Assembly (NCBI GenBank): GCA_024695475.1
Contig: JAILIC010000038.1
Coordinates: 1 to 40,800, forward strand
Direction of reading: 5' to 3'
Length of the DNA: 40,800 bases
Source of the DNA: Treponema sp.
GTDB lineage: Bacteria; Spirochaetota; Spirochaetia; Treponematales; Treponemataceae
In this document: positions 1 through 40,800 of the stretch, piece by piece
How the letters are laid out: each line of letters begins with the position of its first letter
How positions within the stretch are numbered: position 1 is the first letter of the stretch
Program-made: the position numbers and the translations under genes
Notes under the pieces: generated by a model
The model's input: only the letters and a program-made list of their open reading frames with translations
Told to the model about the DNA's origin: nothing
Database searches by the model: none

Positions 1-78
1 GATGGATATGAGCAGCTGCAGTATAAGCTGATTTTGTTTTACAGGCTTTTGAAAGCTAACGGATATATCAATGACTGA
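1..78 (+). CDS. C-terminal end of an unidentified upstream gene
   Basis: Reading frame 1 is open from the window edge and gives 25 residues ending in KANGYIND before a TGA at 76-78. It overlaps the start of the next gene by 8 bases, the kind of overlap seen between co-translated genes. In phage and plasmid replication modules the gene before a D5-type helicase is often a primase or another replication protein, but too little is visible here to assign one. Confidence 0.55.
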   Translation, partial: DGYEQLQYKLILFYRLLKANGYIND

Positions 79-1516
79 AAACGAATTTTCTAAAAATGAA
101 AGAGCTGTCCTCGAACAGATTGGCCTTGAGATGAAGGCTAATAAATACGTAAGCGGTGAAATGCAGTTTACGGATTTGACGAATACGCTTTATTTTTTGA
201 GGGCTTATCAGGATAAAATCCGCTACTGTATTACCTGGGATAAGTTTCTTGTCTGGAACGGAACTAACTGGGAAATTGATTACCGAGGTTTTGTCCAGGA
301 GAGGATTCCGATCTTTATTCATCAGATGTACAGGATTCAGCGTTATATACCAGACAGAATCTTGAAGCAGGATTTTGAAAAGCATCTTATTAAGAGTGAA
401 AGCTTCCGCCGTATTCAGGCAATTGTTGGACTTTTGAAAATGCGGCCGGAAATCAAGACGATTGAAAAAGAACTTGATACGGATAACTATCTTTTTAATG
501 TTGAAGGTCTGACGCTGAATCTGAAAAATGGGAAAGCCAAAGAGCCAAATATAAAAAATCTGATTACAAAAAAAAGCCTCTTTATTTATGACAAGGCGGC
601 TGACTGTCCAACTTGGAAAACTTTTTTGATGCAGATTTTTGATAAGGATATGCAGCTTATTAAGTTTATACAAAAAGCCTGCGGCTACACTTTAAGCGGG
701 GATGTTAGTGAGCAGTGTCTTTTTATTTTATGGGGAACTGGTGCCAACGGTAAATCTACTTTCTTGAACGTGCTTCTTCATCTGTTTGGAGACTATGGCT
801 GCAGCACTGGTATTGAGACTTTCACAAAAAAGAATAAAGAACAGAGTAATGACCTGGCACGTCTTAAAGGGTCAAGACTTGTTACTACCAGCGAAATTGA
901 ACAGGGAATCCCGATGAGTGAAAGCCTGATTAAAAGTGTTACAGGTGAAGATTCTTTAACAGCAAGATTTCTTTACGGTGAATATTTTTCATTTAAGCCG
1001 ACCTTCAAGATATTTATGGCCACTAATCATAAACCAAAAATCCGTGGTGCTGATAACGGTATCTGGCGACGTATTAAAATGATTCCTTTTACTTTCACAA
1101 TTCCGCCGGAGCAGAGAGATAAGAAACTTACGGAAAAAATGATTGCAGAAAATTCAGGAATCTTAAACTGGCTTATTCAGGGCTATGCTATGTGGAAAAA
1201 GGAAGGTCTAGAAGAGCCGGCAGCTGTTCGGCAGGCGAATGAGGAATACAGAATGGATATGGATGCTGTTGGAACTTTTGTAAATGATTGTCTTGAAATT
1301 GATGCTTCTTTAAGTTGGAGGCTTCATACTAAGATTTTGTATGAGACTTATATCAAGTGGTGTGCCAAAAATAATGAGCGTGTTATGTCTCAGAAATGGC
1401 TGGGCTTGAGGATGAGTGAGAAAGGCTTTAAGAGATTGAGTACTAACGGGCAGCGGGTGTGGCTGGGGCTGGCAGTAAAAGTAGAATGGCGAGGCGAAGA
1501 GAAAAAGAAGTGGTGA
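71..1516 (+). CDS. Phage/plasmid-type D5/P4-family helicase (SF3 AAA+)
   Basis: A 481-residue replicative helicase of the type found in prophages and integrative elements; such proteins unwind the origin of a mobile element. The Walker A sequence GTGANGKST lies at about residues 222-230, and the SF3 sensor/arginine-finger region is visible around 315-340 (FMATNHKP, then GIWRRIKMIPF). The first 190 residues carry the D5_N-like region before the ATPase. No archaeo-eukaryotic primase or zinc-binding Toprim domain is visible, so if the element encodes a primase it should be in another gene, perhaps the one ending at 78. The start ATG overlaps the upstream stop and has only a weak ribosome binding site, consistent with translational coupling. 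No integrase, capsid or portal gene is visible in the window, so this may be an element edge or a decayed element. Confidence 0.85.
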   Translation: MTENEFSKNERAVLEQIGLEMKANKYVSGEMQFTDLTNTLYFLRAYQDKIRYCITWDKFLVWNGTNWEIDYRGFVQERIPIFIHQMYRIQRYIPDRILKQDFEKHLIKSESFRRIQAIVGLLKMRPEIKTIEKELDTDNYLFNVEGLTLNLKNGKAKEPNIKNLITKKSLFIYDKAADCPTWKTFLMQIFDKDMQLIKFIQKACGYTLSGDVSEQCLFILWGTGANGKSTFLNVLLHLFGDYGCSTGIETFTKKNKEQSNDLARLKGSRLVTTSEIEQGIPMSESLIKSVTGEDSLTARFLYGEYFSFKPTFKIFMATNHKPKIRGADNGIWRRIKMIPFTFTIPPEQRDKKLTEKMIAENSGILNWLIQGYAMWKKEGLEEPAAVRQANEEYRMDMDAVGTFVNDCLEIDASLSWRLHTKILYETYIKWCAKNNERVMSQKWLGLRMSEKGFKRLSTNGQRVWLGLAVKVEWRGEEKKKW

Positions 1517-1522
1517 TACATA

Positions 1523-1582
1523 AGGCTCTCCCCGATAGCGAAGGGCTTACCCCCTGGCAAACCGGAGAGAGTTTGGAAGCTT
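1523..1582. terminator. Possible convergent terminator
   Basis: CTCTCC at about 1525-1530 can pair with GGAGAG at about 1562-1567 across a long loop, and a run of seven T follows near 1578. The stem is short and the loop long, so this is a weak call. Its position between two convergent transcription units supports it. Confidence 0.25.
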
Positions 1583-1609
1583 TTTTTACATGAAAAAAAA
1601 GTATCAAAA

Positions 1610-1792
1610 TCAGTCCATTGAATTGTAAGTTCGAACATTTAATAGAAAAGAATTATATTCTTCTTGAGCTTTTTTTCTTTCTTCCGGAGTTAAATTTGGA
1701 TCTTCAAGTTTATTCTTTGCCAAACGTAATTCTAAATCACCTGTATTAGGAATACCGCCTGGATATTTATTTTTATCATTTTCTTTAATCAT
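1610..1792 (-). CDS. Unknown small protein, 60 aa
   Basis: I do not recognise this protein. It is hydrophilic and lysine/glutamate-rich, with a Pro-Gly-Gly turn near residue 11 and a predicted helix through LTPEERKKAQEE (about 34-45). There is no signal peptide or membrane segment. The start is well supported: AGGAAGG sits 7 bases before the ATG on the minus strand. It is the last gene of a three-gene minus-strand set (2892 to 1610), 45 bases after the 122-residue gene. Genes this size at the end of a mobile-element cargo run are sometimes antitoxins or immunity proteins, but nothing in the sequence proves that. Confidence 0.6.
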   Translation of the reverse strand: MIKENDKNKYPGGIPNTGDLELRLAKNKLEDPNLTPEERKKAQEEYNSFLLNVRTYNSMD

Positions 1793-1837
1793 TGTTTTAC
1801 CTTCCTATTTTTAATGTAATGACTAAAAAAAATTATG

Positions 1838-2206
1838 TCAATTTTTTTGGGAATATAAAAAAGAGGCATATACTTTTGCAACTTCATTATAATCCTGATA
1901 ACGAATTTTTTGACCGCTATTGTAATAGTGAAAGAGGATTGCGGACAATGCTGACTTTTGATAAATACGTTTTCCGAGAGAAAAGGCTATTTGTTTCGCA
2001 GCTGCCATTTCATGCCTTGCACAAACTATTGTAATTTCAGGTTCATGCATAGTTTTGGAATCATACCTAAGACCGACTAGACGATGAGTGCAGTTGTCGT
2101 CTGAGACTAGAAAATCTGAGGATTTGATTCCGTTTTGAAGTATTGTCACTGATACTTTACTATCATATTTAGGAACTGCAAATATCTGAAAATAATTAAG
2201 ATTCAA
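1838..2206 (-). CDS. Unknown protein, 122 aa, TTG start
   Basis: I do not recognise this protein. It has mixed alpha/beta character with a central stretch around HEPEITIVCARHEMAAAKQIAF, cysteines in the DDNCTHRL and VCARHE segments, and no membrane segment. The start codon is TTG at 2206-2204, chosen because AAGGTGA lies 7 bases upstream and no better ATG follows. It begins 26 bases after the stop of the 219-residue gene, so the two are very likely co-transcribed. Function unknown. Confidence 0.65.
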   Translation of the reverse strand: MNLNYFQIFAVPKYDSKVSVTILQNGIKSSDFLVSDDNCTHRLVGLRYDSKTMHEPEITIVCARHEMAAAKQIAFSLGKRIYQKSALSAILFHYYNSGQKIRYQDYNEVAKVYASFLYSQKN

Positions 2207-2232
2207 CTTTATATCACCTTGAAGTATTTTTA

Positions 2233-2892
2233 TTAATCATCATCCATTTGTTCTGAAAACTTTTCTTTAATACATTCTTTAAACTCTAAGAATTTAGATG
2301 CAGTTTCAGGAACTCCAAGCGCTACAAGAATATCATAAGCAGTCAATCTAGAATCAGATTCTGCTACTACTTCAAACAAATATCTAATTCCTGTATCTTC
2401 TGAATCTTCTTCATTAGGCGCTTCCTGAAGAGAAAACTCTAATAAAACGCGAGAATTATTTATATTAAGATTTTCTCGAATAATACTAAATTCTTTGTTA
2501 CCTATCTGATAAGTGAAATATATGGATGAAACAGTTCCATTTTTTTGATAATCATCTTCTATTTCTTTTAGTTTATTATACAAAGCTTGTTCTTCATTTG
2601 TTAAAGGGCCGGTAATTTCTTTCCGTTTATAATCACAGATTGTAGAATAAAAAAGGTCCATAGAATTTGGTTCTTGTTTACCATAACGGAGATAAGAAAT
2701 TATGGCTTCATCATCAAAAGATTCCATCCAACTAAGTTCATCATCAGAGATAGCAAAAGTAAAATCTCCTTCTTTAACTTTTTCATTATCAAAAATTTTA
2801 TCCCAATCAGCTATCGCTTTTTCTAACATAGCTTTTTGTTCTGCAATATCTTCTTTAAAACCTTTAAAGTAGAGATTTATCTGATTACCCAT
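2233..2892 (-). CDS. Unknown acidic protein, 219 aa
   Basis: I do not recognise this protein. It is strongly acidic, especially at its end (EQMDDD) and around residues 160-170 (NEEDSEDTG), with no signal peptide or membrane segment, so it should be cytoplasmic. An AAGGA ribosome binding site precedes the ATG. It is the first gene of the three-gene minus-strand set between a phage-type helicase and an IS66 remnant. A small acidic protein in that setting could be an immunity protein, a DNA-mimic or an accessory subunit; these are guesses from context only. Confidence 0.7.
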   Translation of the reverse strand: MGNQINLYFKGFKEDIAEQKAMLEKAIADWDKIFDNEKVKEGDFTFAISDDELSWMESFDDEAIISYLRYGKQEPNSMDLFYSTICDYKRKEITGPLTNEEQALYNKLKEIEDDYQKNGTVSSIYFTYQIGNKEFSIIRENLNINNSRVLLEFSLQEAPNEEDSEDTGIRYLFEVVAESDSRLTAYDILVALGVPETASKFLEFKECIKEKFSEQMDDD

Positions 2893-2965
2893 AATTTTTC
2901 CTTATATATAGATTATTATATTGTATCCGCAAATTGAATTTACGTTTACATAATTATACCACAAT

Positions 2966-3345
2966 TTAAATCCATTCTCCACGAATCTTATATGGAGTAA
3001 TTTCAATATTCCAGGGGAGAAGTTTTTCCCAGTCATTTTCAGTTTCAGCATAATGGGCTTTTTCAAAAAGACATCTGAGATAATCTTCAGGAGCAATACC
3101 ATTCTGCTTGGCAGTTTCAATAAGGGCAGAATAAAACATGAGACTCTTGCTCCATTACTGCTGCCGCTGAAAAGGAAGTTTCGCCTTGCCATTACCCAGC
3201 TTTTTACGCTGCGTTCTGCCGCATTGGTCGAAAAAGTTGCTTCAGGATATTTTATAAAGTTTTCAAGATTTTCCCATCTGTTTAAACAGTAGTTTACAGC
3301 TTCCTTTGTCTTTGAGGAATCAAGAATCATTTCCTTCTGTAATCA
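2966..3345 (-). pseudogene. IS66-family transposase (TnpC) C-terminal remnant
   Basis: This is the DDE-end of an IS66 transposase: the segment with STNAAERSVKSWVMARRN and FSGSSNGAR is diagnostic. The reading frame breaks after SCFI near 3135; moving one frame restores the expected continuation (ALIETAKQNGIAPEDYLRC) to a TAA at 2966-2968. The break fits loss of one T from a T-run in the original FYSALIET segment. The 5' two-thirds of tnpC are missing, with in-frame stops just upstream of 3330, and no tnpA or tnpB is present. Without the repair the open frame runs on in nonsense to 2902. It is a dead remnant marking past insertion in this accessory region. Confidence 0.85.
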
Positions 3346-3758
3346 TCACCAAAAAGATGGCTGCATATAATTCGTTATTTTTCAGACAAACTGTCTGGAC
3401 AAAGGGCTTAGCTTATAAGACATGACAACATACTTAACGATAGTTACAATAAGTCATTTACTGCTACTTTATTAAATGATACTCCAGTACTTATAATAGA
3501 AGATAGCGAAACAAGGCTAGGTGTTTCGCTTGAAAATCTGGAATTAACGAATTGTGATATAAAACTTCCGGAAAAGGTTCTTACAGTAATGAAACCTGGT
3601 ACTGAAGTGAGAATCCTTGAAGTTGGTAAAGTAGAAAAAATAGACGGTATAAACAGCAACTGGGTAAAAGTTGATGTACAATTCAATCCGCGAGGTAATA
3701 CGGGGGGCCTTTAATACCTTTTATGACTGGCTGGTGCTATGGTGGATATCTTGAATAG
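3343..3758 (+). pseudogene. SH3-domain (SH3b-like) gene remnant with frame breaks
   Basis: The frame is open from 3343, interrupted by TAG at 3409-3411, open again to TAA at 3712-3714. It encodes an SH3-like module (MKPGTEVRILEVGKVEKI, then NWVKV). One extra G in the G6 tract at 3702-3707 would join it to GPLIPFMTGWCYGGYLE and a TAG at 3756-3758; the Gly-Trp-Cys-x-Gly-Gly-Tyr-Leu ending is what a bacterial SH3 domain should finish with. No usable start codon is seen at the 5' end, which abuts the IS66 remnant, so the insertion probably removed the N-terminus. SH3b domains usually sit in envelope or secreted proteins that bind wall peptides. The downstream secreted gene starts inside its tail. 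Confidence 0.65.
3702..3707 (+). repeat. G6 homopolymer tract at a frame break
   Basis: Six consecutive G on the plus strand lie exactly where the SH3 reading frame is lost; a seventh G would restore it. Poly-G tracts drive slipped-strand phase variation in Treponema pallidum, although those tracts are usually longer. In a remnant that already has a nonsense codon this may be plain decay. Confidence 0.6.
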
Positions 3759-4314
3759 AAAGGTATTTGCAATCGTCGTACTGTTTTTTATAGCAGGTAT
3801 TTCGCTCGCATTTGCGGAAGACTATCTTTCTGTGCGTGGTGCTGAAATCCCAAAACAGTTTGAAACTAAAATCGGTGCATTTATTCTGAAAGACTCAGAT
3901 GAATGTAGCTGTACGTGGCAACTTGAATCAGATAAAAATGACAGACTATTGTTCATTTGTTTTACAGAGGACGATGACAAAGAAGAAATTGAGGGTCTTG
4001 TCCGTCTGACAGAGTTTATCCTTTCCCGACTTCCAGAACAGGAAACGGCAGCCTGTAAGTTTGCATCAGAAGTATTTGATAATACTGAACTTTTTGACGA
4101 CACGTATCTTTGTGCAATAGCTATTTATTCGGAAAAAAAGATGAAAAGAAACGGTATGGCCACGTATCACTGTTTATATACTCTTGTACCAAAAGCAGGT
4201 CTCTATTCCGATGGTGAGCAACGGTGGCCAAAGTATGAATGGGATTTTATTGACATTATTGGTGACACAGACGGTTCTTTTGCCTCTGCACATTATATTG
4301 GCTGGCAGCGTTAA
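3739..4314 (+). CDS. Unknown secreted protein, 191 aa
   Basis: I do not recognise the family. A hydrophobic signal segment (VFAIVVLFFIAGISLAFA) is followed by a likely signal peptidase I site AFA-ED, so the mature protein should be periplasmic or outer-envelope. The mature part has acidic patches (EDDDKEEIE) and cysteines in ECSC, FICF, AACKF, YLCAI and YHCLY. The start is uncertain: ATG at 3739, or TTG at 3751 (MNRKVF), which gives a more typical signal peptide and has GGTGG 5-6 bases upstream. Either way it overlaps the tail of the broken SH3 gene, so the two were probably one transcription unit. Confidence 0.7.
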   Translation: MVDILNRKVFAIVVLFFIAGISLAFAEDYLSVRGAEIPKQFETKIGAFILKDSDECSCTWQLESDKNDRLLFICFTEDDDKEEIEGLVRLTEFILSRLPEQETAACKFASEVFDNTELFDDTYLCAIAIYSEKKMKRNGMATYHCLYTLVPKAGLYSDGEQRWPKYEWDFIDIIGDTDGSFASAHYIGWQR

Positions 4315-4322
4315 TCAAGGAA

Positions 4323-4377
4323 TGCCTCTCTAAATCGTTATTATTCTGTTATAATCAATCAGAGGCAAATACGATTT
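4323..4377 (+). repeat. Interlocked inverted repeats ahead of the acetyltransferase gene
   Basis: TGCCTCT (4323-4329) is complementary to AGAGGCA (4361-4367), and AAATCGT (4332-4338) is complementary to ACGATTT (4371-4377). The order is A, B, A', B', so in RNA the two 7-bp stems would form an H-type pseudoknot rather than nested hairpins. A TATAAT lies between them at 4350-4355; if that is the promoter -10 box, the repeats flank it in DNA instead and could be protein-binding sites. Confidence 0.45.
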
Positions 4378-4416
4378 ATCCAATTGCCTTTTTATAGTTT
4401 GAGGAGAGAGATGTAT

Positions 4417-4914
4417 ATGAATATTAGAAAATCAACGGAACAAGATTTTACGCGGATTATGGAAATATATGCTTTTGCCCGTGAGTATATGAAAAATCAT
4501 GGAAATCCCAATCAGTGGGGACCTACAAACTGGCCACCAGAAGACTTAATCCATAATGATATAAAACAGGGAAACAGTTATGTTTGCCTGAATGATTCCA
4601 ATCAGGTTATAGGAGTCTTTTATTATATCTATGGAAAGGATATAGAACCTACATACCGCACTATTACTGAAGGTAGATGGACTGGCAGTGATTGTTATGG
4701 TGTCGTGCATCGGGTGGCAGGTGACGGCTCAGAAAAAGGAATAGGAACTTTTTGCATAGAGTGGGCTTACAAAAAATGCGGTAATCTCCGTATTGATACT
4801 CATGGTGATAATATCGTTATGCAGTCGCTTCTAACAAAGCTTGGATTTAATCATTGCGGAACCATTTATGTTGAAGAAGATGATTATCCGCGACTTGCAT
4901 ATGAAAAGTATTAG
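4417..4914 (+). CDS. GNAT-family N-acetyltransferase
   Basis: The protein transfers an acetyl group from acetyl-CoA to an amine; the acceptor is unknown. It begins MNIRKSTEQDF, typical for this family, has strand beta4 and the CoA-binding loop around VVHRVAGDGSEKGIG, and ends with the motif-B region MQSLLTKLGFNHCGTIYVEEDDYPRLAYEKY in pieces that match GNAT C-termini. The start at 4417 is chosen over 4411 and the upstream 4384 because GGAGAG at 4403-4408 is 8 bases before it. The stop lies 21 bases from the convergent PAS gene. It is a single-gene unit with the inverted repeats at 4323-4377 upstream. Confidence 0.85.
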   Translation: MNIRKSTEQDFTRIMEIYAFAREYMKNHGNPNQWGPTNWPPEDLIHNDIKQGNSYVCLNDSNQVIGVFYYIYGKDIEPTYRTITEGRWTGSDCYGVVHRVAGDGSEKGIGTFCIEWAYKKCGNLRIDTHGDNIVMQSLLTKLGFNHCGTIYVEEDDYPRLAYEKY

Positions 4915-4935
4915 GCTGCTTACTACTTTTTCGTG

Positions 4936-5832
4936 TTACTCGCTCATAATGGCGTCTCTGATTACATTTAACTGGATTGCCTGATCATATAAAAATACGT
5001 AGAACAATGGTCCCATATCAAAATGATCGACGAGATGTCCGATATCACTGACTTCTTTTATGACGCCTGTTTTGGTAATAATGCGATAGTTGACGTAATC
5101 ATATTGCGTCGGATTATGGTTTATATGTTGCCAAATTGTCTCGTTTGTCTTTTCATAATCATCAGGGTGGACAATACCTTTGAATGATTTATGTGTTAAC
5201 TCTAAAAACTCATCGTATGAGTTGCAGTCAAATAAGTGTATTGCCTCATCATTTGCATAGAGAATTTCTTCATTTGCCGGATCAGCTTTATAGACAAGAA
5301 TTGCCCCTGGTACAAAACGTGCGATATCTTTGAAACTTAAATGGGTATGAGCAATATGGGATTGTGCCAGATAGAGGTGATCTTCATCTAATGCAAGAAA
5401 GTAACCGATCAAATCTCCCTCTTGCTTAAAAAGCTTAATGTAGAGTGTTATCTTTTTTGTAAGGGGATTTTCCTGCTGATCAAAGTAGAATTTATGCGTG
5501 ATAAAGCTTTTTCCTTCATCGAATTGTTTTTGTAGCGATGCTGCTTCTAATGTTTCTGATATAAGGGTTCCTTGGGATAAATGGACAATGTTTGCTAATG
5601 ATTTTTGAATAAACTCATCATATGCGTCTGGAAAAGAGGCTACGTCTATTAATCCGCTTTGTTTTTGGAGAATCTTGTTTTGGGTTATGTTTGCCTTGAT
5701 GTAGTATTGGTGTTGTAAAAAGTCAGAAACTGAGGTATAGCCAGTTTTATGCAGGAAGGTCCTTCCGGCAAATTCCAAAAACTCTTTTTCGTTTTCGCCT
5801 TCTAATGTAGGAATTTCTACTTTTTGCGCCAT
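4936..5832 (-). CDS. PAS-domain protein without an output domain
   Basis: The 298-residue protein has a C-terminal PAS fold of the PAS_3 type from about residue 170 to 285: EILYANDEAIHLF, the VHPDD segment, then ITKTGVIKEVSDIGHLV. The first 150 residues look like a second sensor-type region without clear motifs. Proteins of this layout normally continue into a GGDEF, histidine kinase or HD-GYP domain, but this frame stops about 25 residues after the PAS fold. There is no membrane segment, so it should be cytoplasmic. It may act by binding a partner, or be a truncated receptor. AGGGG lies 8-9 bases before the ATG. It is 20 bases downstream of the Nudix gene and likely shares its transcript. 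Confidence 0.75.
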   Translation of the reverse strand: MAQKVEIPTLEGENEKEFLEFAGRTFLHKTGYTSVSDFLQHQYYIKANITQNKILQKQSGLIDVASFPDAYDEFIQKSLANIVHLSQGTLISETLEAASLQKQFDEGKSFITHKFYFDQQENPLTKKITLYIKLFKQEGDLIGYFLALDEDHLYLAQSHIAHTHLSFKDIARFVPGAILVYKADPANEEILYANDEAIHLFDCNSYDEFLELTHKSFKGIVHPDDYEKTNETIWQHINHNPTQYDYVNYRIITKTGVIKEVSDIGHLVDHFDMGPLFYVFLYDQAIQLNVIRDAIMSE

Positions 5833-5852
5833 ATGGTACCCCTATTACTGTA

Positions 5853-6326
5853 TTAAATATCGGTAATAGGAGTTCCATTCAATACTGCTGATTTTAAAAA
5901 ATTACCTGTATATACTAGTTTTAATGAAAAAAATGGTACTTTCTTTTGCAGTAAATCTAAAAAGAGTTCGTCACCTTTCCAGTGGGGCAGGTTTAACAAT
6001 TGCGGGATAGGAACCCATTCAAGGGTTCCCTCATCACAATCAGAAAGCGTTCCGCTAAAACTGGTAGCATGAAACAGATGCATGTACTCACCCTCATAAC
6101 AGTCGGAGACAAATGTAATGATACCAACGTAACGATAGTCGGTGAGTGTCAGCCCGGTTTCTTCATGTACCTCGCGGAGTACGCAGTCTTCAGGACTTTC
6201 ACCTTCTTCGCAGTGACCGCCGATACCAATCCACTTATCTTTGTTTATGTCGTGTTGTTTTTTTACACGATGGAGCATGAGGTATGCATTGTCTTTTTCT
6301 ATATAACAAAGTGTCGTGTTTTGCAT
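5853..6326 (-). CDS. Nudix hydrolase (MutT/8-oxo-dGTPase type)
   Basis: A 157-residue hydrolase of nucleoside diphosphates linked to another moiety. The full Nudix box is present: GHCEEGESPEDCVLREVHEETGL fits G-x5-E-x7-R-E-V-x-E-E-x-G-L, with the metal-binding glutamates intact (about residues 37-59). The N-terminus (MQNTTLCYIEKDNAYLMLHRVKK) resembles MutT-like 8-oxo-dGTP diphosphatases. It follows purH by 33 bases and is followed by the PAS gene, all on the minus strand. The exact substrate cannot be read from sequence. Confidence 0.88.
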   Translation of the reverse strand: MQNTTLCYIEKDNAYLMLHRVKKQHDINKDKWIGIGGHCEEGESPEDCVLREVHEETGLTLTDYRYVGIITFVSDCYEGEYMHLFHATSFSGTLSDCDEGTLEWVPIPQLLNLPHWKGDELFLDLLQKKVPFFSLKLVYTGNFLKSAVLNGTPITDI

Positions 6327-6359
6327 GGGCGGTATTCCTGAAGACTCTCACCGGTACTA

Positions 6360-7532
6360 TTAGTGATGGAACAGACGAATGCCTGTAAATGCCATTGCAA
6401 TGTTGTAGGTGTCACAGGTTTCAATGACGTTGTCATCACGAATGGAACCACCTGGTTGTGCAATGACAGAAACACCAGAGCGATGTGCCCGTTCTATGTT
6501 GTCACCAAAGGGAAAGAATGCATCGCTGCCGACAGCTACATCGGTGTTTTTTGCTATCCATGCTTTTCGTTCTTCTCTGGTAAATACTTCTGGTTTTGTG
6601 GTAAATAATGCCTGCCACTTGCCGTCTGCCAGTACGTCTTCATAATCATCACTGGTATATACATCGATGGCGTTGTCTCTGTCTGCACGTTTAACACCTT
6701 CTTTAAAAGGTAGGGAACGTACTTGAGGACTTTGTCTGAGCCACCATTTGTCTGCCTTGTCACCAGCGAGGCGGGTACAGTGAATACGTGACTGCTGTCC
6801 GGCACCGATACCGATTGCCTGTCCGTCTTTGACGTAACAAACGGAATTTGACTGGGTATATTTGAGAACAATGAGTGCGATGATGAGGTTTCGTTTTTCA
6901 TCAGCGGTCATTGTCTTGTTTTTAGTAACGATATTGTTGAGGCAAGACTCATCGATAAGCAAGTTATTACGTCCTTGTTCAAGGGTAATACCGTAAACCT
7001 GTTTATGTTCAATAGGATCAGGAATATAGTTTTCGTTAATCTGTAAAATACAGTATGCACCTTTCTTTTTTGCCTTAAGAAGCTCAAATGCTTCCGGGGT
7101 ATAAGAAGGAGCGATGATACCGTCTGATACTTCTTTTGCAATCAGTTGTGCAGTTGGAAGATCACATTCATCTGATAATGAAATGAAGTCTCCAAATGAA
7201 GACATTCTGTCTGCACCTCTGGCTCTTGCATATGCACAGGCTAGTGGAGTAAGTGCGACATCACCAGTAAAATAGATTTCCTTGAGGGTATCAGATAACG
7301 GAGTGCCGACTGCAGCGCCTGCAGGAGACACATGTTTAAACGATGTGGCTGCAGGGAGCCCAGTGGATGCTTTTAGTTCTTTTACTAACTGCCAACCGTT
7401 AAGTGCATCAAGAAGATTGATGTAACCAGGCTTGCCGTTAAGTACCGTAATTGGTAAATCACCTTTTTCCATGTAAACCCGAGCTGGTTTTTGGTTCGGG
7501 TTGCAACCGTATTTTAATTGAAGTTCCGTCAT
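6360..7532 (-). CDS. purH: AICAR formyltransferase, single-domain PurH
   Basis: This enzyme moves a formyl group from 10-formyl-tetrahydrofolate to AICAR, the penultimate step of purine synthesis. The catalytic Lys-His pair is in [11 protein letters not shown] (K66, H67), and the C-terminal region shows [11 protein letters not shown] and QPGGSIRDD, the substrate-binding part of the family. At 390 residues it is the short form: the IMP cyclohydrolase (MGS-like) domain that normally precedes it in PurH is absent, so cyclisation of FAICAR needs another protein. It starts divergently from malQ; the promoter places the transcript start on or next to the start codon and no Shine-Dalgarno sequence is seen. 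Confidence 0.9.
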
Positions 7533-7567
7533 GTATGTATACTACTGATAAGTCATGTTTTTTTCAA
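7532..7567 (-). promoter_or_regulatory. purH promoter, predicted leaderless
   Basis: On the minus strand TTGAAA (7567-7562), a 17-base spacer and TAGTAT (7544-7539) form a sigma70-type promoter. Counting the usual six bases after the -10 box places the transcript start at 7532, the A of the purH ATG. Confidence 0.55.
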
Positions 7568-7597
7568 TGCTTAACAGGTGGGCGATATGTTGTTGCA

Positions 7598-7633
7598 TTG
7601 TCGGTTTTATTGTTACATGGTATGATGCAAGTA
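7598..7633 (+). promoter_or_regulatory. malQ promoter, predicted leaderless
   Basis: TTGTCG (7598-7603), a 17-base spacer and TATGAT (7621-7626) match the sigma70 consensus layout. The predicted transcript start is 7633, the A of the malQ ATG. No Shine-Dalgarno sequence precedes that codon. Confidence 0.55.
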
Positions 7634-9225
7634 TGAATTTTTCCAGAAAAAGTGGTGTTTTATTACATCCAACATCTTTGCCAGGGTCTGCAGGTATTGG
7701 AACGCTTGGCAAGTCAGCCTATGCGTTTGTAGATTGGCTTTTACAGGCTGGACAGACTTTGTGGCAAATTTTGCCGCTTGGTCCAACGGGGTATGGTGAC
7801 TCACCATATGCTTCATTTTCAACCTATGCAGGCAATCCGTTGTTAATAGACTTTGATTTATTGGCAATGAATCAGCGGGCAACTCCTGAAATGATAGTTC
7901 CTCCTGATTATATTAAAACTGAGGGACCTGTTGATTTTGGAGCGGTAGTATACTGGAAAAATGCTGTGCTGAAACAGGCCGCTGCATGGTTTTTGAAGCA
8001 TGGTTCAAAAAGTGATGTGGATTCATATAAGAAGTTTACTGTAGATAATGCATTTTGGCTTGATGATTATGCAGCGTTTATGACTATAAAGGAACATTAT
8101 GATGTCCTTGCTCAGGAACAGGGATGTGCTGGTATCTGGCATAGTTTTTGGCCAAAAGAACTTGGTGCTCATGATCTAAAGGCTGTTCAGGCTTGGAGTG
8201 TTGCACATGCTGATGCTGTCGAAGTAATTAAAGTGATACAGTATTTCTTTTTTGATCAATGGCATGCATTGAAAGCGTATGCAAATAGACATTGTATTTC
8301 TATAATAGGCGATATTCCTATTTTTGTTGCGCCGGATTCTTCTGATGTATGGGCTCATCAGTCCTGTTTTCAGGTAGATGAGCACGGTGTACCAAAAGCT
8401 GTTGCTGGAGTTCCCCCTGATTATTTTAGTGCTACGGGGCAGTTATGGGGCAATCCGCTCTATGATTGGGATACGATGAAAGCTGATGGCTATCAATGGT
8501 GGATTGCGCGTATACGTCATATGTTGCAGCTGGTTGATTATGTGCGCATAGATCATTTTAGAGGGTTTGAGGCGTATTGGTCTGTCCCGTATGGGGAACA
8601 GACTGCTGTTCATGGCACTTGGATAAAAGGTCCTGGATATGATTTGTTTGCAGCAATAAAAAAAGAGTTAGGAGATATTCCTGTTATAGCTGAAGATTTG
8701 GGCGTCATTACGGATGAAGTTCGTGATTTGCGTGACAAATGCGAGTTTCCTGGTATGAAGGTATTGCAATTTGCATTTAGTCCTGACGAGGCAAAACAAG
8801 CTGGAATGGTAAATGCATTTTTACCACATACATTTACTGGTCCATGCATTGCTTATACTGGTACCCATGATAATCAGACTATGCAAGGCTGGCTTTGTTC
8901 CGCTTCTGATAAAGAAGTCCAGTTGGTGGCTTCGTATTGTGCTGGAGAGGCGGTGAGTATAGCAGATGCTCGTGCGCAAGTAGCCAATGGTACGTTATGT
9001 AAAAAATTGGTTGCGTTGGTTTTTGCATCAACGGCATGTTTTGCATTGATTCCATTACAGGATGTGTTTGCTATTGGTGATGAAGGACGTATGAATATGC
9101 CGTCAACAACTGGTAGCAACTGGAGTTGGAGAGTCTCTGCTTCGTTACTGACTGATGCTGAGGCTCAAAAACTCCATTATTTGTCATATTTGTATGGAAG
9201 AAATATAAAAAAAGGTGAAAAGTAG
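7633..9225 (+). CDS. malQ: 4-alpha-glucanotransferase (amylomaltase, GH77)
   Basis: MalQ transfers alpha-1,4-glucan segments between maltodextrins in the cytoplasm. The 530-residue protein starts with the family signature SGVLLHPTSLPG and shows the catalytic regions in order: DYVRIDHFRGF (nucleophile Asp), VIAEDLGVI (acid/base Glu) and GTHDNQT (transition-state Asp). The start at 7633 is preferred to the in-frame ATG at 7555 because the extra 26 residues are not part of the family and would run through the promoter. It is the first gene of a set with the two chromate transporter genes, only 3 bases upstream of the first. No other glycogen or maltodextrin gene is in the window. Confidence 0.92.
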   Translation: MNFSRKSGVLLHPTSLPGSAGIGTLGKSAYAFVDWLLQAGQTLWQILPLGPTGYGDSPYASFSTYAGNPLLIDFDLLAMNQRATPEMIVPPDYIKTEGPVDFGAVVYWKNAVLKQAAAWFLKHGSKSDVDSYKKFTVDNAFWLDDYAAFMTIKEHYDVLAQEQGCAGIWHSFWPKELGAHDLKAVQAWSVAHADAVEVIKVIQYFFFDQWHALKAYANRHCISIIGDIPIFVAPDSSDVWAHQSCFQVDEHGVPKAVAGVPPDYFSATGQLWGNPLYDWDTMKADGYQWWIARIRHMLQLVDYVRIDHFRGFEAYWSVPYGEQTAVHGTWIKGPGYDLFAAIKKELGDIPVIAEDLGVITDEVRDLRDKCEFPGMKVLQFAFSPDEAKQAGMVNAFLPHTFTGPCIAYTGTHDNQTMQGWLCSASDKEVQLVASYCAGEAVSIADARAQVANGTLCKKLVALVFASTACFALIPLQDVFAIGDEGRMNMPSTTGSNWSWRVSASLLTDAEAQKLHYLSYLYGRNIKKGEK

Positions 9226-9228
9226 ATT

Positions 9229-9816
9229 ATGTCTTTGAAAGCATCATTGTTAGTAGATCTCTATGTAACATTTGCCAAAATAGGTTCTGTTACCTTTGGT
9301 GGTGGTGTTGCTATGTTGCCTATTCTAGAACGTGAATTGATTGATAAAAAAAAGTGGATGACAAGTGACGAAATGCTTGATTATTATGCTATTAGTCAAT
9401 CGACTCCTGGTATTATCGCAGTTAATGTGGCGACTTTTATTGGCCATAAACAGGCTGGTACCTTGGGTGGTATCGTTGCCACGATGGGGATTGTTACTCC
9501 GTCGCTTGTTATTATTTCTCTTATAGCACATTTTATTGGAGCAATTAACCATATTGCTTGGGTACGAAAAGGTTTAATGGGCATTAACATCGGTGTGGCT
9601 GCAAATTTAACCTATGCTACTATCAATATGAGTAAAAAAACAGTTAAGAATATACTAGGTGCCTTTTTGTTTATAGCAGCATTTATTCTCATTTTCTTTT
9701 TAAAAGTGAGTACGATATATGTTATTTTTGGGGCTGCGGCAATTGGTATTGTATATGCGCTTATTACTGGCTCGCTCGAATTAAAAAAACAGGATAAAGG
9801 ATTAGATCATGAGTAA
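9229..9816 (+). CDS. chrA: Chromate transporter family, half-size subunit A
   Basis: A 195-residue membrane protein of the CHR family, short form. The motif GSVTFGGGVAMLPILE near residues 18-34 and STPGIIAVNVATFIG near 58-72 are the family signatures, followed by several hydrophobic segments. Short CHR proteins come in tandem pairs that act together as one full transporter; the partner follows with an 8-base overlap. Family members export chromate or take up sulfate-like anions, but the substrate of treponemal members is not known from sequence. Confidence 0.85.
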   Translation: MSLKASLLVDLYVTFAKIGSVTFGGGVAMLPILERELIDKKKWMTSDEMLDYYAISQSTPGIIAVNVATFIGHKQAGTLGGIVATMGIVTPSLVIISLIAHFIGAINHIAWVRKGLMGINIGVAANLTYATINMSKKTVKNILGAFLFIAAFILIFFLKVSTIYVIFGAAAIGIVYALITGSLELKKQDKGLDHE

Positions 9817-10393
9817 TGTACCTTCGCTATTATTGTTATTTGGTATCTTTTTTTATGTAGGGTTGTTTACTATAGGCGGGGGGCTTGTGGCCATTACCTT
9901 GATGCAGCAAACGCTGGTCTCCAGAGGGTATATAACGCAGGAATCCTTTTACAATATGGTCGCTATTTCAGAGTCAACGCCTGGACCAATAGGCATGAAT
10001 ATGGCAACTTATATTGGTAATGAGTTTTATGGTGTTCCTGGTGCTATTATAACTACGAGCGGTCAGGTGCTTCCTTCTTTGATTTGTATTTTGATTATTG
10101 CTCATTTCTTTTCGAAGTTTCAGGAAAAACCGATTATCAAGGCTGCATTTTCTACACTGCGACCGGCTACTACAGGAATCATTCTTATTGCTACTGCACA
10201 GGTGTTTTCACTTGCTTTGCTAAACATTCCTACTTCGATTACCGTCCTTGCAACAGTATCAGGCTGGATTGATCTATTTAAGTGGCCTTCGGTAGCGTTT
10301 TATGTAGTATCGCTTATTGCGTTGTTTAAAACAAAATTACACCCTGTAGTCATTATTGCCGCTGGTGCAATTTTTGGTATTTTATGTTTATAA
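9809..10393 (+). CDS. chrA: Chromate transporter family, half-size subunit B
   Basis: The second half of the CHR pair, 194 residues. It repeats the same signatures in the same order, GLFTIGGGLVAITLMQQ and STPGPIGMNMATYIG, which shows the two genes arose by duplication. Several membrane segments follow. Overlap with the first subunit indicates coupled translation and a heteromeric transporter with antiparallel halves, as proposed for this family. Confidence 0.85.
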   Translation: MSNVPSLLLLFGIFFYVGLFTIGGGLVAITLMQQTLVSRGYITQESFYNMVAISESTPGPIGMNMATYIGNEFYGVPGAIITTSGQVLPSLICILIIAHFFSKFQEKPIIKAAFSTLRPATTGIILIATAQVFSLALLNIPTSITVLATVSGWIDLFKWPSVAFYVVSLIALFKTKLHPVVIIAAGAIFGILCL

Positions 10394-10422
10394 TGTAGAT
10401 AAGGACATTTTTGTACATGCCC

Positions 10423-10460
10423 TTAACAAAATGATAAGGAATGGTATAAAATAGAAGCTA
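10423..10460 (+). promoter_or_regulatory. deoD promoter with near-zero leader
   Basis: TTAACA (10423-10428) and TAAAAT (10447-10452) with an 18-base spacer, or TATAAA (10445-10450) with 16, form a promoter whose predicted start lies 1-3 bases before the deoD ATG at 10460. No Shine-Dalgarno sequence is placed at a working distance. Confidence 0.45.
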
Positions 10461-11170
10461 TGAGTACACATATTAATGCACCTGAAGGTGCCATTGCTCA
10501 GGCAGTATTATTGCCTGGTGACCCATTACGGGCAAAGTTTATTGCAGAGAATTTTCTTGAAGATGCAAAATGTTACAATGAAGTGCGTGGAATGTATGGA
10601 TTTACCGGTACATACAAAGGCAAGAAAGTTTCTGTTCAGGGTACAGGGATGGGACAGCCCTCTTTGTCTATCTACGTTAACGAGTTATTCCAGTTTTATG
10701 GCGTACAGACTGCTATTCGTATTGGTACTTGTGGCGCTATTCATGAATCTACAAAAGTTCGTGATACTATCATAGTTAATGCCGCTTGTACTGACTCATC
10801 TTTGATGAATCAGCGTTTTGGTGATTTACATTTTGCTCCTTCTGCTAATTTTGATTTGTTGCTAAAGGCATATCAGGTAGCAAAGGATATGGGAATCCGC
10901 TATCAGGTTGGTCCATGTACTTCAAGTGATTTGTTCTATGATGAAAATGAAAACTGGAGATTGTGGGCAAAATATGGTGTTCTAGGTATAGAGATGGAAG
11001 CTGCTGAACTTTATACTTTGGCTGCAAAGTATGGACGTAAAGCTCTTGCTATATTGACTGTTAGTGACCATATTGTTACTGGTGAAAAAACAACTGCAGA
11101 AGAACGCCAGCTTACCTTTGCAAATATGATTAAGGTTGCATTGGAAACTGCTGTTAGCGTAACTGAATAA
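10460..11170 (+). CDS. deoD: Purine nucleoside phosphorylase, DeoD type
   Basis: This enzyme splits purine (deoxy)ribonucleosides with phosphate to the base and (deoxy)ribose 1-phosphate, a salvage reaction. At 236 residues it has the usual length for the hexameric bacterial type. Signatures are [14 protein letters not shown] at the N-terminus, [24 protein letters not shown], the substrate-binding [10 protein letters not shown] and the catalytic-Asp segment VSDHIVTGE. The gene follows chrA by 66 bases under its own likely promoter and precedes the nucleotidyltransferase by 19 bases. Confidence 0.93.
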
Positions 11171-11189
11171 AAAAAACGAGGAAATATAT

Positions 11190-12107
11190 ATGAAACCTAC
11201 TCTTTTGGTTTTGGCTGCCGGTATGGGAAGCCGCTATGGTGGTGTCAAACAGATTGATTCAGTTGGACTCCATAATGAGTGCTTGTTGGACTATGCTACT
11301 TTTGATGCAAAAAAAGTTGGATTTGGTAATGTTGTATATATTATCCGTAAGGATATAGAAAAAGACTTTAGGGAACGTCTGTTTGATCGTGTTGCTCGTA
11401 ATTTTGATGCATCATATGTATTTCAGACTCATGATGCTCTTTTAACTCCTGAGCAGATTGCTGTATCAACAGAGCGTACAAAGCCTTGGGGTACTATCCA
11501 TGCAGTATTATGTGCTCGTGATGCTATAAAAGCTCCTTTTGCTGTAATTAATGCAGATGACTATTATGGTCGTCAGGCATTTGAGACTCTGGGTGGATAC
11601 CTTGCTGGTATAAATAACGATTGCACCGAACATGCTATGGTCGGTTATGTACTGGGTAATACCATGAGCCGCAGTGGTTCTGTATCTCGTGGTGTTTGTA
11701 CGGTTAAAAATGGCTATCTTGAAAAGATTGTAGAAACTCTTAAGATTTACTACAAGACTCCAACAAGTGATGATATTGTAAGTCTTGTTGATGATAAAGA
11801 AGTTGCTATGACTGGTAAAGAATGGGTAAGTATGAATCTCTTTGGATTTAGTCCAAAAGCTTTTGAAGAGTTTGATTTATACTGGCAGAATTTTATCAAG
11901 AATAATGCCACGAGTCCTAAGGCAGAAGCTTTGCTTCCTGTTGCAGCGGGAGATATTATTGAACATAAGAAGGGTGCTATCAGGGTATTTACTTCATCTG
12001 AAAGCTGGTTTGGTATGACATATCCAGAGGATAAAGCTATTGTAAAAGCAGAAATTGCTAAAAAGATTGCCAGTGGCTATTATCCTGATCAGTTGTGGGA
12101 AAAATAA
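11190..12107 (+). CDS. Sugar nucleotidyltransferase-like protein
   Basis: A 305-residue GT-A fold protein of the NTP_transferase group. The signature LVLAAGMGSRYGGVKQID at residues 5-22 binds the nucleotide, and VINADDYYG near 127-135 carries the metal-binding aspartates. This group makes NDP-sugars or CDP-alcohols from a sugar phosphate and NTP; which one is not clear. Its position between deoD and manA suggests hexose-phosphate activation, but that is inference. GAGGA lies 8 bases before the ATG. Transcription should end at the hairpin at 12134-12169. Confidence 0.75.
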   Translation: MKPTLLVLAAGMGSRYGGVKQIDSVGLHNECLLDYATFDAKKVGFGNVVYIIRKDIEKDFRERLFDRVARNFDASYVFQTHDALLTPEQIAVSTERTKPWGTIHAVLCARDAIKAPFAVINADDYYGRQAFETLGGYLAGINNDCTEHAMVGYVLGNTMSRSGSVSRGVCTVKNGYLEKIVETLKIYYKTPTSDDIVSLVDDKEVAMTGKEWVSMNLFGFSPKAFEEFDLYWQNFIKNNATSPKAEALLPVAAGDIIEHKKGAIRVFTSSESWFGMTYPEDKAIVKAEIAKKIASGYYPDQLWEK

Positions 12108-12133
12108 GAAAATCTCTAAGGAGAGTGGTAAAG

Positions 12134-12169
12134 AAGGTAGCTTAGTATGTGACTAGCTACCTTTTTTTT
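12134..12169 (+). terminator. Rho-independent terminator
   Basis: A perfect 9-bp stem, AAGGTAGCT (12134-12142) with AGCTACCTT (12155-12163), is followed directly by a run of T. It ends the deoD-nucleotidyltransferase transcript just before manA. Confidence 0.85.
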
Positions 12170-12184
12170 ACACGGTTGATATAT

Positions 12185-12997
12185 ATGATAAAATTAAGTC
12201 CTGTCCTATCTGAAAAAATATGGGGATATGAACAATGGATTGCATCTACTCATCCAAATGGTTTGCAGAAAAACTTTTATGATGCTATTGGTGGGGAGTA
12301 TCCATTACTGATAAAGATTATTCAGGCTGATGAGACATTATCTGTTCAAGTACATCCGGATGATGAAGCTGCAGCCCGTCTTGAAAATGATCGTGGTAAA
12401 ACTGAGTGTTGGTATGTATTGGATGCAAAGCCTGATGCTCAACTTGTCTATGGTCTCAAGGAACAGTATTCTTCTGAAGATTTACGTAAGGCAATTGCTG
12501 ATAATCGATTAGAAGATTATCTTCATTTTGTTCCTGTACATAAAGGTGATTTTATTTTTATTCCTGCAGGTACGGTACACGCCATTGGTGGTGGTATGCG
12601 CTTGCTCGAAACGCAACAGTCTTGTGATATCACGTATCGTTTGTATGATTGGGGACGTCCTCGTGAGTTGCATGTTGAAAAGGGACTGCAGGTTATTAAA
12701 CATGATGGTTCCAGTTCTATAGGACAATTTCCAGGTGAATTTGCTTGTCAGTATTTTACTTTGAGAAGTGTTCATATTTCAGGTGGATTTAGCATGCTTG
12801 TTGAAAAAGGTGAAAAACCTGAAGATTGGCAATTGCTTTACTGCCTAGATGGTCAGGGAACAATAAAGAATAGTGGGCAAGATAATCAAATGAATCTTCA
12901 GGCAGAAGATATTGTTGCTCTTGCTCCTGGTGAAAAAATAACACTGGAAGGTAGTATGAATATAATGCTTATCCGGTGTGGAAATCATCCATCATGA
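12185..12997 (+). CDS. manA: Mannose-6-phosphate isomerase, class I
   Basis: The zinc enzyme interconverts mannose 6-phosphate and fructose 6-phosphate. It has 270 residues with the metal ligands visible in the cupin fold: QVHPDDEAA (Gln, His), the Glu in TECWYVLD, and GTVHAIGGG (His). The start at 12185 (MIKLSPVLSEKIWG) matches the family; the longer frame from a GTG at 12149 begins inside the terminator hairpin and is rejected. No Shine-Dalgarno sequence precedes this ATG and no clear promoter is visible in the 16 bases after the terminator, so how it is expressed is unclear. Confidence 0.9.
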   Translation: MIKLSPVLSEKIWGYEQWIASTHPNGLQKNFYDAIGGEYPLLIKIIQADETLSVQVHPDDEAAARLENDRGKTECWYVLDAKPDAQLVYGLKEQYSSEDLRKAIADNRLEDYLHFVPVHKGDFIFIPAGTVHAIGGGMRLLETQQSCDITYRLYDWGRPRELHVEKGLQVIKHDGSSSIGQFPGEFACQYFTLRSVHISGGFSMLVEKGEKPEDWQLLYCLDGQGTIKNSGQDNQMNLQAEDIVALAPGEKITLEGSMNIMLIRCGNHPS

Positions 12998-13041
12998 AAA
13001 AAAGGACCCAGTACCTTTTCAGGTACCGGGTCTTTTTTTTT
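12998..13041. terminator. Bidirectional terminator between manA and the EF-G-like gene
   Basis: GGACCCAGTACC (13004-13015) pairs with GGTACCGGGTCT (13022-13033) with a single A-C mismatch. A run of A precedes and a run of T follows, so the hairpin can stop transcription from both sides. It sits between convergent genes. Confidence 0.85.
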
Positions 13042-13078
13042 GGGCCCATGAGCCCGTAATGCCGTTCACAGCCTCCTC

Positions 13079-15175
13079 TTATTGCTGTTTTGCGGCTTCC
13101 TCCTTTTGTATCTCCTTTGCTTTTGCTATGATGGTTTCGGCAAGTTTGCCGGTAACTGGATCATAGTGATCAAAGGATGTTTCAAAACTTCCTGTTGAAC
13201 TGGTTATTGAGCGTAAATCAATTGCATAGCGTAATAGTTCTGCTTGTGGTATTTGAGCTTTGATTTCTTCAATACCATTACCGATTGCATTTTGACCGAG
13301 AATACGACCTCTCCGAGATGAAACATCAGACATAATATCGCCAAGATATTTTGTTTCGGCTAATATTGAAACATTCATGATTGGCTCGAGAAGTATGGCA
13401 CTTGCATTTCGCATTGCGTCAGCGAGTGCATTGCGTGCTGCTATTTGGAATGCTAAGTCGCTGGAATCTACGGGATGATCTTTACCATCGAGAACAGTGA
13501 CTGCAATGTCAACAACTGGATAGCCGGCAAGTACGCCGTGTTCCATTGATTGTTTGACACCTTTTTCGACACCAGGTATGTAGTTCTTTGGTATTGCTCC
13601 ACCAAATACGGCATTGGTAAACTTGTAATTATCACCTCGAGCGAGTGGCTCGACTGAAAGAACAACTTTAGCATACTGTCCATGACCACCAGATTGCTTT
13701 TTATGAGTGTATTCTGCCTCTGCTTTACGTTGTATGGTTTCACGATATGCTATACGAGGGACGGCTGTTTGTACCTCGATATTGTTTTCGGTTTTTATGC
13801 GATCAAGAAGGATTGCAAGATGTAGTTCGCCCATGCCACTGAGTACATTCTGTCGTGTTTCTGAGTTGTATACATAGGTAATGGTACGGTCTGTTTCTGT
13901 ACTTTTAAAGAGAATATCAGAAATTTTAGCTTCTTTTTTCTTGTCGTCTGAGAAAATGGCAACAGAATAAACTGGTTCTGGACTGCGTAATGGCTTATAG
14001 GGGAGTGCATTTACATCTGCGGCAAGCGTATCGCTTGTTTTTGCTGTTGCGAGTTTTGTTGCGATACAAATATCTCCAGCTTGTACGGAAGAAACTTCAA
14101 TAAGTTTTTTACCGATACAACGGTATAACTTATTGATTTTTTCCTTTTTGCCTTGATTGATATTATTAAGCTCACTTTCTGCTTGTAAGGTACCTGTAAC
14201 AACTTTCATATAGGAAAGCTTACCACTAAATTGATCACCTGCGGTTTTGACGATGAATGCGCTGACTGGATTTTCTGGCTGTATTTTGACAGTGGCAGGA
14301 TCTCCATTTGCTGTTACCGTTGTTTCCAGTCTCTGCAATGGAGAAGGCCCTAAATCTGCGATAAATTGCAACAGAGACGTAAGACCAGAGTTGTGTAGTG
14401 GATCACCAGCAAAGCAGGGAACTATTTTGTTGTCTGCAAATGCATTTTTGATACCAAGTACTACTTCTTCGTCAGTCAGTTCTCCTTCATCGATAAACTT
14501 TACTAATAAGTCATCATCACCTTCTGCTGCAGAACCTAACAATACATTGTGTGCCTGCTCATAGGCTTCTTTATATTCCTCAGGGATTGCACCTTCTGTT
14601 TCAAGTTCATCTTCCTTATCAGATTTGAAGTAGGCTTTTTTATGCAATACATCAATAACTCCTTTGTATGAGGAGCCTGAACCCATAGGAATGGTTATAG
14701 GTGTGATTTCGACATTAAACTCGTCATGAACACCTTGACTGGCGGCACTAAAATTGCTGCGAGAATCATCCAGTCTGTTGATAAACAGTAAACGTGGTTT
14801 GCCTCGACGATCTAACTCACGCCACAGTTTTGCAGTTTCGACTTGAGTACCAGTTCGTGAATCTAGGAGCATGACGGCACATTCACTGGATCTAAATGCA
14901 GATATTACTTCTCCGATAAAATCGGCTGATCCTGGAGTATCCCATATATTGATTATAGCATTATTACACGGTATATGTGCAAGTGAAGCGTATATTGATA
15001 TGTGTCGAGCTATCTCTTCTGGAGAAGAGTCACTCACAGTTTTACCGGAATCGGTAAAAGCTGGTTTTGAAATCATTTTACCGGCAAAAAGAAGATGCTC
15101 TAGCAAAGTCGTCTTGCCGGTTTGACCATGACCTGCTATAGCAACGTTCCGAACATTTTTAGTTTCAAAATCCAT
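13079..15175 (-). CDS. EF-G paralogue (EF-G2-like translational GTPase)
   Basis: A 698-residue five-domain GTPase of the elongation factor G superfamily, cytoplasmic and ribosome-associated by family. G1 is GHGQTGKT (15-22), G3 is DTPGSADF (79-86) and G4 is NRLD (133-136). These differ from canonical EF-G (AHIDAGKT, DTPGHVDF, NKMD); the histidine after DTPG that positions water for GTP hydrolysis is serine here. Domain IV and V follow, with the segment QSGGHGQYAKVVLSVEP typical of EF-G. The differences place it in the EF-G-like paralogue group and not as the main translocase. AGAGGT lies 8 bases before the ATG. Confidence 0.87.
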   Translation of the reverse strand: MDFETKNVRNVAIAGHGQTGKTTLLEHLLFAGKMISKPAFTDSGKTVSDSSPEEIARHISIYASLAHIPCNNAIINIWDTPGSADFIGEVISAFRSSECAVMLLDSRTGTQVETAKLWRELDRRGKPRLLFINRLDDSRSNFSAASQGVHDEFNVEITPITIPMGSGSSYKGVIDVLHKKAYFKSDKEDELETEGAIPEEYKEAYEQAHNVLLGSAAEGDDDLLVKFIDEGELTDEEVVLGIKNAFADNKIVPCFAGDPLHNSGLTSLLQFIADLGPSPLQRLETTVTANGDPATVKIQPENPVSAFIVKTAGDQFSGKLSYMKVVTGTLQAESELNNINQGKKEKINKLYRCIGKKLIEVSSVQAGDICIATKLATAKTSDTLAADVNALPYKPLRSPEPVYSVAIFSDDKKKEAKISDILFKSTETDRTITYVYNSETRQNVLSGMGELHLAILLDRIKTENNIEVQTAVPRIAYRETIQRKAEAEYTHKKQSGGHGQYAKVVLSVEPLARGDNYKFTNAVFGGAIPKNYIPGVEKGVKQSMEHGVLAGYPVVDIAVTVLDGKDHPVDSSDLAFQIAARNALADAMRNASAILLEPIMNVSILAETKYLGDIMSDVSSRRGRILGQNAIGNGIEEIKAQIPQAELLRYAIDLRSITSSTGSFETSFDHYDPVTGKLAETIIAKAKEIQKEEAAKQQ

Positions 15176-15196
15176 ACTAGTTACCTCTTGACTTCT

Positions 15197-15226
15197 ATGA
15201 TAAAGGCACTGTGTTTATTTTGTCAA
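15197..15226 (-). promoter_or_regulatory. Promoter of the EF-G-like gene
   Basis: TTGACA (15226-15221), an 18-base spacer and TATCAT (15202-15197) on the minus strand. The predicted leader is about 15 bases and includes the AGAGGT ribosome binding site. Confidence 0.55.
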
Positions 15227-15265
15227 ACAAAAATGTCCGGAGCGTTTTTACTGTTTAGATACCTC

Positions 15266-15718
15266 TTATGCACATCCTACAGTCAAAAGAATGTTTGCAA
15301 AAGTACGTGATTCTCCTGTTGATATGGCAAGACATACTTTATCGCAGGCAGCATCATAGAATTCGTAGCGGCCATAGGCATACATGTCAAGGCCGGTAAT
15401 TGTTCTAAACTCGTCAAAGATTCCAGGTTCATCTTTTTTCTGGATATAGTCCTCAACTTTTTTTGTGCCATCTACTTTTGTGTTAAAAGTACCTGGTATC
15501 ATGACTTCAGCTTTTTCAATGTTGATGACACTCTTTAGTGCTTTTAGAACATCAGTCACTGTTGGAATGTCTTTTGTCAGACCTAGGTATACTTTTGCAG
15601 CATCTCCAGTTTTTTCTGCAAGCGGATAGTTTCCGTCTGCAATCAATACTTTACTGCCATGTCCGCACAATGCCAGCACCTTCATGATTTCTGGATTGAT
15701 ACAATCACAGGTAAACAT
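15266..15718 (-). CDS. rbsD: RbsD/FucU-family sugar mutarotase
   Basis: Proteins of this family interconvert cyclic forms of a sugar (ribose or fucose in the known cases) so that the downstream kinase receives the right anomer. The 150-residue protein begins with the signature NPEIMKVLALCGHGSKVLIADGNYP in pieces typical of the family (the His in CGHG and the Asp in ADGNYP are the catalytic pair region). An AAGGAGG precedes the ATG. It is the last gene of the TRAP/aldolase/kinase cluster, 55 bases after the SIS gene. Whether it works on ribose here is uncertain. Confidence 0.85.
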   Translation of the reverse strand: MFTCDCINPEIMKVLALCGHGSKVLIADGNYPLAEKTGDAAKVYLGLTKDIPTVTDVLKALKSVINIEKAEVMIPGTFNTKVDGTKKVEDYIQKKDEPGIFDEFRTITGLDMYAYGRYEFYDAACDKVCLAISTGESRTFANILLTVGCA

Positions 15719-15773
15719 TTTTTTTCCTCCTTATTTTTGTATACGTAGTTACACAGAAAAGTGCGATTACGTA

Positions 15774-16382
15774 TTACTTTTCGTTTTCACGCAGGTGTCC
15801 CAGTGCTCCACCCGGATGCCATTTTACATATTGCTTTGGATCGAGACCTCGTTCTACCTGCAGATAGAGACTTAAAGCCTGCAATACAAATGACTCGGCA
15901 ATGATTGACATACGTGGTGCTCTATTAAGAGGTCCACCTTCCTGTTTTACTCCTGCAAAGAGAAAAGCTGCACTTTCTTTTGCAAGCCATGACTGTGGAT
16001 TGCCTGCAATACCGATGACTTGGCAACCATTGTTTTTAATGGCTGTGACAGTTGCTTTCATTTCTGCAGTTTCTCCACTGTTTGAAATGAAGATGACAAC
16101 GTCACCAGGTACAAGTTGTCCACATGAACCATGAACAGCTTCTGTACCATGTAAAAAGTAGGTTGGTGTACCTGTAGAAGAAATAAGGGAAGCTGCATAG
16201 CCTGCTATGTGTGCTGGCTTGCCAATTCCTGATACATGCAGACGGAATCCTTTCTTTTTAGCATCGATAATAATATCGCCTGCTTTTTTAATGGCATCAA
16301 AATCCATCTGTGATAGGAATTCTATTGTCTCTGCTTTAGAAATTTCGATAAAGTTATTAAAAGCGTCCTGTTCCTTGCTCAT
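15774..16382 (-). CDS. SIS-domain phosphosugar isomerase (KpsF/GutQ-like, no CBS)
   Basis: A 202-residue SIS-fold protein. The phosphosugar-binding loops are visible as VSGIGKPAHIAGYAA, FLHGTEAVHGSCG and ISNSGETAEMKA, and the C-terminus ends with the arabinose-5-phosphate isomerase feature WHPGGALG. The CBS pair that follows in KpsF/KdsD is absent, as in stand-alone catabolic versions. It likely interconverts an aldose and a ketose phosphate. The start at 16382 (MSKEQDAF) is set by GAGGAG 9 bases upstream; the longer frame from 16421 overlaps the kinase gene. It is the isomerase step of the cluster. Confidence 0.85.
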   Translation of the reverse strand: MSKEQDAFNNFIEISKAETIEFLSQMDFDAIKKAGDIIIDAKKKGFRLHVSGIGKPAHIAGYAASLISSTGTPTYFLHGTEAVHGSCGQLVPGDVVIFISNSGETAEMKATVTAIKNNGCQVIGIAGNPQSWLAKESAAFLFAGVKQEGGPLNRAPRMSIIAESFVLQALSLYLQVERGLDPKQYVKWHPGGALGHLRENEK

Positions 16383-16401
16383 TATGTTGTCTCCTCGTAT
16401 T

Positions 16402-17391
16402 TTATTGTAACATTGAAACATCAGGTGTGTTAAATGAGTGTTCTTTATTGAATGCCTTTACTTTTTCAAGTGTTGGCAATGATGGCATTGCTCCTTTTTC
16501 AGAAACAGTCAGGGTTGCAACACAATTTGCAAAATCCAATGTTTCCTGAATAGTCCATTTGCAGCAGATTCCTGTACAGAATGTAGCAACAAAGGAATCT
16601 CCTGCTGCAGTTGGATCTACAGCCTTGATTGAGTTTATGGTAGGACTGAAGAATGTACCTTCATCATTAATTAATACAGCTCCCGCAGTACCCATTGTAA
16701 TCAAAACGTTTTTAACGCCTTTATTACGTAATGCTTCTGCAGCTGCTTTTGCCTGCTCTTTATTAAAATCACTGCCATGATGTTCGATTTTAATACCTGT
16801 TAAATCTGCTGCTTCATGTTCATTTGGTGAAATGAAGGTGAGATGTGACAGGAGCTCATCTGACAATGGAGCACTTGGGGCTGGGTTGAGCATGACCGGT
16901 ACTCCTTTGTCATGGGCATATTTAGCAACTAATTCATTTATTTCCATTGGAATTTCGAGCTGCAGCATAACCATATCGTATTGGTCAATAGTATCTTTGA
17001 GGAATGCAACATCTTCCTTGGTGATTTTAAGATTTGTACCAGAAAGTACGATAATGCGGTTTTTTGTATCTTCTCCAGGTTTTTGTTCCAGAATGATAAC
17101 TGAGCAACCAGAAGGTGTGGTAGGATCACGAACAACATGACTTACATCGATACCTGCTTCACGACAGGTTGCAAGCATATCCTCAGCATTGCTGTCTTGT
17201 CCTAGTTTGCCAAATAGTGTGGTATCAGCACCAAGTCGTGCAACTTGAACGGCTTGATTTGCTCCTTTTCCGCCAGGAGCTTTACTGAACTCACCACCAA
17301 GAACGGTTTGACCTTCACGTGGAAAAACGCTTGTGGTTGCAATTTGGTCCATAACAAAACTACCGACAACTAATATCTTTGGCTTTTTCAT
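16402..17391 (-). CDS. PfkB-family sugar kinase (ribokinase-like)
   Basis: A 329-residue carbohydrate kinase. The N-terminal signature GGKGANQAVQVARLGAD (about 40-56) and the C-terminal DPTAAGDSF (259-267) with the catalytic Asp at 265 are present. The second motif is usually D-T-x-G-A-G-D; here Gly-Ala is replaced by Ala-Ala before the Gly-Asp. It most resembles ribokinase, but in this cluster it may phosphorylate another pentose or a keto acid. It lies 19 bases upstream of the SIS gene and 16 bases after the aldolase gene, so the three should be translated from one message. Confidence 0.87.
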   Translation of the reverse strand: MKKPKILVVGSFVMDQIATTSVFPREGQTVLGGEFSKAPGGKGANQAVQVARLGADTTLFGKLGQDSNAEDMLATCREAGIDVSHVVRDPTTPSGCSVIILEQKPGEDTKNRIIVLSGTNLKITKEDVAFLKDTIDQYDMVMLQLEIPMEINELVAKYAHDKGVPVMLNPAPSAPLSDELLSHLTFISPNEHEAADLTGIKIEHHGSDFNKEQAKAAAEALRNKGVKNVLITMGTAGAVLINDEGTFFSPTINSIKAVDPTAAGDSFVATFCTGICCKWTIQETLDFANCVATLTVSEKGAMPSLPTLEKVKAFNKEHSFNTPDVSMLQ

Positions 17392-17407
17392 GTTTTAATC
17401 TCCTTGG

Positions 17408-18331
17408 TTAGAGTGCCAGTCCAAGTCTTTTGCGCCAAGCAATTTCCATGCGGTGGAGACATTCCATTTCATGAATTCCGTTTTCATTGAGTAATGCAGG
17501 ATCTTTACTGCGAGTAACTGTTGTCATTGGGACATCAAATGCATTCTGGTGCCATTTTGCACTTACAGGATAGCATCGTGCTTCAATCATTGCAGCTACA
17601 CTCAAAAAGTCCATAAGCTCTCGTGCTGTCTCTGGTTCTTTTGCAAAATTTTCATATAACCATGCATATAAGTCAATGTGGAAGTTTGCCATAACGCCAT
17701 TGTAACCATCGTAACCATCAATCAGTGAATCAAGTAACGTAACGGTATTTGCGTTGAATAATGAAAGATTGGTACCCTTTACTAAGTTAACGCGACGTTT
17801 TTGTATGTCTCTTGCACATGAAACATCTTTAAGGAATACCAGTTTACCAGTCTTTGCAGAATCTGTTAAGAAATCGTCACTTAGGAGACGGAGATATGGA
17901 TAGGGACATTCATACAAACCAAACGTGACATTTGGAAGTTGACGGAAAATGTCGTCTGCATTCTTACAGAATACATCTTCGCCTTCATCTTTTTTAGCCA
18001 TGCGGTTACTTACAAGAACAACAGCATCGACACCGATCTCTGCCATTTTACCAAGTTCATCAATCTGCTTTTGGTGATCATCAGATGTGTGACCACTTGC
18101 AATGACTTTGATACGTCCTGCTGCAGCATCTACAACAGCTTTGGCAATATCCAGTTTTTCCTGCTCAGACAAAAAGAACATTTCAGAACTTTGACAGACT
18201 GCAAAGATGCCAGTACTGCCTCTTTTTATATACCACTCAACAAGACCTTTTATTGCGTTGTAATCTACTTTATTATCTGCGGTAAACGGTGTAATCATCG
18301 TTGGCCAACAACCGTGATATGCTTTTGCCAT
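17408..18331 (-). CDS. DapA/NanA-superfamily aldolase or lyase, unknown substrate
   Basis: A 307-residue class I TIM-barrel lyase. The Schiff-base lysine is K168 in VFLKDVS and the catalytic tyrosine Y140 in LYECPYPY. The substrate-binding G-T-T-G-E of DHDPS is replaced by CQSSE at 46-50, so it is very unlikely to make dihydrodipicolinate; it should cleave or form a 2-keto acid sugar derivative. The start at 18331 (MAKAYHG) is chosen because GGAGGT is 6 bases upstream; the 18346 start is less likely. It lies between the TRAP permease and the kinase, consistent with the catabolic aldol step. Confidence 0.82.
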   Translation of the reverse strand: MAKAYHGCWPTMITPFTADNKVDYNAIKGLVEWYIKRGSTGIFAVCQSSEMFFLSEQEKLDIAKAVVDAAAGRIKVIASGHTSDDHQKQIDELGKMAEIGVDAVVLVSNRMAKKDEGEDVFCKNADDIFRQLPNVTFGLYECPYPYLRLLSDDFLTDSAKTGKLVFLKDVSCARDIQKRRVNLVKGTNLSLFNANTVTLLDSLIDGYDGYNGVMANFHIDLYAWLYENFAKEPETARELMDFLSVAAMIEARCYPVSAKWHQNAFDVPMTTVTRSKDPALLNENGIHEMECLHRMEIAWRKRLGLAL

Positions 18332-18407
18332 TTTTTTTACCTCCAAAGATGGTATGTATTATGTACATCCCTAAAAAGTAAACTTCTTAGGGATAGTGTT
18401 AAAAATG

Positions 18408-19697
18408 TTATATCATTCCAACCAATTTTGGCAGGAACAAAGTTAATTGTGGAACAAAGGTAACAACTGCCAAGACTATCAGCAAGAAGATGATAGGAAT
18501 GAGAATTTCTCTCATGACGGTACCCAGCGGCGTATCTGATATATTTGCTGTAATAAAGAGCAACATACCGAATGGTGGGGTAGAGAGACCAATCATCATG
18601 TTAAGTGTTACTACCAGACCAAAGTGAATGAGATTAATTCCTAATGCACTTGCTACCGGAATCAAAATAGGAACAAATACCAACTGGATTGTTGATGTAT
18701 CCATAAACATACCAAGTATCAAAATGATGATGTTTACGATAATTAAAAATCCTGTTTTTGACAGCTGTAAATCAATGATGTATTTACCAAGGTTATTTGC
18801 GATTTGTTCTCGGGCAACGATATAGGAGATAACAGAGGCGGCACCAATCATAAGACTGACGGAACCGGTATCTCGTACGGTGTCTTTGATAATCTTCAAT
18901 AATCCTTTGAATGATAACGCACGATAGCAGATAATGGAGACGATAATTGCATAAATACCTGCTATAGCTCCGGCTTCTGTTGGGGTCATAACACCAGTAT
19001 AGATACCTGCAAGAAGAATAACTGGAGTGAGCAAGGCTGGTATTGCAGCTAAGGTTTCGTGCATAAACTGATGTAATGGTGTTTTACCTGCACGAGGATA
19101 GTTTCGCAGATGGGCCATGATTGATACATAGAGCATAAGAGCTGCAGCTACCAATAATGCAGGAATCATACCACCAAGAAATAATGCACCAACTGAACTG
19201 CCAGCAAACATTGCATACATAACTAAAGGAATGCTTGGAGGAAAGATAGGTCCGATTGTTGCAGAGGCGGCTGTGATAGCACATGAAAAGCCATCATCAT
19301 ATCCCTCTTTTTTCATGGCATCAATTTCCATTTTTCCTAGTCCTGAAGCATCAGCGATTGCAGAACCAGTCATTCCTGAAAATACGAGTGAAGCAATGAC
19401 ATTGACATGACCTAAAGCACCTCGTCGTCCACCAGAAAGAGCATTTGCAAATTTAAATACTTTTTCTGTTACTTTACCGCTGTTCATGACGTTTGCGGTA
19501 AAAATAAACAAAGGTACGGCTATGATAACATAGTTTGAGTAATAGGTTGTCATAACAAAGTTACAAACAGAGTCAAGACTCATGCCTTTGACAACAAAAT
19601 AGAAAGCACCTGCGACAAGCATACCGATTGAGATAGGCATACGCAGTAAAAATATTAAAACAAAAATAACAAATGCAACTGTTAATGCGGGACTCAT
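18408..19697 (-). CDS. dctM: TRAP transporter large permease (DctM)
   Basis: A 429-residue integral membrane protein with about a dozen hydrophobic segments. Family features include GMTGSAIADASGLGKMEIDAM, IGPIFPPSIPLVMYA and GVMTPTEAGAIAGIYA. It uses the sodium or proton gradient to move a substrate handed over by the binding protein. The start codon overlaps the stop of dctQ by one base (TAATG type), with GGAGGC upstream. It forms the membrane part with DctQ. Confidence 0.93.
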   Translation of the reverse strand: MSPALTVAFVIFVLIFLLRMPISIGMLVAGAFYFVVKGMSLDSVCNFVMTTYYSNYVIIAVPLFIFTANVMNSGKVTEKVFKFANALSGGRRGALGHVNVIASLVFSGMTGSAIADASGLGKMEIDAMKKEGYDDGFSCAITAASATIGPIFPPSIPLVMYAMFAGSSVGALFLGGMIPALLVAAALMLYVSIMAHLRNYPRAGKTPLHQFMHETLAAIPALLTPVILLAGIYTGVMTPTEAGAIAGIYAIIVSIICYRALSFKGLLKIIKDTVRDTGSVSLMIGAASVISYIVAREQIANNLGKYIIDLQLSKTGFLIIVNIIILILGMFMDTSTIQLVFVPILIPVASALGINLIHFGLVVTLNMMIGLSTPPFGMLLFITANISDTPLGTVMREILIPIIFLLIVLAVVTFVPQLTLFLPKLVGMI

Positions 19698-20212
19698 TAG
19701 TGTGCCTCCGATGCCGGTGTTTTTCCGATTAAGAAACGAATATCAGCTATTACATCAGTAATCGTATATCCTATGATTGCACAGAGGAAATATACGAAGG
19801 GGCAATAGATGAATGAAAGAGGTATTCTGAAAACTGCGGTCTTTTGAAAAGCAACAAAATGCAGATATCGATAGCTAGGTAAAATAAGTATCGCAAGTCC
19901 TACAATAATCAGCAGATTGCCTAATAATCTGAGCAATGCTCCTACCTTTGGAGGTACTGCGTCATAAATCATGGTAAAGGTTACATGGGTACGGTGTCTC
20001 ATAGCGTAACAGGCACCAAAAATAACAGTCCATGCAAATCCTGTTACGGTGATTTCATATGCCCATGTCAGAGGGTTTTTGAATACATAGCGAGCAAGTA
20101 CTTGAATGACAAATACTAAAAACATGACGATAAAGGCGATTGTCGGCAAAACAATCTCAATCACATCTCGAGCTTGTAACAGAATGTGTTTTAGTTTGGA
20201 GTTTTGTTCCAT
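19697..20212 (-). CDS. dctQ: TRAP transporter small permease (DctQ)
   Basis: A 171-residue protein with four hydrophobic segments, the small membrane subunit of a tripartite TRAP transporter. The segment LARYVFKNPLTWAYEITVTGFAW in pieces is diagnostic (the N-P-L-x-W-x-x-E motif). The start at 20212 (MEQNSK) is chosen over 20230 because AGGAGA lies 6 bases upstream. It follows the terminator-like hairpin after dctP and overlaps dctM. Confidence 0.9.
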   Translation of the reverse strand: MEQNSKLKHILLQARDVIEIVLPTIAFIVMFLVFVIQVLARYVFKNPLTWAYEITVTGFAWTVIFGACYAMRHRTHVTFTMIYDAVPPKVGALLRLLGNLLIIVGLAILILPSYRYLHFVAFQKTAVFRIPLSFIYCPFVYFLCAIIGYTITDVIADIRFLIGKTPASEAH

Positions 20213-20264
20213 TGATAATCTCCTGTTCATAAAATGATACTTTTTTTAATGATTCTGTTTTTAC

Positions 20265-20307
20265 AAAAAAAAAGGATGACAGGATGTTTTAGTACCTGTC
20301 ATCCTTT
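20265..20307 (-). terminator. Intra-operon terminator/attenuator after dctP
   Basis: A perfect 13-bp stem, AAAGGATGACAGG and its complement (20271-20283 with 20295-20307), runs into a T-stretch when read on the minus strand. It lies between dctP and dctQ, where partial termination would give more binding protein than permease, as is common for transport operons. Confidence 0.85.
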
Positions 20308-20320
20308 GATTTAGCTATGC

Positions 20321-21331
20321 TTATTTAAGAGCGTTCTGTACTTTGTTGAACAAATTCATATCCCAAGCTTTGGTGATATTCTTGTTGTTCAAGTAAGCAT
20401 CAAGAACAGATTTGCTGAAAGCGTTGAGATCTGCTTCGTAAACGCTCAAGCCCTGAGCTTTGAAGAAGTCGATGATTTCAGCTTCAGTTTTGAGATTTTT
20501 GTCATCACAAACTTTACGTGCAGCATTTACACCGTCCATGACAATCTTTTTCTGTTCATCAGTAAGTGACTGCCATTTTGCTTCATTGATACATGGCCAT
20601 ACGCTGTCTACAAGGTGGTTTGTCAAACTGATTGATTTTGTAACTTCATAGAACTTTGCGCTGCGGTCTGTTGGAAGTGGGTTTTCCTGTCCATCAACAG
20701 TACCAGTCTGAAGAGCCATATACAATTCAGAGAAGGCAATAGGAGTTGGATTTGCACCCATAGCCTTACCGAGTGTTAACCATGCTTCTGAATTTGGCAT
20801 ACGAAGGTTTACACCGTTGAGGTCAGCTGGTGTTCTGACTGGCTTATCCTTAACAAGGTTTACTTGGCGTGTACCAAGGTAGTATGAAGCTAAAGGACGA
20901 ATGCCCTGTTCTTTTACAACACGATCAAATACTTCTTTACCGATTTCTCCATTGAGAATCTTTGTCATATCGTCATAGCTCTTGAAAATATAGCCAGCAG
21001 TGAACATACCGATCCAAGGAGAACCGTCAGTAAGCCAAGATGCTGACAGGTATACGATATCTGCTGAACCTTGTTTTACAGCAGCAACTTCCTGATCCTG
21101 CTTGAACAAAGAACCTGAATCATAGGTTTCTACAGTGATAGAACCTCTTGATTCTGCTTCAACAACTTCCTTGAATTTAAGCATTGCATCGTGGTGTGCA
21201 TCTCCAGGAACAGCGTTAACAGAGAAGATCAGGTTTACTTTCTTTCCTGCAGAACTTGAATCAGATTTACCATTTGCAAATGCAGATAGTGCCAATACAG
21301 TGGCTGCAACAGCAGCAATGATTTTTTTCAT
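20321..21331 (-). CDS. dctP: TRAP transporter substrate-binding protein (DctP)
   Basis: A 336-residue periplasmic binding protein. The signal peptide MKKIIAAVAATVLALSAFA has no lipobox cysteine, so it should be a soluble protein cleaved at AFA-NG. Family features are the segment LRMPNSEAWLTLGKAMGANPTPI, with the conserved arginine (LR) that binds the carboxylate of the ligand, and GTVDGQENPLP. The presence of that arginine suggests an acidic substrate such as a sugar acid or 2-keto acid. AGGAGG is 7 bases upstream of the ATG. It is the first gene behind the operator and promoter at 21371-21441. Confidence 0.92.
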   Translation of the reverse strand: MKKIIAAVAATVLALSAFANGKSDSSSAGKKVNLIFSVNAVPGDAHHDAMLKFKEVVEAESRGSITVETYDSGSLFKQDQEVAAVKQGSADIVYLSASWLTDGSPWIGMFTAGYIFKSYDDMTKILNGEIGKEVFDRVVKEQGIRPLASYYLGTRQVNLVKDKPVRTPADLNGVNLRMPNSEAWLTLGKAMGANPTPIAFSELYMALQTGTVDGQENPLPTDRSAKFYEVTKSISLTNHLVDSVWPCINEAKWQSLTDEQKKIVMDGVNAARKVCDDKNLKTEAEIIDFFKAQGLSVYEADLNAFSKSVLDAYLNNKNITKAWDMNLFNKVQNALK

Positions 21332-21370
21332 ATCATTTCCTCCTTTACATATGAATACAATTTAATAAAA

Positions 21371-21411
21371 TGTTCTCTAATAAAGAACAATGTTCATTTA
21401 TTAGTATGAAC
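21371..21411. promoter_or_regulatory. Probable IclR operator ahead of dctP
   Basis: TGTTCT (21371-21376), 7 bases, AGAACA (21384-21389) form a perfect palindrome. A related GTTCAT-N8-ATGAAC (21392-21411) lies directly beside it. Both sit just downstream of the dctP -10 box, where a bound repressor would block transcription. The same N7 palindrome occurs at 22759-22777. Confidence 0.7.
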
Positions 21412-21413
21412 TA

Positions 21414-21441
21414 ATAATAGCACAGAATAGTGAATTGTCAA
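21414..21441 (-). promoter_or_regulatory. dctP promoter
   Basis: TTGACA (21441-21436), 16-base spacer, TATTAT (21419-21414) on the minus strand. Predicted start near 21407, overlapping the operator region. Confidence 0.7.
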
Positions 21442-21454
21442 TATTTATTTTTAC

Positions 21455-22222
21455 TTATAATCTGGAGCGTATTTCAAAAGCTGCAGATAATAATTTTGTA
21501 CTGATTTTTTCAACTGCTTCGGTAGTAACAAGGGTTGTTGGGCCTGATGCACTGATTGCTCCCACCAGAGTCATGTTTCTATCTAAAACGGGAACTCCGA
21601 CACAACGCACATTAGGCTCATGTTCTATATTATCAATGGCATAGCCTCTTTGTTTTGCTGTTGCAATGTTGTCAATGATATCTTTGTCTTTTATGAGCGT
21701 GTTAGGGGTGAATGCTTCTCGCTCAGATTCTGGGGGCAAATGTGATAAAATTTCATCTTCAGGCATGGCTTGCAACAATGCCTTACCTATGGCAGTGCAG
21801 TAAAATGGTGCTTTTTCCCCTAAAATAGAACGGTACGGCAGGTTTTTTGCATAGCCTATCGGATATGCCGAAAAAAGGTACAATACCGATTTACCATGTG
21901 GTATACCGAAATAGACAACGGTATTTAAGTCGCTAGATAATTCTTCTATTATAGGAAGCACCATATTGGTGTACTTATAAGATGACATGATTGTGTAGGA
22001 AAACTCAATCATCTTATTACCGAGCATGTACTTTTCTGAACGTGGGTTTTTTCTAAGATAACCACCCATTTCAAATGTTGAAAGGATGTTGTGCACATTG
22101 CTCTTATTAAGATTAAGCATTCGTGCTATCTCACTTACACCCAGTTCTGGAGTTTTTGGAGTAAAGCAATCAAGTATATCTAATGCTTTTTGTAGTGATT
22201 TGACTTTTCCTACTTCTTGCAT
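21455..22222 (-). CDS. IclR-family transcriptional regulator
   Basis: A 255-residue regulator with an N-terminal winged helix-turn-helix (SLQKALDILDCF, then LGVSEIARMLNLNKSNVHNILSTFE, about residues 9-55) and a C-terminal IclR effector-binding domain (YCTAIGKALLQAMPEDE and RGYAIDNIEHEPNVRCVGVPV in pieces). IclR proteins usually repress sugar-acid or aromatic-acid genes and release on binding the substrate or an intermediate. Two matching palindromes, one before yhcH and one before dctP, are its most likely operators, giving autoregulation. It lies 36 bases after yhcH. Confidence 0.92.
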   Translation of the reverse strand: MQEVGKVKSLQKALDILDCFTPKTPELGVSEIARMLNLNKSNVHNILSTFEMGGYLRKNPRSEKYMLGNKMIEFSYTIMSSYKYTNMVLPIIEELSSDLNTVVYFGIPHGKSVLYLFSAYPIGYAKNLPYRSILGEKAPFYCTAIGKALLQAMPEDEILSHLPPESEREAFTPNTLIKDKDIIDNIATAKQRGYAIDNIEHEPNVRCVGVPVLDRNMTLVGAISASGPTTLVTTEAVEKISTKLLSAAFEIRSRL

Positions 22223-22258
22223 GTATCTATTTTCCTAGTTGTCCATTCTATGATGAAG

Positions 22259-22720
22259 TTACAGTTTGATTTTCATACAAATCTTTACAACTTCTGTAGG
22301 AGTTTTGCCATCTGGATGCTGACATGGGCGGTGGCCATCCTCTGGGAAAAGGACACATGCATTACCTGGTTCAATAGTAACGCTCTGAGTAGCGTTTCCT
22401 TTCATTTTTACACAATCTTTGTCATAGTTGTATGGATCTGTAATGTCGGTAAGTGTGTTTACTGGAGCATAATCAATTTTTTCAGCACCTTTTACCAGTA
22501 ATTGTATATCGATATAATTACGATGTGCTTCAAACTTTGAGTCTTCGACATTCTTAGTAGTGTATTTTTGTACATTGGCATATACATGTGTACCGTCGAT
22601 AACGACTTTACCAACCTCGAGTTTAGTTAAATCAGTGTTTTTGAGCCATTCAAAAGCTTTTGCAAATGATGGGTTTACGGCAGTGTACCGTACCAAGTCG
22701 TCGATGTCTGCGAAAATCAT
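22259..22720 (-). CDS. YhcH/YjgK/YiaL-family protein
   Basis: A 153-residue single-cupin protein of the YhcH/TabA family. Family features are the metal-site segments EAHRNYIDIQLLVKGAE and MFPEDGH-like LFPEDGHRPCQ. Relatives are linked to sialic acid catabolism and to carbohydrate or biofilm genes, perhaps as sugar epimerase or anomerase enzymes; the reaction is not settled. It leads the locus behind its own TTGACA-type promoter and operator, followed by iclR. AGAGG is 5 bases before the ATG. Confidence 0.88.
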   Translation of the reverse strand: MIFADIDDLVRYTAVNPSFAKAFEWLKNTDLTKLEVGKVVIDGTHVYANVQKYTTKNVEDSKFEAHRNYIDIQLLVKGAEKIDYAPVNTLTDITDPYNYDKDCVKMKGNATQSVTIEPGNACVLFPEDGHRPCQHPDGKTPTEVVKICMKIKL

Positions 22721-22758
22721 ACGAACCTCTTTTATGTATACATTAAATTTAGATACTA

Positions 22759-22777
22759 TGTTCTTTAATATAGAACA
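22759..22777. promoter_or_regulatory. Probable IclR operator ahead of yhcH
   Basis: TGTTCT (22759-22764), 7 bases (ttaatat), AGAACA (22772-22777). Both arms and the spacing are identical to the dctP operator. It covers about +9 to +27 of the predicted yhcH transcript. Confidence 0.7.
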
Positions 22778-22791
22778 CTGTATTTATTTAT

Positions 22792-22819
22792 ATATTATCA
22801 TAAAATAATGAGATGTCAA
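22792..22819 (-). promoter_or_regulatory. yhcH-iclR promoter
   Basis: TTGACA (22819-22814), 16-base spacer, TAATAT (22797-22792) on the minus strand; the operator lies immediately downstream. Confidence 0.65.
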
Positions 22820-22838
22820 CAAAAAAAGTGAAATGATA

Positions 22839-22867
22839 TTGACAAATATCCGTAGTGCTAGTAAAGT
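22839..22867 (+). promoter_or_regulatory. ilvE promoter
   Basis: TTGACA (22839-22844), 17-base spacer, TAAAGT (22862-22867). It is back to back with the yhcH promoter; the two -35 boxes are 19 bases apart. Confidence 0.6.
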
Positions 22868-22905
22868 TTTTTTAACTTTATTAAAGTTATAGGGGAGTGA
22901 AACAT

Positions 22906-23931
22906 ATGGAGAAAAAAAAGATTGATTGGAGCTCTTTAGGCTTCGGATATCAAAAAACGGACAAGCGTTTTGTTGCAATCTGGAAAGATGGTGCCTGGTC
23001 TGAAGGTCAGTTAACAGATGATGCGACTGTTGTTATTAGTGAATGTGCAGGTGTTTTGCAGTATTCTCAAAGTTGTTTTGAAGGGTTAAAAGCTTATACA
23101 ACAGAAGATGGACGGATTGTTACATTTCGCCCAGATTTGAATGCAGAACGTATGGTGAATTCTGCATCTCGTCTTGAAATGCCAGTTTTTCCAAAAGAAA
23201 AGTTTATTGATGCTGTTGTTAAAACAATTAAGGCTAATGAATCTTGGGTACCACCATATGGTACTGGTGCAACATTGTATGTTCGTCCTTATATGTTTGG
23301 CAGTGGACCTGTTATTGGAGTCGCTCCCGCTCCAGAATATCAGTTCCGCATTCTAGTCACTCCAGTTGGACCATACTTTAAGGGTGGTATAAAGCCGATT
23401 ACTGTGCGTATGTCAGAGCTGGATCGTGCTGCTCCTCGTGGTACTGGTGATATTAAAGCCGGTCTCAATTACGCAATGAGTTTGCATAATATCGTTGATG
23501 CACATAAGAAAGGCTTTGCGGAAAATATGTATACGGATCCTGCTACTCATACTTATATTGAAGAAACTGGTGGTGCAAATATTTTGTTTGTTACAAAAGA
23601 TGGCAAGATTGTTACTCCAAAATCAAATAGTATTTTGCCTTCAATAACTCGCCGATCTTTGGTTCAGGTTGCAAAGGACTATCTTAATATTGATGTAGAA
23701 GAGCGTCCTGTTAATCGCAATGAGTTACCAAGTTTTGAAGAATGTGGTTTGTGTGGTACTGCCGCTGTTATTTCTCCAATAGGTAAAGTTGTTGATGGTG
23801 ATAAGGAAATTGTCTTCCCTGGTTGTGCTACTAAGATGGGGCCGGTTTTACAGAAGTTGTATGATACGCTTACTGGTATCCAGATGGGCCGTATAGAAGC
23901 TCCTGAAGGATGGATTTACGAAATAAAATAG
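22906..23931 (+). CDS. ilvE: Branched-chain amino acid aminotransferase
   Basis: A PLP enzyme of fold type IV that interconverts leucine, isoleucine or valine with their 2-keto acids. The 341-residue protein belongs to the longer BCAT group: the PLP lysine is K184 in GTGDIKAGLNYAMSL, and the following EETGGANILFV and GLCGTAAVISPIG segments bind the cofactor phosphate. The start at 22906 is set by AGGGGAG 8 bases upstream; a GTG at 22897 lies within that site. It is a single-gene unit ending at the hairpin at 23963-24014. No ilv or leu partner is nearby, so the gene may serve amino acid breakdown as well as synthesis. Confidence 0.93.
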   Translation: MEKKKIDWSSLGFGYQKTDKRFVAIWKDGAWSEGQLTDDATVVISECAGVLQYSQSCFEGLKAYTTEDGRIVTFRPDLNAERMVNSASRLEMPVFPKEKFIDAVVKTIKANESWVPPYGTGATLYVRPYMFGSGPVIGVAPAPEYQFRILVTPVGPYFKGGIKPITVRMSELDRAAPRGTGDIKAGLNYAMSLHNIVDAHKKGFAENMYTDPATHTYIEETGGANILFVTKDGKIVTPKSNSILPSITRRSLVQVAKDYLNIDVEERPVNRNELPSFEECGLCGTAAVISPIGKVVDGDKEIVFPGCATKMGPVLQKLYDTLTGIQMGRIEAPEGWIYEIK

Positions 23932-23962
23932 GGTGTTCCTATTTTGTGTACGCTATAGATAT

Positions 23963-24014
23963 AAAAAAACTCCCTGTGCGGCTTTCTTATGATTGCACTG
24001 CAGGGAGTTTTTTT
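23963..24014. terminator. Terminator after ilvE
   Basis: AAAAAAACTCCCTG (23963-23976) is complementary to CAGGGAGTTTTTTT (24001-24014), a 14-bp stem including the A/T tails with a 24-base loop. The tails make it usable in both directions between convergent genes. Confidence 0.8.
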
Positions 24015-24023
24015 ATTTCAGGT

Positions 24024-24099
24024 TGATAATTGTTATCAAGGGGCTCTCGAGCCCTGAAAAACGGAGATGTCAAGGCTTTAAGCGGTAGCGTGCCTTGAC
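24024..24099. repeat. Three consecutive hairpins in the ilvE-thrE intergenic region
   Basis: TGATAA-ttg-TTATCA (24024-24038), GGGCTC-tc-GAGCCC (24041-24054) and GTCAAGGC with GCCTTGAC (24069-24076 with 24092-24099) follow one another. None has a T-run on either side, so they are not plain terminators. They lie between convergent transcription ends. No function assigned. Confidence 0.55.
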
Positions 24100-24108
24100 T
24101 CGACGTAT

Positions 24109-24627
24109 TCAGTCATCAGTATATATGTCGTAAAAAGAAACTTGTTTTTCGGCTTTTCTTAATAGATCGAGATGATGTTTTTTTCGCAATTTTATGAGGA
24201 TGCGAGCTATGGATGAGGAAACGGCTATTCCCAGCGCAATGGCTCCTGCCGCAATTAATGCTGCGTAGCCAATTCTCACTGCATTGTCAAAATTTCCCTG
24301 GACCATCTCATGCATGGCACTATATATGCCTCCTCCGGGAACTAAAGGAATGATTCCTGGTACGAGAAAAATTGTTGCTGGACGTTTTAATGAGTATGCA
24401 AGTATTTCTGAGCCGGCAGCTACGGCAAAAGAACCGATAATATACCCCCAGCCATCTGATTGCATTTGAGCTTTGAAAATAAGATAGAGGGACCATCCTG
24501 CAGCTCCGAGTAGGGCTCCCCAGGGAACGTCTTTTTTTTCAGCATTAAATATGAATCCATAACATCCTGCAGCAATACCGCTCCAGATAGCCGCGCTGAC
24601 TATAGTATAGAGTGTTTGACTGTTCAT
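24109..24627 (-). CDS. Threonine/serine exporter family, small subunit (ThrE_2/YjjB-like)
   Basis: A 172-residue membrane protein with five or so hydrophobic segments, the DUF3815/ThrE_2 half of a split ThrE exporter. The family signature is FLVPGIIPLVPGGGIYSAMHEMV. The start at 24627 (MNSQTLY) overlaps the TGA of the partner gene in an ATGA junction, with GAGG 5 bases upstream; the GTG at 24633 is less likely. With the partner it forms a complete ThrE-like protein, which in other bacteria exports threonine, serine or dicarboxylates. Confidence 0.87.
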   Translation of the reverse strand: MNSQTLYTIVSAAIWSGIAAGCYGFIFNAEKKDVPWGALLGAAGWSLYLIFKAQMQSDGWGYIIGSFAVAAGSEILAYSLKRPATIFLVPGIIPLVPGGGIYSAMHEMVQGNFDNAVRIGYAALIAAGAIALGIAVSSSIARILIKLRKKHHLDLLRKAEKQVSFYDIYTDD

Positions 24628-25397
24628 AGACACCTCAATAACAATGTACCACCAACAGCACCAATGGATAAACCGACAGCAATCATCAGGGCTTCCCAGA
24701 CACGGGCAGATCCTGCAAGAAGATCTCCTGCAATGATGTCTCGAATGGCATTGACCATTGCGAGTCCAGGAACAACCTGCATCATGGTTCCGATCACTAC
24801 TATGTCACTTTTTATTTCAAATGGGAGTAGGAGTGAGAGTAATCCTGTTCCGGAAGAAACAAGAAAACCAGCTAATAGTGTCACAATAAATCCGTTAAGC
24901 TGTATCTTATCAAGAATCATCATAACTATTCGTAAAAGAATGCCTATGATAAATGCATAACAGCCATCGATGTTACCACCTCCAAACATGCGGGTATAAA
25001 AAAACGAGCTGATAGCTGCTGCACATATTATGAACCAAGCTGGGTAATCTTTTTGCTCCCTGATGTTTTTTAACTTTTTGCGAAGATTTGTGGGATCTTC
25101 ACTTCTGCCACTCCATTCCAAGTCTCTGGATAAGCTGTTAACTAAGGCAATTTTTTTTAAATTTGTACCACGGTGGACGATGCGCTTCATGTTCATAAAG
25201 TGTCTGCCATCTGCATTTCGCCATGAAAAAATAACGACCGTAGGAGTAACAAAAGAATGCACTTCTTTTGCACCGAGAGATTCGGCAACATGGACAATGG
25301 TATCTTCGGATCGATAGGTTTCTCCGCCATTTTCTAGTATTAAAGATCCGGCTTCTACTGCGATATCTTGTATGTCATCATTAAGAATTCTGCTCAT
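24624..25397 (-). CDS. Threonine/serine exporter family, large subunit (ThrE/YjjP-like)
   Basis: A 257-residue membrane protein of the DUF1212/ThrE group. The N-terminal cytoplasmic part has the family segment AVEAGSLILENGGETYRSEDT and HSFVTPTVVIFSW; four or five hydrophobic segments follow from about residue 115. It overlaps the small subunit by 4 bases at ATGA. No Shine-Dalgarno sequence precedes the ATG, and the promoter predicts a 6-base leader. Confidence 0.87.
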   Translation of the reverse strand: MSRILNDDIQDIAVEAGSLILENGGETYRSEDTIVHVAESLGAKEVHSFVTPTVVIFSWRNADGRHFMNMKRIVHRGTNLKKIALVNSLSRDLEWSGRSEDPTNLRKKLKNIREQKDYPAWFIICAAAISSFFYTRMFGGGNIDGCYAFIIGILLRIVMMILDKIQLNGFIVTLLAGFLVSSGTGLLSLLLPFEIKSDIVVIGTMMQVVPGLAMVNAIRDIIAGDLLAGSARVWEALMIAVGLSIGAVGGTLLLRCL

Positions 25398-25402
25398 AAC
25401 GT

Positions 25403-25439
25403 AAAACCAATACTAAAATGACAAGATATATTAAGTCAA
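25403..25439 (-). promoter_or_regulatory. thrE-pair promoter with 6-base leader
   Basis: TTGACT (25439-25434), 18-base spacer, TAGTAT (25415-25410) on the minus strand; predicted start near 25403, six bases before the ATG at 25397. Confidence 0.5.
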
Positions 25440-25476
25440 GTCGTACTTTTCTTTTGTCATATATAATTACACTGGT

Positions 25477-25515
25477 AAAAAAAATCCCATACCGTAGTTA
25501 ACTACGGTATGGGAT
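25477..25515 (-). terminator. Terminator of greA, perfect 32-base palindrome
   Basis: Positions 25484-25499 and 25500-25515 are exact reverse complements (16 bp, centre GTTAAC). Read on the minus strand the palindrome follows greA and is followed by eight T, giving a strong rho-independent terminator. Confidence 0.88.
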
Positions 25516-25546
25516 GTATTATACGACAAAGTTAAAGCAGATTGCT

Positions 25547-28240
25547 TTATTTTGCTGCTGCGATTGATTTGACCTTAAAGCTATATTTGTGGTCATTGAT
25601 GGTAAATGAAAGTTCATCACCTACCTTGTGATCCATGAGGGCATTGCCAAATGGAGACATGTACGAAATGATTCCTTTATCAGGATCTGATTCCCATGGA
25701 CCAAGGATTGTATATTTCTCATCCTGATTAGTTTCTTTGTTCAACAGAGTTGCTGTTGTTGAAAAAGAAATAACAGCAGTAGTAATTGTTGTAGGATCAA
25801 ATACAACAGCACGATTTAACTCTTCTTGCAGTTTGCTCAATGTAACATTGAGGTAGTGCTGATGCTCTTTAGCAGCTTTGTATTCAGCATTTTCTTTCAA
25901 GTCACCTTGTGCACGAGCTTCTGCAATTTCTTTTGCATTGGCTGGTATTTCAACAGTCTGAATTTGCTGAACGAGAGCTTTCTTTTCTTCAAGCTTTTTG
26001 GCTGTAACCATCATACCACGAGGAGTAGAAGATTTTTCTTCTGTTGTATGGAACTTGAAGTCAGGGTATTTTTCGAGAATACGATTACGTACTGTTGCCT
26101 TTATTGATGAATCTAAATCTGCAAGATCGTCAACCAATGTATATAAACGATTAACAGTATCTTCATCGTTGCTCAACATATGCTTGAGTAATGTATCATC
26201 TTTAAACAATAACAATGTTGCAGCCTTGTTAATCTTTTTGTTTTCAGTTGTATTAACATGGTTATTGATTTCGCGGAATGTCTGCTCGATGATGTTAATC
26301 AATGCTATGAGTTGTTTTTCGTATGGAATGTTTGCCTGAACAAACCAGTCATCATTCTGACATTCTTTAAACAGATAGATAACTGCATTACGATAGTCTC
26401 TGTAGTTTTCAAATGCTGTAATGGCCATTTTTTGTACTTTTTCTGTAAATCCTGCATTGATTAACAAAATCAACATAGATTTATCCAGTACTGTTGGGAA
26501 GAGTTTAATAAACTCATCTGACCAATTTGGCAACATTTTGATTGACTGCAAGAAGTTTGCCTTGAGAGAGGTATTCTTTGTGTCTTTCAATAATTCATAC
26601 ATTTCACGAGGATTTTCGATATCATCGTAAATCTGTTTGAATGTATATTTCATAGGATATGCCAATGAAGGAATCAAAGCACTGACCTGTTGTACGACCA
26701 AATATGCGGCTAATATCTGTTCATTGACCTTTGTAATTGTTTTTACGTAACCGGTAAAGTATGAGAACATATCAGCAAAGAGGTCGTTAGTCTTATCGGT
26801 CTCTTCGGTGTTGATATATTTCATTAAAATGTCGATACGTGCAAAGAATTGCTTTTGAGCTTTGAATTCGTTGGACAGTTTTTCTTCCTGGCTGATTTCA
26901 TGCTCGCGGACGATGTATTGATTGATGTCGTTTGGATTTACACCAAAAGTGGCATCTGTGTCAAGAATTTTCTTTGCGGCAGAATTCCATGAAGTCCATT
27001 CACCATTTGTAAGAATGGTAGGAACAAGTTCTGCTTTGATGCGTTTGAAATCGCAGCTGTTGTTGAAACTCTTAATAATGGTTCTTAATGCCCATTCTTT
27101 TTCTGCTTTAACTTTTTTTGCAAGTTCTTCACGTGGTTTTGTTGCTTTTAATACCCATATGTGATCTTTTGCAAGTGGAGTCAGAGCGTTGACTGCCATC
27201 TTGAGAGACATCTCATGGATACCGGCTTTCTTACCAAAATTGATGATTAATGTGTCACCTTCAACTTTACGGATGAGACCTACACCCCAAGAGCGGTGAA
27301 ATACGTAGTTATGTGCATCAAATGCAATATGTTTTTCAAAGTCACTGATAGCCTCAAATACGTTGCGGAAATTTTGTGCAAGGTTTGATGAGCGAATATA
27401 TTCATCGACATGACTGTGCTTTGCATATTTATTTTTGAAGCAGTCTGCAATTTCTCGACGAGCCCACATGTCTTTTTGATCAATAGAAAGAATAAGCTTT
27501 AGGATATCAATTGCAGTAGTCCATTTACCTTGTTTTTTATATTTATCATACAAATCGTGCATTAAATCTGCGCTACGATCTTCGCTGATGGTTTTTGCAA
27601 CTTTACGCTGAACCAATAAGAAAAAGTCGATCTCGTCAGGAATAAGCTCAAGAAGTTTTGCCCACAACTCTTTTACCATGTTGTAGTTTTTTGCTGTTAC
27701 ATAGCGGAGTAAGGCTTTTTTGTAAAAATCGATGGCAGTATCGATGTCGTTTTCATTTTCGTAATGTTCTGCCAACTGTTTTGCAATGTCTGCTTCTTCA
27801 AAATCAAGTTTGACGATACGTTCGTACAGTTCCCAAACTTTGTCATTGTTTTCTGATTTATAGCGCTCTGCAAGGGTTCGTAGGGCAAATTTGTTGTTTG
27901 CATCATCAGCAAGAATAGATTCGCACAAATAATCAACAACGGTTTCTTTGTGATTCTTCTGGAAGATGTCAACGAGGGTTACAAGTGAGGAATTATCCAA
28001 TGTACCTTTGCCAAGCCCGAGCATACCAGAAAGATATAATGCGATAATACTATCCTTTGAATGGGTCAGGTGTTCATCACATACTTCTTTAATGGTGTCA
28101 ACACAATTTTCTGCGCGGGTTTTTTCTACGATACCGGCAAGCTCAATGAGATTGTTTTTGGTGTAATTGCTGATTGTGGCACGTGTCCAGGTTTCTTCTT
28201 TCAGCATGTCCTGCACGGTCTTTACCAGTTCTTCAGACAT
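25547..28240 (-). CDS. greA: Giant GreA transcript-cleavage factor
   Basis: An 897-residue protein whose last 165 residues are a GreA factor, which enters the RNA polymerase secondary channel and stimulates cleavage of backtracked RNA. The GreA coiled coil shows GDLKENAEYKAAKE at 779-792 with the two tip acidic residues (D780, E783) intact, and the FKBP-like C-terminal domain follows (ILGPWESDPDKGIISYMSPFG). Ordinary GreA has about 158 residues. The first 730 are mostly helical and include TPR-like helix pairs (LAEHYENENDIDTAIDFYKKAL near 162) and a small beta region (HRSWGVGLIRKVEGDTLIINFG near 313). The long form is known in spirochaetes such as Borrelia; the role of the extension is unknown. 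AGGAG is 7 bases before the ATG. Confidence 0.9.
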   Translation of the reverse strand: MSEELVKTVQDMLKEETWTRATISNYTKNNLIELAGIVEKTRAENCVDTIKEVCDEHLTHSKDSIIALYLSGMLGLGKGTLDNSSLVTLVDIFQKNHKETVVDYLCESILADDANNKFALRTLAERYKSENNDKVWELYERIVKLDFEEADIAKQLAEHYENENDIDTAIDFYKKALLRYVTAKNYNMVKELWAKLLELIPDEIDFFLLVQRKVAKTISEDRSADLMHDLYDKYKKQGKWTTAIDILKLILSIDQKDMWARREIADCFKNKYAKHSHVDEYIRSSNLAQNFRNVFEAISDFEKHIAFDAHNYVFHRSWGVGLIRKVEGDTLIINFGKKAGIHEMSLKMAVNALTPLAKDHIWVLKATKPREELAKKVKAEKEWALRTIIKSFNNSCDFKRIKAELVPTILTNGEWTSWNSAAKKILDTDATFGVNPNDINQYIVREHEISQEEKLSNEFKAQKQFFARIDILMKYINTEETDKTNDLFADMFSYFTGYVKTITKVNEQILAAYLVVQQVSALIPSLAYPMKYTFKQIYDDIENPREMYELLKDTKNTSLKANFLQSIKMLPNWSDEFIKLFPTVLDKSMLILLINAGFTEKVQKMAITAFENYRDYRNAVIYLFKECQNDDWFVQANIPYEKQLIALINIIEQTFREINNHVNTTENKKINKAATLLLFKDDTLLKHMLSNDEDTVNRLYTLVDDLADLDSSIKATVRNRILEKYPDFKFHTTEEKSSTPRGMMVTAKKLEEKKALVQQIQTVEIPANAKEIAEARAQGDLKENAEYKAAKEHQHYLNVTLSKLQEELNRAVVFDPTTITTAVISFSTTATLLNKETNQDEKYTILGPWESDPDKGIISYMSPFGNALMDHKVGDELSFTINDHKYSFKVKSIAAAK

Positions 28241-28293
28241 AAAATACTCCTAATGTGACTAATGAAAAACTCTTTCAATATTTTCTTACCGGG

Positions 28294-29226
28294 CTATTGT
28301 ACAAATTTGGTGTAAATCACCGGGTCAAGAATCTTAATCTTTAATAAGATCTGGTTAATTTTAGCAGTGTCCTCGTGTTTCATGACATAGTAATCAATTA
28401 GCCAGAAATACATGTTAATAAGCCGAGGAGTGAACAGTGATGGAACGCTGTTGGGATCTTTCGACTCATTTTCTTTTGCATAGATATCCTGTCGAAGTCT
28501 ACCAACTTCTTGGGATCGTAGTTCTCTTTTGACATTGAAAATGCCAAAGAGAACTCCATAAACTGGAATCCACTCCTGTAATGCTGCTCCTGTATACCCT
28601 TTTTCTGCTACTTGACGAATTAGGCAACAGATGAGCTCAGAGTCGAGAAAAGCAAGATCTATTTTTTGAGGATTAATAAAGAATGCCTCTCTAAATAAAA
28701 CTTTTGCCTTTTTGTCTTCTCCACAAAGGGCATAACAGTCTGCTAATTCTGCCAATACTGGTGCAAGACCTGGATATGCGGCGTTTGCTTCGAGCAGGCA
28801 ATTCTTAGCAGTTTCGTATTCTCCAAATTTTTTGTAGCATAAACCTGTCTTTCGGCAAATTTCTGCTTTTGTTACTGGGTCGCGTTCATCGGTAAGCTTG
28901 CTGTAATTAAGCAAGGCTTTTGAGAATACTCCTCGTCTGACAGCAAATACAGTATTTAAGTCTGTTGTTTTGCGATCGGCTAAATCTTTTTCAAAAGATT
29001 TCCATTCGTTGATTAAACTTTCGCCTCGCTCAAAAGGTTCCCGTATGCTGTCGAGCTGCTTAATGATGTCAATCCAATAATTACAACACCAGATGGCAAA
29101 ACTAATTTTGGTATTCTCTAGATCATTTTCGAGAGCAACTGATAATATTTGTCTTGCTTCTTCTGGTTTACCGGCTTCGAGGAATCCGTTTGCTTTTATT
29201 AACTGTTCTTGTGACTGAATTCCCAT
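28294..29226 (-). CDS. TPR-repeat protein upstream of greA, 310 aa
   Basis: A soluble, mostly helical protein with TPR units at about 6-35 (QLIKANGFLEAGKPEEARQIL) and 120-195 (CYKKFGEYETAKNCLLEANAAYPG, then LADCYALCGEDKKAKVLF). There is no signal peptide. The gene lies 53 bases upstream of greA in the same direction and likely shares its transcript. No family name is recognised. Its own promoter predicts a 7-base leader without a Shine-Dalgarno sequence. Confidence 0.75.
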   Translation of the reverse strand: MGIQSQEQLIKANGFLEAGKPEEARQILSVALENDLENTKISFAIWCCNYWIDIIKQLDSIREPFERGESLINEWKSFEKDLADRKTTDLNTVFAVRRGVFSKALLNYSKLTDERDPVTKAEICRKTGLCYKKFGEYETAKNCLLEANAAYPGLAPVLAELADCYALCGEDKKAKVLFREAFFINPQKIDLAFLDSELICCLIRQVAEKGYTGAALQEWIPVYGVLFGIFNVKRELRSQEVGRLRQDIYAKENESKDPNSVPSLFTPRLINMYFWLIDYYVMKHEDTAKINQILLKIKILDPVIYTKFVQ

Positions 29227-29232
29227 AGCGAC

Positions 29233-29267
29233 AACTTTTATTATAGCAGAATGTATTTTTTAGTCAA
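29233..29267 (-). promoter_or_regulatory. Promoter of the 310-aa TPR gene
   Basis: TTGACT (29267-29262), 16-base spacer and the consensus TATAAT (29245-29240) on the minus strand. Predicted start near 29233, seven bases before the ATG. Confidence 0.6.
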
Positions 29268-29440
29268 TGAAAATTGCTTTAAAATTGGAAAAAATGAACA
29301 TAGTTTATACTATAGTTTATATATATGTGTCAAGATACTTTTTCTGCTTTTTTTTAATATATGATAAATAATAAGTATTGGTAAATTTTTCTTGCGTGAT
29401 TCTGGCGTTTTTTGTATCGATGAGATTATTTGATTACTTG

Positions 29441-29476
29441 TTTACAACTGATGATTCATTTGATATTATCTATAAT
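29441..29476 (+). promoter_or_regulatory. rpe promoter with very short leader
   Basis: TTTACA (29441-29446), 17-base spacer, TATTAT (29464-29469); predicted start near 29476, four bases before the rpe ATG. A consensus TATAAT at 29471-29476 lies even closer to the ATG and would put the start inside the gene. Confidence 0.45.
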
Positions 29477-29479
29477 AGT

Positions 29480-30115
29480 ATGAAAAATCCTATTTTAGCA
29501 CCCTCTTTACTTTCTGCAGATTTTGGTAACTTAAAAGATGCGCTTCATCAGATTGAAAATAACAATGCTGGTGCAGTCCATATAGATATAATGGATGGAA
29601 GGTTTGTTCCTCAAATTTCCTATGGACAGCCGGTAGTAAAAAGTATTCGTCCTTATACCAAGTTGCCGTTTGATATTCATCTTATGGTAGAACATCCAGA
29701 AGATCAGATTGAAACGTTTGCGGCCTCTGGTGCAGATTGGATAACTTTTCATGTGGAAAACACCGTACATATACATCGTATCATTCAATTGATACATAGT
29801 CTTGGTAAAAAAGCAGGTGTCGCTTTTGTGCCATCAACACCTGTTTCTGCTTTGTCTGAGATACTCGCTGATGTGGATTTGGTTCTTGTTATGACTGTCA
29901 ATCCAGGATTTGGTGGACAAAAGTTGATTCCTGGTTGTCTTAAAAAAATTACGCAGCTTAAGCAAATCCGTGAAGAATATAATTACGCGTACGATATATC
30001 TGTAGATGGTGGCGTCAATGCACAAACAGTTTCCTCTGTTCTTGATAGTGGCGCTGATATTGTTGTTTCAGGTTCCGCTTTCTTCTCTGGAGCTCTTTTA
30101 TGGCCGGTAAAATAA
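29480..30115 (+). CDS. rpe: Ribulose-phosphate 3-epimerase
   Basis: A TIM-barrel enzyme of the pentose phosphate pathway that interconverts ribulose 5-phosphate and xylulose 5-phosphate. Signatures are ILAPSLLSADFG, HIDIMDGRFVPQISYG, DIHLMVEHPE, VMTVNPGFGGQ and SVDGGVN, with the metal-binding and catalytic residues present. The ATG at 29480 (MKNPILAPSLL) gives the normal length of 211 residues; a longer frame from 29378 passes through the promoter and is not used. The end overlaps the next gene by 16 bases. Confidence 0.94.
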   Translation: MKNPILAPSLLSADFGNLKDALHQIENNNAGAVHIDIMDGRFVPQISYGQPVVKSIRPYTKLPFDIHLMVEHPEDQIETFAASGADWITFHVENTVHIHRIIQLIHSLGKKAGVAFVPSTPVSALSEILADVDLVLVMTVNPGFGGQKLIPGCLKKITQLKQIREEYNYAYDISVDGGVNAQTVSSVLDSGADIVVSGSAFFSGALLWPVK

Positions 30116-30879
30116 AATACTGCTGTATCGTTCTTTTTTTTATCTTTTTTCCTTTGTGTGCTCAAAATATCCGGAGCAATGCATTGTCTAATGCTCTTGA
30201 AGCGTATCGTTTAAAAGAGTGGCAAACTGCAGTTTTTATGTTTAAAAAAGCCTATGCACTTAAGGAGTATATTTCTCCTGAAACTGCATATATGACAATT
30301 ATTGCCGAAATAAATTGTGAAAAATATGATGATGCTGCGCAGGATTGCGATTTGTTTTTAATATCATATGCAGATTCCCTGTATGCGCCATATGTTCGTT
30401 ATCAGCGGGGACGCTGTTCATTTTATCTTGGCGAGTATAATAGAGCAGTCTTGTTGTTGAGTGATTTTTGTCATGAAAATGAAGGACATGAGATGTATCC
30501 GTCTGCATTGTATTGGATGGCAGAATCATTTTATGCAGGATACAACTATGACTCTGCAAAGCCTTTGTATGAGCGCATAGTATCTGATTTTGCGACAAGT
30601 GAGAAATATGAAGCGGCATGTTTTAGACTTGAGATTATAGAACAACATCTTCGTGAAAAGAAGTTAGTATATTTGTTGCATAAGACCGGTGAAGACTATT
30701 TAGCTGCTAAAGAAGATTATGAAAAGCAGTTACGTGTATATAAAACCGAGGGGCTTGTGGGATTACAGCGTGAGTTAAAGACTGAAAAAGATAAAAATGC
30801 TTCATTGACAGCAGAAGTAGAAGAGCTCCGATTGAAGAATGCTGAGTTACAAAAGAAGGTGGGGACTGTAACTAAATGA
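30100..30879 (+). CDS. Exported TPR protein with C-terminal coiled coil
   Basis: A 259-residue protein. The N-terminal hydrophobic segment (YCCIVLFFIFFPLCA) is a signal peptide or anchor. TPR helices follow (AYRLKEWQTAVFMFKKAYAL, RCSFYLGEYNRAVLLLSDF, AESFYAGYNYDSAKPLYERIV), a layout like the CpoB/YbgF group, and the last 60 residues form a heptad-rich coiled coil (LKTEKDKNASLTAEVEEL). It should sit in the periplasm and bind protein partners. The gene overlaps rpe by 16 bases and the next TPR gene by 4 (ATGA), so the three are translationally linked. Confidence 0.78.
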   Translation: MAGKIKYCCIVLFFIFFPLCAQNIRSNALSNALEAYRLKEWQTAVFMFKKAYALKEYISPETAYMTIIAEINCEKYDDAAQDCDLFLISYADSLYAPYVRYQRGRCSFYLGEYNRAVLLLSDFCHENEGHEMYPSALYWMAESFYAGYNYDSAKPLYERIVSDFATSEKYEAACFRLEIIEQHLREKKLVYLLHKTGEDYLAAKEDYEKQLRVYKTEGLVGLQRELKTEKDKNASLTAEVEELRLKNAELQKKVGTVTK

Positions 30880-32000
30880 GTCGTTCCGTATTGATTACCG
30901 CTCAGTCTTTGTTAAAAAGAAGAAGATTTACAGATACTGTCAAATTGCTGGAAGGTAGTGCTGAACACTATGGTGACAATTTTGATTATTATCTGACGCT
31001 CGGTATTGCTTGTCTTTATCTGGGGGATACGGGGAGTGCAAATAATTATTTTTCTCGTGCACGAAGTATTCGTCTGACTGACACTCAGTTGTTGCTTGGT
31101 CAGGCAGCTCTTTATTTACGACGAGGTGAGACTGATCGTGCGTTGCAGTACTATCTGGATATTCAGGATAATGAGCCTGGAAACAAAATAGTAGCAAAGG
31201 CAATGGAGTTTATCCGTACCAAAGGTGATTATAAAACTATTAATCGCTGGGTTGAAACTGGTAAGATAAAACGGTTTTATCCACCATTGGGAATAAATCC
31301 TTCCATTGTACAGCGTTGTTTATTATTGTTTCTATTGTGTGGTATTGTCTGGTATGGCTGGAATTATGGATTTTCTATTACGTTCTTGCAGGGTACTAGT
31401 AAATCGCGATTGTCAGGTGAACGTCCCTTTATTGAAACTCCTGCTGATGATGCCAAGAAGGGGACAGAAAGCACTGATGAAACAGTCCGCTTTACATTAA
31501 CAGAAAAAGAATGTGTGGAAGCATATAATCGTGCTCGGGATTATTTTTCAGGATACCATGATAATCTTGCTCAGATTGAAGTAAATCGTATTTTGAATTC
31601 TAATGCTACGCAGTTTCAGAAAAAACAGGCGGAGCTTGTGGCTGAACAGCTAAAAGAGCCGACATTTGATACGAAATTGGATGAAATTACCTGTAAACAG
31701 GTATTGTCAGAGCCTGTTTTGTATAATCATTGTTGGGTGTCATGGATTGGAAGAATAACAAACTGGAGTGATGAGACTTCATCGTCGTTTTCTTGCGATC
31801 TTATGGTTGGTGATGAAAATCTGAGGCATGTAGAAGGTATTGTTCCTGTGGTGTTTGAAAAGGCACCGGTGCCGCCAATTGATCATGAAAAGGCTGTTAG
31901 AATTCTTGCTGAAATAGTGTATGATGGATCGGTAGTTACATTGCAGGGAAAAGCGGTGTATCAAAGTGTGACAGGATCGTTGAAAATAGGAAAAAAATAA
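30876..32000 (+). CDS. Membrane-anchored TPR protein, 374 aa
   Basis: TPR helices occupy residues 1-125 (LGIACLYLGDTGSANNYFSRA, LLLGQAALYLRRGETDRALQYY). A single membrane segment lies near 148-166 (CLLLFLLCGIVWYGWNYGF). With no signal peptide, the N-terminal TPR part should be cytoplasmic and the C-terminal 200 residues periplasmic. The last 100 residues are beta-rich and could be an OB-like fold (inference). It begins with an ATGA overlap from the exported TPR gene and ends 69 bases before recA. No family name is recognised. Confidence 0.72.
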   Translation: MSRSVLITAQSLLKRRRFTDTVKLLEGSAEHYGDNFDYYLTLGIACLYLGDTGSANNYFSRARSIRLTDTQLLLGQAALYLRRGETDRALQYYLDIQDNEPGNKIVAKAMEFIRTKGDYKTINRWVETGKIKRFYPPLGINPSIVQRCLLLFLLCGIVWYGWNYGFSITFLQGTSKSRLSGERPFIETPADDAKKGTESTDETVRFTLTEKECVEAYNRARDYFSGYHDNLAQIEVNRILNSNATQFQKKQAELVAEQLKEPTFDTKLDEITCKQVLSEPVLYNHCWVSWIGRITNWSDETSSSFSCDLMVGDENLRHVEGIVPVVFEKAPVPPIDHEKAVRILAEIVYDGSVVTLQGKAVYQSVTGSLKIGKK

Positions 32001-32069
32001 CTTTTTTGGAGTTTTAGTTCCTCTTTTGATAAGTTTTTTTGTATTAATAGGTGGAGGGTAATTGTTTTT

Positions 32070-33317
32070 ATGGCGAGTAAAACGATAAATGAAGAAAAAG
32101 TCGCTGCAGAACAGGCTGAAAAGTTAAAGGCGTTGGAAGCTGCACGACTGCAGATAGAAAAGCAGTTTGGTCAAGGTTCCTTGATGAAGTTGGGAACAAA
32201 AACAGATGCTTCTGGTATCGATGTTATTCCATCTGGATCTATTTTGCTTGATGAAGCATTGGGTATCGGTGGATATCCTCGTGGTCGTATTATTGAAATG
32301 TATGGACCTGAGTCATCAGGTAAAACAACATTGGCGTTGCATGCAATCGCAGAGGCTCAAAAATTGGGTGGTATTGCTGCATTTATTGATGCAGAGCATG
32401 CATTGGATCCTGTTTATGCTAAAAATCTTGGTGTAAATATTGATGAACTTTGGGTGTCTCAGCCTGATACTGGTGAACAGGCTTTGGAAATCGCTGAAAA
32501 TCTTGTTCGTAGTGGTGCTGTTGATATTGTCGTTATTGACTCTGTTGCAGCTTTGACACCGCAGGCAGAAATTGAAGGTGAGATGGGTGATAGTCATATG
32601 GGACTTCAGGCTCGTCTTATGAGTCAGGCTTTGCGAAAATTGACGGCTACAATTTCAAAGTCACGTTGTTTGCTTGTATTTATTAACCAGATTCGTATGA
32701 AAATCGGTGTTATGTTTGGAAATCCTGAGACAACAACGGGTGGTAATGCACTTAAGTTTTATTCGTCTATACGTTTGGAAATTCGCCGTACAGAGTCAAT
32801 TGGATCAAAAGATGCAGAGGATGCTGTTGGTAACCGTGTCCGAGTAAAAGTTGTAAAGAACAAGGTTGCACCGCCATTCCGTAAGTGTGAGCTTGATATT
32901 TATTTTGGTAAAGGCGTTTCTTCTGCAGCAAGTTTGCTTGACAGTGCGGTAAAATATGGTTTTATCGAAAAAAAAGGATCTTGGTATACTCAGGGAGAAA
33001 ATAAGATTGGGCAGGGAAAAGAAAATGCGCTTGCATTCCTTGAACAAAATCCTGATCTTGCATATGAGATCGAGCATAAGATCCGTGAAAAATTGTTTCC
33101 TGGTCAAGTTTTAAAGACGAAAGAGGGTGTGCCAGTAACACCTGCATATATGCAGACGGTAAAAAAAGCGGAAGCTGATACAAAAGCGGGAGATGTTCAG
33201 GTGGAGATGACTGCAAAAGGCGCTAGTGCACTGAAAGCTGGTGATGGTCATACTGCAAAAAAACAGCCTGCAAATCCTTCTGAAGCTGCGGCTCCATTAC
33301 CGGATGAGCTGTTTTAA
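32070..33317 (+). CDS. recA: Recombinase RecA
   Basis: RecA forms filaments on single-stranded DNA and carries out strand exchange in homologous repair. The 415-residue protein has Walker [10 protein letters not shown] (about 80-88), the Walker B segment [12 protein letters not shown], the L1/L2 DNA-binding loops ([22 protein letters not shown] in pieces, then [18 protein letters not shown] in pieces) and a long C-terminal tail rich in Ala, Lys and Glu after about residue 345. GGAGGG lies 11 bases before the ATG. I saw no obvious LexA-type palindrome upstream. folK follows with no gap. Confidence 0.97.
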
Positions 33318-33872
33318 ATGACTCGTGTATTATTGGGATTGGGGTCAAATCGTTCCTTTGGATCTTTGACTCCATTGCAATTACTGGCAAAAGCTTGTGA
33401 AGCGTTGTCAGCCTTCGTTTTTGATGGGCATATTTCATCTGTATATTTTACAGAACCAATGTATAAAACTGATCAGGATAAGTTTTATAATATGGTGGTA
33501 TTGGGGTATACAGAGTATACTGCGGAAAAACTCCTGAATGCAGTCAATGTCGTTGAGGCGTCATTAGGACGCGATAGGAGTAAAGAAGTCCGTTTTGGTC
33601 CGAGAACACTCGATATTGATATTGAGTTGTATGGTAATCAAGAGATAAGAACGGAGCGGCTGCAGGTGCCGCATGTGCGATTGAAAGATCGTGCGTTTGT
33701 ATTGATTCCAGCACTTGAGGTTTTAAATAAAGATGCCGATTCTAATGAAAGGGATTTATTTGCCGCGTATGTAAAGCGACTCCCAGATCAGGGCATTGAA
33801 AAATATATGAGTGCAGCTGAGTTCTGGGATAGATATTTCCCGGAGGGCTGTGTATGGAACAAAATAGCGTAG
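33318..33872 (+). CDS. folK: HPPK (folate pyrophosphokinase)
   Basis: Transfers pyrophosphate from ATP to 6-hydroxymethyl-7,8-dihydropterin in folate synthesis. Signatures are LLGLGSNRSFG at the start and FGPRTLDIDIELYG with the metal-binding Asp pair, then VPHVRLKDRAFVLIPALEV. Length 184 residues, slightly longer than the usual 160 through a C-terminal extension. The ATG directly follows the recA stop, and the end overlaps scpA by 19 bases. Confidence 0.92.
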   Translation: MTRVLLGLGSNRSFGSLTPLQLLAKACEALSAFVFDGHISSVYFTEPMYKTDQDKFYNMVVLGYTEYTAEKLLNAVNVVEASLGRDRSKEVRFGPRTLDIDIELYGNQEIRTERLQVPHVRLKDRAFVLIPALEVLNKDADSNERDLFAAYVKRLPDQGIEKYMSAAEFWDRYFPEGCVWNKIA

Positions 33873-34645
33873 CATCAGGTCAGGTAACGACGACTGAGCA
33901 GGCATCTGTAGCAAAACATCGTAGCTATCATGCAGGAGAGTTCGAGGGACCTCTTGATCTTTTATGGACATTGATCCGTGAAAGCAAGGTAAATATTTAT
34001 GATATTCCTATTGCCCAAATTACTGAGGAATATCTGAGTTATCTTGACTATATAGTTGAAACGGATTTAAGCGATTTGTCCGAGTTCTATAGCTGGGCCG
34101 CAAAACTTATCTATATAAAAAGCCGCATGTTGTTACCAATTGAGATTAATTATGATGACGACGAGGATATTGAAGATCCTCGCCAAGAATTAGTTAATGA
34201 GCTTATTGAATATCAGCGGTTTAAAAAACTGTCTTCACTTATGGAAGAGCGAGAAAATGCTAATGAATGGAATTTTGAACGTAAGAAAATTCAACGTTCT
34301 CTTCCGTTTGAAGATGAGGATAGTCAATGGGAGAGGGTTGATACATGGAGCTTGCTGCAACAAATGCAGAAGATTTTTCATGACATGGTATCAGCCTATT
34401 CAAACGAAAAAATCCTCAATATGTATGAGGAAATTTCTGTAAACGAAAAAATAACATTGCTTAATGAATTGTTGGACGATAAAGGAGAATGTATGTTTAC
34501 AGATCTAATTGTCCGCCGTGGAAATGAAATGGATGTTATTTGTGCGTTTATGGCTATATTGGAGGCCGTCAAGTTTAAGATGGCGTGCATTTATCAAAAT
34601 AAATTATTCGGTGATATTAAGATTCGCCGGTATAAGGCAGAATAG
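33854..34645 (+). CDS. scpA: Segregation and condensation protein A
   Basis: The kleisin of the bacterial SMC condensin, bridging the SMC heads. The N-terminal signature GEFEGPLDLLWTLIRESKVNIYDIPI in pieces spans residues 27-52, and the C-terminal winged helix (TFTDLIVRR-like MFTDLIVRRGNEMDVICAFMAILEAVK) ends the protein. Length 263 residues is normal. It overlaps folK and is followed by scpB after 6 bases. Confidence 0.94.
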   Translation: MEQNSVASGQVTTTEQASVAKHRSYHAGEFEGPLDLLWTLIRESKVNIYDIPIAQITEEYLSYLDYIVETDLSDLSEFYSWAAKLIYIKSRMLLPIEINYDDDEDIEDPRQELVNELIEYQRFKKLSSLMEERENANEWNFERKKIQRSLPFEDEDSQWERVDTWSLLQQMQKIFHDMVSAYSNEKILNMYEEISVNEKITLLNELLDDKGECMFTDLIVRRGNEMDVICAFMAILEAVKFKMACIYQNKLFGDIKIRRYKAE

Positions 34646-34651
34646 GAACTT

Positions 34652-35209
34652 ATGTCGGTGACTATGGAGTTACATTTGGAACGAGAAGCTGCGCTTATTG
34701 AGGCTATATTATTTTTGGATAGTGAGCCGTTGACGGAAAAAGCTTTGTCGACAATATCTCAGCTATCTGAAGATGTGGTAAAACAGGCACTTGAATTATT
34801 GAAAGAAAAATACAGTGCTGACAATAGTGGTTTGGAACTTGGACAGATAACTGGTGGATGGACTTTGTTGCCTAAACAAGATTTATGGGCAGTGCTTAAG
34901 GAGCGTTATGGCAATAAGTCTGAGGGTAAGTTGTCTCGATCGGCGATTGAGACATTATCAATAATTGCTTATTCTCAGCCGATAACGCGAGCCGAAATTG
35001 AATCATTGCGAGGTGTTTCAGCTGACAATATGATTCGTTTGTTGATTGAACGTAATCTAATAAAAGAGGTTGGCAAAAAAGATGCACCAGGAAAACCTGT
35101 TCAGTTTGGAACGACAAAAGAGTTTTTGAAGTTTTTCCGCTTGAACAGTATAGCCGATTTACCAAAGTTGGATGAGGAAGAAAGTGAAAGATTTGAACTC
35201 GCACGATAA
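34652..35209 (+). CDS. scpB: Segregation and condensation protein B
   Basis: The partner of ScpA; dimers of two winged-helix domains bind the kleisin. Signatures are LIEAILFLDSEPLTEKAL, RSAIETLSIIAYSQPITRAEIESLRGV (in pieces) and GRPXXYGTT-like GKPVQFGTTKEFLKFF. Length 185 residues. Its end is overlapped by the pseudouridine synthase gene. Confidence 0.94.
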   Translation: MSVTMELHLEREAALIEAILFLDSEPLTEKALSTISQLSEDVVKQALELLKEKYSADNSGLELGQITGGWTLLPKQDLWAVLKERYGNKSEGKLSRSAIETLSIIAYSQPITRAEIESLRGVSADNMIRLLIERNLIKEVGKKDAPGKPVQFGTTKEFLKFFRLNSIADLPKLDEEESERFELAR

Positions 35210-35960
35210 GGCTGGCAGACAGGGGGCTGCTTCTGAACCGGTACGTTTACAGGTGTATTTGGCTCATTGTGGAGTAGCGAGTCGACGCGCTAGTGAAAAG
35301 ATTATTTTGGAAGGCCGGGTTTCTGTTAATGGAATGGTTGTGAGCGAACTGGGAACTAAAGTTGGGCCTAGTGATGTTGTTTGTGTTGATGGTAATCCTG
35401 TTGTATTAGAACAGGAAAAACGGTATGTGTTGTTACATAAACCTGCTGGATATGTATGCAGTGCATCTGATGAAAAAGGTAGGCCCGTCGCAGTTGATTT
35501 GCTCAAAAACTCATATTCTGAACGACTGTATAATGTTGGTCGGCTTGATATGTTTAGTACTGGACTGATTATTTTTACCAATGATGGTGAATTTGCAAAA
35601 ATATTGTCACATCCTTCTGCTGAACTTGAAAAAGAGTATATTGTCGATACCAGTTTGCCAATTCCTCGTACGCTTGCTGAAGAATTTGAAAAAGGAATTC
35701 GTATTGATGGTGTATTTTATCGTTGTCTTAAAGCAGAGGAATTGAATGCACGTCGTATGCGTATTGTGCTTATCGAAGGTAAAAATCGCGAAATAAGACG
35801 GGTGTTTGACTCAAAAGAGATTGGTATTAAACAGTTGGTTAGAGTCCGTATAGGTAATGTACTGATGGATGGATTAAAACCTGGTGAGTATCGTGATTTG
35901 ACACCGACTGAAGTGACTAGCTTGCTTAAGTTGTGCCGTAAGCATTCAAATGCATTGTGA
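35172..35960 (+). CDS. rRNA pseudouridine synthase, RsuA/RluB family
   Basis: An enzyme that isomerises a uridine in rRNA. An S4 RNA-binding domain (RLQVYLAHCGVASRRASEKII, about 26-46) precedes the catalytic domain with YNVGRLDMFSTGLIIFTNDGE in pieces (catalytic Asp in GRLD) and the C-terminal EGKNREIRRVFD. Length 262 residues. ATG at 35172 gives MRKKVKDL, but GTG at 35184 is better placed behind GAGGAAG and would cut the scpB overlap from 38 to 26 bases. The order scpA-scpB-rluB-cmk-rpsA is conserved in many bacteria. Confidence 0.9.
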   Translation: MRKKVKDLNSHDKAGRQGAASEPVRLQVYLAHCGVASRRASEKIILEGRVSVNGMVVSELGTKVGPSDVVCVDGNPVVLEQEKRYVLLHKPAGYVCSASDEKGRPVAVDLLKNSYSERLYNVGRLDMFSTGLIIFTNDGEFAKILSHPSAELEKEYIVDTSLPIPRTLAEEFEKGIRIDGVFYRCLKAEELNARRMRIVLIEGKNREIRRVFDSKEIGIKQLVRVRIGNVLMDGLKPGEYRDLTPTEVTSLLKLCRKHSNAL

Positions 35961-35992
35961 TGTATCAGAGCGAATAAGGAGTTACATATACT

Positions 35993-36625
35993 ATGATTAT
36001 TGCGATTGATGGTCCTGCAGGAACAGGAAAAAGTACTATAGCTGGTATTATTGCTGAAAAACTTCATGTTACCTATTTAAACAGTGGTAGTTTTTATCGT
36101 GCTTTGACTATGGCTGTTTTACAGAATAAGGTTGATCTTACTGATGAAAAAGCTATATTGGATTGTTGTGCTAAACAGAAGTTGGATTATGTTAATTCAC
36201 ATTTGATTCTTAATGATGTTGATGTTGAAGCTCATTTGCATGATGATGAAGTGAGTGCTCATGCAGCTCAAGTATCTTCGATCCCTGAAGTTCGTCATTT
36301 AGTAAATGCACGTCTAAAGGAAATTACTAACTCTTTGTCGATTGTCTGTGAGGGACGCGATATGACGACTGTGGTATTCCCCTATGCGGAATATAAGTTT
36401 TATCTTGATGCATCAATTGATGTACAGGCAAAACGTCGTTTTAACCAGGGGGTAAGTAATCTGACTCTTGAAGAAATAAAAGACGCTATCAGAAAGCGCG
36501 ATGAAATTGATAAGAATAAAAAGGAAGGTGCTCTAAAAAGGGCTCCGGACGCAATATATATAGATACTTCTGACTTGACCATTGAACAAGTTTGTGAGAT
36601 AATTATATCCAAAATTAACAAATAA
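35993..36625 (+). CDS. cmk: Cytidylate kinase
   Basis: Phosphorylates CMP and dCMP with ATP. The P-loop GPAGTGKST is at residues 7-15, the CMP-binding region follows (YLNSGSFYRALT), and CEGRDMTTVVFP binds the substrate. Length 210 residues. AAGGAG is 12 bases before the ATG. It is 9 bases upstream of rpsA; the two are fused into one protein in some bacteria but are separate here. Confidence 0.94.
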   Translation: MIIAIDGPAGTGKSTIAGIIAEKLHVTYLNSGSFYRALTMAVLQNKVDLTDEKAILDCCAKQKLDYVNSHLILNDVDVEAHLHDDEVSAHAAQVSSIPEVRHLVNARLKEITNSLSIVCEGRDMTTVVFPYAEYKFYLDASIDVQAKRRFNQGVSNLTLEEIKDAIRKRDEIDKNKKEGALKRAPDAIYIDTSDLTIEQVCEIIISKINK

Positions 36626-36634
36626 GGGTTTACA

Positions 36635-38353
36635 ATGGAACAGATGGAAGTGGAAAAGAATAACACCCAGGACGCACAGGGTAGTATTCAGACACAATTA
36701 GAAGAATCATTAAAAAATCTTCCAACATTGGAAGATGGTGCACTTGTAGATGGAAAAGTAGTTCAAGTAACAGATGAATATGTATTTATTGATATCGGTT
36801 ACAAATCAGAAGGTAAGATTCCTGTTATGGAATTTGCCGGCGACTTGCCGTCTGTAGGCGATTCAGTAACTGTAGTTCTTGTTAAAAAGAACGGCCGTAA
36901 CGGTCCGGAAGTATCAAAGTCAAAAGCTGATGCAAAGCAGATGTGGAAAGATGTCCGCAAAGCATTTGATGAGAAGGGTGTTGTTGACGGAATCATTTCA
37001 AAAGTTGTAAAAGGCGGCTTTGAAGTAAATCTGGGTGGTGATATCCATGCTTTCCTTCCAATTAGTCAATCAGATAGTCAGAAAGTAGAAAAACCTGAGT
37101 CTCTCGTTGGAGTAAAGGGTAAATTCTATATAGAGCGTTTGTATTCAGATAACAAGGCTAACGTAGTTGTTAACCGTAGAAAGTATCTGGAAGAAGAAAT
37201 TGAAAAGAATCGCGATGCATTCTTTAATAATGTAAAGATCGGTGATACTGTAAAAGGTTCTGTAAAGAGCTTTACAAGCTTTGGTGCTTTTATTGATTTG
37301 GGTGGCTTTGATGGCTTGCTCCATATCAATGATATGAGCTGGGGCCATGTAACACGTCCAAAAGATTTCGTAAAGAAGGGACAGGAAATTGAACTGAAGG
37401 TTATCCGTATGGAACCTGCAGAAAAGCGTATTAACCTTTCTTTGAAGCATTTTAGCGAAGATCCATGGGTACACTTTGAAGAAAAATATCATGTAAATGA
37501 TGTTGTAAAAGGTAAAGTAACTAAGTTGACAGATTTTGGTGCTTTCATCGAATTGGAAGAAGGTATCGAAGGTCTTGCTCATATTAGTGAATTCTCTTGG
37601 ACAAAGAAAATTAACAAGCCATCTGATATGGTTAAAGTAGGTGATGAGCTTGAATGCATGATCCTTGGTTATGATATTCAGGCAGGACGTGTATCTTTGG
37701 GATTGAAGCAAGTTACTGAAAACCCTTGGGATACCATTACTGAAAAATATCCAGAAGGTACAAAGATTACCGGTAAAGTTGTTAAGCTTACCAATGTGGG
37801 TGCTTTTGTTTCTATCGAAGATGGAATCGACGGTTTCTTGCATGTAGATGATCTTTCTTGGACAAAGAAAGTAAAACATCCTGGTAGCGAACTTTCTGTA
37901 GATCAGGAAATTGAAACTGTCGTAGTTGAGTGCGATCCAGAAAACCACCGCATTCGTCTTGGTGTAAAGCAGCTTTCTGATAACCCATGGAAAGCATTTG
38001 CAGATGAGTACAAGACAGGTTCAACATTTGAAGGTGAAATCACTTCAATTACAGACTTTGGTGTATTTGTTAAGGCTCCTAACGGTATCGAAGGTTTGGT
38101 TAACAAGTCAAACTTGAGCGATGATCGTGAAGTTCCATTTGAAGAAGCTGTAAAGAAGTATCAGGTTGGTGATAAGATTAATGTTTACGTTGTAGACGTA
38201 AATGTTGAAAAAGAAAAGGCTGCCTTCTCTGTAAAAGAATTCAAGAAGAAGCAACAGCGTGATGAAATTTCACAGTATATGTCATCATCAAACAATGATG
38301 GCGATGCTGCTTTCACACTTGGTGATTTTATCAAGAATTCAAAGCAAGACTAA
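36635..38353 (+). CDS. rpsA: 30S ribosomal protein S1
   Basis: S1 brings mRNA to the 30S subunit. The 572-residue protein has six S1-type OB repeats at about 36-105, 122-190, 208-277, 293-363, 380-450 and 467-537; repeats 3-6 show the clear pattern GxVxxxxxFGAFxxxxxGxxGLxHxSxxSW. AAGGG lies 6 bases before the ATG. A full-length S1 matters for the leaderless-gene observation because leaderless messages are less dependent on S1. The regulator gene starts 23 bases downstream. Confidence 0.95.
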   Translation: MEQMEVEKNNTQDAQGSIQTQLEESLKNLPTLEDGALVDGKVVQVTDEYVFIDIGYKSEGKIPVMEFAGDLPSVGDSVTVVLVKKNGRNGPEVSKSKADAKQMWKDVRKAFDEKGVVDGIISKVVKGGFEVNLGGDIHAFLPISQSDSQKVEKPESLVGVKGKFYIERLYSDNKANVVVNRRKYLEEEIEKNRDAFFNNVKIGDTVKGSVKSFTSFGAFIDLGGFDGLLHINDMSWGHVTRPKDFVKKGQEIELKVIRMEPAEKRINLSLKHFSEDPWVHFEEKYHVNDVVKGKVTKLTDFGAFIELEEGIEGLAHISEFSWTKKINKPSDMVKVGDELECMILGYDIQAGRVSLGLKQVTENPWDTITEKYPEGTKITGKVVKLTNVGAFVSIEDGIDGFLHVDDLSWTKKVKHPGSELSVDQEIETVVVECDPENHRIRLGVKQLSDNPWKAFADEYKTGSTFEGEITSITDFGVFVKAPNGIEGLVNKSNLSDDREVPFEEAVKKYQVGDKINVYVVDVNVEKEKAAFSVKEFKKKQQRDEISQYMSSSNNDGDAAFTLGDFIKNSKQD

Positions 38354-38376
38354 TTTTACTCGATGGGTGATGCTCA

Positions 38377-39927
38377 ATGAACTCTATTACTTTAGAGAAG
38401 CTAAAGACACTCATCGATAGTATTGGTCGTATCAATTCAAACTTTTCTGATATAAACGCATTGCAACTCTGTATCTTGGAGTCTGCAATGCGTTTAGTTG
38501 TTTGTGAATCTTCATTTTTATTGATGGTCAATAAAAATGATGGTTCATTACATTGTGCAGTTGCTTTAGGATCAAAAAGTGACGATGCAAAATATATTCC
38601 TGTAGATCAAAAGAGTGTTGCCGGTTGGGTTGTAACACATAATCAGCATATTATTATTAATGAAGTTGCTAGTGATACTCGTTTTTCGCATGTTATGCAG
38701 CAGAAAACGGGGAATCGTACTAATACAATGATAGCTGTGCCTATGCGTGTAAAAGGTGAGTGTATGGCTGTAATTGAATTGGTAAATAAAACGGATAAAC
38801 AGTCTTTTGATAAAGGCGATGCTGATATACTCGAACTTTTTTGCAGTCAAGCCAGTTTGGTCTATCAAAATGCAGATTTTTACCGTATGGCACAAGAACG
38901 TGTTTCGGCACTTCAGGCTACAGTACAATCTGGTAATACATATCACCCATTTATTTCTAAAAGTACTATAATTCAGGATTTATTCCACATAGTTGAAGAA
39001 GTCTCAAAAACGGTTTCACCTATTCTTATTACTGGAGAAAGCGGTGTTGGAAAAGGGCTATTTGCTGAGCAAATACATCTTAAGAGTCCCCGTTGTAATA
39101 AACCCTTTGTTCGTGTTAATTGTGCTTCTCTGTCTCCTGACTTGCTCGATGAAGAACTTTTTGGTCATAGTGATTTTCGATCCTCCACCGATGGTCCTTT
39201 ACAGACAGCAGATGGTGGAACGCTCTTCTTTGATGAAATAAGTGCATTAAGTCCTCAACTACAAGAAAAGGTGCTCCGTCTCATCCAGACTAAGCAGTAC
39301 ACTCCAAAAGACGAGGGGATATCTGTTCCAATAGATGTGCGTATTGTAGCTTCTACAACTCGTGATTTGGAACAACTTGTAAAAGATGGGATTTTTAGAA
39401 GTGATTTGTATTACCGGTTGAATGTGTTACCCATTAATGTTCCATCATTGCGTGACCGTAAAGATGATATTGAGCCACTAGCTTTGTTTTTTCTCAAGCA
39501 ATTTAGTAATGCCACTCATAAAAATTTTACGAACATTTCTGATGGTGCTCTTTTGCAGTTGACAAAGCACTTTTGGCCGGGCAATGTTCGAGAGTTGAAA
39601 AACTGTATCGAACGTGCTTGTATCGTTGGTGTACCGCCTGTTGTTCAAAGAAACGATTTGGGGCTGTCTGTGCCTACTGATGTACATACGGTAAAAACAA
39701 CGTCAGATAATAAAGAGTTTGATACTTTTGTTGAGAATTCCGTTATGGTTGATGATGAAGACAAAACTTTAAAGTCTGCTATTGACCGTTTTAAAAAAGC
39801 CTATATAATTAAAATCCTTGATGAAACATCTTGGAACCAAACTGCCGCTGGAAAGATTTTAGGTATTCAGCGTACATATGTCTCTCGTTTATTAAATGAA
39901 TTGCATATCCGAGATGACAGGCAGTAA
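38377..39927 (+). CDS. GAF-AAA+-Fis regulator of the NtrC type lacking GAFTGA
   Basis: A 516-residue regulator with an N-terminal GAF sensor domain (about 20-165, ending KGDADILELFCSQASLVYQNA in pieces), an AAA+ ATPase (about 190-410) and a Fis-type helix-turn-helix (about 470-512, NQTAAGKILGIQRTYVSRLL). Walker A is TGESGVGKG (219-227), Walker B GGTLFFDE (280-287), and the arginine-finger region RSDLYYRLNVLPI is present. Between EELFGH (259-264) and GGTLF there are only 15 residues instead of about 20, and the GAFTGA loop that contacts sigma54 is missing. It may therefore be an ATP-dependent regulator that works without sigma54. Confidence 0.88.
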   Translation: MNSITLEKLKTLIDSIGRINSNFSDINALQLCILESAMRLVVCESSFLLMVNKNDGSLHCAVALGSKSDDAKYIPVDQKSVAGWVVTHNQHIIINEVASDTRFSHVMQQKTGNRTNTMIAVPMRVKGECMAVIELVNKTDKQSFDKGDADILELFCSQASLVYQNADFYRMAQERVSALQATVQSGNTYHPFISKSTIIQDLFHIVEEVSKTVSPILITGESGVGKGLFAEQIHLKSPRCNKPFVRVNCASLSPDLLDEELFGHSDFRSSTDGPLQTADGGTLFFDEISALSPQLQEKVLRLIQTKQYTPKDEGISVPIDVRIVASTTRDLEQLVKDGIFRSDLYYRLNVLPINVPSLRDRKDDIEPLALFFLKQFSNATHKNFTNISDGALLQLTKHFWPGNVRELKNCIERACIVGVPPVVQRNDLGLSVPTDVHTVKTTSDNKEFDTFVENSVMVDDEDKTLKSAIDRFKKAYIIKILDETSWNQTAAGKILGIQRTYVSRLLNELHIRDDRQ

Positions 39928-39982
39928 GGATGGATGTAAGGATTTGTATATATAAAACAAGTATAAAAAATGGGAGATAATT

Positions 39983-40663
39983 ATGGCTCAGAAAGAAGAA
40001 ATAAAGCAGACTGCAGCAGAAAAACTTGGTAATTTTTTATTTGCTAATCGTACTGTAGTTTTGACTTTTGTTGGTATTGTAGCAGTTTTGCTTATTGGTT
40101 ATTCAGTTGCAATTGTTGCAATTGATAAGACAAATGAAAGAGGTTTGGCACAGATTGAAGATATCGCTTTTGTGCTTACCAATAAGTCTTATGATTTGTC
40201 TGATGCTGATTTAGCTAATCGTAGTGCTGTTGCTTTAGAAAAATTACAGCCACTTGTAGCTAAAAAAGGTATCGTTGGTGTAAGAGCTAATATGCTGGCT
40301 GCAGATCTTGCTTTTTCAGATAAAAAGTATGATGACGCACGTAAGTATTATCTTGCAGCTGTAGCAGCTGGTAAAAAGTCATATACAGCACCATTATGCT
40401 ATTTTAATGCAGCAGTTTGTAGTGAAGAGCTTTCAGATGTAGATGCAGCTGTATCATATTATGAGTCTGCTATTGCTTATGTTGACTTCTTTGAGGCAAA
40501 TCATGCACAGTTTAGTATTGGACGTATCAAAGAAGCTAAAAAAGATTATGCAGGAGCTGCAGAGGCTTACCAGAAACTCTTGGATAAAAATGCAGCAGAT
40601 TCATGGGGGTCTATGGCTCGTACAAGAATGATTGCATTGAAAAACGAAGGTTCTGTACAGTAA
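39983..40663 (+). CDS. Membrane-anchored TPR protein, 226 aa
   Basis: One N-terminal membrane segment (VVLTFVGIVAVLLIGYSVAIVAI, about 29-51) without a cleavage site is followed by TPR helices (LAADLAFSDKKYDDARKYYLAA, VCSEELSDVDAAVSYYESAI, GRIKEAKKDYAGAAEAYQKLL). The layout is like YfgM-type proteins, which anchor periplasmic TPR domains at the inner membrane. GGGAGA is 7-8 bases before the ATG. It follows the regulator gene by 55 bases. Confidence 0.8.
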   Translation: MAQKEEIKQTAAEKLGNFLFANRTVVLTFVGIVAVLLIGYSVAIVAIDKTNERGLAQIEDIAFVLTNKSYDLSDADLANRSAVALEKLQPLVAKKGIVGVRANMLAADLAFSDKKYDDARKYYLAAVAAGKKSYTAPLCYFNAAVCSEELSDVDAAVSYYESAIAYVDFFEANHAQFSIGRIKEAKKDYAGAAEAYQKLLDKNAADSWGSMARTRMIALKNEGSVQ

Positions 40664-40725
40664 GATACTATCTACACCATACAATTTGTACGGTAACATT
40701 TTTTTATCATCATTGTTATAAAAGT

Positions 40726-40800
40726 ATGAACAAAAGAGCAGAAGCACAAAAACGTAAAAAAGTATATATTGCTGAGATCGTTTTATGTGTATTCTGCTTT
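40726..40800 (+). CDS. N-terminus of a protein truncated by the window end
   Basis: The frame opens at ATG 40726 and gives 25 residues: a basic N-terminus (MNKRAEAQKRKKVY) then a hydrophobic run (IAEIVLCVFCF), so a membrane or exported protein is likely. TATAAA lies only 3 bases before the ATG and no Shine-Dalgarno sequence is seen, similar to other short-leader genes in the window, although no convincing -35 box is visible. Too short to identify. Confidence 0.55.
   Translation, partial: MNKRAEAQKRKKVYIAEIVLCVFCF

Follow-up and report, generated by a model that had tools for sequence, protein, structure and literature searches.

A loop-less NtrC-type activator homologue between rpsA and a TPR gene in Treponema, and the recurrent loss of the GAFTGA-type loop at its locus

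Results

The window, by which we mean the whole 40,800-nucleotide stretch analysed here (positions 1 to 40,800 of contig JAILIC010000038.1, forward strand, Treponema sp. assembly GCA_024695475.1), carries near its end a gene for an NtrC-type activator homologue (Table 1), whose reading frame contains a single stop codon, the terminal one, compared with 30 and 61 stops in the other two frames. A first reading, made from the sequence alone, had placed this gene between rpsA and a TPR gene and had credited its product with Walker A, Walker B and arginine-finger regions. Pfam searches of the neighbours and synteny across the order bear out the first statement, and the motifs GESGVGK, GGTLFFDEI and FRSDLYYRL bear out the second. 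The AAA+ sigma54-interaction domain of the protein contains Walker A, Walker B and arginine fingers, and the protein's position between rpsA and the TPR gene, its GAF-AAA-HTH order and its QRTY recognition helix place it in the orthologue group surveyed below. The top-scoring NCBIfam model was NifA (TIGR01817), from which the protein is set apart by its score of 295.9 bits, under the cut-off of 528.85. Rfam gave no match within positions 36000-40800.

Table 1. Features of the rpsA-regulator-TPR locus in the window.
Feature	Position	Strand	Basis
rpsA (ribosomal protein S1, six S1 domains), conserved upstream neighbour	36635..38353	+	Pfam S1 6.9e-83; synteny
Loop-less bEBP homologue, GAF - AAA+ - lid - Fis-type HTH, 516 aa	38377..39927	+	ORF and Pfam
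GAF domain (aa 32-161)	38470..38859	+	Pfam GAF_2 5e-11, GAF 1.1e-9
AAA+ sigma54-interaction domain (aa 193-353)	38953..39435	+	Pfam Sigma54_activat PF00158, E 2.6e-48
Walker A GESGVGK, intact	39034..39054	+	sequence read
L1 remnant SDFRSSTDGPLQ replacing the orthologues' VKGAFTDA...GRFE; 5 residues deleted	39169..39204	+	
GGTLFFDEI, Walker B acidic pair DE kept	39214..39240	+	
L2 (pre-sensor I) loop KQYTPKDEGISV replacing conserved FExVGS	39292..39327	+	
Sensor I ASTTRD replacing AATNRD	39349..39366	+	
Arginine-finger region FRSDLYYRL, intact	39394..39420	+	
AAA+ lid domain (aa 359-432)	39451..39672	+	Pfam AAA_lid_14 8e-20
Fis-type HTH (HTH_8, aa 474-500) and recognition helix QRTYVSRL	39796..39891	+	Pfam
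TPR protein, conserved downstream neighbour	39983..40663	+	Pfam TPR_16 1.6e-10; synteny

The stretch between FGH and ADGG in the window protein is SDFRSSTDGPLQT, 13 residues long, versus 18 residues in the nearest orthologues (for example, VKGAFTDAFTDRKGRFEV in L056). L1 is therefore exactly 5 residues short and has no GAFTGA-type motif, in agreement with the sequence-only reading, which had described the interval as about five residues short and GAFTGA as absent. Additionally, L2 reads YTPKDEG at the place where FExVGS is conserved across the 89 intact full-length orthologues profiled, and sensor I reads ASTTR versus AATNR in intact orthologues. The protein thus shows the combination, loop gone and HTH kept, of the TyrR and Rhodobacter capsulatus NtrC kind.

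A structure model of the window protein (61 sequences) has a pLDDT of 89.3, falling locally at residues 261-270, the former loop site, and aligns with NtrC1 at Z 32.0 (rmsd 1.7 over 246 residues). It also aligns with VpsR at Z 28.4 (rmsd 2.0 over 240 residues), which is a structural match, and with Brucella NtrX (5m7n/5m7o/5m7p) at Z 30.1 (rmsd 3.5 over 253 residues). Brucella NtrX is not known to carry GAFTGA, and differs from the window protein in being proteobacterial and having a receiver domain. The sensor domains and targets of TyrR, DhaR, HupR, VpsR and YplP differ from those of the window protein. GAF-containing bEBPs of the NifA and FhlA type share its domain order and typically carry the loop.

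The rpsA-linked regulator was classified in 177 of the 200 genomes of the genus; the other 23 comprise loci at contig ends, genomes in which rpsA was not matched at the cut-off, two in which the regulator gene is absent or broken and seven low-completeness genomes left out of the rpsA search (G062, G149, G162, G163, G173, G177 and G204). The loop, scored as the motif G[AS][FY]TxA, is present in 90 of the 177 orthologues and absent from 87. Eighty-nine are full-length or nearly so and have both GAF and loop, and one further loop-bearing orthologue is a contig-cut fragment (L157). Eight genomes have kept GAF and lost the loop (G000, which is the window genome, G070, G075, G126, G136, G184, G192 and G208), and 79 orthologues, or 78 without the contig-cut L044, have neither, with GAF counted as lost when Walker A is preceded by fewer than 125 residues. 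The QRTY/ERTY signature of the recognition helix is found in all 177. Outside the genus, the loop is kept in 13/13 orthologues from the order's other families and in 41/41 orthologue loci read in family f5, a set that partly overlaps the 13 and in which 30 loci are the best-scoring ones and so biased to intact forms. Nine GAF-less f5 orthologues (L293-L301) keep GAFTxA and have lost the sensor without losing the loop; with these nine, and with eight loop-less forms that keep GAF, loss of GAF was rejected as the cause of loop loss. A contig scan with a single-protein query recovered one distant locus only, and the best orthologue of the window protein is 60% identical to it.

Intact loops read GAFTDA (51 of 90), GAYTDA (13), GAYTNA (11), GAYTSA (9) or GAFTNA (3), with GAFTGA, GSFTDA and GAFTSA occurring once each; for position 5 of GAFTGA, the sections of PMC3162934 devoted to this element list D as functional, in the case of FlgR, and both N and S as putatively so. 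Among the 87 loop-less forms, the Walker B DE pair is kept in 15 and the first finger arginine in 11. The standard Walker A pattern is missing in eight, and six of these eight have no recognisable P-loop (SSDLLLRK and the like). The AAA+ fold is nevertheless predicted to persist in a P-loop-less form (pLDDT 87.1; Z 22.6 and rmsd 2.4 over 219 residues against NtrC1). In one genome (G091, locus L221) rpsA and the TPR gene have no regulator between them, and another (G019, locus L220) has a broken regulator frame, so the rpsA-linked regulator is not absolutely required.

An rpsA tree of 181 rows (FastTree) divides the loop-less species into 15 maximal clades, and a tree of 76 selected rows (IQ-TREE) gives 15 state changes, at least 11 of them forced by starred, well-supported branches, both counts being taken from the tree of one gene, rpsA. 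A single origin of the loop-less rows was rejected (AU test, 46 rows, p-AU 8e-70), as was a clade of the window species with its nearest loop-less pair, L040/L041, from which it is separated by the intact L020 (20 rows, p-AU 0.0015). For 21 of 24 loop-less proteins tested, the nearest lid and HTH neighbour outside the protein's own clade is intact, the exceptions being L187, L162 and L049, whose nearest neighbour is loop-less. Taken together, the clade counts, the AU tests and the intact nearest neighbours indicate that the losses were parallel and not one event; one ancient loop-less paralogue followed by differential loss was rejected on synteny, the intact neighbours and the AU test. Synteny of the regulator is maintained in one loop-less clade that counts 55 species and has a FastTree support of 100. 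The sequence-only reading had proposed a regulator specific to the lineage and had taken intact orthologues in other treponemes as the sign of a local mutation. The exact deletion was indeed seen only in the window species, and its nearest relatives (G122, G139 and G011) are intact, but loop loss recurs about 15 times at the locus, always with the HTH kept, which leaves neither a purely local mutation nor a single lineage-specific regulator.

For the AAA+ domain and the HTH, dN/dS was computed from disjoint close pairs. The median for the AAA+ domain is 0.223 in 25 loop-less pairs and 0.027 in 16 intact pairs (p 1e-7, Mann-Whitney test on rounded values), with a few of the loop-less pairs being distant and near saturation in dS. 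Selection on the AAA+ domain is thus relaxed about eightfold in loop-less pairs, although dN/dS is still far under 1 in most. For the HTH, the medians are 0.085 and 0.062, respectively, a difference that is not significant (p 0.09), and the 12 least diverged pairs show the same contrast (AAA+ p 5e-5, HTH p 0.95). Mean identity of the AAA+ core to outgroups falls from 0.66 in intact forms to 0.47 in loop-less forms with GAF and 0.31 in those without, whereas that of the HTH is 0.56, 0.50 and 0.54, respectively. As the AAA+ domain is relaxed and the HTH is not significantly so, the selected property of the loop-less forms would appear to be DNA binding. In the window protein, HTH identity to L056 is 82% and AAA+ identity 61%, the corresponding values for the intact sister L071 being 84% and 84%. 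Divergence of the window AAA+ core is mild (its identity to an outgroup is 0.61, versus the intact mean of 0.66), and the loop loss in this lineage may therefore be recent and its consequence unsettled.

The sigma54 system is present in the same genomes. The window genome, a 3.17 Mb draft, has rpoN, and three other bEBPs encoded in it keep the loop as GAYTGA (L229), GAFTGS (a PrpR-like protein) and GAYTDA; the entries for PrpR in PMC3162934 record the change of A6 to S as functional. We found rpoN in 86/86 loop-less genomes searched, and NtrC-type paralogues keep G[AS][FY]TGA in 18/18 genomes examined, of which 15 are loop-less at the rpsA locus and three are not so classed (G104 is loop-plus, G120 and G204 are unclassified). 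Sigma54-like sites outnumber a reversed-pattern control both in 12 loop-less genomes (46 versus 13) and in 16 intact genomes (54 versus 22), and G000 alone has no such excess (8 versus 7 with a looser pattern, 4 versus 4 with a stricter one). Decay of the whole sigma54 system was rejected, given rpoN in all 86 genomes and the site excess in both classes: rpoN, the loop-bearing paralogues and the sites point to a system that is alive and that only the rpsA-linked activator has left. With L1 deleted, L2 and sensor I altered, and rpoN and other bEBPs kept, loss of sigma54 coupling in the window protein is well supported.

One of the sites counted in G000, the consensus sigma54 site TGGCACGCTCCTTGCT, was observed at positions 2266-2281 of L230 (C137:58266-58281 of the window genome, minus strand), just upstream of a 420-aa gene that presumably encodes a relative of four-carbon-acid sugar kinases and beside a bEBP that we take to be PrpR-type.

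Discussion

We consider it likely that a sigma54 activator has repeatedly been converted into a sigma54-independent DNA-binding regulator, and that the window protein represents an early stage of this conversion. The regulator gene derives from a sigma54 activator that is found, throughout the order, in the interval separating rpsA from the TPR gene. In the window species, L1 is deleted and L2 and sensor I are rewritten, with the ATP-site core, GAF and HTH kept; in most loop-less lineages GAF and Walker B have gone too, and sometimes Walker A, under an unchanged constraint on the HTH. A protein without the loop would be unable to remodel the sigma54-RNA polymerase, and its selected role would be sequence-specific DNA binding, as a repressor or a regulator of sigma70 promoters, with the AAA+ body serving as a scaffold for oligomerisation. 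ATP binding, and ligand sensing by the GAF domain, may persist in the window protein. Regulation of sigma70-type promoters is suggested by analogy with TyrR, R. capsulatus NtrC and Caulobacter NtrC. The proposal of the sequence-only reading, a sigma54-independent regulator, is accordingly strong on the loss of sigma54 coupling and analogical on action with sigma70. A search for recurrent dyads (operators) beside the regulator gene found none.

Because the HTH is conserved in intact and loop-less forms alike, the ancestral protein probably already had a sigma54-independent role, and the great ease with which the loop is lost would follow from it. One could as readily accept as doubt a broader reading, namely that the locus offers a natural series, repeated about 15 times, in which L1 and L2 go first, then GAF, then Walker B, and in some forms even the P-loop; that the ancestor had a second, sigma54-independent function set by its HTH; and that an AAA+ bEBP can serve two functions, its motor being the half it can do without.

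Several alternatives were weighed against conversion. If the sigma54 target had been lost in many species, the regulator might be drifting toward a pseudogene and the window would be a snapshot of that decay, as the eightfold relaxation of the AAA+ domain, the disappearance of GAF, Walker B and Walker A from many loop-less forms, and the absent (L221) and broken (L220) copies would allow. Such drift is unlikely, as it is at odds with an HTH signature retained in 177/177 orthologues, with an HTH dN/dS not significantly above that of intact forms, with AAA+ values far under 1 in most pairs, and with the synteny kept by the well-supported 55-species clade.

Slightly less credible is a role as partner or dominant-negative subunit, in which the protein would form mixed rings with a loop-bearing bEBP, or compete with it for sites, and so modulate sigma54 promoters. 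The window protein does keep Walker A, the Walker B DE pair and the arginine-finger residues, its predicted AAA+ fold is canonical, and it shares its genome with loop-bearing bEBPs, but the Walker B and finger residues to be expected in a mixed ring are gone in most loop-less relatives, and QRTY is absent from the five best-matching f5 paralogues checked (L302-L306). We regard it as very improbable that sigma54 is still activated through an unconventional surface: the intact Walker A, Walker B and fingers and the presence of rpoN would permit it, but both sigma54-facing loops are altered, the ATPase site is also lost in relatives, and most replacements of F3 and T4 are treated as inactive in the relevant sections of PMC3162934. 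Finally, an artefact at 39169-39213, which the sequence-only reading had named as a danger and to which a draft of 172 contigs with no second assembly of the species seen is exposed, has a negligible chance, since the change is a multiple of three that leaves the downstream frame intact and is accompanied by substitutions outside the interval, in L2 and sensor I.

Conversion at this locus has counterparts among known proteins. In the passages of PMC10274813 that concern it, Caulobacter crescentus NtrC is a bEBP with a small L1 deletion that removes GAFTGA, and regulates sigma70-type promoters. The likeness to the window protein lies in the L1 deletion without GAFTGA; on the same account, the Caulobacter protein differs in having a response-regulator N-terminus in place of GAF, in a predicted contribution of ATP binding and hydrolysis, and in an eight-residue deletion that is common to its genus, versus the repeated losses seen here. 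That source also describes R. capsulatus NtrC, where an L1 deletion goes with reported sigma70 activation that depends on ATP binding rather than hydrolysis, and states that Caulobacter NtrX lacks GAFTGA; R. capsulatus NtrC differs from the window protein in its receiver domain, its lineage and its deletion, which is larger than that of Caulobacter. TyrR, DhaR and HupR, with a defective GAFTGA element, are described as sigma70-dependent, and VpsR and YplP, likewise defective, as probably not sigma54-dependent, in the corresponding part of PMC3162934. Loop-less bEBPs are thus already known, and what is new is the recurrence at a single locus, extending to forms without the ATPase; our searches of open-licence PMC full texts gave no earlier report on this locus, or on a loop lost repeatedly inside one genus.

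In the portions of the literature drawn on here, GAFTGA loss is described one family at a time, an account compatible with a rare accident as well as with a readily accessible route of evolution. At the rpsA locus, intact, loop-less, GAF-less and ATPase-less orthologues occur in sister species with the same HTH type, and such matched orthologues make both the conversion of activator to regulator and the other role of the ancestor directly testable. The locus also carries a warning for annotation, as loop-less forms still score as Pfam Sigma54_activat, some of them with almost no motor.

Other features of the window and the locus

In the gap between the regulator and the TPR gene, a sigma70-like TTGACA / TATAAT promoter was observed by eye in L079, L091, L092, L099 and L137, where the TPR gene may have a promoter of its own. 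Upstream, cmk and rpsA are separate in the window (35993-38353), whereas in many relatives rpsA lies inside one frame of about 785-810 aa; the arrangement suggests a Cmk-RpsA fusion that appears and disappears among relatives. Elsewhere in the window, positions 25547-28240 (minus strand) encode an 897-aa protein with a TPR-like N-terminus and a C-terminal GreA/GreB transcription elongation factor, and positions 71-1516 (plus strand), at the contig end, encode a D5_N / DUF5906 / Pox_D5 primase-helicase of phage or plasmid type.
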